Assembly (NCBI RefSeq): GCF_954871325.1
Contig: NC_088776.1
Coordinates: 10,540,052 to 10,604,051 of the forward strand
Length of the DNA: 64,000 bases
From: Gordionus sp. m RMFG-2023
Taxonomy: Eukaryota; Nematomorpha; Gordioida; Chordodea; Parachordodidae
Reading direction: 5' to 3'
Part shown: positions 1-64,000 of the stretch, one piece after another
Layout: every line of letters starts with the position of its first letter
Position numbering within the stretch: the first letter of the stretch is position 1
Notes under the pieces: generated by a model
The model's input: only the letters and a program-made list of their open reading frames with translations
Told to the model about the DNA's origin: nothing
Databases searched by the model: none
Made by a program: the position numbers and the translations under genes

Positions 1-1170
1 AGCTATTTACAACATGATGAAAGATCTTAAATTCGATTTCGACCTCGACCTTAATCTATACTAGATGATGGCACATTATGATGTAATTCACATCATATAA
101 ACAAAGCTCTTAGCCACCTAGAAACAGAATGCTTTAAAATCGGTTTACAATTAAACCAAAACAGAAATATGTTTCCTCAACCCGGATACCGATTTGTTAA
201 AGATTACACTATTATTGAAAAAGAAGATATCCAACTCTTAGGCTCTCCATTACTAAATAATAATATATTGGAAAAATTAACGATAAAACATTTTCTGAAA
301 TGCAAAACTTTGAAAATTCCATTAACCATAATCACACCAACCTTTTTATTTATTAAGAAAATGTTTTTATCGGTCTAAAATCTCGCATCTTTTCCACTTA
401 TTCTCCTCATTTACCGCTTAGAAATTTTTTAATCAACATGATATTCACTTAAAAACCTATATAGAAAAAATCCTCAACCTATCATTATCGGGCTTTAATT
501 GGCACCTTACCTTGCCTAATTACTTGCTAAACTAGGTGGTATCGACATAATTCCTTTAGAACTATTATCCCTATCTTTATTTATCTCAAATCGCCTATCC
601 CTCAATTCAGCGATCTCATCATTTATAACACCCAATGATGATCTTTTAACAGCAGCAATCGAACGTTGGAATCAACTTACCCCAAACGGTTTTACATTTC
701 CAACAAAAATATCCCGCAAATCTATTATTGAATCCCTAATAAATAATCTACAAAGTAGCCTTAATTCTACTGATATTAACGACATAACGATAAATACGGA
801 GGGTACGAATGGCTCGAAGCACTTCCAAGCCAAACCTTAGATAATCTCTTAACCAACGAACAACTGAGAGTTACTATAGTATTTAGACTTGGATGCTCAC
901 TTACACAAGTACACACATGCCACCAATGTAACTTACCCGTCATTCTAACGCTCGACATAGCCTTAACTGCACCCGTAGTCAAGGTCGCCATCTCATTCAT
1001 AAAGCAATCAACAAAATCATCCATAACGCATTTAATAAGGCAGAAATACACAACATCATCGAAACAACTAACCTTTCATTGCAGGATGGCCTTGACGGTT
1101 TAACCTGTACCCCCTGGTCCAACGGCAAGTTCCTTATTTGGGACGTAATCTACGTCCCTTCCTTTCCTTA
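1..1170 (+). mobile_element. LINE-like reverse transcriptase relic, 3' half
   Basis: The window opens inside a reverse transcriptase: around 62-75 the + strand reads ILDDGT, the polymerase active-site box, followed by NKALSHLE and QLLGSPLL (about 105-250), as in a family of animal retroelements that continue with a conserved C-terminal domain. That domain is visible at 800-1160: YEWLEALPS, NEQLRV, LGCSL, a short Cys/His region, then RHLIHKAINKII and TPWSNGKFLIWDV. The last two blocks resemble the restriction-like endonuclease end of site-specific LINEs, which is an inference. The reading frame is interrupted several times and the element is dead. A second copy of the same family lies at 26649-27330. 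The 5' part is outside the window. Confidence 0.7.
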
Positions 1171-3058
1171 ATTAATTCTAACCCTCTAACTACCGGGCAA
1201 AATAAAAAAAATCAATAAATATTCTAAACTCAATAATTTTATATTTTAGTAGTCGTAGTCATATTAACTAATGGCAATTTTTCCCAGTCAGCATACCTTT
1301 TTTTAGGTAAATATTTAAAATTACAAACGAATACCGCGAATCTATATTTCTCAAACAAAAACTAACTTTAAACTTTTAAACATAATTATACTTGTGTTTT
1401 AGAAACACACTCATTACTAAATTAGCTCTTTTTAGAGCCTTCGACACATATATTTTTATTGAGTAATTTTATATATTTTAATAGTTATTTTTAAATTTAT
1501 ATGTAAGGTATTCATTATAATTAAAAAAATATATAGTAATTAGAAATTTATTATATGATTTATAATGATTAAATTATATACATATATTCATCATGTTTTA
1601 TAATGTACGATTAATAAAAAAATTAATAAGGTTATGATAATATCATAACAAACTTAACATTCATACACTTTTACTTCACGGACATATATTAAACTATTTA
1701 TTTTAACAAACTTTATTCTAATTTATAATGGCTTATAATTAAATATCTCAGATAGCAAAGATATGATATAGTTTTCTATATAATAAAAGGTATTTAAAAA
1801 ATACACAAGCTTTTTAAATTATTTATAAAAATATATATAACTTTCAAATTTTATGTTAAACATAATTTACAATTCAGTTTTGCAAATTATTTAACGCCAT
1901 CTATAAAATACTTTTAATTTATTAGAATATATTTTTTAAAACAATTTTGGCAGCTTCTAAAAATGGCACCAATACCTACAGCCTCTGAAAAGAGCTTTCA
2001 AAAATTTTAAATAAGATAGAAAAAAGGAAAGAAAGGAGCATGGTCGTTTTTTTGTAGCAATAGTTAATAGCAAGATATTTTTTGAAAATAGCGATGACAG
2101 TAAGGCCCCACTTTTATGAAACTACTTTTGAATTTAATAAATATTAACTGTAAATATACAATATATCCCCCCTCCCCACCCCCACTCTAAAATTTTTTTT
2201 ATAGAAATTGTATTCACATTAAAGATATTTATACTTTATATATCATCTGATACTCAACTTCCGTTAGAAAGAAATGGTAACATTGAAAAAATAAAATAAC
2301 ATTAAGATAATATGATAAAAGTTATGCAACTGTTATTATTGCTTTGGATACTGAGATAAATAAATAAATGTTTTATTTATTACTCCTAAAGATCATTTTA
2401 AAATTAGAAATATTTTTTGTCAAAAGAAAACTCTAATTACATTATAATAATTAAAAAAATAAAATGGAAAGAACACTCAATGATAAAACATTTCCCTATG
2501 ATGGGAAAAAAAAACATTTCCCTATGATGGGAAAAAAAAACCTTGGGTTCTGATGGAATAGATTTAATAGACCAATGTTTTTTAAAAAAACCTATCCGCT
2601 TGACATATGTCTAAGGAAAGAGATAACGATTAGTATTTAAAAATAATTAGTTAATTTTGAGTATTTTCTTTGCTTCAACAATATCAAATAGATTCGAAAT
2701 AATAATTTTTGGAGAGGAAGAGAAGCATATAAAGTCCCAAATTATGGATTTTCTAAAAAACCAAGGTACAGGTATATCACCTAATGATAAATTAGCAGGC
2801 TTCAAAATGTTTGGTTAGAGTCCTCGTAAGACTATACTTAATTATTGAATTAATCGTTGCATACCTTTATTAACTTAACAAATAATTTAACATATAAAAT
2901 TCAAAAAAATAATATCTAAATCCGGATATTCCAATTCTATCATAAACAAATAAAATTAATTTTTATCAATTTTTTTTTCAATAAACCTTGAAAATAGAAA
3001 TAATAAATGATTGCCAAAACTTAACTTTAATAATATATTCAGAATTATTATTTTAAAA
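1171..3058. other. AT-rich spacer
   Basis: No coding signal or element ends recognised apart from a short tandem duplication near 2486-2540. Sequence is dominated by A/T runs. Confidence 0.5.
2486..2540. repeat. Tandem duplication, ~28-bp unit
   Basis: The unit aaacatttccctatgatggg followed by an A run occurs twice in immediate succession, nearly identical, suggesting recent slippage or duplication. Confidence 0.8.
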
Positions 3059-3094
3059 ATGGATGAGACCGATGAAAATTACACTGGGAAGAGG
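3059..3094 (+). CDS. Possible orphan first coding exon
   Basis: An ATG at 3059 opens twelve codons, MDETDENYTGKR, ending exactly at GTGAGT, a strong 5' splice site. The stretch is less AT-rich than its flanks and codon-like. I could not find a matching downstream exon before the piggyBac relic at 5585, so no gene can be named. It could equally be chance. Confidence 0.25.
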
Positions 3095-5584
3095 GTGAGT
3101 TCTTAATAATAATAATATATAAAGAAATATAATACTATATATCCATTTAATTAGATTATAAAATCAAATCATGCGATTGTTCATTATAATGGCTTTTTGT
3201 AAATTTTTAATTTTCAAGTTTTTTTTATTATGTTTTATGTCGATGATAATTTGCAATACAAAAATGTCCACTTTAATTCTATTATTTACAAAAGAGTTTA
3301 AAAAATTTACAAAAATCTTTTAAGATTTTTTTTTGAAGAAGAGAAATCTTTGATCAAATTTCATCTAAATCGCCAAAATCTTTTATAGTATATCCGTGTA
3401 ATTTTTATGCAGAAAAAAATCTTTCATGATGTAATCAAAATTTTTTTTTTTCAAACACTTAAGTATAAAATAAACTTTTCAAAGAATACAATATGAGTTA
3501 AATGTATTAGACATAAATTATAAGCCTTTTCTAAAAATCAGTTGTTTACATTTCCAAAAATGTCTTTGGAAAAAAAATAGGCGAGGCATAACAATCCTCA
3601 GACGACGATGATATTTATAAAAAAAGAGCGATTTTTTGCAAACTAGTGGTAGCGCGTTAACCTTTAAAGCATTTAATAACACTGCACCCAAGTTATCTAT
3701 TATGAAATATATTACAATGTTATTTATATTTAAAAAAAAATAGAAAAAAATATATTTTAAAATATTAAAAATTGGAAATTTGTATGTGTAAACAATCTTA
3801 GTTTTTTTTTAAAAATTAGATTATAAATTATTATAAATATTTTGGTTTATATAAAAATATGTATATTTTTAACATTAAAAAAATGTATGACAAATTTTTT
3901 TTGTAAAATAACTAATGATGTATCTAAATTATTGACATAAATAAAGGGATACAAAAAATAACTTAAATAGATAAATATTATCATAATACAGTGTGGTTAT
4001 CATTTTTTAAAATTCAAAAATAGTCGATTTATTTGATTTTAAAGGTAAAATTTTATAAGATCAAATATTAAAATATTATTATAAAACCAGAGATTCATTT
4101 TAATAGACTTTTCATCCTTTGAATATCTATTTTGTCATTATTCCTTTTATTTAAATCATTATTACACATATATATATTCAAACGTTGTTAAGGTAAATTT
4201 TGCAGTAATTTGCATTTATAAATGAGTAAATTTGTTATAAATGTTAAAAAAAATAATATTAATTAAAATAAAATATTTGAAATATTAATTAAAATAAAAT
4301 ATTTGAAATATTAATTAAAATAAATTATAATAAATTAACTTAAATAAATTAAAATAATATTTATATGACCCATATAAAATATATCACGATTTTTACTTTA
4401 ACTTATTTTATTTTATATTCAAATTTATATTCTAAAATAATATTAAATAATGTGGAAATTTTGTATATATAGCAACAAAATCTAATTCTTCATTTCATAA
4501 TAAAATAGTTTTCCTTAGCTAGCCATCATGTGTTTCTATTAAATTTTAACTAATTTGACAGATAAATAACTTTTTAACTAATTGTTTAATTTTTGAGTGA
4601 TATTATTTTCGTAAACATAAAATAATTATAATTTTACATTATGTAGAATGTTACTTTCAATGGACTTTACTATATATCTGTGGTATAAATACAAGTGTGA
4701 GATGAAAATTCTTTAAAGAATAATTTCCTAGTATTTATCCATTTTTCAACGACTATATGGAATTGAATATATTTCTCTTTAGCCTAAAATTATAAAAATT
4801 TTTATATCTCACGACTAAAAAGCAATTAAATTAAAATATTTTTTATGAATGATGTAAATATGGAGTCTATATTTAATATTTTTTGTCCTTTCGCAATCGC
4901 ATAATCTTGAGAAGAAATTAAATATCTCTTCCTATTAATGGTCAACGTAGTATATCTGCAACAGTTGTTATTTATTGATTGTTCACATATAATTTTTTGA
5001 ATTGAAATATTTTTACACATAATTTATAGCTCAAAGATTGTACTATAACATAAAAACAATTTTTTTAAATTATTTATTTTTGAGTGCCCATTGTGCCACT
5101 GAAGTTTAACAATTTTAGACTATAAAAATGCCACATGTTTTAGGCTCCTCGTTGAGTAGTTTTTTTTAAAATGCCATTGGCATAAATTTATTTCTTATAG
5201 ATGCCTTGACCTATTTTAATTAATTTTAGCCCATCTTCCTATCTGTTCTCTGATTTATTTATATGTTTTTAGTGATCATTTATGCAACCTTGACCATATA
5301 AGGGTTTAAAAAATCAATTTTCCTAAAAAAATTTAAAAAAAAAAATTTGGCATCATATTTTATTATATATTTTTGTTTATAATTAGTAAAAATACTATTT
5401 TTTCATCATAATATTTTTATTATTCATATAAAAAGAATTCCAGAAAATTTATAATTTTAATGTTATTTCATTATGTTTTTCATATATATATATATGTATA
5501 AGTTGAATATAAAAATTACTTGTAAATTATATGTTACCATCTTATTTTAGCCAAATTTTTAAATAATATTATCATATTATTATG
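3095..5584. other. AT-rich spacer
   Basis: Nothing assignable. It contains a short tandem repeat at about 4256-4326 (unit tattaattaaaataaaatat plus a few bases, about two and a half copies) and long A/T runs. If 3059-3094 is a real exon this could be its intron. Confidence 0.4.
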
Positions 5585-6858
5585 ACAAAACAATCTCTAA
5601 AAGTTGATGAAGCCTCCATGCTTTTTGATGAAGACCTGATAAAACAGATGTTGTAATTATACTTCTTAATGCTGCCTTAGTGATGTAGAAGATTTATGAA
5701 TACGATCTAACCGAAACACCTAATCGTCCACTAGATACTACAGAGGATATAGAAATCCATAATTCAGCAGACATTGATATTGTTTCAAAATCCTTAATAT
5801 CTATAAAACAAAAAAGCAAGTTAAATTTTTGAAATAATTTAAAATGGAGAAAAATTAATCCAATATACATATCGAGATTACAGACAATGATAAAAAATTA
5901 TCATAGAATTTTCAAATTTAATTGGAAAAACTACAAAAAAATATTTGAATTATTTTTTGATCAAGAAATATATTCACTGTTTATCTTTTATTGTAAATTG
6001 TAATCGTTTTTAAATCAAAATAAAACCTTCTTATTTTCTAAAGAGTCAGAGAGGGAAGATTTATAAGAATTCTTAAATTGACTGGTTATCATTCCTTAAT
6101 GCAAAAAATTGAGAGAATATATAGGTCGAATGACAATAATATTATTATACCAATCGTTAGAAATTTAATGACACAGCATACATTTCGTGATATCAAAAAG
6201 AATCTTCATTTATTTAATAATCCAACTCTAGATGAAGAAAATAATTATTATAAAGTCTGCTCATATTTAAATTTATTAAATAAAGTTTCATCAATTCGAC
6301 ATATTTAATTTATGCACAGATGAGCAAATGATACCGTATCGAGGAAGCATTCCTGTAAAATGTTTATGAGAGGTAAATCCATTCGATTTGGAAATAAATC
6401 ATGGACCCTTATTTCCTCCGATGGATATATATTTGCATTTAATGTATATCAAGGAAACAATATGAAAGACAAGCTACGAATCTTGGTAGGTACGGTTGTT
6501 ATAAACTTACTCAAAGTTGTCTTACCTTCTTCGTATTCTATTTATTTCAATTTATATATCTATCGCATCTGAAGCATTTTGGATTTTTAGCAAATGGGAC
6601 TATAAGAGAAAATAGACTTAAATTCTACCATAGAAACAATTAAAGTTATGGCAAAAAAAGAGGGGCTATTACGACTGCTTATTGAAAAATAGTTCATTGC
6701 TCAGAGTTGTATCAACATGTAAAGCTCCTAGTCTATCAACGTAAGATTCTTTAGAAAGATCTTCTCAAGAATAAAAATTACACAACCTAATCTTATAAAT
6801 TTATATTCCCATATGGATGGCGTTAATCTGCGTGATAACTTAGTTTTAACATATATAT

Positions 6859-8675
6859 CAGAGACCTACAGAGGTACCATTTGCACGGCCCGGCCCGGAT
6901 TTAAAAATTTAAGGCCCGGCCCAGATATTTATTTTTTACGGCCCGGCCCGGATTTAAAAATTTCAGACCCGGCTCGGAATTTTTTAAAATTATATTCGAC
7001 CTGGTATATATAAAAATTTACCTATGAGGTATTTCACCATATTTTTCAGCGAGTATTATGGCTTATTATTTAAAAAATACATGTAAAAAGCTAAATTATA
7101 AAACTGTTATTTATAAAAATGGATATTTTGAGCATATACTATATTTTATATTGCATTTATAAAAATAAAACTAATATTCATAAAAATGGTAATAATATTT
7201 GTCATATACTATATTTTATATTACATTTAAAAAAAATAAAACTAATATTTAATTTATAAAAATGGAAAATATTTTGAGAATATAATATATTGTATTTAAT
7301 TTACTATTTAATTTATAAAATAAAAATAAATCGCTATTTAAAAAAATGCATGTATAATAAATAGTATTTTGAAAATATAATCTAATTACACAATATTAAT
7401 ATAATTTATTTTATAATATAAATTTTTAACTATAATATTGTAAAAAAAAATAATGAAAAATGTTGGATTAAAAACTTTTATGACTCAAGGTAAAATATAA
7501 TAAATGCAATAAATATTTGACAGTTTGCAAAGTAAAAAACCAGCATGATTGACGAAAACCTATACTCAAGAAAGATATTAAAAATTCACAAATTATCATG
7601 AAGATAGAGAAGCATATCTACCTTTTCAGGTTGAAGATTACTTCTTCTTTCTTCAAGAATTCTCCCAGTAGTGGAAAAATTCCGCTCACAGCTTGCACTT
7701 AAAGCAGAAATTGCCAATTTTGCTAAAATTGGAAATTCGCTTTGATGAGCCGCCCACCACTCTAACAAATTATCCACCTTAAATGTTTTATCTATTATTT
7801 ATGTAATTATAATATTCATCATCGGGTATTGACATATTACCAGAATTACCATCGCCCCATTTGTCATAAAACGATTCAGTTTGTTTAACAACAGTGGTAA
7901 TTTGACTGGTCGATGGTATTTCATTTACTTCCTGAGCCTCTTGTAATTTAATATAATCTTTTATATATTTTTCCGTCATTTTGCGATCTGTCCCTGACTA
8001 CATACGTAATTGCTTGAATTTGGGACAGAGAAAAAGAGAAATAAATGATACTTGTGTAAAACAAATTTTTCAATTAAAAAATGCTTTATATTAAGTAAAA
8101 TCAATTTTATTTCTCCTTTTCGCTTTGAAAGGTATTACAAACTTTAAGAAGTGATATTCCTTTATTTGATTGTTTTGGTAAAATATATTCTAAAAATTTA
8201 GATATGAATTATAAAAAAATATATTAATAATACTTGAATATTGGGGCTTATTTAAGATATTCATTTATTTGATTGTTTTGGTAAAATATGTTGTAAAAAT
8301 TTAGATATGAATTATAAAAAAATATATTAATACTTTGAATAAATTTGCAGGAAATTAATAATAAGATCGATCTGTGGGTTGTTAGGTAGCGTTAACCATC
8401 ACCCAATATTATATTAATCATAACTATAATATAATATAATATTATAACCATTAACTCAGAATGTAAAAATTTTTATAAAAAATATTAAGGCCCGGCCCGG
8501 GTTTAACAATCTTAGGCCCTGCCCGGCCCTGATATATTTAAAAAAAATTTTTTTAGGCCCGGCCCGGATATGTTTAAAAAAATTTTTTTTAGGCCCGACC
8601 CGGCCCGGGTATATTAAAAAATTATAAATACGGCCCGGCCCTATCCGGGCTTAGGGCCGGGCCTGCAGGTCTCTG
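6859..8675 (-). mobile_element. hAT transposon inserted in the piggyBac relic
   Basis: The element begins CAGAGACCTACAG and ends CTGCAGGTCTCTG, imperfect terminal inverted repeats. It is flanked by a perfect 8-bp duplication, atatatat (6851-6858 and 8676-8683), the hAT signature. Both subterminal zones carry many direct copies of a ggcccggcccgg motif, probably transposase binding sites. Inside, only the C-terminal part of a hAT transposase is found, on the - strand (7586-7979). A ~75-bp segment is duplicated at about 8160-8240 and 8270-8335. The element is therefore internally deleted and non-autonomous, and it is younger than the piggyBac copy it splits. Confidence 0.92.
7586..7979 (-). pseudogene. 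hAT transposase, C-terminal dimerisation region
   Basis: Two adjacent open segments on the - strand. The downstream one (7777-7586) contains WWAAHQSEFPILAKLA, ASCERNFSTTGRI and DMLLYLHDN, the classical hAT dimerisation region with its W, E-R-F-S and final hydrophobic blocks. The upstream one (7979-7788) is the acidic linker before it. No RNase H-like catalytic core remains in the element. Confidence 0.85.
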
Positions 8676-8960
8676 ATATATATACAAGGTAAAAAATGGC
8701 TGTGGTCCATTTTTAGCAATTTTATTGACGTAGCAGTAGTAAATTCGTAAAAGTTATGGAATTGTGTGAATCCTGATAATAAAAATTATTACTTACATTT
8801 CGGTAGGAAATAACTATGACATTTGAAAACTCCCAAGTAGGGACCATTCTAGTCAATTTCTCCACCAAAGCACCTGAAAATTCTTATGGTAATTATGTAA
8901 AAACTATTACCGTTAACAAAACACAACTGCAAGACAAGATATATATGTAATATGTGTCAT

Positions 8961-9889
8961 ATCTCATATACCAATTACATATTGATTGTTTTAAAAAATT
9001 TCATAAAATATAAAAATTAGAAAATTGTATCTTATAAATGTAAAATATATTAATAAATTTTGTAATTATCCATCGTATTTCGATTCTTTCGAATAATATT
9101 TATCTTATTTTTATACCCCTAATTACACTAAAATAAAGAAAATTTTATAGGCTGAAAAAAGTGAGACCATTAATGGGCCAATCATGCTATCTAGTTCTTA
9201 TTATACATCTATAGCTCCCAAGATAAACAGGATTAAGTAGTATAGGCCTTAAATTTAAAATGTGTTCTATTACTTTATTTTATTAAATTTAATATTCCTC
9301 ATATATATCCCTTTTTTTTGTCGATACTTGTTAATGTGGTCGATATTTTACTTATCATTTTCTAAAGACATTTTGATTTAACGCGATTTTTTTATTACAT
9401 TAGCTTTAACCTTAAAGTATCATTTAATTTCATCGATAGATTAATTATTATTCTTTTTTGGTTAAAATTGTATTTATACAATATAATCAATCTATTGATT
9501 TTAATTTAACTTTTATATATTTTTTTTGTTATATTTATTTTGATCTAATTTTTTTTAGTAATTAAAGAAAAGTAATTCAATATCAAGGGATTAAAAGAAT
9601 GCAACGCATAACTCTAAAATTTTGTTTTTATTGCTTTTTGCTTATATTATTAGTTTGTTTAGTTGTTTAGTTTAAAATAATAAATCATATTATCTTTATT
9701 TTCTTCAATAATATATCCATTTTTCCTTAGTATATTACAAAGGATTATAAATGTTGTAATTAAAGTTTTATTTTTTTGTTATAAATTTCGATGTAATGTT
9801 AAGAATATGTCAATAAATTATTATTCGGATTTTGATATTCATTTGTTCATATACAAAATATATAATATGATATAATAGCCTCTCTTTGT
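8961..9889. other. AT-rich spacer
   Basis: No gene or element recognised. Near 9140-9240 a slightly more complex stretch could be the last remnant of the piggyBac 3' end, but I see no motif to prove it. Confidence 0.4.
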
Positions 9890-10028
9890 GACCGTTTATA
9901 ATAATTTGGTGCCGAAACCCGGGATTAAACCAGGGAGGGTGAAGGTGTTGTAGTTGATGTGAAGCTTGTCAATCAATCAATAAAATATTATTATTATTAT
10001 ATCGGTCGTGGTATTATGATTTAATATT

Positions 10029-10860
10029 ATTACAATAAAATTACTGAATAGTATTATCAAAAGCAATATCATAACAGTTGGTACACGAAATCCGGGACCT
10101 TGCGCATATTTAGAAGTAGGTTAATTTGTTAAGATTAATGTGTTATATTATTTATACATTGATAATTTTAACAAGAATTTTGTTATTATCAAATCAGACC
10201 TTTAGAATATCTTAGATTAAATTTTGAGTTTGTTTTACACTGTTAATCAATTACATGTGTTAGTAATAATAGTGTTAGTAATAGTTTTAGTAGTGTATTA
10301 TGTGGGGTTTTGGATGGGAAGGATAAGTGTGAGGAGAGTATGTGATGGGGAATTGTAATGTAGGAATCGGGGTGGAAAGAGGGCGGAGATGGAGGTTATG
10401 GGAAAGAAGGTAGTGAAAGGAGTACGTTGTTTCAGGTGTGGCAGAGAGGGGCATATCAGTAGAGAATGCAGTGTAGTAGATGATGTGAGAAATATGGAGG
10501 GGTATAGAAGGTGTTTTAGATGTGGCAAGGAGGATTATTTGATTAAGGATTGCTCGGGAATTCATGGAAGGGTAGGGACATGACTGCAGGAAAGGAGGAG
10601 ATTAAAAGATATAGTTAATAACAAAATTATTAGTATTATTTGGAATACATATATATATTAATATTTATAAAAATTATTTTAATTTGAGTAGGGTTTTTAG
10701 AATGATTTCGATAAAATTTTTATATTTTATTGATAATTTTAACACATTAATCTTAAAAAATTAACCTGAATACTTCTAAATATGCGTAAGGTCCCGGATT
10801 TCGTATACCAACTGTTATGATATTGCTTTTGATAATACTATTCAGTAACTTTATTGTAAT
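10029..10860. repeat. Inverted repeat, ~120-bp arms around 590 bp
   Basis: The left arm (10029-10148) and right arm (10739-10860) are near-perfect reverse complements. Each carries an LTR-end-like sequence followed by a primer-site-like motif. The loop holds the zinc-knuckle relic. Confidence 0.9.
10389..10583 (+). pseudogene. Gag-type double zinc-knuckle fossil
   Basis: A 64-codon open stretch contains two CX2CX4HX4C-type knuckles: CFRCGREGHISREC and CFRCGKEDYLIKDC (the second has a changed spacing/His position). This is the nucleic-acid-binding end of a retroelement Gag or a cellular CNBP-like protein. Its position between inverted LTR-like pieces favours the retroelement reading. It is an isolated fragment. 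Confidence 0.65.
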
Positions 10861-10978
10861 CATATCATATCATATATCATATTATACACTGGGGAGACAT
10901 CCCACAATTAAGTGGGCACTCCACCACCCCATAGAGGGCGTCTCCAGTGCAGTAAATTTGCATTCACTGTTTGGCAGA

Positions 10979-11143
10979 AAATTTACCCTACTGTCTGGGC
11001 CCTGTTTAATTTGAGTGGGATGACAGGTACCACTCGTGGATAAGCCAGGATCCACAAAGTTGACAGTAATTTACCCTACTGTCAGGGTCCCGTTTAATTT
11101 GAGTGGGATGACGGGTACCACTCGTGGATAAGCCAGGTTCCAC
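10979..11143. repeat. Tandem duplication, ~91-bp period
   Basis: Two direct copies (10979-11052 and 11070-11143) share aatttaccctactgtc, gtttaatttgagtgggatga and accactcgtggataagccag, with a few substitutions. They are markedly more GC-rich than the surroundings and lie inside the LTR-fossil mosaic, so they are probably LTR or untranslated-region sequence. Confidence 0.85.
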
Positions 11144-11295
11144 ATTGTAAATAATGTTTATTTATTATAAAAGATAAGATAGGAATATGTATTAGAAAAA
11201 AGGGGAGGGGGGGGTGATTAAGGAGTAAAGAGGAAGAAGAATTAGTTTTTGTAATTTATTTTTTTTGTTTTGTTTTCTCTTTTTTGTTTTGTTTT

Positions 11296-11460
11296 CTATT
11301 TTTTTTTATTTATATTATTGGTAATAAGAGATTCTTGTGTTAAAATAATGTTAATATCATATTGATCAAGGAGTTTCCTAAGTATAGTTGTTTTTGAAAG
11401 TAAGCCAGGAATGTTGTAGGAGTAGATTGTTAGATTTTTGAAAATTGACATAATATAAAT
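11296..11460 (-). mobile_element. LINE endonuclease (APE/EEP) N-terminal fragment
   Basis: On the - strand a short open reading stretch begins MSIFKNLTIYSYNIPGLL and continues KLLDQYDINIILTQESLI. This is the first part of an exonuclease-endonuclease-phosphatase domain: the strand with the catalytic-type Asn (YNIPGLL, normally WNxxGL), then DIxxxQE with the catalytic Glu. The rest is lost in low-complexity sequence, so this is a 5' scrap of a LINE ORF2. Confidence 0.6.
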
Positions 11461-12274
11461 TTTAAAGTAAATTGTAAGATAAATTTGAATTTTGAAATAG
11501 AAAAAAAATGGGGAAAAAATAAGCAAACGATACTTGGAAAATTGAAAAAGCAAAAAGCAGACAAGAGAAATGATGAATAAGAAAATATCCATGAAATTGA
11601 GTTTTAAGAGAGGATTAAAGTTAAATTTTGTTAAGAAAGAAGTTGTAATTATATTAAATGTTGATTTATATTATTTTGTTTAAATTAAGTTAATAAGATT
11701 AATATATAGAAAAAATAAATTGTTAAAGGAAATAAATAATTGAAATAAAAGATAAATAAATGATTTATAATGGTACTTGCTAAACTTTATAGTAGCTTAG
11801 GTAAAGAATTGGAGAAGATAAGAAAGAATTAAGTTATGATGAATTGATTGAGATAAATTAGTAAATAAAGAAGAGAATTTATTTCTTTGAATCTAGAAAA
11901 AATAAAAAAATTAATGAATAAAAGTAACAACTTGACAGAGATATATTATGGGTTATGTATAATCCTCAGCAATTAAAAAAGAGTCTCATTACTCTCACAA
12001 ACATCTTCCATGCATTTGAAAGAATTTACTAGAGTTTTGATTCAGAAGAGTAGAAGTCAAGCTTTTCATGTCATAAAAAATGTATGTAGTCGCAAAGTAA
12101 ATATTTAAGGAATATAGTGTGCTTGAAAATGAAATTGTGAGTGATAGAAGTATTTGTAGAATTGATAGATATCATTATTTCTTGGAGGTGACGATTTAAC
12201 ATCAGCCATTTTCCCGCAGACGAAAAAAGTCCAATATAATATTCATTTTAAAAAATATAATAATCAAAAAAAAA

Positions 12275-12571
12275 ATGTGCTTCAAAATTTTTAAAAATAC
12301 GTCATACGTCATAATAAGCGCAATTGTCCTTTATCGCTATATGAAACAGCAGAGCTACGCTTGGACTATCTCATCCCATCTAATTGGGTTAAGAAATTTG
12401 GGGGTAACCTATGAGATGAGCCCATCCACAATTTTTGGGCAGGCTGCAGTTACCTGTGGGCGCAAGAGGCGAAACCACTTGCTTAAACGCCTACGGGAGA
12501 TAAGAGAGAGAAAAGCCCGTACCCGATTAAGTAAGATGTATAATATAGGGAGGGGTATTGGTAAATTTTAA
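12275..12571 (+). CDS. Unrecognised small basic ORF, 98 aa
   Basis: This open frame runs from ATG to a TAA just after 12571. It has a hydrophobic N-terminal stretch (VIISAIVLYRYM), a middle with SPSTIFGQAAVTCGRK, and a strongly basic C-terminus (LLKRLREIRERKARTRLSK). Its 3' two thirds are much less AT-rich than the flanks, as seen for real exons here. It sits about 670 bp upstream of the ACAD9-like gene on the same strand, beside retroelement debris. I do not recognise the family; a mitochondrial small protein or a retroelement scrap are both possible. The DNA also contains a short inverted motif (atctcatccc / gagatgagcc). Confidence 0.3.
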   Translation: MCFKIFKNTSYVIISAIVLYRYMKQQSYAWTISSHLIGLRNLGVTYEMSPSTIFGQAAVTCGRKRRNHLLKRLREIRERKARTRLSKMYNIGRGIGKF

Positions 12572-13240
12572 GTTTATGGTCTATATTAAATTTGTTTACT
12601 AACTCAACTTTGCTTTTTGTAAATCCATGTGAAGGAATCTACTATCAATATTGAGATATAATGTTCATAGAATCTGTAAATAAATATGATTAAAATATAA
12701 TTTTATCACTTGAAATTTTTCTACCGGATAGACCGAACTAAACCGTTTACAACATAATAACCAAAATTTAATTTCATTTTTAAAAATAATATACTCATTG
12801 TATCATATCATATCATATCATAATACCGCGACCGATATAATAATAATAAAAATATTTTATTGATTGATTGACAAATATTTATTTGATTGATTGACAAGCT
12901 TCACATTAACTACAACAATGTCTGATATAGTAAAGGAAAATGATATGATATGATACGATAAAATGTTACGTTAATATTTTGTAAGGTCATATGAAATTGA
13001 AAAAATATAATATTTGAACAAAAAAACAAAAACATTGCGCTTATTTAAGCGAATAGTATATTATTTGAATAAGTATGTTTGTTAGATCCAGACCTAAACA
13101 AACATAAATCCATAAGTGTTAACAATGAATTTAAAAGGAAATTTATAATAATAGACAAATATTTGATTGATATATGTTATCGTCATATCAAAATTCTTCT
13201 TGTTTCTAAAAAATTTTAAACATGTGTAAAAAATAAAAAA

Positions 13241-14119
13241 ATGCTAAGGAAAATAAATCTCAAATTTTTTATTTTTAATAATGAACATAGGAAAAATATC
13301 TCTTTGGCTTCATATAATTTGCAAAAAGCTCTTAAAAATCTTAAGGAATTAGATACTGATAATAAAGAATCGATTCAAATTACTAATAATTATCAACCCC
13401 TTGAACCTTTAAAAATCAATATTAAACCTAATATTCTTCAGAAAGTTCAGCAAAAAAAATACAGGGAATCATTTTTGCATATTATCTTTGGTGGGAGTTT
13501 TGATCCTGTAAATTATTTAATTATATAATCTATATAGATTTTCTAGGATGTTTTGTTATATCCAGAAATTGGGTTAGAAGATGAGAAATCTATAGAATAT
13601 ATTAATAAATATGTTGACAAATATTTTCAATCAAACAGTAATATGATAATTAATATCTGGGTATCTATTGTTTACTTATTTAGTTAACTCAGACTTAATA
13701 GAAAAAACTAATTGTATTCAAGATGAACATATTCAAAAATTTAAACAATTAAATCTATATGGGTTAAATATTCCTTTTGATTATGGTTTGATATATTAAT
13801 ATATATTTATAATTTATATTTAGGGGGATTGAATTTATCTGCAACTGCAATCGCAAAGTTGGCGGAAACACTTTCCATTAATACTCCCATAGCCTTAAAT
13901 ATACTAACCCATAATTATTTTGGGGCCCATGTATTATTTAATAAATGAATATAATAAATTTATAAATTCAAGCTTTGATTATATATTATATTAATATTTT
14001 TTTTCAATTTTTTTACAGGGATTAACCAAATGTAATAATGAAAATATCAAATCCACCTATCTTCCTCGCATGGCCAAGGGAGAAATTCTTGCAACTTTAG
14101 CCTTGATTGAAGAAAATAG
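13241..14119 (+). CDS. ACAD9: ACAD9-like exons 1-5: transit peptide and N-terminal helical domain
   Basis: Five closely packed exons separated by 38-90 bp introns. Exon 1 gives 89 residues ending KYRESFLHIIFGGSFDP. Exon 2 starts DVLLYPEIGLEDE, aligning with the EVFPFPE segment of ACAD9. Exon 3 holds QKFKQLNLYGLNIPFDYG, the LGLFGLQVPEEYGG motif. Exon 4 gives GLNLSATAIAKLAETLSI. Exon 5 gives STYLPRMAKGEILATLALIEEN, the YLPKLASGE..AAFCLTE motif, where the usual Thr-Glu-Pro has become IEEN. All introns are GT-AG. Confidence 0.88.
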
Positions 14120-17100
14120 GTATAAAATCAAGTTTGCATTAAGCCTAATTTTTCAAACTTGTCCTATTTTTTTAAAATGATTTTCCATGCCTGTTCTAAA
14201 TGAAAAAATAAATTTTGGCCAGGCCAGATATATATAATTTATAAGAAAGGGCATGTACAAGGATCTGGCCTGGCCAAAATTTATTTTTATATGACTAATT
14301 AATTATTATAATGATATATTATTTAAAAAACATCCAAAATAAAGATTAATTTGTATGTAGTTTACATAATTTCTGAATATAATTCCCCAAAAGAAATTAA
14401 CTATCAGATAAGAAACTTTAGAAGAATTTAATGTAATCTCTTAAACTATTTAATATAATTTTTTGCTTGCCAGAAGAATTGGAGGTCTGCAATGCTTGTC
14501 CTGGCCTGAAGATTTTTAATTGGGCCAGGTCAAGCAAAAAAATTAATGAACCAGGCTGGGCAACAGAATATTGGCAGGATTATGGATAAATTTTGATATT
14601 TGATAGATGTGATAATCTATAAATTATAGTGTTTTTGATTTAACCATTCCCCAATATTATAAATATTTGCTTATTTATGTGTTCAACTACATATATTTTG
14701 GGTTATGCCTTATATTTAAAAAAATTGAGCCAGACTGGGTAACCTTAATATAAAATTGGAAATGGACTGAACAAAAATTTGGCTGGGCAAAAGCTAAATT
14801 CCAACTGGGCTGAGGCCAAAAATTATACCATTTTCAGAAATCCATAAAACTGGCCATTGATATTTTTGTGTTAGTAATTATTATATCACATTTTATTGGG
14901 AACATTTATTATGTCACATCATTAATACATTATCAAAATTTTCTTGACTTTCCTTTTTGAACCTACATAAAACATATATTTATAGTAGATGCCTTGAGTC
15001 CAAACACTTGTATTCATTTCTAAATAAGATGCAATTAATTGAAAAGAAAGCTGCATAGCACTTAAATATTGTCACTTGAAATCAATTTTTCCCAATTCTA
15101 CATATTGTGTCAAAAGTATACTAGAAAATTTTGAAGGTTTATTGAATTTCGATGTTGATGCAAATTATCTAATTTTAATCTAGCTGTGGAAGAGACTTCA
15201 AACAATACATTAGTACATTTGTAATGATTTTTTTCTCACTAAATACATAAACTATCAATTATAATATTATTGTTTAAAAAAATCTTTTAGTTTGGGCTTA
15301 GAAGCTAATATAATATATGCAGCACATATCCAAATAAAAGATACTTGTTTGGGTTAAAAATAATAGTTATTTTTTAAACAAAGATTATCATTTTAAAAAC
15401 AATTATATAATTTTTTTTACTTTAAAAATAAAATAAGTGGTATGGATATAAATTCTATTGAGACTACTGCCGCTCCTCTAACAGGGGATGACTCGAAATT
15501 TGTTTTAACTGGCAAAAAGACTTGGGTCAGTAATGCGAATAAATCTGACGTCTTCGTAACGTTCGCCCGCATTAAGAAAAGCCATTTATATCAAGTTGAA
15601 ACATAAATATTTATATAAAACTTTCCATCTTTTATTGAGACTTGTGTTGGTTAAACGGCTCCATTTATCTAATTTTAAATTGGGATTTTAGCCAAAATAT
15701 ATATTACACAAGCCTCGAGATTTCGTTAAACATTTCTGCCATCTATGAGCAAAATCTCCAGGTCTTGCCTAATATTTTTTTATTGAGTTAGCCGTTTTTT
15801 TAAAATGGAGCCATTTAACAATTCACTATTTGAGGCCTCCCCATAAATAATTCCCTAACATTATTTTAATTTAGGAATTGTTTGATTGTGATCCAAAATA
15901 TGAACGAATAAAATGAAATGGAAAAATACATATTATTTTTAATTAAACCAATATATGTTCCTAGGGGGTAATAGCAAATTCGGGATTGTGCTTCATATAG
16001 ACCCAGGTTTTTAGGAAATTTCTTTATAATCCTAGAATTTTGACAAATTCATTCTTTACTTCTTTGTTCAAAATATTTTTTTAAAAAAAATATTATAATT
16101 CGTTAATTATCCCACGGAAAACTATAACAAATCTCATATATTTAATAAATATTTTTTTTATTTTTAAAATTGATGATTTTATAACCGTTAAAATGTTTAA
16201 AAAATTTTTTTTTTTGATTTTAATTTAAACATATTCCCGTTATTACCCTTAATTCTCAAGGGATTTTCTTATTTTTTAAAAAAATATCGATAAGGATTTG
16301 GTTAGTTTTTATGATTTGATTTATTACCTTTTTTCAAATAAGTAAATATTGATCAGAGACTTGTAGGCCCGGAACCTGTCCTGGAATGGGCCCAAAAATG
16401 TTATAATTTTAAAAATTCAAGCCAGGTTGGAGTAAAGGCCTGCAATGGGTGGGCTAAAAGATTTTAAACATTAGGCGTGTAGCGATAGTAAATTTTATTG
16501 CAGGCTAAATGAGCAGAACAGACTTTTATTTATTCAAAATCATTTTTTATTTATTTCATAATAATGCCTTTTTTCTAAGCTTGATTAAAAGAAACATTAA
16601 ATTAAAACAAATAAAGAGCCAAATCGGCCATTAAAATGATTTTTAAATATTGGGTAGGCGGAAGGAGAGGATGTTAAAAAATTATAAATTGGCGGGCGGG
16701 TAAATTTATGAAAACCATGGATGGACGGGCCAGCGAGTTAACTTTTTTTAAAAACAATAGGCGGGCGGACGTTCGGGTTAAAATCCGCCCATTGCAGAAC
16801 TCTGGGCTGGGGTTAGAAAAATTATATTAAAATCCGGGCCAGACCGATATTAAATAATAATCAGTTGGAACATTTAAAATGGATAATTTGATATTCATTT
16901 ATTTCTCATATTTTTCGATTTCCCTTTTAAAACAATTTGAAAAATATAGCCAAAATTATTTTCAAAATAACGAAATTTTATGAAAAAAATTTTGAACTGG
17001 AAAATGATCAAAAGTGAAAATACGGACCCTGCTCGAAAATTGGAAATTGTTAAAATCCCGGGCTTGGCTTGATAGAAAACATTCAAATTTGGGGCGAACT

Positions 17101-20100
17101 TGAAATTCTTAGCCTTTGCAGGCTTGATATTTATACAAATATACTATTTTTTAGACAATTATTATTAGTTTTTTTTTTTAAAAATTGATAAAAATCTATT
17201 CCAAGCTTTCTTCGACAAGGTTGTGGGGGAATGGGACGGGGTTAAAAGCGTTACCAGATATTGGATAGGAATAATATATATTAGATAAATAAAATTTAGT
17301 TGTTTTGTTATTAAAGAAATTATGTTTTCCCAAAAATAATTTAAAAATGGACAAGTATGTCAGTTTGAGATGGAACATTTAAGGACGTTTGCCAGTAAAA
17401 AAATATATTCCAGGTATGGGAGAGTCTATATCATTTAAAATTTAAACAAATTATAACAAATTGAACAAAGAGGAATTTTTTAAAATCCTAAGACAATAAC
17501 GAATAGAAACATAGTCCCTAATTTGCTAAAAACTCCTACCGACATATATCCCTTTTTTCGAAAAAAAATGCTTTAAACACTCAAGGATATCTCTTCTACT
17601 ACAGATAAAACTGAAGGCGATGAATTGGTAGCATTTTTGATTGACAGGAATAAAACCCCTCATCCCGAAACGAGCATTTCCGTAAGTCAACCCTATTCTA
17701 TGGTTGGGCTTAAAGGCTTCAACGGTATAAAATGTTATATTTGCTTAATTATTTTTTTTTTTAAAAATACAATAACAAATATATTTTACATGCGTTGAAA
17801 AAAAATGTCAATTTTCTTTGTTGTGTTGATTGCGTTTTTTTTCTTTCTTCAAACGATCGCTAAATTGTGCGCTGTAATCGCGTAAGACGATATCTGACTA
17901 CTAGGAATTACGAAAAAGAAAAGGGAAGAAAGAAAATTATAAGGTGTTAAATTACTAATGAACTTAATTAATTCTTATATAAATTTTTTAAAAATCTGGT
18001 CATCTTATTGTAGGATATATTTGTTTAAAATTTAGAGGATTTACCTTAATTTACATATATGAAATTTTAAATTAGTAATATTTGACAAACAATATATAGC
18101 CTTTCTTGGTATTCGATAATAATATCTCTAAATAAAAGGAAACGATTAGAATGTAGAATTTTATCTCGTAAGGTATCATTTTTTTTATAGTCAAAACAAT
18201 CGGTTACTTTATTTTAAATTGTTTCCTATATATATAGTATTTTATAATTATGTCATTTAACTTCTAATAATATGCAATTACATTGCCCTCCATAAGATAA
18301 TATTAAATGTAGGAAAGTTATAATAATATAATATACAAATAACGTCCTTTTAAAATATATAACGTAACCTTTAAAATATATAGATACTCAAATATAACAT
18401 ATCTTCTTTCCCACTAAGTTAAGATCGTCTATCAATCTTTTTATTTACCAAGTTCAAGTTTATCTATTAATCATTTTGTTGCTTTCGTTCCCTTGTTGGA
18501 TATCGCGTTTGCCTTCCTTTTTGACTTGGCTCTACTGTTTTAGCTTCTCCTAACTTTGTTATGTTTGATTTGGTTTCAACTGGTTCTTCCCTTATTCGTA
18601 GTTGGTCTGCGTGTTTTCGTACTATTTTATCTTTTTCTTCTACGTTATACGAGAATTTTGCTTGTTGATTTATTATTTTTCCTTCTTGCCATCCTTTTTC
18701 AAGTGGGTTTTTTATCCAAACTAATTCGTTTTCTCCAAAATATCTATGTAGACCTTTGTTTAACTGGTCGTGTTTTACTACAGAGGTTTCTAATTTTTCA
18801 GTAATTAAAGGTTTCACCCAGTCTAATAAAGTATTTAGTCTTCTCCCCATAAATAGTTTGACAGGTATTCGGCCCGTTGAGGAGTGTTCGGAATTTCTAT
18901 ATGCAACTAATACTTCATTTAGGCATTTTTCCCCATCATTTGTTTGTTCTCTATTTGCAAAATACCGATTTTTGATAGTTTGTTTGCATCTTTCTATCCG
19001 TTACTTCTCGGATGGTAGGGTGTAGTTTTTATATGTTGTATATTCTTATTTTTGCACCATTTATAAAATTCATTTGAAATGAATTGTGGACCATTGTCTG
19101 TGACAATTTGACGTGGAACAACATATCGGGTAAGCCATTTTTCTAATCTATTTATTAAATTTTTACTTGTGGTATCTTTGATTCTATCGATCTCTATCCA
19201 TTTTGAATATGCATCGATTCCTACCAGCCAATAAAATCCGTCTAGTGATCCGGCAAAATCTAAATGTACCCTTTCCCATGGTTGTGCTGGCGGATTCCAC
19301 GGGTATACGGCAACTTCTGGTATATCTCTGCGATGTTTATGACACCCAATACAGCGGTTGACTAATTTTTCGACATCTTTATCTAATTTTTCCCACCATA
19401 TATAATGTCTCGTAATGGATTTCATTGATGATACCGGGATGACCTGTAATTCTTTATATAGTTTGTCAATATTCACGTTACCCTTATCATTATATTTATA
19501 TTATTGTTGATCATATTGATTTTTACATTTATGGGTAACGATAAGTCAAATTCTATAAACCACGGAAATCCAAATATAACTTACACCTCGAACTTTACAA
19601 GATGCTGAAAAGAATTATTCGACAATCGACAAAGAAGTCAAAGCCATAATAAACGGCGTAGAAAAATTTCATAACTATTTGTATGGGCGAAAATTACGAA
19701 TGGACCACAAACCTTTAATAAAAATATATGGTGATAACAGAGATTTAAACTCCTTAACAAACCAATGATTATTACGTTGGGCTTATAAATTATTGGCATA
19801 TGATTATCATATAATGTACAAAAATGGCGACGAAATTAAAAAAAATAAAAATAAGTCGCGCAGTTTTCGGTCCTCGGTCAAGTTTAATAATATATAGAAT
19901 TATAAAAATTTTTTGTTTATAAAAAAGAATAATATATTTTAGAAATAATAGTTTTACAGGATTTTAAAAAAGAAGATTGTTCCATCGATGACTACATTGA
20001 TTATATAAAATACATACTGAATGTGAAAAATATTCCTCAAACTGACGCCACTTTAAAACAAATTATTTATAGCTTATGGTGGAATAAACATTATCTTTCT

Positions 20101-23100
20101 TTCTTTTTTTCTTTCTCAAAAAATTACTCTATCCTTAGGACAATGGAGGAGGTAGGATGAATTGACATATACAAAATTGCTAAACAACTGTATAAAGATG
20201 AAAGAACTGTTTTGGCATCTAGAATTGATTTCATTAGATTAAGTCGCGGGCCTACTGAATCCGTAATGAGCTATTTAAAAAATATAAAGGAGCTAGCCCG
20301 AAGATGCGAATTTGATGAAAATGTAGAACTAAGAATTCGTGATCAATTAATTGCCGGACTAAAGATGTCACAACTAGATAAAGAACTATGTTTAAGATAC
20401 CCAGATACTAAAGACGAAGACCAACCGTTAAGCTTAAACAAAGTTGTAGAATTGGCTTTAGCGATGGTGGAACGGGCTGACTTAGAAATAAATAATACTA
20501 CTAAAATGGTATATAAAATCAAAGAGACGAATAAACATAATGATAATAATAATCGGATAATTCAACATGATAAAAATAATCGGTAGTATAATAATGATAA
20601 TGATAAACGGCACTATAATAAAGCATATGTAAAAAGAGAACTAGTGCCAGGGTATAATAACAACCACACAAATAATAATAATTCGAGAAAACCATGCTAT
20701 TTCTGTAATCGGTTTCATGCTATTAGAAATTGTTTAGCCTACGGAAAATTGTGCAGCAAATGTAGAAAACCAAACCACTTCGCCGTTAGTTGTAAAACTA
20801 AAGAAAAAATTTACAGTACAAATTACAATAATAAGGACGACGATTCGGATGTCTCAATAAGAAAAATATACAAATATGGACAACATCCAACAATTGAGGT
20901 ATTAATAAACAACCAAAAAATTAAAATGGAATATGATGCGGGCTCGGCAGTAACCATTATTAATGTAATAATATGGAATAAAATTGGAAGGCCAAAACTT
21001 AGAAGGGCTAAGTCACCAACTACATATGGAAATAATAGAATAAAAATTATGGGCGAAGCTTATGTAAAAGTACAATTAGATGATAAAATATGGTTTTCGT
21101 TATTAGTCACAAAAATTAATGATGCAGCCCTATTTGGATTTTCATGGATTATAGAATTTGACTTATCGTTACCAACAATTGTAAAAATCAATATGATCAA
21201 CAATAGATATAAATATAATGATAATGGTAACGTGAATATTTACAAACTATATAAAGAATTTGCTACGGTGTTTAATAATAAATTAGGATTAATAAAAAAA
21301 TGTCTAACCAGTAAAACTACAATTGGAAGAAAATACAAAACCAATTGCACTGCCAGCTAGAAGAGTACCATAGCCTTTAAAATTAGAAATTGAAAATGAA
21401 CTGAAACGTTTGGAAGAAAATAATATAATAAAGAAAATAGATCCATCAACAACAAGAGTAACAAAACTTCAGGTGAACTACGATTATGTGGAGATTTCAA
21501 AGTAACATTAAATAAATATCTACTAAAAGACTATCACATTCTATCAACGTTTGAAGAATTAATCCAAAGACCGCTAATGGAAATAAATATACAACATTAG
21601 ATCTCAAAGACACATATCTACAAATGAGCATTGACGAAGAATCGCAAGAATTATTAACAATGGTAACACCAAATGAATACTACCGCTATTTACGATTACA
21701 TTTTGGTATAGCTACAGCACCAATAATATTTCAACGATATATGGACGATTTACTGGCTGATGTAAAGATACAGCAGTTTATTTAGATGATGTTATAATCA
21801 CAGGGAAAAATGATACTGAACATATACAAAATATAAAACAAGTCCTCAAAAAATTACAAAATGCGGGATTAAAAGTCAAAACAATCGGTTACTTTATTTT
21901 AGTTTCCTATATATATATACGACATACAGCGAAGTGGTTTGGTTTCCTACATTTGCTGCACAATTTTCCGTAGGCTATACAATTTCTAATAACATGAAAC
22001 CGATTATAGAAATAGCATGATTTTCTCGAATTATTATTATTATTTGTGTGGTAGTTATTATACCCTGGCACTAGTTCTCTTTTTACATATGCTTTAGTAT
22101 CCTTTTGATAGTGCCGTTTTTCATTATCATTATTATTATACTGCCGATTATTTTTATCATATTGATTTATCCGATTATTATTATCTTATGTTTATTCGTC
22201 TCTTTGATTTTATATACCATTTTAATAGTACTATTTATTTCTAAGTCAGCCCGTTCCATCGCTAAAGCCAACTCTACAACTTTGTTTAAGCTTAACGGTT
22301 GGTCTTCGTCTTTAGTATCTGGGTATCTTAAACGTAGTTCTTTATCTAGTTGTGACATCTTTAGTCCGGCGATTAATTGATCACGAATTCTTAGTTCTAC
22401 ATTATCTTCAAATTCGCATCTTCGGACTAGCTCCTTTATATTTTTTAAATAGCTCATTACGGATTCAGTAGGCCCGCGATCTAATGAAATCAATTCTAGA
22501 TGCCAAAACAGTTCTTTCATCTTTATACAGTTGTTTAGCAATTTTGTATATGTCTTTTCCAGATTTGATCATCCAGTAGAGTTGGTATCCGACAATGGAC
22601 CAGCTTTTAGGCCTTTTGATTTTAAAATCTTTTTAATAAAAAAAGGTATAACACATATTTGTACTCCTGCATACCATCCTTCTTCAAATGGTATGGCTGA
22701 ACCATCCTTCTTCAAATGGTATGGCTGAAAGAGCGGTACATCTGAAAAAATATGATATATAAATTAGATGGCTGGGGTGATAGGTTATTAGAAGATGTTT
22801 TATTAAATTATCGTAATACCACACATTCGGTAACTAAATCATCCCATTTTTTTATATTATTTGGAAGGGATTTGATATGGAAGTGGAGTTTTTTAAAAGA
22901 CAATGACTGCGATTGTAGACCTAAATTGAAAAGAATAAATTTTAGAGAGTTAACTTTAGGCAACTCTGTGTTTGTAAAGGTGGGCAACAATCAAAAGTGG
23001 CGTGTAGGGATTGTCAGTGGGAGAATTAGTAATGTCATATGGGAGATTCAGATAGATAATAAAATAGTTATTGTCCACATAGATCAAATTAGAGGTTTTT

Positions 23101-26100
23101 AATTGGATTTTCAATTATTCACTTTTTTTTGTTTTAATTCAATTATATAGCCCTTATCCCATCGATATGTAATTATTGTTTATTTTTTTTAGATAATGAA
23201 ATTTTTTTTTATAACAATACATGTTTTCATATCCTCCTTCACAAATTTAATTATTTGTTGCATATTAATCCTCTGACCCATAGAATATTATTGAATAACA
23301 AATTTTATAACAATACTTGTTTTCCCCCTCCCTTCACAAATTTAATGTATTTGTTGCAGAGTAATCCTCTTAACCATAGAATATTGTTGAAGCAAATTTT
23401 ATAACAATACATGCCCCCCCCCCTTTACAAATTTTATATATTTGTTGCATATTAATCCTCTGACTCAATATTATTGAAACAAATTTTATAACAATACATG
23501 TTTTCGAACCCCCCTTAATCCTCTGACCTATAGAATATTATTGAAACAAATTTTATAACAATACTTGCCACCCCCCCCCCCCCCCCTTCCTCCTTCACAA
23601 ATTTAATGTATATGTTGGATAGTAATCCTCTGACCCATAGAATATTATTTAAGCAAATTTTATAAAAATACATGTTTTTTCCCCCTTCACAAATTTAATG
23701 TATTTGTTGCATATTAATCCTCTGACCTGACCCATATAATATTATAAAAGTGCATTTAAATTACCTCCCGCATGTCATGTGAGTGTTTTTATCACTACTT
23801 TTCTTATTTTTTTTGATATTCTCTCAAAATTATTTCGTATTACCATTTGTATTGTCAATACTTATTTATATATATATTTTTTTTTGGAAGTGGTGCATGT
23901 TGTAATGATACAACTTAATTGTTTTCATTTTATTTTATGTATTTTAAGTTGTGTTGATTCAATTACATTTACGTTTAATATTACTTTTTGACAAATGTTT
24001 GACTTAAGGCGAAAAATAATATATATATATTTACAGTGTTGTGATGATTTAATAAAACATATTGGCGATTAAATTAAAACCCATCCATATAAAATTATAA
24101 TCTTTGTAAATTAATTAAAATAACAAAAGGAATAAATAAAAGAAATTTCAATAATGCTTTGTCTATATTTTAATTATGCAAAGATTATAATTTTATATGG
24201 ATGGGTTTTAATTTATTCGTTAATATGTTTCCTTAAATCATCACAACACTATATCTTAGATTATAGTTTGACATCAGATATATTTCATAAAATTTGTTAT
24301 TTAATAATGCCATATATATTCTTTTAATATTATTCTATCAAAATATTTATATATAAAAAGACATTATAATAATAAAATACTATCATCCATATTCGTTCTA
24401 TACTATCATCCATTATTCGTTCTATTTTATTCTTTCAATACTTAATATCATTATTTTGTAAATTATCTCAAAAAAATATAGTTTGTGACGTTCATTTTAA
24501 TGGAGTTATCGTCGCGAGAGAAAATATAATTAGCGAACCCGGCTTGGGATACAGTGTAAAGTTACATTTTTTAATTTTTTATTTCCTTTACATAAATTCA
24601 TTTAATTTTTTTACGTAAAATGTTAACTTAGCAGATAACATATGGCAAAATTCTTAACGGACCGGGCTTAGCCGATCTTTATGGCGCATATAAACTTAAA
24701 TAATGCCTATTTTATTTTCATTGCTTAAATTTTTATATTATAAATGTACATGTAAAAATCTTAATTTAAATTCTTACTATCGAATTCATTTTTTAAGTAG
24801 AGTTTATAATCTTCATAAATTAAATTATTTATAATTTGCTGATTTTTCAAAAAATATTAGAAAATACACCATTTAATTTAAAAAAAATAAAATAATATAT
24901 ATATATATAATAGATCAGAACTTCAAATATAATTTATACAATGCATTTCAACATGAAATATGTAAATGGGATTACATTGCAAAATATTAATTTAAAATCA
25001 CAAAATTTTTTTTTTTTTGTAAAAAAAGAATATAATTAAAATATGTCGATATTTCGATTCGCAATCATGGCATTAAATTATACCAGTGATGCACTAATGC
25101 GTAATTATCGGCATTTTTCTAGGTTTATAGCCGAGAACTATTATAAAAAATGTTCTTATAAAGCAAAAATATGCGAATAAATCTATTTAACAATATATAT
25201 AATAATTTATGCTTTATTTCCTTTTTTTATATACCAAAAGTTAGCTCAAGATATACTATCCAACACACGTTTCGCTACATCCATCCTCTATACTGGAATC
25301 ATTAAAAAATTGACCGGTAGATAATTATACTCTCAAAATTTATATTAAGATGAAATCTATATTTTTATAAATTTTTAAAACATGGATCGATAAGCAGTTA
25401 GATCTGCATATTTTTTTTAGATGTTATCTGTTATAAATAATATTATACTTTAGAGTCACCTGTAATCGTGTGTTTTCTTCTAAGGTTTTAAGAGAAGTGA
25501 TGTTTCATTGTCAAAGTTTCCACTTCCTATTTAAAATAAAAATTCTTTTCCTAAAAATTACCCTAATTTTCAACCCAAGTCGGCCCGGGTCTACGGAATA
25601 ATCGAGACCTGCCCCACATTTTGTTTTAAATATCTTGTGGGCCGGGCCCATGAGCCGCTGCTCATTTCCAATCGGATAGGACTTTGAACGATGCCATTGA
25701 TTAAAGGAATGAGAAAAAAATACATTTTACAAATTATTAATGAATTATTATTTTCAAAAAAAATATATATAACAGATGAAATGTTAAATAAATGCAATCA
25801 CACCAAGTCTTTCGACAGAAAGCTCTCAGATTATTTCTTAGTTCAAGATAGAGTCGGTAAAATATCAGCCGATCTATACGCCATGGAAAGTTTGACCTAT
25901 CTAGTCGCCAGTATAATAAATGCTTAAAACATATGATTTCCTTTTTACCTTCCTTTATTTTGTTTAAATCTTTTTTTTTGATTCCTCAAACTCTACGTAT
26001 TATTAACCCTGGTAAGAATAGAGTAGGCCAGGTATTCAATCTCTGCCACACGAGTTTATTGATCATTTAACGCCTTCATTCATTGCTTTTTATCCCTTAC

Positions 26101-29100
26101 CCACTTTTTTTAGGCTTGAAAGATGATTACCTCAATTACGATTCCCATATTGAGGACACATTGCTACGAATTTTTAATGGTAACAAAGCTTTTGAATGTT
26201 TGGATAATATCTCTAAGGTGTACGGAAGGGAGGGACTTTTGTCGCATTCACCTATTCAAAGGACTTGGAGAGATTTTAAAATGATGTCCATTTTGGAAGT
26301 AATAAATTATTGATCCTTATTTTTATTAAACATTTAAATTACTCTTAGTGCTCTCGAAGAAATCACATGACCCTTAACTAAACTTATGTATTATTGGAAG
26401 ATTCGTTTTCTTTTTTTTGAGGCTGTTAATTAGTAATTAAAGTTTTGGTCCAAATTTCAAAGACAAGACCGGATCTATATAAAAATACATTGAATGAAAA
26501 TCATTAAAATAACACAAGAAAGTTCCTTTAGTTGAGGGCATCGTGGACATATAAGCAGTGTGACCTGCATATCTCTATCGATATCCTTTGACTGAAGTAA
26601 TATCCTTCTCGAAGAGCTGAAAATAAGCTCAATTTTTGAGATCCAAGTATGCCGATTGTGTCGGAAACTATGAGAATGAATATGATGAGGCGCGAAACAG
26701 TCACTACATGTGTAATCCAAGCTAGCGGGGTTTCATTACTCTATAGAATGAGTTTTATTCTACTATGCCTAGTATTGTTATCGAAGTTTATTCTCACGGG
26801 TTCTAAAGCTGGCATGATGTTAATTAAGTGGAGAGCTCTTACAATAATTGCGTTTACTGCATGATCTCGGAGATGGCGGCCTTTTGATAAGCGACAATGT
26901 AGTGGATGATGTCGAAGCTATAGATAGGGAGTTAGCATACAAGATGAAGGTGTTATATCATAGCCAAAGTGAAGGCCTACTGCTATTCAAAGTTCTTTGT
27001 TGGATGAAAGCAAATCAACTTTGGAGTTTAGAACTGCTTCGAGTTATTCATGCCTTACATCGACATTTTGCTCATTGATGAGGTTCTTCCTTCGCCCTGA
27101 ATCCCGATACTTTTTATCCAATTTATTAATCAAGTTAATAATTTTCAAAGTTACCAACCACTTATGCTTAGGCTATGAATGGCTCGAAACCATCCCAAAC
27201 CAAGAACTTCGAATAGCATTAGGCCTTTGCTTAGGCTGTGATATAATTACATATTTAAAATCTGCCAGATCCCCATCTATAGCCTCGTTTATTCACCAAA
27301 AGGCCACGGATTACGTGACCATGCAATAAACCTGTTTACTATGAGAGCTATCCGTTCAGTTATTATCTTGTAGGATTTAACTTCAATGAGCCACCGAATG
27401 TAATGACACTCATTCCACGGAGTAACAGAATTCCGCTATCTTTAGACACGTGTTGATAGTTTTGCCCCTTTCTTTAGCCTCTAACTCTTTGGTTGAAGAC
27501 GGTCCAAAATAAATAAATATAGAAACATATTTAATATAATGTTAATTCCCATAGTTTCCGATTCAATCTATATATTTGGAAAAAAACTAATTTCAGATGA
27601 TCCTTCACTACCCGTTTTATAAAATAAAGTTTAAACGGAATAAATAGTATTATTGATCGAATATGCTCAAGATCGGGTTACGATTTTAGACGAATTCTAT
27701 ACTAAATTTCGACTAAAATGCAGAAACACCATAATAATCAAGCCACGTTTATATTTATTTTATCACCTTTAAAGGGAAATTCTGACACTTTGAAAATAGA
27801 AGCCGCTCTTCGAGGAATTAAAAGTCGAGTTCTAGATTTACCACTTGAATGCGAAAGTTCATAAATTTTTTTGAATAATATTTTTATTATTTTTTAAGGG
27901 AGCAACGAGGGGGGGGGGGTGGAAGGTATTATATTTAATTTTTTCATTGCCTTTCACAAATCAAATTACCTTTATAAGATATGTAATATAAAGGAGGATA
28001 CTATCCTTTCTTCCTTTTATTTATTATTTTTTATTTATTTACCATTCCAAAAAAGTGTGAATTGAAAATAATAATAGAAAATAAGAAAGAAAAAAATTGA
28101 TAGATTAAAATATGAAAAAAATATATAGAAACATTTAAGGTACGTCGTTATCACCTATACCCTTCCCACCTCTTTGATTCCTTGAGGCTGATGATCCTCC
28201 CTTATTGGATGGAGCGAACTGGCTTATCAGAGGCAGGGGATCCCAAGCTATCACGTGATCGAGATGAGCTCCTGGCCCACGTACACCCAACTCTAGCCGT
28301 GCCTATTCGTCAATTGACCCTCTATTTGCACGATTTCCATTTGCTCTTAAGACGTAATCTCCAAGTGCACGCTAGGGTAGATAACCTTATAAAGATTTAC
28401 AAGGAAAGAAAGAAATTCATAAATATAGAATGCAAAAAGGAAAAAAGAATGTGATGGGAGAGGGAATTATTCTTATAATACTTATAATGCCTTTTAAAAA
28501 AAGGATATTATTTTTACCTTTCAGAATTAAAAAATATTAATACTTTTATTCAAAAAAGGAAATATTGCACCATCAAACTATATTGGTATACTTGGCAGAA
28601 TATGCCGCGGAATTATTCGCAATGGTGGCTGTTATATCTCGTTCTTCTAGGGCCAAATCTATAGGGCTCAAGAATTGTGATTTAGAAGTGAATAATTATA
28701 TTATTCAACTTTTCATTTCTTTTTATTAACAATATATTCAATGCTCTAGAACTTGGATGAATCAATAATACGAAGAATAAATAACAGAAAGAAAAGAATA
28801 TTAAAAATAAATAAAAAAATTTTCCCCTTTTATTTTAGATCGATATGACACACGCCTTTTGTCGCCATTCCATCGAAAAATTAACCATTATCATTGATAG
28901 GATGACCGAACGTAAGAAATTAACTAATTTTTGACACTTTATATATTTTCTTAAAAGAAAATGTATTAGCTTTTAAGATTCAAATAGAAACAGGCATATA
29001 TAATGAAGATGATAAATGACTCATTTATTTTATTATAAACAATTAAATGAAGATATATTCCGATTTTATTTGGAAATAGGTTAAGAGAGAAAGAAAGAAT

Positions 29101-29260
29101 TACCAGGCAAGAATTCTACTATAAATTTAATTTTACATCTACATATTTTTTCAAAGTAACGCTTTATGGTTCCAATCATGAGAGTTATAGAAGAATAGGC
29201 GAGTTCAATCTAAAGCATAACGAGTATTCGGCGGAACATCCTCTTAATAAAAATTGGTGA
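13241..29260 (+). CDS. ACAD9: Acyl-CoA dehydrogenase, ACAD9/VLCAD type (multi-exon gene)
   Basis: Exons deduced from protein similarity plus splice sites are 13241-13507, 13547-13637, 13693-13785, 13824-13930, 14019-14119, 15438-15594, 17586-17724, 24482-24555, 24635-~24698, 25776-25910, 26114-26298, ~28187-28364, 28559-28687, 28839-28911 and 29199-29260 (TGA). Phases agree at nearly every junction. The protein would be a mitochondrial FAD flavoprotein that introduces the 2,3 double bond into long-chain acyl-CoA; in animals ACAD9 also helps assemble respiratory complex I. The N-terminus (MLRKINLKFFIFNN) is basic and suits a transit peptide. The C-terminus AEHPLNKNW matches the ACAD9 ending AHPLDR. 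About 55 residues after the catalytic Glu were not located. I chose ACAD9 over VLCAD from the C-terminal half, but the two paralogues are close. Confidence 0.88.
14201..14291. repeat. Short fold-back hairpin in ACAD9-like intron 5
   Basis: Arms aaataaattttggccaggcc and its reverse complement (ggcctggccaaaatttattt) are separated by about 35 bp. Related ggccagg/cctggcc motifs are scattered through 14470-14830, resembling hAT subterminal repeats, so this may be the core of a decayed MITE. Confidence 0.75.
15438..17724 (+). CDS. ACAD9: ACAD9-like exons 6-7: FAD-binding beta domain
   Basis: Exon 6 (15438-15594) reads SGMDINSIETTAAPL then FVLTGKKTWVSNA, the SGSDAAS...LNGSKVWITNG signature where the flavin and substrate bind. 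Exon 7 (17586-17724) reads DELVAFLIDRN and PYSMVGLKGFN, matching ITAFIVERD and KLGIRGSN. The intron between them (15595-17585) carries a fold-back MITE at 15644-15825 and a hAT relic at 16354-17135. Exon 7 ends in phase 1 and joins exon 8 some 6.8 kb away. Confidence 0.88.
15644..15825. repeat. Fold-back MITE, TAGTGTTGTTAAACGGCTC family (copy in ACAD9-like intron 6)
   Basis: It starts gtgttggttaaacggct and ends gccatttaacaattc, with the family's inner dyad caagcctcgagattt...gagcaaaatctccagg. It is diverged at both ends. Confidence 0.75.
16354..17135. mobile_element. Decayed hAT relic with a nested small element
   Basis: The left end CAGAGACTTGTAGGCCCGG matches the terminal repeat of the hAT at 6859-8675. 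gggcc-rich subterminal motifs follow on both sides (for example at 16800-16850 and 17050-17120), but a clean right end and target duplication are lacking. Nested inside, 16438-16799 has its own inverted ends (CTGCAATGGGTGGGC / GCCCATTGCAG) and internal gggcgggc motifs, so it is a separate small element. No coding part remains. Confidence 0.6.
18467..19476 (-). pseudogene. Gypsy integrase fossil
   Basis: The - strand shows the zinc-binding HHCC region (HYIWWEKL then CIGCHKHRR), the core with HLDFAGSL, VGIDAYSKWIE, IVTDNGPQF and TPYHPRSNG (the D, D and E-region blocks of a retroviral-type integrase), and a C-terminal tail with WIKNPLEKGWQEGKI. It is part of the fossil at 18190-23105 and is broken. 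Confidence 0.85.
20212..21360 (+). pseudogene. Gypsy gag, zinc knuckle and protease fossil
   Basis: The gag part has the retrotransposon-gag pattern RLSRGPTESVMSYLKNIKEL with RDQLIAGL. The following segment has knuckle-like Cys/His clusters (CYFCNRFHAIRNC and CSKCRKPNHFAVSC), then a protease-like stretch with EYDAGSAVTIIN in place of the usual DTGA box. It belongs to the fossil at 18190-23105 and is broken. Confidence 0.8.
21361..21880 (+). pseudogene. Gypsy reverse transcriptase fossil, with RNase H piece at 19590-19860
   Basis: Segments reading LEIENELKRLEENNIIKK, DLKDTYLQM-like and YLDDVIIT (the catalytic box near 21781) follow the protease. An RNase H stretch (STIDKEVKAI, then DHKPLIKI) sits separately at 19590-19860. 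Broken, with several breaks. Confidence 0.8.
21929..22554 (-). repeat. Inverted duplicate of the gag-knuckle segment
   Basis: This is the reverse complement of 20164-20796 with few differences, so it forms an inverted repeat of about 630-bp arms around protease/reverse transcriptase sequence. Confidence 0.9.
22531..23102 (+). pseudogene. Second gypsy integrase fossil, C-terminal part
   Basis: It reads ELVSDNGPAF, TPAYHPSSNGMAE and a C-terminal SH3-like tail ending VHIDQIRGF, with a short internal duplication near 22676-22730. It differs from the integrase at 18467-19476, so it derives from another gypsy lineage. Broken fragment. Confidence 0.8.
23205..23750. repeat. Minisatellite, about six to seven units of 75-115 bp
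   Basis: Each unit has caaattttataacaatac, a variable C-rich tract, ttcacaaatttaatgtattt, and taatcctctgacccatagaa. The C tract ranges from none to a run of roughly 16 C and accounts for the unit length variation. It lies directly 3' of the gypsy fossil. Confidence 0.9.
24033..24252. repeat. MITE with ~75-bp terminal inverted repeats
   Basis: Arms 24037-24112 and 24176-24251 are near-perfect reverse complements (acagtgttgtgatgatttaa inward to atccatataaaattataatc), leaving a ~65-bp AT-rich centre. No coding capacity. It lies about 230 bp upstream of ACAD9-like exon 8. Confidence 0.9.
24482..24698 (+). CDS. ACAD9: ACAD9-like exons 8-9
   Basis: Exon 8 (24482-24555) reads CDVHFNGVIVARENIIS then EPGLGYS, matching CEVHFENTKIPVENILG...GDGF, and ends at a strong GTAAAG donor. 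Exon 9 begins at a tandem TAGCAG acceptor (24632 or 24635) and reads ITYGKILNGPGLADLYGAYKLK, matching the VAMNILNSGRFSMG segment. A stop codon follows AAA at 24701 and I see no GT donor at the expected end, so exon 9 either uses a non-canonical donor or has decayed. Confidence 0.75.
25576..25670. mobile_element. hAT subterminal fragment
   Basis: Contains cggcccgggtc, gagacctgcccc and gggccgggccc, like the subterminal repeats of the hAT at 6859-8675. It lies just upstream of ACAD9-like exon 10. Ends are not definable. Confidence 0.45.
25776..26298 (+). CDS. ACAD9: ACAD9-like exons 10-11: C-terminal helical domain with catalytic Glu
   Basis: Exon 10 (25776-25910) reads KSFDRKLSDYFLVQDRVGK and AMESLTYLVA, matching RKQFNKRLSEFGLIQEK and VMESMTYLTA. 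Exon 11 (26114-26298) reads NGNKAFECLDNISKVYG, QRTWRDFKMMSILE. The final Glu corresponds to the catalytic base in the FEGTN motif of long-chain acyl-CoA dehydrogenases. The exon stops right after it, so GTN should open the next exon, which I could not identify; SETMRMNM near 26660 resembles NEILRMYI but has no good acceptor and lies in a LINE relic. Confidence 0.85.
26649..27330 (+). mobile_element. LINE-like relic, second copy of the window-start family
   Basis: Matching blocks on the + strand: ASGV...ILLCLVL (the GVQQGDPLGPLLFCL region), then DLGDGGLLISDNVVDDVE (the active-site D-D box and following helix), and after a deletion LGYEWLETIPNQELRIALGL, equivalent to YEWLEALPS...NEQLRV at 800-880. 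Frames shift between blocks and most of the thumb region is missing. It lies in the ACAD9-like intron after exon 11. Confidence 0.65.
28187..29260 (+). CDS. ACAD9: ACAD9-like exons 12-15: C-terminal extension
   Basis: The exon ending at 28364 has an uncertain start near 28187. It reads LLAHVHPTLAVPIRQL then HDFHLLLRRNLQ, matching HPSLADSA..VETLLLRFGK. 28559-28687 reads AAELFAMVAVISRSSRAKSI, matching INLYGMTAVLSRASRSI. 28839-28911 reads DMTHAFCRHSIEKLT, matching ANTFCVEAYLQNL. 29199-29260 reads NEYSAEHPLNKNW and TGA. This C-terminal extension is found in ACAD9/VLCAD homodimers and not in short- or medium-chain enzymes. The last exon is a little shorter than in vertebrate ACAD9. A poly(A) signal was not pinned down. 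Confidence 0.85.
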
Positions 29261-30798
29261 AAGAAGCGGAAAAATAGTATTTTTTTTATAAATGAAAATG
29301 AAATTAGAGTATTTTAAAGCAAGCATAAATATAATTTTTATATTTGATTTGTAAAAATTAATTACATTATCTGTAAATTATGCTTAATCGTGTTGTAAGT
29401 TCCTGATTATTGTATTTGTTATTGTCCAAATAATTTAATAAAATATCACAAATCGTTAATTTTTCGTTGAAAAAAATATACGGTTCATTATCTAATCTAT
29501 TGGTAAAAAAATATCCGTTGATTTTACAAAAAATATTAAGTGGCAAAACAGAATCAAGAAATTCATTTTCCCTCGAATAAAATTGGTACGAATAAAATTG
29601 GAAATTTTGATTAGCTTGCTACGTATGACGTAACCTTATCTTCTTTTTTTCCCATGAATTGTTTGAATCAAGTGAAAAGGGGGAAAGAGCAAGGATAATA
29701 CAAATAAAATATAAGAAATAAAACCCGAATCGAATAAAAAAAAACTTGATAGGTAAATCTGTTTGATAGTTTTAGATCACTAGTGTTGTTAAAGGTAGAC
29801 CTATTTTTAAAAATAGTTAACTCAATATTTTAGCTAGAAAGATATTACCGCTAATAGATGTCCAAACCTTTGTGTCATCTATGCGTAAAATCTTCAGGTT
29901 CAGGCGGGCCTAATATTTTTCTGGATATAATAATTAGTTAGTCATTTTTAAAAATCGAATCGAGCCGTATAAGGTCCTGCTTAATCATAGATACAATTAT
30001 ATGTAGTATTGGTATATAACTAAAATAATGGCAGAATTTAAGATTAAATTCGTAATCATAAACACAATATAATTTAAATATTATTTAAAATAAAGTTTTA
30101 TTATTAAAATCAATTTATGTAATATATTTGTTTTTTTTTGGCTCTGCTTGAGTATGCATAGCGGATAGAATAGTATGTATAGGCTAGGTCTGGGTTGCTT
30201 AGTCGTTTCATGATTAGACTATTATGATAGCTTACAAATTTTTTTCCCCTGAAAACATGATTAACATTAGATAATCCTTTGGTAAACAGATTTTAGCCCT
30301 AAGATCTTACGTCTTAGACTATTTAGGCGTAATCCTTGATGTGGGTTAGGTTATTATATAAGAGAGCTAAGATCTGCTTGAATAATTTTAGAGGAGAAAA
30401 AAGTAGGTAACAGCTAAGGCCTGGGTTGCCTTCTAGTTTCCAGATAACATTATGAGGTAGTAATTAAATGATATCAAAACGATTCTAATTACTGTTGCAT
30501 CCCTCCTCATGATCGCAACTTGACACGAACGTTGCTGCGTAAGGTCTAGCGTAGTTTTGGACGCCGGCTAGCTTAGGTAGTTCAATAGGTTGAAGGGATG
30601 GATTGTCAACAGACAAATATGGCAGTTGCCTTTCGACAACGGAACGACACAAGTCAAAGCTTCTTATTTTATTCCACAAATAAAAGAGCTAGTTTTATGC
30701 GAGTAATGATAACTTACAACTAAATTTAAAAAAATGGAATGACGCAAGTCAAAACTATTTTTTATTTTTTTCCTCGAAAAGAGAATGAGGCATAGACG
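29261..30798. other. Spacer 3' of the ACAD9-like gene
   Basis: No coding signal. Contains a fold-back MITE (29781-29975) and two loosely similar stretches near 30180-30210 and 30410-30440 (tgggttgcttag / tgggttgccttc). Confidence 0.4.
29781..29975. repeat. Fold-back MITE, TAGTGTTG family
   Basis: Starts tagtgttgttaaaggtagac and ends near cgagccgtataagg. Its inner dyad is gatgtccaaacctttgtgtc atctatgcgtaaaatcttca. The right terminus is decayed. Confidence 0.75.
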
Positions 30799-31174
30799 CA
30801 GTGGCGTAGCTACGGGGGGTGGTTTTCGGGTTTGGACCCCTCCCAGAGCAAAATTTTTTTTTAGATTATACGTTCAAAAGACTTAAAAGTGATTTTATAT
30901 CAATTATATTTTTCTGGTTTTGATGTTTGTGGAAGGATATTATATTACTATTGAAATTATTCTGGATGGTATTATTATAAAGTCATTGAGAATAATCTAC
31001 TAAATTATAATAACATATTATTGATGCATTTAAAAAATATATTTATTATATATTATCGAAGATATAGTTATGATTTGTAAGATAAACCCTGCCGAAGGCC
31101 GGGCAAACGGGCCCCCCCCCCCAGCTTTTATATGTATGGACCCCCTCCAAGGAATATTCCTAGCTACGCCACTG
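30799..31174 (+). mobile_element. hAT MITE with perfect 8-bp target duplication
   Basis: Termini are CAGTGGCGTAGCTACGGG and TCCTAGCTACGCCACTG. The flanking duplication catagacg (30791-30798, 31175-31182) is perfect. Both ends carry G/C-rich runs. The first ~170 bp match, inverted, the right end of the large hAT at 55061-60097, and the last ~60 bp match that element's other end, so this is its internally deleted derivative. Confidence 0.95.
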
Positions 31175-31450
31175 CATAGACGTATAAGACAGTATTTTAA
31201 ATTTCTTAATTGGCACTTTAAAGAAGATCTAATTATATTAAAGTTAAAATTATATATATAAGATAAGTATAAAAACTGACAATGTCTTGTTTATAAATTT
31301 ACACGCGAAATTATGATAATCAATAGTATAACTGAGAATAAATAAAGCAGGATAGGAAAAAGAAATTAAAATAAATTAGTATTGTAAGCAAAATTATTGC
31401 CTAAATACACTGAAAATATATTTTCATTCAATATATTAAATTGATATAGG

Positions 31451-31551
31451 CCGAGCTTGGGAATGTTTTTTAATATTATATATTGGTCTTGGCCTTTAAA
31501 AATTCTTTACTGCGGGCCTGATCAAAAAAACAACGACCACGAAGGTCTCTG
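31451..31551. mobile_element. hAT 3'-end fragment
   Basis: Ends gaaggtctctg, matching the right terminus of the hAT family at 6859-8675, with ggcc-rich motifs just inside. The left part is missing. Confidence 0.5.
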
Positions 31552-31708
31552 GTATTAATGTTACAATCTAATTTTAAAATAATTTTCAAAATTACTCTTT
31601 TTTAGATAACATTATCCAAAATTATCTTTTTTTAGCTAACATTATCTTACATTAGTATAAAAATAATTTTAAAATTTTGAGGGGGCTCCTCCTCCCCCTT
31701 TACGTCAT

Positions 31709-31806
31709 TGATATTAACCTATAACATCTTAATTTTACCTTACCAGATTATAAGGATCGCGCACTACTCTATAACAGTTGGGAATAATCTAGGTAGGAGG
31801 GCCCCA
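31709..31806 (+). repeat. ~100-bp direct repeat, copy 1
   Basis: Shares atattaacctat, ttacctta..accagat, ctactctat.acagttg, gaataatctagg.aggaggg and ccaataggtc with copy 2 at 32799-32912. It could be a SINE-like or LTR-end sequence; no tRNA boxes recognised. Confidence 0.75.
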
Positions 31807-31869
31807 ATAGGTCTAAAACAAAATTTTAATAACATTCAATACGTTAACGATCATATTTTGAATATGGAG

Positions 31870-32060
31870 ATTATATATAGGATATTTGTTTTTTTATATA
31901 TTATGCAATTACATTATAAGCAAAAGAACAAATTTTTTTCTAAATTTTTTTATAAAACGTAGCCTAAAAAATTTGAAAGGATACTTTTAAAATATATTAG
32001 CTAATAGCGCGCTACTTTTTTTGACAAATGGCGATTGGGGTAGAGCGCTACATTTAAAAA
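31870..32060 (+). mobile_element. Fragment of the 35306-36932 hAT family (3' end)
   Basis: Includes acattataagcaaaa followed by the characteristic subterminal motif gcgcgctacttttttt and ggcgattggggtagagcgct, as at 36725-36910 in the near-complete copy. Termini are absent. Confidence 0.65.
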
Positions 32061-32798
32061 TAGGTTTATTCTGATAAATATTAATCTTTGTTTTTGCCGA
32101 AAATTTGTCTGGTTTATCATAGCCTTTAAATTTTTTACGGATAATATTACCTTCCCCACCCCCAACTCTTTAATGTTTAAATGTTTGAGGTAGAAAAAAC
32201 TTCATCTCAGGAAAATTTTAATCAAATTTGTCAAATAATTATTTGACATTTTTATATCTGAAATGAAAGTGCGAAAATGGATCCTCTTTTTTATTTAAAT
32301 ATAAATTTTGATTTTACAAATTTGTATAAAAAGTTATAATAATGAAGCAAATTTGCATAATATATTTACAAAAATAAAAAATACACATATATGTCTAAGG
32401 TCAATTATTTTCATTGAATTTCTACTCACGGTTATTGAAATATAAAACCTTTATGGACATCTTTGAATTGACTATGTAATCTAAAGTGGTTCTATGTGAT
32501 TTGGAAAATAGAAACGGTTCCTAATACCCTAGTTGTTGACATATAAAATTATGTTAATAGGTATTTCATTATTCGATGTTGTGCACATGTGACCCATCGG
32601 GGATAAGGATATTATATATTTTCTTATATCCTTGTCCCACCAATCCTGGTTGTTGCCCAATCGTTATGAGTGATGAATGTACTAGAACATATCTTATTGG
32701 CTAAGGTAGCGGAATTTTATGTTCATTTATTTGATCTGGTAATTATTCATTTTTCTTAATTTAAAATTTAAGTATATTGATTGGAGACATATATGTAA

Positions 32799-32912
32799 AA
32801 ATATTAACCTATTGAGATTTACCTTAAGACCAGATCATAGGGATCACGGCCCTACTCTATGACAGTTGTCTGGTAAATAGAGGAATAATCTAGGCAGGAG
32901 GGCTCCAATAGG
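32799..32912 (+). repeat. ~100-bp direct repeat, copy 2
   Basis: Second copy of the repeat at 31709-31806, about 85% alike by eye with a small insertion (tctggtaaatagag), same orientation, 1.09 kb apart. Confidence 0.75.
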
Positions 32913-35305
32913 TCGAAGTAATTGTATTCAGAGTTGCATTGATTGTAATAGTTTTAACAATTTTATCCAAATGGCAATATAAATACTGGGATAAAGATTA
33001 TCTTATAAGGCAAAATTTATATTTAAAAAAGGTAAATCGTTTGACACCTTTAAAATTAGTATAATCGTTTTTAATTTTAAAAAAAATATACTTATGCTCC
33101 TCATAATTAAACGATATAGTTATTTTTAAAAATCGATTTAATTTTATGACTTTAAATATATGGTTATTTTTTTTTTTAGAAAGGGGTAAAAAAAACCTAT
33201 CTCCCAACCGTCACCGATTAAAAAGTCGAGTAACTCTTTGCTAGCTTACATCACTGTGTTCAGAGGCAACACAATGTTCCGCGCCAGAATAGGAGTGAGG
33301 TACCTCTATAATAAAAAAATAAGGGGTATGCGAGGCTCGCTAAAAAACATCACCTCTGCTCCTTCCGTTTCTTCATCTAATTGAAAACAACGAATGCCAG
33401 TCAGGGCTCTGCCTCTGAGCCCTAATAGCAGATAGTATTTTAATATTTGAGTCAGGTCAATTGTAAAATTATAAAATTTGACAAAATCCTTATCTGTCTC
33501 ATCAAATTCTTAAGGGTGGAAAATTAAAAGGTAACCTACTTCTTGAGTCAAACTCACTGCATTTCTTAATTACTAGAAGGACTTATAGATGGACTTTATC
33601 TCCATTACATTATATATCTGAAGTGGTCAACATCTTTATTTTAATTGTAGGCTTGGTTCGATTTGCTTCGGGCTTTAAGGTTTGAATGGACGATTTTAAA
33701 AATATCGGATCGGCTTCATTTGTCTAGCGAAGGGGATGGGAGGGCAGCTTTATTAACCTCGGATCTGTTTTCTTCGAGTTCCCTTTTTCGGCTCGATCCT
33801 GCCTAAGAGGCTCCAAAATTCTACCAATAGACCCTCCCTAGTGACGCCATTTACGAATAGCTGTTTCTTAAAATTGGCTAAATTTTTATTCAATTATATA
33901 TTTTATCAAAAAAATCTAATCATGCCCAATGAAAAAAATTTCCAATGTCTATAAAAGCCCTACATTTGAGGTTCACTGATTAAGTCTGTAAAGGTTTATA
34001 TGTGGTGCTCCATACCAATATAGTTAGTCTTATACAAGTCAAGCCGACGAAATTTATAATAAGTAGATTAGAAACTGTTAAAAGGGCCTTTTATTTTTTC
34101 AGAGTAAGTGCAACAATTTAATACAAAATTAAATAAATTGTTCTTTCTACAAAAGGTAAATCAAATAAAAACTAATAATAAAATATTTTTCAAACCTCTC
34201 TAATACATTAAAATTGTCCTATATATATATTTTATGAAGAGAAATTTAATTTAAAATAGATTGAAATAAAAGTAATCCAACATAAATAAGTAAAATATAC
34301 TGCTGGCACAGCCTACATCGATATGTTTTATAATAAAGAAATTTATAAAAAATAGTATATAATAACAAAAAATGAAAGTCAAAAAAAATAACACTTCTCC
34401 CTCTAAAATTAAATATAGCTTTGAATTGCAAAATGCTTTGAATAATTAAATTTAATAGTATCAGGATTAGTAACAAAATCATAAGATAATTTCGCCATGA
34501 AGATGTATAAAATCATGAAAGTTGAGTAATATTTTTTTTTCCAGCATAATTTTGTATTTGAGTCCACTTTTGGTTGACCAAACAAACGGTTATAAAACAT
34601 TCTTTAAAATAATTTAAAGCCAGTAGCTTTTGTGTAAGGTCTCATTTTAAATATTAATTTTTTTTAAATATCGGTTATTCCTCCATAAACTATAATTTTT
34701 TTAAATATTGCGAAAAATCGGCCATTTTATTTTATATAAAACTAATACTAAACTAATTGAATCTTAATGATATTATTTTTTCAATCTTCAGCACGCAAGA
34801 ATGTATGGAATATGCCATCCAAATATATAATTATTTTTCAAACAACATTGAAGCAAAATATTATATTAATTAAAGCCAGATTAAAAATATTAATAAAAAT
34901 AAATTAATAATCCTTATAAATTTAATCAATAATAAATTATTGAAAATTGTTTATTATATTACTCATCATAAAATTTATTAAAATTGCTAATCAATAATTT
35001 TTTTAGATAAATTAGTCGATAATAATGGAAAATAACCATTTTAATTATAAAATTGTATTGCTAGATATTTTATCACTACTAAATGTAATTAATGAAAATT
35101 TATTTGGGTAAAAGTACAATATATCCTAATTGTTGACAAATTGCTTTATTAAAAATGGAATTGTTTAGTTTCCCGTGTAACGCATATCAATACAAATTCT
35201 ATGTTGAATTGAAATGAATATTCTCTTTTATCACTTATTAATTGGATATGATTGAATATCATTATTTAATAATTTAAAATAGCTACATTATTATTTCATC
35301 CCATG
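32913..35305. other. Spacer, no gene recognised
   Basis: Mostly low-complexity AT sequence. Two islands of higher complexity, 33240-33420 and 33650-33850, lack an open frame or splice pattern that I can support. Short - strand open frames between 34246 and 34600 are Leu/Ile/Phe-rich AT artefacts. Confidence 0.4.
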
Positions 35306-36932
35306 CAGAGTTGTTAAAGTAGCGCGCTTAACTTTTTTGGTAGCTATAGCTAATAGCGGCTACTTTTTTTGTAATTATTTAATTTTTTAGCGCGCTACTT
35401 TTTTGAAAGTAGCTAAGTAGCGGCTACTTCGCTACTTTAAAAAAATATAATGAAGGTAAGTGTAAACATAAAAATTATGAAGGTAAGTGTAAACATAAAA
35501 ATTTAAATTTAAATATAATATCATAATTAATTATAATTTTTATGATTTATTATTTAATTTTGAAATTAAAATATAATTTCAATTTGTAATTTATATTTTC
35601 ATTTGTATTATAAACCTAAATCACGTGTTAATAATTTAAAATATCATCGCCTATGGATATCCATAACGTTGAAAGTGATTCAGACAATGATATTAATGAA
35701 ATGGAAGATACCAGGGAAGAAAATGTTCTTAATAGCTATAATACAAATTTCCCTATTCCTAGATTTGAAATTTTTTAAAAATAAATATATAACCAAAACT
35801 GGTTTCAAATTTATTTGTTTAAAATGTAAAAAAAAATATTTCCAATCCAGTAGCTATAACCTCAAGAAATACCTAAAGGTAAATTGTCATTTTTACATTC
35901 TAATAATATTTATTTTATAAGACTGTTCATGAGTTTTAAGAAAATGGAGAAACATCTAAATAATTTTGGTATAGGCGACTCTACATCCAAAAAGACTAAT
36001 TCAATTCAAACCAAATTAATTAATAATGCAAATGACAATATTTCTAAGAAATTGGCTGATAAAGTTATTGTTGATTTTATAATTTATACAGTTCAGAATG
36101 TCCTTAGTTGATAATCCATCATTTACCATGATGATTAAAACTCTATCCCCTGGTACAACAATTTTATGCCGCCAGACACTAATGAAAAAAATAGCAGATA
36201 ACTTTAAAATGATGAAAGATGCTCTAATAGTAGAGTTATCAGAGATATCATATATATGTACCACGGGAGATAGTTGAACACATAACAGAAGGTAAAAACT
36301 TATTTATATTTATAAATTGATCTGATTAAATATTTTTGAGCTTATTTGGGAATCACAGGCCATTGACTAGACCCTAGACTTTAAAAAGTAGATCTATGGC
36401 ATTAGCCCTGAAAATGATAATAGGATGCCAGACATACGATGTACTTGCAAATAAAATTATTGATAATCTATCTTATATTAAAAATATGTATATAAGATTA
36501 AATACGCCCTTACCCTCAAGTGTTAGTGTCGAGAGATTATTTAATAAGGCAAAACTTATACTTTCTGATCGTCGCTCTAGACTTGGGGATGATAATATTG
36601 AAGATTTTATTATTAAAATGCAACAAATTACCATAAATATTTATCTTTATTACATAAATTTTTTTATAATCAAAACTAACTATATTTTAATATTTATAAA
36701 TGTTGATTTTTATATATTTACTATACAATAACATTATAAGCAAAAAATAAAAAATTTGTTTGTAAATTTTTTTTATAAAAAGTAGGCTAGAGCTACTTTT
36801 TTTTGACAAATAGCGATAGCGGTAGCAAGCTACTTTTTTTGACAAATAGCGATAGCGGTAGCGCGCTACTTTTTTTAACATATAGCGATAGCGGTAGAGC
36901 GATACTTTTAAAAGTAGCGTTAAACAACTCTG
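35306..36932 (+). mobile_element. hAT transposon, structurally near complete
   Basis: Ends are CAGAGTTGTTAAAGTAGCG and CGTTAAACAACTCTG, with a perfect 8-bp duplication atcccatg (35298-35305, 36933-36940). Both subterminal zones carry arrays of the motif agcgcgctac / gatagcggtagcg, probable transposase binding sites. Transposase pieces lie in between on the + strand: a BED-type finger remnant with FKFICLKCKKKY (about 35800-35880), a linker MSFKKMEKHLNNFGI (35928 on), and the dimerisation region SSVSVERLFNKAKLI (about 36516-36560). The catalytic RNase H-like core is mostly missing, so at 1.63 kb it is an internally deleted, inactive copy. Relatives: 31870-32060, 49030-49090 and 50362-50495. Confidence 0.93.
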
Positions 36933-37040
36933 ATCCCATGGCAAAAAGCAAAGTAATCGCTAAAATTAGTTTGGCCACATATTATTTTGCCACAATTCAC
37001 CCCACCTTTCTTTTAAAATATTTTTTTAAAAATTAAAAAT

Positions 37041-40000
37041 TTACGGAAACGATGGGGATATTTTAGATTTTTTGAAGAGATCTATCAAATATACCTTTAA
37101 TTTTATTCTGCGGAAATTATTTTTTAAAAAGATATAAGGTTTATTTTTTAAATATAATTTTCTACTTTTTTTTAGATATTTTAAGAATAAAACGTGCTTT
37201 TTTAACAAATAAAAAACGACTAATGGCTATGATGCTATCTTCCTTAACAGCGAAATAGTTTTTTTTTTAAAATAAGAGAATTAATTACTTAAATCGAAAT
37301 GCGCAGTTAAATTTTATTTCACAGTATAATTGTAATTATTTTAAATCATATGCGCAATTTGTTTCTTTTTCAATCATTTGAACAGTTAGTTTAATAATTT
37401 TATTCACAGATTTTTTTAAAAATTTATTTCGCAGTTATTAAATATCTGCGCATGGCAAATAGAGGTCTAAACCTTTCTGCTAACTATAAACAAAATCTCC
37501 AAGCTTACGAACATTATTTTGGCCAAAATCTCGGGCCTTTTTTTAAAAAATAAGAATGTCTGGTACTCGGACTTTCAACCATTAATTTATATTGCCCAAA
37601 ATTATTTTGGGGGATTTTTTTGATTTTGTAATAAATATAATTAGTGTCGTTAAAACGTCGATTTCGTCAATTTTGTAAAAAAAAACAGCGAAATCAAGAT
37701 TTTAGCCACTGGTTAGGTGATAAGGTTTGGCCTTCTTTTGGCAAGATCTTGAAACGCAGGTAATATTTGTATGGACAAATCGAGGTGTCCTTTAACAAAC
37801 GCTAAATATGATAATTTATGTTTAGAAATACTTATTAGTATAAAATTGACTGATAAAGAGCTAAACTCATAAGGGATGATAGCTTTAGCAATCCTAATAA
37901 AGAAGAATAAGGGGAAAGTTTTGATATCACATATATCGAAAATATAAAATACTAAGCTAAAATATGGATCAGAATTAAATCATTTGAAGACGATATTAAA
38001 CAAAAGGTGAAAAAAGAGAATCAAAATGGATTTGTGAAGTGTAGTTTATGCGGGCAAAATCTGAACAAAATTTATCACAAGGTTAGAATGGATTATATAA
38101 ATGTTCCCGCTGATAAAAAGCTTACATCATAAATGGAAGTGGTTAAATTAAAAAATTTAAAGGCTAATTTTGAAGAAATAAAAATAAAAGCCTTCAGTTT
38201 ATGAATAGTGAATATCCCATAAAATTTAAATATTGGGACATGCGTATATGAAATTGTTCTGCATTTTTAAATTTCACATGTGCAAAAATATATGATCGGT
38301 GTGGCCATTAAATTGAACAACTATGAACCTCTTGGTCTTATAACCCAACAGAGTAAAATTAAGAGTTACAATAAATATATTTTTCTAGATCTGGTCAACA
38401 ATTAAAAATTGCAAATATTTTGTCATTTGCTTTTGAGACAAGCTAAACAAATAAAAATTGATATATATTTTATATTATCTTTACCTTTATTTTATCAGAT
38501 AATTAAATCTAAAACAATGTATTTATTATATTAGTCATATATTTAATTTTATTACGAAAATTAATTTAAAAAGTGGCACTTTATTGACTGGATAAAATCT
38601 GAAAATCGGGTTTAATCATGTTGGTTATAACAGACAAATAATTCATAAGATTATTTTAATATTAACATCAGTTTATATTACCATTTCAAGTTATGGTTTA
38701 GACATTTGATAGTTTAACATTGTGGGCTTATTTTGATTGAAAACTGTTCATATGATCATAAAACTGTGCAATCTTTAAATTTAATAGGATATATTTTAAT
38801 AAAAACTCGTAGAATTTTAATTAGAAACCTCACATTCAATTGATTGAAAACTATGAGACTTTGGATTAAAAGATTGATAATTTAAAATTCCCATCTGAAA
38901 AGAGGGGGGGGGGGGGGGTTGTAAATTTTTTAAATTTTAATGTAGCAATTTTTGTAACATTTAAAAAAAAATCAATCTTTAGGAATGTGGTGGGTGATCA
39001 TTATCCTTAATCAAATCCTATCGAAATAAATATCATTTTTATAAAAAAGGAAAAAATACTATAATAATTTTTTTATTATAAGATTATAGGTAGCGATTAT
39101 CTCCAACAACCTCTCGCCCCTTAAATATATTGTAAGTAGCTATCCGAGTACTCAAGACTTTAAACAGGCATTTCAGGGCTGTAACCAGGAATATAAACAG
39201 TCCAAAACTATAAGAACTCTCAAGACTAATAATATTAGTTTAATCTCATACTAAATTGAGAATAAGTTTAAACAATTTTCGGATATTTTATAATTTGTGT
39301 ATCACGCTGATAAACTTATAAAAATAAATTGTGGTTAAATGCCTAATTTTTTTTATCCAGCATTCGTTCATTTTAATTTAAATTTACTTTCCTTTAAATA
39401 TATTAAACTTAATTAAAAATTTTCAAAAAAATGCATTGGGAGGAGGGGGCAAAATTTATGGGGTTCTTAGGCCTATAATTTACAACCCCCCTCCCCCCCC
39501 CCCTTGTTCACGGCCTTAGATTCCACGTGGATGGAGGTTATTACAATTAAATGGGCATTCTTTTATTTTTCTTTAAAAGATTTTGAATGAACATTTGCGA
39601 CAAAAGTATAAAAACAACAAAATATAATATTTTCATACTTTATAAATTTCTTCTTCTCATATTCACAAATTAAGAGAGAAAGGGGGGGGGGGATCTAATT
39701 ATTTTATGGCCTAATATCTAATAATCCATTCGTGATCCCACAAATTCGAAAAGCTTTTAAATTATCGAGAAAAGAAGAACGAAAAATAGGACTTAGTTAA
39801 ATTGACCATAACTAAATTATTTTTAAATAAAAAGAAGAATTTATAAAGCTCTACTTACTAACACTAATTACATATTATTCTTTTTTTTTTGCCAAGGAGA
39901 GATAAAACAGTTTAATAACACTTTTATTTAGGTTCTCTTGTCCTTTTTTTTTTGTTAAAAAAAAATATATATTAAATTTAAATTTTTGTAATATTTACAT

Positions 40001-40563
40001 TACATAGATAATAGTTGAAATTTGGTAAAAATTCAAAAAAATGAAATCGACATTTTTATGTTGTTTGGATTAAAAAACTTAAAGAGACAAAAATTTTTCA
40101 GCCAACCTAATCCACCCGGAACATGAAATTAAAAAATATTTTAAAACATTTACCCTAAAAATTTATCTATTCGATTTTCGGATTGGGTCGGGTTTTGCCG
40201 ACCTCTAATTTGAATACCAATTTTAAAATCGTACTTAAATAATTATAATTATTGGGTTTTCCTCTTTTTTTCCTATATTACTTTCTATATTTTCCTTTAA
40301 TTCCAGTTCACTAGACTTTCGTTTTATATTTTTCCTTGTGCGTATATACCCCCCCCCCCCCCCCCCCCATTTCCCACATTTAAAATCTTAAAATTGGTAA
40401 AGATATTTTTTTAAAATTATTTAGATCATTTTCAAAATTGATACCCCATGAAGCCCTCCAGATATGGATCCGATTATGCTATTGCCGCTTCCTTTAAATC
40501 CTTAGGCCTTGCAAGGCAGGGCTTGGACTTTTAAATGTAAAAGCGTGTGCTTAAGAGCAAGTA
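37041..40563. other. Spacer with a MITE remnant and an orphan coding-like stretch
   Basis: 37465-37545 holds part of the fold-back MITE family (gaggtctaaacctttctgc, aaaatctccaag). A 58-codon open stretch ending at 38132 reads GFVKCSLCGQNLNKIYHK, zinc-finger-like, but I cannot assign it. Poly-G (near 38905) and poly-C (near 39490) tracts followed by gttgtaaat / atttacaac form a loose inverted pair. Otherwise AT-rich without features. Confidence 0.35.
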
Positions 40564-40784
40564 GTAGTGTTGTTAAACGGCTCGTTTTGAGCCGATTTTT
40601 AAAAACTGCTAACTCAATATTTTATCTAGAAAGATCTTGCACAAGCCTGAAGATTTTGCTCATATTAGGAACAAAGATCTAGGCATACATTAACCAAATC
40701 TCGAGGCTTAGGCAAATTTCCTGGCTAAAATATTGAGTTAGCTGTTTTAAAAAATCAGCTCAAAACAAGCCGTTTAACAACACA
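40564..40784. repeat. Fold-back MITE, TAGTGTTG family, well preserved
   Basis: Starts tagtgttgttaaacggctcg and ends caagccgtttaacaacac. The inner dyad is caagcctgaagattttgctc with aatctcgaggcttaggcaaa. The whole unit is close to a palindrome. Confidence 0.9.
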
Positions 40785-41522
40785 GAAGGGCTTGGAATTA
40801 CAAATAGATATATAAAAATAGGGCCGTGCTCAGACCGAAAAAATAATTGAATTTGTTAAAGCTTTATTTTTTTTCATACTTATAGTCAAATGGAAAATTC
40901 TCCCTTTTCGAAAAAAATATAATCTATCACCTCTCATGTTTTTGTAAAAATAAAACTTAAATAAAATTAGATTATATGTATAGATTACATTTGGTAAATA
41001 TTTGGTTTTTTTTAAAAAAAAACAACTAACAATAATAATTATGACAAATGTCGAATAATTTTTGATTATTTGGTGACACACGGCACAGGGATTAAAGAAA
41101 GAATAATAATAAATTTCAAAAATTAAATAAAATGCCAAAAAATTTAGTTTAAAAATATTTCTCGATATTTATATACTTATTTTACTATTCTCGAAAAAAA
41201 TTTCAAGGACAAGATATTTAGGATGTATGACTCACTTTAATTGAATACTTTTGCTCACTTTGAAGCTAACTGATTATTTGCACATAAAACATTCTCAGTT
41301 AAGGTTTAATTTAGAATGGAAGAATTATAATTTAATTATTTTTTCTAATTTGTTGTTTTAGTTTCTATATCTTCAGCCTATCAATTTAATAATTTAATTT
41401 TTTGTCTTTTTAATTTTATCATTTTCATTTTTTCCTATTAAAGTTTTCATCTCTTTAAAATACATTTTTTTCCCCTCTTTTTATTCTCACTTATTTCCTA
41501 TTCTTGCTACACCTACCTTATT

Positions 41523-41905
41523 CAGAGATCTGCAGGCCCGGATTGAAGCCCGATCCGGGTATACTTGGCCATCAAATTTATTTTTTAATATACAGGCTTG
41601 TCCTAAATTTTTTTATTAGAAAACCCGGGCTTTCTGAAAATAGTTTTTTTTTTATAATATTAGCAACAAAAGTATTTTAAAAAAAAATCAACATGAATAT
41701 TATAAAGAGAAAAATAAAGCTATATATATATATATGTAATATTATACACTGTAACTTTAAGTATAATATAAAATATCTTATCTTTATAATGAAAACAACC
41801 AGTGGGTCACTAGCCTTTAAAATCCCAGGAGGGGGCTCAACTAAAAACCCCTATACCTCCTATCTTGCGGGCTTTCGGCCCGCTTTTACCCGGCCTAGGA
41901 TTTTT
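41523..41905. mobile_element. hAT relic, left end of the 6859-8675 family
   Basis: Begins CAGAGATCTGCAGGCCCGG with repeated cccgg motifs, and has ggcccgcttttacccggcc at the other side (41875-41900). The right terminus is missing. No coding content. Confidence 0.65.
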
Positions 41906-43109
41906 ATAAATTGTATAAATTAATCATTGGAAAATCTTGTAATGGAGAACTTTTACTTGTTCATATTTGCAATTTACCCTTTGAAATAATTTAGATTTAC
42001 AAAATACAGCCCAAAATTATACAAAAAGCCGAAATTTTAAAAATTCCTGAACGAGAATATGAAAATTTGTATTGAACATAAAAAAATAAGTTACAAAGAA
42101 AACCGGATCGGATTCGAAGATGAAAGTTCCGAGGCTAATTATGCTAATTTAAATATGTGTTGATTTATATTACAAATGCTAACTTGATTAAAAAGAAAGT
42201 AATTATCTGTTATTGGGATTGGGACGTTGTTGTAAATCATATGTTATTAAATTAGTGATGTAACGGCTCTGCGAATTTTAAATTGCCAAATAATATTAAG
42301 CAAGCCTCGAGATATCATTAATAAATGTCCAAATTTTTCTGACAGAGCAAAATCTCCAGGTTTGAGTGAGCTGGTTTTTTTTAAAAAAAACCCAGCCGTT
42401 TTAACAACACTATTATTAAATTAATCGATTAATTTTATAATTTAATGTGTAAATAATTGAAAATAATTATTATTTTATGTATTTTTTTTTAAAAAAATAT
42501 ATATAATCAATATTTAATACAAAAAGCAAAGGTGTAATATTTATTGATTTAAAAAAACACATTTTTCAATTGAACAATGGGGGAATGCTTGGTAATAAAA
42601 TATAAACCCATTATAAAACCTCAGATTTAAATGATAATTCCTTCATCCATTCCTCTATCTATAATGAAAATTGCGCCAAAAGCATCTAAAATATTTTGAT
42701 TTTAAGCCTTCCTTTTTATTATTTTAATTTTGCAAATTATAATAAATTTAATAACAAAAAAAAAATTAAACAGATGATAGAATTAAGATCTATAGACAAA
42801 AAAGGGTCTTGACAAAAACTACATTTTGATTAAAAAATTATATTTATTAGACATTAAAATAAAAAGAAACTACCATGCCAAAGCTAAAATTATTATTTTT
42901 TAATAAAATCAATAAATATAATTTCCAATCAATAAAACCATCTTTTTTTCCAAAAAATGATCTTTTTTAAAACAAATTTTTGTTTGTTTTTAATGCGTCA
43001 TTAATAAAATATTGCCTGTTTAAAGAATAAAATAATTTTTGAACTTTAAAATAAAAATTTTTTTAAATTTCGATAAAATAATTTTTAGTTGAAAAGAAAA
43101 ATAAAATCA
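41906..43109. other. Upstream region of the sHSP gene
   Basis: AT-rich, with a MITE at 42253-42412. I looked for heat-shock-element triplets (nGAAnnTTCn arrays) and a TATA box near 43000-43100 and found nothing convincing against the AT background. Confidence 0.35.
42253..42412. repeat. Fold-back MITE, TAGTGTTG family
   Basis: Starts tagtgatgtaacggctctgc and ends cagccgttttaacaacacta, with inner caagcctcgagatatc and agcaaaatctccaggt. Confidence 0.85.
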
Positions 43110-45580
43110 ATGGCAACTATAGGATCATCTTACCATCACGATATAGTTATTCCAGTGGAAAAAAATATTCATGAAAATCCTGGAGAGCGTTCAGAATCCA
43201 GGTTAAATTTTAATTAACCATGTGATTTTTTTTAGAAGAGAACTGAGGGGGGGGGGTGTTTCTTAAAGTCTACTGGCTCAAGTAATGATTGGTAGAGGAA
43301 TTACCACATCCCACTTTTAATAAAAATAATAAATTTTGATTAAATAGAAAATAAAGAACCTTTTTATTATAATTCGATTATAGGTAATTAATTTGTGATA
43401 GTATCATAATACGAAATAATTAAGTGATTATTCTTTATTCCAAATGAGAATAGTAGATAGCACGAATTTTATTAATTGCACTTATGAGGTAAAAGCTTTT
43501 GTTTGTATTTTCGATCTTCGATGAGTGCCAAAGTAAGTTAGCCAGAAGAATATTTGGCAGATTTAATTCATTCTGTGTCGACAATAACAACAACATGGTT
43601 TAGGTTGTAGGGTGAGAGTTAATTGGCTTGCTTTAAATTTTTTTTTTCTGATATTTTAATTTGGCAAGAAAATATAATTTTATCAGTTTTTTAAACCACT
43701 TCCTCATCGATTGGGGTCAATTCACGTCACTATAAAATTTGTATCTGGTTTTGGATAAGCCTCATTGAACACGAAAATTTTTTTAACCCATCTTTAACCA
43801 ACAAAGCAGCTTAGCCAAGTTTTATATTTCAAAAAATTTGTCTTAATATTTAAGTCAAGGCTCTATTTTAGAGGTATAACTTCTAGCTTATCCATAGCCA
43901 AAGTTAGGAAAATTAACAACACAAATTTTTTTAATATATTTTCTTATCAATAAGTATTGCGAATTTTGTCTTTTTTTTAAATTGCTATTTTTCCAATGAT
44001 CAATCAAGCCTTATTTTTTTTACTCTTTTTAAAAAAAAATATGATTATCTTCTTGCGTCACTTTTTTGTTCACCTAAATAGTTTTTAATTAATGGCAGCA
44101 AGAGATAAATATAACACAATATTCTATTTCAAACAGTAATCATATCATGTTACAATTTATTTATATTTAAAAAATTAAATATTATAGCGAAAAATTCAAA
44201 GAAGAAATGAGGAAAATGGAAGAAGAGATGGAAAGAGTCAAGAAAGACTTATTAGCTAATACTAGTTCTGCCAGTGGTTCTTCTCCTGATAATAAAACCT
44301 TGCAACAATCCCATTCCACCAAATTACACTCTTACCAAAAAACAACTAAGACCGAATCCAAAAAGGTTACCAAAGAAGGTGGTGGTGGTACCCCTTACAC
44401 TATACAAACCACCTCTACCAGCCATCAACCATCTCATACCATCAATATAGAATCTTCCAATATATCCGATGATATTCCACGTTCTAGCAAGACGATAGTA
44501 AAAGAAATTTACCCAGAGCGATCAGGAAATGAAGAGATATACAGAGCTAATATAAGCCCCGGAGCCACTATAACGATAAAGGCGACTTCTAGGGAAGGCA
44601 CACCCATCAGGAAAGTGGTAATCGTTCAAGAGAATGACAAAATCAACGATAGTGGTGTTAGCACCAGCTTCCAACCAACTTATCATTCTTCCCCCAACCC
44701 CAAAGAGCACACCATCAGAGTAGATAGGCATATAGACCAACACGAGGTTCCTCTTGGTAAGCGAGAAGAGTCTAAAAGCGAAAAGAAGGAATTCACCACT
44801 TCCACTAACGTGACCGGAAACGAGAATTCCACTCGACAAGAAACCATAAAGAGGGAAGAAAAAAGAATTTCCTCTTCATTCAGTTCTACGTCTAATCTCT
44901 CCAACCCATCTTCCGAGTCTTCTAATATTACGCAAGATAAGAAAAATTTAGATTCTTCCTCTTTCGATATGGATAAGCTAAAAATTGATGATAAAGACGC
45001 CAAGGTTTTTTTTCTTCTAATAATATTTTTTTATCATTCATTTTTAAGGGTTCTCGCTCATCTTTTTTAAAAAATATTATGAATAGCCGTCTGATTGATG
45101 TTTTCTAGACTTAAAAAAATAATAGGAATCACACTTAACACATTTTTAAGACTCTAATGTCAAAATTGATATTTAAAGAAAAATCGATGTCTAGGCTGAT
45201 TTTCTACCCAGAATAAGAGCTTATTTCGTTGAGTATTCCATCATTTTTTCCCCCTTTACAAATTCTCATGATTTTTTGATTAAATTCTAACACTAAAATA
45301 ACAGGTAATCGAAACGGATCACTCCACCGGTATAAGGCATCTCAAATTGCGTTATGAGATTAGTTCCAGAGATTATGAACCTCAGGATATAAACGTTAGG
45401 GTCACTAAAGATAAAGTTTTTATTAAAGCCGAACACAAAGAGACAACAGCTGGCAAGTCTGTTTGGAGAGAATGCAGCAAGGAATTTTCGCTTCCTGATG
45501 GAGCGAATATTGATTCCATTAGATCTTCCTTCAATCCCGATTTGGGAATCCTGACGATTGACGTACCCTTATTCAAATAG
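43110..45580 (+). CDS. Small heat shock protein (alpha-crystallin), CG14207/HSP-25 type, 394 aa
   Basis: Three exons: 43110-43201, 44188-45004 and 45305-45580 (TAG). Phases agree and both introns are GT-AG. Exon 1 (MATIGSSYHHDIVIPVEK) plus the start of exon 2 (EKFKEEMRKMEEEMERVKKD) match the N-terminal helix of Drosophila CG14207 and C. elegans HSP-25. Residues about 55-300 are a Ser/Thr/Lys-rich, probably disordered stretch absent from the ~180-aa fly protein. The alpha-crystallin domain fills exon 3 (HLKLRYEISSRDYEP, then VRVTKDKVFIKAEHKE, EFSLPDGANIDSIRSS, GILTIDVPL). The usual C-terminal I-x-I tail is missing; the protein ends right after the domain. Such proteins are ATP-independent cytosolic chaperones forming oligomers. 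The ATG at 43110 is chosen because it opens the frame and gives the conserved N-terminus. Confidence 0.92.
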
Positions 45581-46632
45581 AAAATATTATAATTAATTAT
45601 ATACTAAATTATTAATAAAAATAAATATTTCAAACTTCTACTTATTTCTTAATTCACTTTTAATGAATGCTTCTTTTTTTTTGTTTAATCAGTTTTTATT
45701 TTCATTCGCTCTATTTTAATTTTTTATCGTCTTGTTTTCAAATTTCTACCACAAATTTATTCGATAATAATTTATTATTTTTTATAATTAAGTTGCTGCA
45801 ATATTATACATCTTTTTGTTTACTGATCAATAAGTCTGATTACACCAAATATTTAACCAAAAGTGTATTATTCTATAAATGTATTAATTGGTATTTCAAA
45901 TTCGATCTAAAATCTCAAATTATATAAATTATTTAATTTAAAATATTAAGTTAATTTAACGTGATATTATATTTTTTTATATTTATTATCTCTATATCTA
46001 CTCATACCAATTTTACAATTTTACACAATAATATAATAATAGTATAATATCGCTTAATTTCAATGCAATAAATCTTACACTATCGGAATTATGATTTGCT
46101 TAAGAAATCAAGCAAACCTATACAATCCTTTTTAATTAGAAAAATGGATTAAATTAAAAGTCTGATAATAATCAAACATTAATTCATATTTTTATAACTA
46201 TATGTTAGAAGTCAGTCAGTTAAGATTTTAATAAGCGCTTTTCACTCCCACAACCCTTTAGAAAAAAAAAATCATAGATCAATTTTTTTTGGATTATAAT
46301 AATATCGATCTAATTGCCCATCTCCAATAACATCATTACTAAAAAAATATTCTACCATTGTTTTAAGCTATCTTGAAATAATACCATTTGTTTTAAATAA
46401 TTTAAAAAAAAAAATTCATTTACGTAGATAATGAACTTAATAAACTTGATTTTTTTTAAAAAAATATAAGAAGTTACATAAACGCAAATGTGGAATAGCT
46501 ATCTATCAAAATCTAATTTAATACGATTTCGATCGAGGAATTCTGTTTTTTTTTTAATTTGGCTCATTTTTATCAAAACGCCTTTATATTCGATTTAGAT
46601 TATTAATTTTCAAATTCAATGGTCAATGATTA

Positions 46633-46735
46633 ATAGGCGTAGCTAAGGGGGGGGGGGGGTGCTTTGGAAATTTGCTAGTTCTCGTAAATATCATTTCGGC
46701 TTTTTAAAGTCACCCCCCCCCCCCCCCCCCCAATA
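46633..46735. repeat. G-run and C-run bearing hAT-end fragment
   Basis: taggcgtagctaa followed by a run of about 13 G, then 50 bp later a run of about 20 C. The opening matches the CAGTGGCGTAGCTA terminus of the 30799 and 55061 elements. Confidence 0.5.
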
Positions 46736-47265
46736 AAATATGTAAGAAGAATAAGTATAATTATTTTTTAAAAATAAATTCAAAATTTTTAGAAAAAAAA
46801 AACATTTTTACACCCATCTACTCTATTTTTATATAACGTAACATAACCAAAGTCTTGCAACAAATAATTTTAAGATCTAAATTTATGGAGTGGGGGAAGG
46901 GAATAGCAAATATTATGTTTTATCTAAAAAAAAATTTCTTCCTTGACACCGATAGTCAAGATTTTTAAATGTGTTTATAGAGGGTGGGGGTGGGGGTGGG
47001 GGGGGTAAGAGTTTATTGTGATCAGCACAAACCCAAGTTAATTTATTCCTAGCTAATCAAATAGGCATGCTTTTTTGAAAAGGAATCAACTATATTTAGG
47101 TGAGTAGTAGCTTTCAAAAAAAGAATCTAATAGAAATAAAAAATAAATTATATCATAACTTTTGATACCGGATTCACAAGGGACACAAATTTCGTTGTTC
47201 TTTCTTTCTATTTAGTTCACGCTTACTAAATATCTTTTATGCCGAGCGTTTTTTAGCGCGCCTAT

Positions 47266-47386
47266 CAGGGTTGTTTCCCCCCATCAGCGGGAGACTATCG
47301 CAATTGCAAAAAAAAAATTATCCCGCAAAATAAAAATTTTTACCAAATTTCTCCGCAATTTTGAAAATTTTGACCTGACAACCCTT
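47266..47386. mobile_element. 121-bp mini-element, hAT-like
   Basis: Ends CAGGGTTGT and ACAACCCTT with internal tatcccgcaaaat / ctccgcaattttg. Flanks are gcgcctat (47258-47265) and gcacctat (47387-47394), an 8-bp duplication with one mismatch. Confidence 0.7.
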
Positions 47387-49029
47387 GCACCTATATAAAA
47401 TTTGGCAAAGTAAAAATTCCTATGCCATTGTTTTATAAAACCTTGAATATGACTTTTTTTAAAAATATATATATGTATTTAAATTGTTGTTTTAGATTTA
47501 GTATATATGAATTCCGATTTTTAAAAAAAAAATAAAATATAACAAAATATCATAATTCCAAATTATTTTTTATAAATAATTTATATGAAATCAAACTAAA
47601 AACATCACAAAAGTCACTATTTCCTTGTCATGAATTTTTTTTTGTAATTATAGGCTATTAAAAATAATCATAAATAAATTTTAAGTTAGTTTAGCTATTA
47701 ATGAAAAGTTTTTTTATTCGATTAATCAAATATCATGATATACCACACAAATATTATAATATAAAATGTTTTTCAAAGAACAAAACTGCTGAGTGATCAA
47801 ATCTTTTTGATCTAACCAGAATTGTTTCGCTATATTGTATCGATAATACTTTCTGGTATATATTTTTCCACGTAGCTCATCATGATCCGATACATTGTAA
47901 TCTAGGATAATTAATTCTCTATTTTTCAATAATAAAAAAAAAATTTAATAACTATCTCATAATAAAAAAAAATAACATTTAAATTGTTCAATTAATTTAA
48001 ATTAATTAATTCATATTATTTTAATTTAATTTTAAGTTATAATTTTTAATACAAGGATTTAGAAATATAATAAAATTATTTGATTTCTAGTTATTTTATT
48101 TATATCTTTTAAGTAGATCAATGCTGATATTAAATATCAGATCGATCAGGGCGATATTTAAAGATATTAAAAAACCCCGATCCGATTTTAAGTAAGGGAG
48201 GTGGGGATAAGTGCTATCCTGGGCTGGGGCAGATATTTTCTTATCGAATTTAAAATTTAATATATTGAGATTTGAAAATTTATACTTGAAATATATTTTA
48301 AAAATTAACTTAAAATTTTTTTTATAATAAAACTCAGGCTATAAATATCAATTCTAAATCAAAGAATAATCTAAATTTTATCGCATATAAAAATGTTGAC
48401 AGTATTCCAATTTAATATCCTGAAATTAAATGTGAAGACCTGGGGCGGAGCAAATTTTGATGGGGTGCTCATTAGCCATTTTTGAGCAGGCATTTTTTTT
48501 TATTTTTTAAATCCAATTATATTTATACTAACACCAGAAGCAACTAGTTTAACTAGGTCCACGAATAACAATATGATGAAAGTATTAAGTGACAAGTTCT
48601 TCCTGTCGATGAATATAAATATGGATGAACCTGGTGTAATTAACATAGTTTCATTTATTTACATAGGATGAATATTTTTATATAAAATAAAAAATTGACA
48701 AAATTTAAAAATAAAGAGGCGCTATAGCACTCACCGAGAAAGGATAATAGGTACTCCGGTTTTTTTCTTCTAAATTTTAATTTATACCATAGAAGATATA
48801 AGAATATCTGTTTAAATATTTTGGAAAATTTGATTCATATATAACTTTTAATATTATCTATAATACAACCTCGGACACCTACATCTTTTTGGTTATTTTA
48901 TGATTATATATAGTGTGTTCTAATTGTAGTGAATACCCTTCAATGAATCTGCCAATTCTAAAAATAATTCATCATAATTTTAGAGATTGAGATGGAAAAA
49001 TTATCAATGTCTTTTGCAAATTGATAATA

Positions 49030-49090
49030 ACTTTTAAAAGTAGAGCGCTATCGCTTTCAATAGCGTAAAATATAGCTAAAGCTACTTTAG
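49030..49090. mobile_element. Subterminal scrap of the 35306 hAT family
   Basis: Reads aaaagtagagcgctatcgct and caatagcgtaaaat, then agctactttaga, the family's subterminal motif. Confidence 0.5.
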
Positions 49091-49262
49091 AATTTTTTTA
49101 AAAATATTTTTACGTATCTCCATTTCCACAAATAAAAAATATGACTATAATTTCAATTATATATATAATTAATTTTTTATTGCATATCAATAATAACAAC
49201 ACATTTCTATATTGTCATCCCCAAGAAGTCTAGAGCGATGATCAGAAAGAATAATCCATAAA

Positions 49263-49482
49263 CAGTGGTGTTAAACGGCTCGATTTGAGCCGATTTTTAA
49301 AACAGCTAACTAAATATTTTAGCCAAAAATATATTGATTAAGCCTTAAGATTTTGCTAATAGATGTTCGAACCTTTATGCCATCTATAAGCAAAATCTTC
49401 AGGCTTGTATAATATTTTTATAGATAAAATATTGAGTTACCGTTTTTAAAAACCAGTTCAAATTTCCATTTAGCCACACTAG
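49263..49482. repeat. Fold-back MITE, TAGTGTTG family
   Basis: Starts cagtggtgttaaacggctcg and ends ccatttagccacacta. Strong inner dyad: taagccttaagattttgcta / tagcaaaatcttcaggctt with minor differences. Confidence 0.85.
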
Positions 49483-52400
49483 CTAAAACTAAATAATCAT
49501 TCAACATTAGCATACAATGCAGTATCAAATTTAATGTACACATTTTTATACAAGAAAAATCATCAAAAATATTCATTTGAGTATTTTTAGATATAAAAAA
49601 ATGCATCTTAAGAATTTTCAATAGTATTATTTATTTCAAAAAAATTTGATCTGGGTCAGTCTAAAATTGTAATAGTTAGAAAAAAAATGTAGAGGATATT
49701 TGCTAAAGTGCGACTACCACCCTTTAACTTTTTATCTATTGAACCAATTTCTCTCAAAATTAGTGAAATGAGAAAGTATTGAAATAAATATATTTTAGCA
49801 TGTTTTCATAAAATTTATAAATATATAGAAGATGAGTGGTTAATTTAAAGAATGTTTAACATAGATAATAAATTAAGATATTATCATTAAATTGATGAGT
49901 CAGATGATAAAATGAAATGTTAACATTTATTGTAATTTTTAATTTATAATATAATTTTTGAATAATATCTTATGGCCAGTTGAAACATACCATGTTTAAA
50001 CTGGGCCAGAAAATCAACTTTCACATAAACTCATCTAGTTCAAAAACTATTATATTGCTGATATATTATATTTTTAAATGTTTCCTCGTTGAAGTTACTA
50101 GTCTTGTTTGATGATAAAACCTTCTGGCACATCTCAGATCTCACAATGAAATTTGTACCCTTGTATTAATTTTTTTTATCGAGATAAAAATATTTTGCGA
50201 ATTCAGGAAAATAAAATTCCTATTATCGTCATTTTCTAAGGGAATTACTTTGTCGATATGCTCTGTACCATAATTATCTTCAATATTAATCTCTATCGTC
50301 TTTTAAATTGTAAATTATTTTGAAAACTAGATTTATAATGCAGATTTATTAAATAAAATTGAAAGTAGCGAAGTAGTACGGTTAAATTAGTAGCGAGCTA
50401 CCTCTATTTTTTTTCAAAAAAAGTTGAGCGCTTAAGCTACTACTACTGAAAAAAGTAGAGCGCTATAGTAGCGTGCTACTTTAACAAACACTGGAAGTCT
50501 AGAGATAACAAACTTTATATGTAATGGCACATTTCAAGCTCGAAGGTCTAAAATAAATAAAATTTGACTTTTTTAAAAAAATCTAACCTTTCGCAAACCA
50601 TAAGTTATTAGTTTTCGATAATACACCTAAAATGGAGTCTTTATATACAAAATATTACCTTATCACACAAAAAATGTGCATGTTATCAATATAATCACAT
50701 GATAAATCTAATGGCATACCCACTTTTCGTAATCTTTATGAGTCGTTTTTTAAAGCATAAAACAGTGGATCATTTTATTATTTCAGGCTATTAGAAAACC
50801 TTTTTAAAAATATGTTAGTTACATCATGTTTAACTAAATACTTGGTTAAAAATGCATTTATTATTATAACAGTGATTCATGCAAAATATATTCAGTATTC
50901 ACCAATAATTTATTATTAAAATAATTTTGCATCGTTATTCGATTATATTAATGCCCTAGCCGAAATGTTAATTTTAAAAAAAAATTAAAAAAGTGTTCAA
51001 TAAGTAAACATAACAATAACATGATTGCGAATATATATAACAATATATTGATTACCATTGGCTAAATAAATTTTTTAGCATGATACATTTAAATTCATAA
51101 TCAATCGCATGTAACCCGTATATATTCCATTATTTTTTTACATCACATATGATCAAATTTGTTAAAACATAATAATTTATGCGTATTATTTATAATTTTT
51201 TTTAAAAAACAGTTTACATTAGAGATCAAGCGATTAAAAATATTTATGAGAAAATATAAAAATATTTAAAAGAATTAAAATAATAAAAAAATTTAATTTT
51301 TTCATTCAAAATAGAGAAATAGAATAACTGCGACCACTGACATTATGTAGAGCACTCGTTTGGGGTTCAGTCACAAGCCATTCATACCATACGGAATACT
51401 TATTTTTGCATCTCCACATGTATAAGCATATTGTGTCATTGATTTTAATTGGCAAAGGATTCTTTTAAAATGTTATAATTCGTTATGAAAAAAGTATGGG
51501 ATAAACATTTCCATTCAAAATTTTGATTATCTTTTTGCCCGTTTTGTAATTTTATTTTACTCCTTTAAAATGTACTAAAGAAATAAGTAGCCTTAATAAT
51601 AAATACTTATAACATTATGTTTTTTAATGTAAATAAATAATATTTATGGTTTTTAAGTGTTGTAAAAATCAATAAAAAACAGGCTAAATAGGGATTTTAG
51701 CCAAGATAATATTAAATAGCAATGAGATTTCTCCCAAAGAGGGCCTTGTCATTAAATATAGTTTAAAAATGATTAAATTATTTTTTCCATCTAGTTCGCG
51801 TAGAACCTATAAAAATAGGTTCAGTGAATAATTCTATAAGTTTTTTTATAAAGTTAAAAGTACATTTACCTTGATGGGGAAATATATCGGGAACCAACTA
51901 AACATATTTTCTGTATGTCTTTCGGGTAATGTGCCTTATTTCCCGTATAAATATGATTATTTAAAATGGGTCAAAAATTAATTTAGATAATAAAATTGGA
52001 TAATTAAAATGGGTAAATATAAAGAAGAAAATATTGAAAAAACAAAATGATAAGAGGATGAAGGTAAACCGCAAGTTGTTACATAAAATATATAACATGC
52101 ATATAGCATTTATTCTTAATATCTAAATTATATGCTGATTTCTGATTGGTGCATATTTATCTTAACATATAAATTATATAATAATTTTTAGAAAGTATCT
52201 AAACAGATCAGTATCCATTTATTACCCAACTTCATATATATTCGATAATTTAAAATTTTTTATTTTATGCATTTTGAAATTCCGATAAAAAATAGTCAAT
52301 TTAAGCCAAATATTTTTATTTTATATTATAGTATATAATATTCAAAAATAAAATATAAAAGCGCTTAATAAATTAGGCCCATTTATACGGTAATTAATAA

Positions 52401-53339
52401 ATTTTAGAAAATTATTTTTTTCTCTAATTAAACCTTTGCATATAATATTTTAAATGAGCATGGAAAATCATTAGATAAAGATATAACTGATTTAATTAAA
52501 TATGAACAATTATTTATAAATATGAAAATACACGCAATTTATGCGCTTTTAGATTTTATTTTTGAACATATTTTTAATATAATAAAATTTTATATCTTTA
52601 CAGTATTTAATCTAAATTGAGTATTATTATCGAAATTTTAAAATGCATAAAATAAATGAAATGTACGAATACATATGAAGCTGGGTAGAATACAATATGT
52701 ATATTTTAATGACATATCAAACCCCCCCCCCCCTACTTCTTTCTATCTCAGATATTTTCCCCATTTTTATTTCTCCCATTTTGATTTAAAATGAAGATAA
52801 ATGAAACTTGAAATTGGGATCAGAATTGTTATGAATTTCTATTACTTTTTTAAAATAATTCTAAGCAATGTTCTATCACCCCTGTAATTAATATTATTCA
52901 ACATATTTATGGTATATTATTATTACACGCATGATAAATTGTTAATTTGTTATTGGGAGATTTCTAAATTATAAGGGAAACATTGATTTTAAGAGTATTC
53001 TACTGTTGCTCATAAGAAGGGAAAACACAGGAGTTGGAGACAATATAAGATAATTTTCTGTAGAAGAAAATGAGCTTGAAACAACGTTGTAACCCATTTA
53101 GGCCATTTATAAATATAAACAATTGTATTTTATTTATTGCGCCATTTATTTACCCATATGAAAGGGATATAATTTTTATGATAATTCATTCTTAAATTAC
53201 TGTGATAAAATTTTTTATAAAGGCAAAATCTTATTAATGAAAAGTTTTTGAAAAGCCTAATTCCCAAATTAGCAAGGATGCCCCGTCAGCTCATCTAGCT
53301 CTACTATACGTTCTGACAATCAACAGCCGACCTGGGTTA
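49483..53339. other. Spacer, no gene recognised
   Basis: AT-rich throughout apart from the hAT scrap at 50362-50495 and a poly-C tract near 52722. A weak trace of the fold-back MITE family (ggattttagccaagataata) is at about 51690-51735. Confidence 0.4.
50362..50495. mobile_element. Short non-autonomous relative of the 35306 hAT family
   Basis: Opens gaaagtagcgaagtag and closes tagcgtgctactttaacaaa before cactg, with several gagcgct/agcgagct motifs between. The right end resembles CAGTG-TTTGTTAAAGTAGC inverted; the left terminus is not clean. Confidence 0.6.
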
Positions 53340-53730
53340 CGGGAAAATTAATATAAGGAAATACAGGGCTTCGGATTCCCTTGTGCAATTATATTCACTA
53401 TTTCTGGCATCAAACCATAAACGGTTACTTAGAAAAGGGGAATCTTTTTCTATCATCCTGTGGGCAAATATTATTTGGAAGAATAACAAACCAATATACT
53501 TCAGAAATATTAGAAACCCAAGGAAGAATAATGAATAAAAATGGTCGATCTCCCTAATAAGGCTCAGTAATGGAGAAATAGGAAGCAATATCAGAACTTT
53601 GAAATCGCATATATTTATGGCCTCAATGAATAGCCATAATAAATTTATTTCTACACAATTCATATCAGGAATAAATTCATCCTTAACCAAAGGCAAACTA
53701 TTAACAATTAATTTTCTCATTTCTATTTTC
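53340..53730 (-). CDS. PRMT5: PRMT5 C-terminal exon region, apparent frame change
   Basis: On the - strand SNRLWFDA (near 53425-53400) resembles the SKKVWYEW motif close to the PRMT5 C-terminus. In the next frame [18 protein letters not shown] and a stop follow directly, resembling CSAIHNPTGRSYTIGL. The two halves are offset by one base, near 53400. Upstream, [13 protein letters not shown] (about 53580-53540) may be the FPILFPIKQPITVRE block. The match is weak, so this may be a diverged or slightly damaged end, or a sequencing error. Confidence 0.45.
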
Positions 53731-56700
53731 CGTTTGTAATGGTAACGGATTTTTCAATTAAGAGATATAATTATTTTGATTTTGGAAATTATTAGATTGA
53801 ACGGCCTATAATAGTTTCCTTTGATAATTGTAGTGTTGACATTGATAAGAATTTACTTTGATTTGACCTAGTGTTATTAAAAAGTCCGATTTGGGTTGAT
53901 TTTTAATAATGACCAGGATATTAGCCAAAATAATATCATAAGCCTCAAGATTTGGCAAATAGAGGTCAAAATCTTTCTCCCATCTATGGGCAAAATCTCC
54001 AGGACACATAATATTATTTTGGCTAAAATCTTAATTGGGCCCTTTTTAAAAATCGACCTAAATCGGGCTTTTTAACAACACTAATATGACCCTAGAAAAT
54101 ATATAGGAACTTGATATCGTTGATTTGTACATAAGTTTATTCTCTCCTTGGCTTTCTTTTAGTGTAGTATTATTTAATATGAATGGCTCTCTTAAGAAAT
54201 CTCAGAATAATAATAAATTTCTCCCTTTTAATTTGCTAACCCGCTAAAAATAATATAATAAAATAGGGTAAACAAATGTTACATAATAATACTTATTTAT
54301 ATATTTAAAATTCTGTCTTATTTACAATCTTGGTATCTTAGTCTAACTAACTTTGTAGTAAATTATATTATGGATATACTTAAAGTAACGTGTCCATAAA
54401 GCACCGCTTCAAAATACCCCGCAAACCCGTGCAATAAACAATCTATCTTAGCCTTTTCGAATACTAACGATACGTTTTTTATTTCATCTTCATCTTGATT
54501 AACGAGATCCAAATCCTCCTTTAAATCGCAAAAAGCGTTACCAGTCATTTTTTTAGCAGATGGAATATTATCATCGTTTGGATGAGTAAATGTAAAAACG
54601 GGTAGGGAAGGAGCTATAAGCATTCCTTTGACTATGTTGACCACAAAAGGCATTTCGAAGTGGGAAAAGGTAAAGGATTTCTTGTAATAACGTAAGAATT
54701 TAATTATTTAAATATGGTGAGAGGGGGGAGGGAGTACAAAAACTTAATATGGCACAAGAAAGGTATAATTACTTATTGTAATGATTATGCTAATTTGTAT
54801 TTTGGTTAAAATAGTTTTGTTTTATAAATAATTATTATACATGCAAATTGTTTATTTTGGGAGAATAATATGTGGTAAAAGAAATAATGACAGACGATAT
54901 TTAGTTTTGAATATTCATATTTTGTGAAAGAAATAATAATTATCCAGACGATTGTTAATTTTGGGTAAAATTTAAATAAGTTAATTGTATATAAAAGGGA
55001 AATTTGATTATACTAATATTTTAATTGTGTTTTTTATATACTTATATTTTTATACCTATTCAGTGTCGTAGCTATGAATTTTCCTTAGAGGGGGCCCATA
55101 TATATAAAAGCCTGGGGGGCTTCGCCCCCAGATCAGCCTATAACGGGACTTCGGCGTTTTTGCCCGGCGTTCAGCCAGGTTTATCTAAAAATCATATTTG
55201 TTTATCTTATAATATAAAAGTCCTAGAATTATTGATCATTTTAATTAGTGTTGTTAAACGGCTCGATTGCTCAAGCCTAGAAATTTCACGAATGTCTAAA
55301 CCTTTGTATCATCCATAAGCAAAATTTTCAGGCTTGCATAATTCTCTGGCTAATATTGAGTTAGCCATATCGGCTCAAATTGAGCCATTAACAACACTAA
55401 TTTTAATAAAAATAACATATTTCGACATAACATTTTTGATATACGTTTCAATTTACTATACTTTTATAGAAATCAATTTACAAATAAAAAGCGATTATTT
55501 AAAATATAAATATTATATTAGTGATCTGCATCGAGCCTAATTTTTCAAGCCCAGCAGAGCCCGAAATTTTTTTAAAAAAAGTTTTGCCGGCCTGGCCGGA
55601 ACCTGAAATTTTTTAAAAGTTTTGCTGGCCCGGCCCGGCCCGAAATTATTTAAATATAGAAATTAATTTTTATAATTACTCAAAATAAAAGAGATATGTT
55701 ATATGTCGTTTAGTTACAATAAATAAAATCAAATATTTTTATTTTACATAAAAAATTAAATATAAAATTGATAAATTTAGATATATTTAAAAAAATTATA
55801 AGGGCCGACCCGACCCGGCCTGAATTTTTTAAAAAAATATTAGGCCCGGCCCGAACCCAATTATTTTAGATAGATTTATGCCCAAGCCCTCTATATATTG
55901 CTTTAATTATAAATATTATATTGCCTTAATTATAAATTATATACTTTATAACTATTAGTGTTACACATATAAATTGCTGATTATAAATGATATATTTTAT
56001 AATTAGTAGTATTATATAATACATTTAAATTATAGATTAAAATATTATAAATGTTATATACCATTGTAAAACAATTTATAAATAACAAAATATAATTTTA
56101 TGTAAACTAAACAAATTTATAATAATAAAGTGCTTATTTGGAAAAATATTTCGATTGCTTTTGATTAAAAAAAACTATAAGTACTATGTTAAAAACTTTA
56201 TATTTTATATATTTAACTTAATTCTTAGTGGCCCTTTAGCCATTTCCTCTAAGACCTCATTTGGGGTAGGATTAAGATCTCTATATATATTCAGAAGAGC
56301 TAATCCATTGGTCCTCGCCCTGGCCAGAGGTTGCCCTTAAATAACCTTTAAGTCGAGTCAATGTCGAAAATGACCGCTCATTGGTGCAAGTAGTTATGGG
56401 AAGTGTTGCTAATATTATTAAAAGTGTTTTGATATTTGTTCTTAAGTTTAAAGTTTCCTTAAATAATTGTAATGCCTCAACAGGGTTGCTGGGACGCTCT
56501 TTAGGGATGGTGCTTAGATCAGAATACCAAGCTTCAGTATCTGACTTTAGCTGTTCGTATCCTCCGATAATGTCTGATTCATAAAAAATACTAATTTTTT
56601 TAATGCTAAGCATTATATTATTGTTAATAATTAATTGTTCTGAGGATGATGGCAAAAGAAAATTAAAATATTTTAATATTTTGCTATGCCCATCAAATTT

Positions 56701-59700
56701 TAATTTAAAGTGAGTAATAATTGTTTTTAATAATTGTAAAAATATAACTTTTTTATAATAATCAAAAGTTGATTCTAAGGCTAACATGTCACCTATGATT
56801 AGCCTAGGTTACTCAATAGTAGGGATGATGGTGCTTAGATCAGAATACCAAGCTTCAGTATCTGATTTTAGCTGTTCGTATCCCGATAATGTCTGATTTT
56901 AAACATCTATGGTAAAAAAATGTTAGTGGCATTTACCTCAGCATCTTCAAATATTTTAAGAAGCCTCTTGGCTTAATTCATTGCCTCCACAGTTGATATT
57001 TTCCCTTTGAAGATATCGACTTAAATTTACACTTTAAAAAAAAATTCATTGTATCTTTATTATTTTCAAAGCTTCAACTAGGTCTTCCAATGCTTTAAGA
57101 AAGCCATTATTGAATCTTGTCTTTGAAGAAATCTTGTAGGCGAATATTTTTTTAATTTTTGAACTTTGGATCCATCTATATCTTTTAAAACATCATACAA
57201 CACCTTTGATCGCTTCCCAAAACTTAAAAATTCAATTATTTTGGATAGGATTTCTATGAAATAAAGATTGTAAAAATTATGTGAATAATTATTTACTTAA
57301 ACTATTATCAATCTCACGATTTCCACAAGCTTTGGGGATAACTAATTTAAAAGCAAAAGGGGCCACAAATAATCGTAAATATTTACAAATTATTATACAA
57401 GTCATCATTTACTTGGGAAGGCAGGGAATGCTGTAAGAGGCCACAGAGAAAAGAGTGGTAAATTGGATTATAACGAGACTTCATTTAATGAGGGTAACTT
57501 TAAAGAGTTGCTCAAATCATATTGTCATCTAGGTGGTGATGAAGCCAAGATCATATTTGACAATGTGGCTAATAATGCCCTATATATATCTCTTGATATA
57601 CCAAATACAATTATAAACATATGTAATAATTTTATTGTTGAAAAATTAGTTAAAATTGTTAATAAATCTGTCTTTTTCTCTGTAGTTGTAGATGAAACAA
57701 CCAATATATCAAATCAACAACAGACGTTGTTTTGGTTATCCGAATATTAAACTTGGACACCATAAAAATTAGTGGATTTTTTTTGCAATTTATTCCACTT
57801 GATAAGGGTACAGGAGAAAATATAGCCAAACAAATCATATCTTTTAAAAAAAAACAATAATATTGATATAACTAAAATTCAGGGCCAAGGATATGATGGT
57901 GCTCCAGCAATGTCTGGAAAAATTAATGGGGTTCAGGCCTATATAAAAAAAGTGCCCAAAAGCTCACTATGTACATTGTGGAGAACATTCTCATCTCCAA
58001 AGCTTGTGGAATTCGTGAGATTGATAATTGTTTAAGTAAATAGTTATTCACATAATTTATACAATCTTTATTTCATAAAAATCGTATCCAAAATAATTAA
58101 ATTTTTAAGTTTTGGGAAGAGATCAAAGGTGTTGTATGATGTTTTAAAAGATATAGATGGATCCAAAGTTCAAAAATTAAAAAAAAATTCGCCTATAAGA
58201 TTTCTTCAAAGACAAGATTCAATTACTGGCTTTCTTAAAGCATTGGAAGGCATAGTTGAAACTTTGAAAATGATAAGTAGATGGAATGATAAAGATACAC
58301 CTAATATTGCACAAGAATTGTGTTTATGAATTTACTAAACCCCCTTTATTATATCAATTTTTTGTATGAATTATATATTTTTTTAAACTGTAAATTTAAG
58401 TTGATATCTTCAAAGAGAAAATATCAACATTATGGAGGCAATGAATGAAGCCAAGAGGCTTCTCAAAATATTTAAAGATGCTGAGGTAAATGCTAGCAAC
58501 ATTGTTTTACCAATATATGATAGATGTTTAAGTTTGGAAGAGAAATTTAAAATTACTATTGAGAAACCTAGGCTAATCATAGATGGCATGTTAGTCTTGG
58601 AATCAACTTTTGATTATTATAAAAAAGTTATTTTTTACAATTATAAAAACAATTATTACTCACTTTAAATTAAAATTTGTTAGGCATAGCAAAATATTAA
58701 AATATTTTAATTTTCTTTTGCCATCATCCTCAGAACAATTAATTATTAACAATAATATAATGCTTAGCATTAAAAAAATTAAAATTTTTTATGAATCCAA
58801 CATTATCAGAAGATAGGAACAGCTAAAATCAGATACTGAAGCTTGGTATTCTGATCTAAGCACCATCATCCATACAGAGCGTCCCAGAAACCCTGTTGAG
58901 GCATTACAATTATTTAAGAAAACTTTAAACTTAAGAACAAATATCAAAACACTTTTAATAATATTAGCAACACTTTCCATAACTACTTGCACCAATGAGC
59001 GATCATTTTCGACATTGACTTGACTTAAAAGTTATTTAAGGGCAACCTCTGGCCAGGGCGAGGACCAATGGATTGGCTCGTCTGAATATATATAGAGATC
59101 TTAATCCTACCCCAAATGAGGTCATAGAGGAAATAGCTAAAGGGCCACTAAGAATTAAGTTAAATATAAAGTATTTCAACAAAGTATTTATAGTTTTTTT
59201 TAATAAAAAGCAATCGAAATTTTCAAATAAGCACTTATTATTATAAATTTGTTTAGTTTACATAAAATTAAGTATATATAACATTTATAATATTTTAATC
59301 TATAATTTAAATGTGTTATATAATACTACTAATTATAAAATATATTATATATAATTAAAGCTATTTATATCATTTATAATCAGCAATTTATATGTGTAAT
59401 ACTAATAGTTATAAAGTATATAATTTATAATTAAGGCAATATAATATTTATTTTATAATTAAAGCGATATAATATTTATATTTTAAATAATCGCTTTTTA
59501 TTTGTAAATTGATTTCTATAAAAGTATAATAAATTGAAACGTATATCTATAAAAGTTATGTCGAAATGTGTTATTTTAATTAAAATTAGTGTTGTTAATG
59601 GCTCAATATGAGCCGATATGGCTAACTTATGCAAGCCTGAAAATTTTGCTCATGGATGATACAAAGGTTTAGACATTATTCGTGAAATCTCTAGGCTTGT

Positions 59701-62478
59701 GCAATATTTTTTTGGCTAAAATATTGAGTTGTTTATAAAAATCGGCTCAAATCGAGCCGTTTAACAACACTAATTAAAATGATCAATAATTCTAGGACTT
59801 TTATATTATAAGTAAAACAAATATCAAAAGATCTGAAGGCCTGTTAAAGGGGGGTCTGGGGGCGACGCCCCTCAGGCTTTTATATGTATGGACCCTCGCT
59901 AAGGAAAATTCCTAACTACGCCACCGTTCAATAGTAATATAATATCCTTCCACAAACATCAAAACCAAAAAAATATAAATATTCATGGTATTTATTTTAT
60001 ATAAAATGACTATTGAGTTTTTTGAACGTATAATCTTTAAAAATTGCTCTGGAGGGGGGGGGTCAAACCCAAACCCCCCTCCGTAGCTACGACACTGTAC
60101 CTATTGAATAAAATAATTCCTAACTTTGATACACACGATTCAAAATTACTATTATTACACAATCAATTGTAGAAGGGCGCTTAATCAAAGCCATTTACAT
60201 AATATTTAAGTTTAATGAGTAGAGTGTTTTTTAAGGAAACTCCTAACTATCAAAATGAAATAAATTCTTAATCATTCTAATATTTACTAATAAAATAGTC
60301 GACACAAGGATTTCATCTAATAAGACATTCATGAATTTTTATTAAACATTTAAAGAAAGAAATAATTAAAATTGATTAGATAAGATCAAGTTCAATCAAT
60401 GCAACAACCCCCCTCCCCCACCATGCCTTATTTAAAAATTTAAATTGTTGGGTCTCATGGTTATGGAGTGGTGGTAAACATGTGATACCACTACTATATT
60501 GGGAAAAAGTAGATTTTTTTGAAAATAAATCGTATATTTCAATATTCTATTCATGAAATTACAGTTAGTAATAACAAATTTTTATATTTTACCTTATCTG
60601 AAACGTCTAACTTCTCGTAATTATTAACTTCCGAATGCAATTTTTGAGCCATGAGTGGAGCAATATGAGACGTATAACTTTGGGGGATACAAATACCGCC
60701 CTCTATTATGTTTGTATAAATATAAAATTTGAATTGTATTTTGAGAAGGCACCAAGCTTTAACAAAACAAATTGGTTATTAATTTTAAGGAACAACCTTG
60801 GCAATTTTATTTTATAACAGCCGGTTCTTATTGAATTTATCCTTCGTTATTTGAGAAGAAAGGCATTACTTATATTCAATTCTTTCTCGATTGCTTAAAA
60901 TCCTCCATTCATTCCTTTTTAAAAAAATTCAATTTTGTTATAGTCAAATGATTATTTTAATCTTCTTAATCCTTTTGTGCTTATTTTATATAAACATAAA
61001 AAATTGGAAAACTCAACCAATAATATGTGTTGGATCTTGTTGAATCATCTTAATTGTAGGGGCCCTGTACAAGGCATTTTTTCGTTCAGCCGGATGCAGG
61101 TAAGGGGATTAAAACATTTTTAACTATTTGGTTGGAATTTCGTTAACTTCTCGATCTAAAAATACACCGGTTATAAATGATTTTCCAAAAAAATCCGGTT
61201 TAATCCATGTTTGTTAAGTGCCCAATCAATACAATTAAAAAAATTTAAGGCTCAAACAGAACCGCCTTAAAATATATTGTTGTCTATTGACAACCTTTCC
61301 AAGCCCGTTCTCTTAAGATCAAAAATGTGTAGTGTCTGTTAATACCTCCAGATTTTTATATTCAAAACTTTTCAAGAAGTCGGAATATTTTATAAGAACT
61401 CCAGAAGGTTATGGGTCAGTCATGTATTCCGAATAATTTTTAAAATTATGCTGCCATTAGTATATCTGAAGGACCACTCTGCTTATGCACTTTATTTATG
61501 CTTGCCAATATAATCTGCGAAAAACCCTCATGATTTCTTGAGCCCAAACCATATTTAAAAATGTAAGGTTCAGAAAATAAGAATTCTTTAAATATTTATT
61601 TTAATAATTTAAAAAAAAAAGTTTCAGGAAATTCATAACCAAACGCAAACTCTGTTTTTAAGGACGGTTCATAGCCCTTAATATAAGATTGGTTGTTTTA
61701 TGGGTATTCTTAAGAGATAGCCTATTTTTTAAAATACTTTTTAAATATTTTTGCACTCCGTATAAGCATTCTGGAGAGAGCTCATTATCGCCGAAAGAAC
61801 CCAATAATTCGCTTACCATGACGTCGATCATACCTAACAAATTTCCATCAAATGATTTATCAATAGTTCTGGCATCGCCTTGTAAAAGTATCACCGTCCC
61901 TTTCGGCCAAGCGCCAGAGAGTTGTTTTTGTTGCAAACTTTTAAAATAAATCATTTAAAAAAAACTATTATATATTTTTTAATTGTAAATAAGATAGAAA
62001 AATTATTATATCATGTTGTTCACCATTTAAAACTAAAAGGGTTTTTTTCGACAGCTATTACTTCAATCTTTCTGTTAGATCTTTGGGCTGCATTAATAGA
62101 AGCGGTTATCAAAGGTCCCCTTCCTGCGCCCACCACCATTATAATCCTAGTAAGTAAAAAATCAGCAATTAATATCGAATCCTTGGTATTTTTTTAAAAA
62201 ATATATAAATTGAAAGAGAAATAAATCTAAAATATCACAAAGTGAGGTTTCGAAATTGGAAAAAAACTTGAAAATAATTATGCAAGGTAATATTGAGACA
62301 AAATGAATTTTTTACTAAAATTGATAAAAATACAAAATCATATCAAAAAGAAACCATCAAATTAACAACAAATATTAGAAATATTTCAATAAAATAATTA
62401 AAATAATTCGCTATACGTTTTATGATCTGGTTTTTCGTTATTGCTAGGAGCGACATCTAAAAGACAATTGTATATTGC
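53340..62478 (-). CDS. PRMT5: Protein arginine methyltransferase PRMT5, 3' part (multi-exon)
   Basis: Supported - strand exons are 62478-62417 (AIYNCLLD), 62146-62024, 61937-61738, 60702-60593 and 54680-54380, then probable C-terminal exons in 53730-53340. All junction phases fit and introns are GT-AG. The SAM-binding loop VVGAGRGPL and acidic VEKN lie in the second exon. [16 protein letters not shown], with both Glu of the double-E loop, is in the third. [20 protein letters not shown] is in the fourth. The fifth has [14 protein letters not shown] and [19 protein letters not shown], which belong to the beta-barrel. The enzyme makes symmetric dimethylarginine on histones and Sm proteins, normally with WD-repeat partner MEP50. 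Exons for the N-terminal TIM barrel were not found in 62479-64000 and probably lie beyond the window. Confidence 0.92.
53869..54083. repeat. Fold-back MITE, TAGTGTTG family (near the PRMT5 3' end)
   Basis: Starts tagtgttattaaaaagtccg and ends ggctttttaacaacacta. Inner dyad: aagcctcaagatttggca / gggcaaaatctccagg. It probably lies in a PRMT5 intron. Confidence 0.85.
55246..55399. repeat. Fold-back MITE nested in the left palindrome arm
   Basis: Starts tagtgttgttaaacggctcg and ends attgagccattaacaacacta (family TAGTGTTG), internally shortened relative to its partner at 59587-59772. Because both arms hold it, the MITE entered before the inverted duplication. Confidence 0.85.
56281..57280 (-). 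pseudogene. hAT transposase, C-terminal part in the left arm
   Basis: The 168-codon open stretch 56787-56281 reads [38 protein letters not shown] and [14 protein letters not shown], the DUF4371/ZMYM-like hAT dimerisation region (cysteine, E-R-S-F-S block). Further upstream pieces (57280-56900) are interrupted. This copy is more open than the right-arm copy. Confidence 0.8.
57463..59095 (+). pseudogene. hAT transposase relic, N- to C-terminal in centre and right arm
   Basis: Segments in order are 57463-57750 ([18 protein letters not shown], then [17 protein letters not shown], the catalytic-Asp region VDETTDxxxxEQ), about 57880-57990 ([18 protein letters not shown], the second catalytic-Asp region), 58129-58329 ([14 protein letters not shown]), 58432-58668 and a C-terminal region to 59095 with NERSFSTLT. 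There are at least four interruptions, so it is inactive. Confidence 0.8.
57990..59931. repeat. Right arm of the hAT palindrome
   Basis: Inverted counterpart of 55061-57340. It ends at a complete internal 3' terminus (cctaactacgccaccg) that abuts the 5' terminal segment 59932-60097. Confidence 0.88.
59587..59772. repeat. Fold-back MITE nested in the right palindrome arm
   Basis: Starts tagtgttgttaatggctcaa and ends gagccgtttaacaacacta. Inner dyad: caagcctgaaaattttgctc / gtgaaatctctaggcttgtg. Confidence 0.88.
60106..60592. other. Rest of the PRMT5 intron
   Basis: AT-rich intron sequence between the hAT target site and the donor of exon 60702-60593; nothing else recognised. Confidence 0.5.
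60703..61737. other. PRMT5 intron between the double-E-loop exon and the IPQSYTSH exon
   Basis: About 1.0 kb, moderately AT-rich, GT-AG ends. No element ends or coding blocks recognised inside. Confidence 0.5.
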
Positions 62479-62999
62479 CTTTAATATTATACAAGAAAGT
62501 ATAAATAATGTTTTATGAACGCTAAATAAACGACTTCTCGCTTAACCTCTAATATATTGACATATTTAATATAATAATTCGTTTCAAATGTAAATTATAC
62601 ATTTGTAAGGCTTTTAATAATTATTAGACAATTATTATATTCTTTCATTCATATTAATGTTTTTTTGGAGTAAGCTATTAATGGATATCGTTGAAAGTTG
62701 TTGATATTCATGTGTTTTTCCTTAAAATTATCATAGCGCTATGAAGTATTATTTATTTCGATTTTTTTAACAATATTTATTAAATTATTTTAATAATCTT
62801 TATTTTTGTTTTCGTTCTTATTATTTTTTATTTTTAATATGATAAAGTCATTAAAATGGATTGTGAGAGTATATATTTTTTTAGATACTTTTAAACAGGG
62901 ATTCAAACCGAACCATTAAATCGGAATTATTCATAGTAACTGAACCGTTAAATTTTCCGCCTAAACCTAAACTTCAATAAGTTGTAAACCAGTTTGAAC
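62479..62999. other. Upstream of the first recognised PRMT5 exon
   Basis: Probably intron. I searched both strands for the FEDYLQSPLQPLMDNLE segment expected next and did not find it. Confidence 0.4.
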
Positions 63000-63661
63000 T
63001 AGAGGTGGGCGCGGGCCTAATTTTACCCACTCACGGTGGCAATAAATAAATATCACGTCCACTCACGCTTACTACTAAAAAATTTTTGACCCGACCTGCT
63101 CACGACAAGCAATATTTTGATTCACGCCCGTCCCGCAAATTCACGGTGTTTTTAAATTTTTAAAACTTTATTGCTAACCTATAATTATAAACTTTTTTCA
63201 ATTTATAATTATTTATCTAATACCATAATTCATAATGACAAAAAATAAATATAATTTATAAATCGAAATTTTTATTTAAAAAAAGAAGCATGTCCATGTT
63301 TTTTGATTTTAATTGCGTGCGCCTTTCCTCCAACAAGAAATTGGCTACTGAAAATAATCTTTTACTAGATGCCGATCTAGCAGAAGACAAAATTTTACTC
63401 GCTAATTTTTTGCTTCCAAAATTTAAAAATACTGTCATTGTTATTTATTTTATGAGCAATAAATCTTTTAAGTTCATCCTCGCAGCTTTCATCAGTAGAT
63501 GGTGATGTTTCAACAGAATCATCTAGAAATTCTCTAAATTTTTCATTTAGAATACATAGTTTCTTATGAGTGCCGTATGATTTGTTATGAAAAGTAGTTG
63601 GAATTAGAGGTGGGCACGGGCCTTCCCAAAATTTCTCCCGTGCGTGATTGGGTGTGAACAT
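63000..63661 (-). mobile_element. hAT relic with two left-type ends
   Basis: TAGAGGTGGGCGCGGGCC at 63000 and TAGAGGTGGGCACGGGCC at 63605 are the same terminus in the same orientation, so one element end lies inside another. Between them, the - strand (63605-63256) encodes the hAT dimerisation region: KFWKQKISE, SKRLFSVANFLLEERR and NMDMLLFLNKNFDL. The left subterminal zone carries repeated cactcacg/ctcacg motifs. No target duplication was resolved. Confidence 0.7.
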
Positions 63662-64000
63662 GAATTTCCTTGAATCACGGAAAATTTTAATTTTTAAAAG
63701 TGTTTTTTATATATAAATTTGCTATTTTATAATTATAAAAAAATATATATTTATTATTTAATTTAGTTCTTTTAAAAAAGATTAGTTTTTGAAAACACAA
63801 AATCTTCCGCATTTTATTAACAGCATCAATAAGCTAATTTTTCTTTTTATGTTTAGATGTTTTGTAGAGAGAGACTTTTTGCTAAAAACTTTAAAATTTA
63901 TATGTTCAAATCAAATTTATCAAGTTTATTTACATGTGTATATTGATCTTCTTTCAAGTTTGTTATTATTATATATATTATTTTATTATGAAAATGTAAT
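63662..64000. other. AT-rich end of window
   Basis: No feature recognised. Confidence 0.5.

Follow-up and report, generated by a model that had tools for sequence, protein, structure and literature searches.

A hAT element holding an inverted second copy of its family in an intron of PRMT5 of Gordionus sp. m RMFG-2023: a probable nested insertion followed by loss of the centre

The window analysed here, a stretch of 64,000 nt from contig NC_088776.1 of Gordionus sp. m RMFG-2023 (positions 10,540,052-10,604,051; C2:10540052-10604051), contains a hAT element (A, 55061-60097) whose 5' end is separated from its 3' half by an inverted second copy of the same family (B), which has a complete 3' terminus and lacks its 5' part. 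The most probable history of this locus, to which we assign a probability of about 0.75, is that B inserted in inverted orientation into A within an intron of PRMT5, and that the centre of the resulting structure was then deleted. Events of this kind are ordinary transposon accidents. The locus would be a legible trace of one hAT element having moved into a related one, tolerated in an intron.

Structure of the element

Element 55061-60097 is flanked by a perfect 8-bp duplication, tacctatt, the left TSD of the host element A (55053-55060) being identical to the right one (60098-60105), which confirms the single enclosing TSD proposed in an earlier note on this DNA. Within these limits lie two 3' ends, both facing outward, and a single 5' end. 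The outer termini, at 55061 and, as reverse complement, at 60097, have the same 14 bp (CAGTGTCGTAGCTA), and the second, inner 3' terminus is found at 59926 (..CTACGCCACCG|TTCAATAG). The three termini and head-to-head arms described in that note were confirmed by terminus comparison, self-comparison and arm alignment; its positions 55061 and 60097 stand, and the third is corrected from 59931 to 59926, as the former figure runs 5 bases into host sequence. At position 6 of the TIR both A termini carry T (CAGTGTCG), and elsewhere G was found in 28 of 33 cases, A in 5 and T in none (matches to CAGTGNCGTAGCT in the fetched loci, possibly overlapping); the T common to 55061 and 60097 indicates that both ends belong to one element. 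Alignment to family copies places the 3' half of A at 55061-57342 on the minus strand, with its 3' terminus and TIR (CAGTGTCGTAGCTA) at 55061 and its inner end within the junction at 57343-57351, and the 5' end of A (hereafter E5), also on the minus strand, occupies 59927-60097, its 5' terminus at 60097, as judged from the E5 matches that start at 59927 and from the common TIR variant. B, the second family copy, extends over 57352-59926 on the plus strand and is collinear with the longer copies L031-L033.

The inverted arms (approximately 55063-57339 and 57993-59924) showed up in the self-comparison as successive ungapped pairs with 81-100% complementarity, separated by an unpaired spacer of B sequence with no counterpart in A (57352-57992, between the arm ends at 57339 and 57993). 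In a global alignment from end to end, 1646 of 1786 aligned positions match (92.2%), with many indels, a value that takes in badly aligned edges of insertions; the anchored comparison gives 94.5% (1660 sites). This likeness is far beyond chance. A gap in the arm alignment corresponds to an insertion of about 380 bp, rich in GGCCCGGCCCG, that is found in arm A (55519-55895, ends approximate) and is absent from arm B.

Two minor features were also seen in the arms. A 57-bp patch of arm A (56506-56562 / 56827-56883) recurs 321 bp away with 98% identity, and B reads differently at this place; template switching may have left this trace. Both arms (55238-55407 and 59579-59780) also contain a small palindromic repeat, with ends TAGTGTTGTTAA, and a similar piece is present in the left flank (54010-54085); the repeat has the look of a miniature element nested in the hAT family and carried along with it.

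On the minus strand, Pfam searches detected PF05185 at 62023-62193 and 61661-61954 (E 3.1e-16 for the latter, a stretch with a PRMT5 exon), and PF17286 at 54366-54707 (E 4.5e-14), which lies downstream of the element and holds a PRMT5 C-terminal exon, and at 51309-51464. Both stretches searched against PDB (61661-61954 and 54366-54707) matched PRMT5 chains. Upstream of the element, the translation revealed a further exon-like stretch on the minus strand (60554-60700, ends approximate) beginning IPQSYTSH at 60688, which we take to be part of PRMT5 from its similarity to PRMT5-type motifs. As PRMT5 domains or exon-like stretches lie on both sides, element 55061-60097 lies in an intron of the minus-strand PRMT5 gene, and the position inside PRMT5 claimed earlier is borne out by the Pfam PRMT5 and PRMT5_C matches on either side and by the PDB chains. 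PRMT5 is usually an essential gene. The transposase remnant of A has the same orientation as PRMT5.

That remnant is an open stretch (56284-56808, minus strand) matching the hAT C-terminal dimerisation region (PF05699, E 6.1e-05, 23.2 bits for a cut-off of 21.4), and B contains a DUF4371-like transposase stretch (57379-57747, plus strand; PF14291, E 3.2e-06) whose 27.6 bits fall below the Pfam cut-off of 32.1. No Pfam match was obtained for two other short B stretches, among them 58817-59020, which corresponds to the dimerisation region of A. The locus presents an 8-bp TSD, short TIRs (CAGTGTCGTAGCTA, at both A ends) and, in arm A, the C-terminal dimerisation region, all of them hAT features, and A and B appear to be copies of one hAT family of the DUF4371 / hAT-dimerisation type. 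Perfect 8-bp TSDs were found elsewhere in the family at L031 (AAGTTGAG), L036 (AATAAAGT), L040 (CTCATAGG), L042 (TGTATAAT) and L047 (AGAACCAC), and also at the short copies L054 (GATTCATA) and L056 (CTCTATAG). Read by eye, L043 and L044 each have 7 of 8 TSD bases in common between their two flanks and L045 has 6 of 8; the flanks of L039 and those of the small element of L032 do not match. Short copies and derivatives with internal deletions share the sequences of both ends, 5' (E5) and 3', with the PRMT5 locus; the simple copies L047, L054 and L056 have one 5' and one 3' end only, in contrast to the extra 3' end at PRMT5. The family is large, and as the best 40 of 1108 candidates were scored in the E5 search and the best 40 of 3866 in the element B search of the 287-Mb genome, family counts are lower bounds. 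The reading frames in element 55061-60097 are broken, and what is left at the locus is probably inert.

The outer and inner junctions

At the outer junction (59926/59927), the sequence CTATTGAA|ATTATTCTGG of A is split exactly by the complete 3' terminus of B, so that CTATTGAA (59934-59927, minus strand) directly abuts the terminal base of the B 3' end. In other copies the 5' end continues uninterrupted through CTATTGAA into ATTATTCTGG or a close variant; CTATTGAA is exact in 11 of the 15 contexts listed, L043 has TTATTGAA, and the remaining three diverge (two at L045, one at L053). E5 was found at 39 other places, all starting at 59927, among the 68 matches listed (best 40 of 1108 candidates). 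The outer junction is therefore a transposon terminus within host sequence that is continuous elsewhere, as transposition leaves, and for this reason a nested insertion is favoured over a duplicated half. The 8 bases at 59927-59934 (TTCAATAG, or CTATTGAA as read in A) would be the presumed single surviving copy of the B TSD, whose second copy is absent. A 28-base pattern across this junction, searched in the whole genome with up to 3 mismatches, was found only at the PRMT5 locus, which answers the proposal of the earlier note to look for other copies with the same junction. Of the 28 rows for the 3' end in the matches listed, 21 do not extend beyond the junction, and the other 7 overrun it by 1-17 bases. 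Two of the overrunning rows, L054 and L056, proved to be short copies, each bounded by its own TSD, and inspection of a third, L055, did not locate its 3' end. Five of the seven (L055 and four others) remain unexplained and count against a nested insertion, as does the changed second base of the B terminus (CGGTG).

Comparison of the inner junction (57343-57351) with L031 and L047 revealed a microhomology of 7-9 bp joining two family positions, AAATTTA according to L047 and AAATTTAAA according to L031, with small differences in the window. The B side corresponds to CAAATTTAAATGC in L031, and the A side to CTAAATTTAGAG in L047 and CTAAATTTAAAG in L031, the two meeting at AAATTTA(AA). Upstream of the B counterpart L031 reads ..CTATCAAATTTAAATGCAAAAGGGGCC; the A-side region, in the plus-strand reading of the window, is GATAACTAAATTTAAAGAATG in L031 and GATAACTAAATTTAGAGAATG in L047, and the window itself reads GATAACTAATTTAAAAGCAAAAGGGGCC from 57337. 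Missing from the locus are the 5' part of B, about 2.4 kb as estimated from the L031 5' region and E5, and the A sequence from position 171 to mid-transposase; neither a second CTATTGAA nor the B 5' part is found at the inner junction. This junction, too, occurs only at the PRMT5 locus in a whole-genome search (29-base pattern, up to 3 mismatches), and it looks like a microhomology deletion.

In the history that we propose, A would have entered the PRMT5 intron, generating the TSD tacctatt. B, at that time still full length, would have entered A in the opposite orientation at CTATTGAA, 171 bp inside the A 5' end, yielding a large head-to-head palindrome. Microhomology end-joining would then have removed the palindrome centre, comprising the B 5' part with the second TSD copy and A up to mid-transposase, so that arms of about 2 kb now enclose a loop of 0.65 kb. 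The single enclosing TSD would then be that of A, the second copy of the B TSD having been lost with the B 5' end. Two further observations count against this history: the insertion can be read from one side only, the other end of B and its second TSD being absent, and 9 of the 20 fetched loci contain inverted segments, several with non-terminal junctions.

Relationship between A and B

A and B are mutual best matches among 17 other rows, with 94.5% identity over 1660 sites, and the margin of B is narrow (94.4% with L038); by identity, A-B ranks 20 among 153 pairs. In a tree that left out L037 and L042 (coverage <35%) as well as L043, L048 and L049, A and B were joined with a UFBoot of 90, on a shared branch of 0.0045 compared to private branches of 0.032 and 0.025. 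Identity between the two was 93.6%, 95.7% and 97.1% in the three regions compared. In the first two, A has equally close relatives among the other copies (L045, 94.0%; L031, 96.7%), and A and B are mutual nearest neighbours in the third (1990-2300; 97.1%). Derived sites shared exclusively by A and B numbered 2 in 480, 0 in 510 and 0 in 310 columns. In the first region L030 and L039 share 13 such sites and L031 and L032 share 9; as L041 and B also share 2 there, the two exclusive A-B sites are at background level. An AU test of 5000 resamplings, a number flagged by the program as too few for AU, rejected neither the tree that places A with L045 (p-AU 0.17) nor the one that places A with L041 (p-AU 0.065).

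From these comparisons, a sister relationship of A and B is at most weakly supported, and the arms separated early, near the radiation of the family. B may be a sister copy that jumped into A, or merely a related one. A recent duplication of the A 3' half in place was rejected, as the arms are diverged by about 5.5%, near the level of other copies. The grouping of A and B (UFBoot 90) counts against the nested insertion insofar as it is also expected from a duplication in one event, and so does their closeness in region 1990-2300.

Alternative origins of the locus

Aberrant transposition would have used ends on sister chromatids, or ends of two copies, to join the B 3' end to the A interior with loss of the rest in a single episode. 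This is a one-step variant of the nested insertion, with odds that overlap those of the latter, and can be likened to the half-double Ds of maize; as a separate route we consider it possible, if doubtful. The exact terminus on one side only and the lack of a second TSD copy would be explained by it, and a comparable case is offered by L032, where exact 3' and 5' termini have non-matching flanks (ATCTATCA, CTTTCACT) and the far end carries a third (AGTACGAG). However, the microhomology at the inner junction suggests ordinary end joining, and the one-step and two-step routes give the same product, which makes them inseparable here. We find it unlikely that template switching during abortive gap repair, after excision of A, copied the 3' half of A or of a sister back in inverted orientation: such a process would have no reason to hit the terminal base of the 3' TIR, where the outer junction falls, and the A-B divergence (about 5.5%) is near that of other copies, although the weak sister grouping of A and B, the frequency of inverted segments (9 of 20 fetched copies) and the 57-bp patch in arm A, 98% identical to a stretch 321 bp off, all speak in its favour. 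Other rearrangements such as template switching do occur in this hAT family.

That the palindrome formed elsewhere and moved as a unit into PRMT5 is compatible with the single enclosing TSD and the matching outer termini, but each junction occurs once in the genome, and we judge this origin improbable even considering that cut-and-paste movement could leave no donor copy. Palindromes are hard to assemble, and a chimeric or fold-back join is a further alternative; we hold it to be very improbable, because a fold-back or collapsed artefact would give near-identical arms and these differ by about 8% with many indels, the window is free of any N, and at the outer ends both the TSD and the TIRs agree. 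The earlier note had described the locus as an element with its 3' half duplicated head-to-head; the head-to-head arrangement holds, and the arms are better read as two copies, the outer junction being an exact terminus. Its two suggestions for the palindrome, that it was already present at insertion or was duplicated in place, fare less well, given the absence of a second genome copy of either junction for the former and, for a recent in-place copy, the divergence of about 5.5%.

Inverted duplications in the family

Inverted segments of the same family were present in 9 of the 20 fetched loci (L031, L032, L033, L034, L036, L037, L039, L040 and L045), a sample picked mainly from the best-ranked B matches and in which short inverted matches of low identity (L035, L038) were left uncounted. 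One inverted-duplication junction, where position 1981 of B is joined to reversed 1630, was found at at least six places, the query included, among the best 40 of 43 candidates (C1:14865989, C39:5147, C2:31391743, C1:4577802, C122:25410 and C1:19744721). In L031 (C1:14863500-14870500) the inverted duplication lies at L031:2128-2555. L031 and L040, which share the 1981/1630 junction, have perfect TSDs at different sites, indicating that the inverted duplication was carried along when the element transposed. The duplicated sequence is part of a 277-aa transposase open stretch, and the copies with this junction form, together with L036, a clade with support 100.

Two other arrangements were observed among the fetched loci. 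At L039:2027-6041 a further pair lies head to head, with two 3' ends and with arms that are 96.3% alike; its flanks do not match, and a search for a 5' end found none. At L032:4664-5044, with L051, there is a small complete-looking copy with exact termini, flanked by ATCTATCA and CTTTCACT, the far end of the longer element having AGTACGAG; aberrant transposition is a possible origin for it.

Comparison with known systems

A double Ds is a hAT element copy inserted in inverted orientation within another copy, and the geometry of a 5' and a 3' end facing the same way makes it break chromosomes. The PRMT5 locus is like the double Ds of maize (hAT, Ac/Ds) in its 8-bp TSD and in having 5' and 3' ends with the same facing, those of A and B respectively, 171 bp apart. 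An inverted copy lies inside another family copy, as can be read on one side only, where its 3' terminus falls precisely at 59926 within host sequence that is continuous elsewhere. The locus differs from double Ds in that the inner copy has neither its 5' part nor a second TSD copy (the second CTATTGAA is absent), and also in that the copies are about 5.5% apart. By analogy, given an active transposase, the A 5' and B 3' ends would have the chromosome-breaking arrangement of double Ds. A published study (PMC3260210) describes nesting as rarer for Ds types, probably since nested Ds gain chromosome-breaking properties, and mentions that double Ds able to break chromosomes were not detected in B73.

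Mu killer, from the Mutator system of maize, is like the PRMT5 locus in being a partial inverted duplication of a transposase gene, and has been proposed as a source of hairpin RNA. At PRMT5 the inverted transposase duplication has arms of about 2 kb that are 92% alike, the potential stem contains 23 perfect runs of at least 21 bp, the longest of 99 bp, and an intronic PRMT5 transcript of the palindrome could fold into a hairpin. Mu killer differs in its superfamily, in that both its ends are of one kind (TIRA), and in its measured silencing of MuDR (PMC3440606); the same paper argues against a read-through hairpin model for Mu killer. It would be a long shot that a hAT subset with a built-in inverted transposase duplication spread as mobile self-targeting hairpins, and that the PRMT5 palindrome is a second, independent hairpin locus supplying small RNAs against the family; if true, this would be a transposing analogue of Mu killer, transcribed at PRMT5 with an essential gene.

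A literature search of open-licence PMC papers found, in the titles and abstracts listed, no prior report of the PRMT5 locus or of this hAT family. Together with the junction found at at least six places, the PRMT5 locus offers a natural case for how inverted duplications arise in cut-and-paste transposons, and the family is a good case for asking whether they feed RNA silencing.

Other features of the window

Elsewhere in the window, retroelement-like ORFs were seen by eye at 18467-22568, integrase-like on the minus strand and gag-like on both strands, perhaps an inverted pair of retroelements. A small heat-shock protein stretch is present at 45302-45577, its best PDB match being 2bol (E 4.7e-05).
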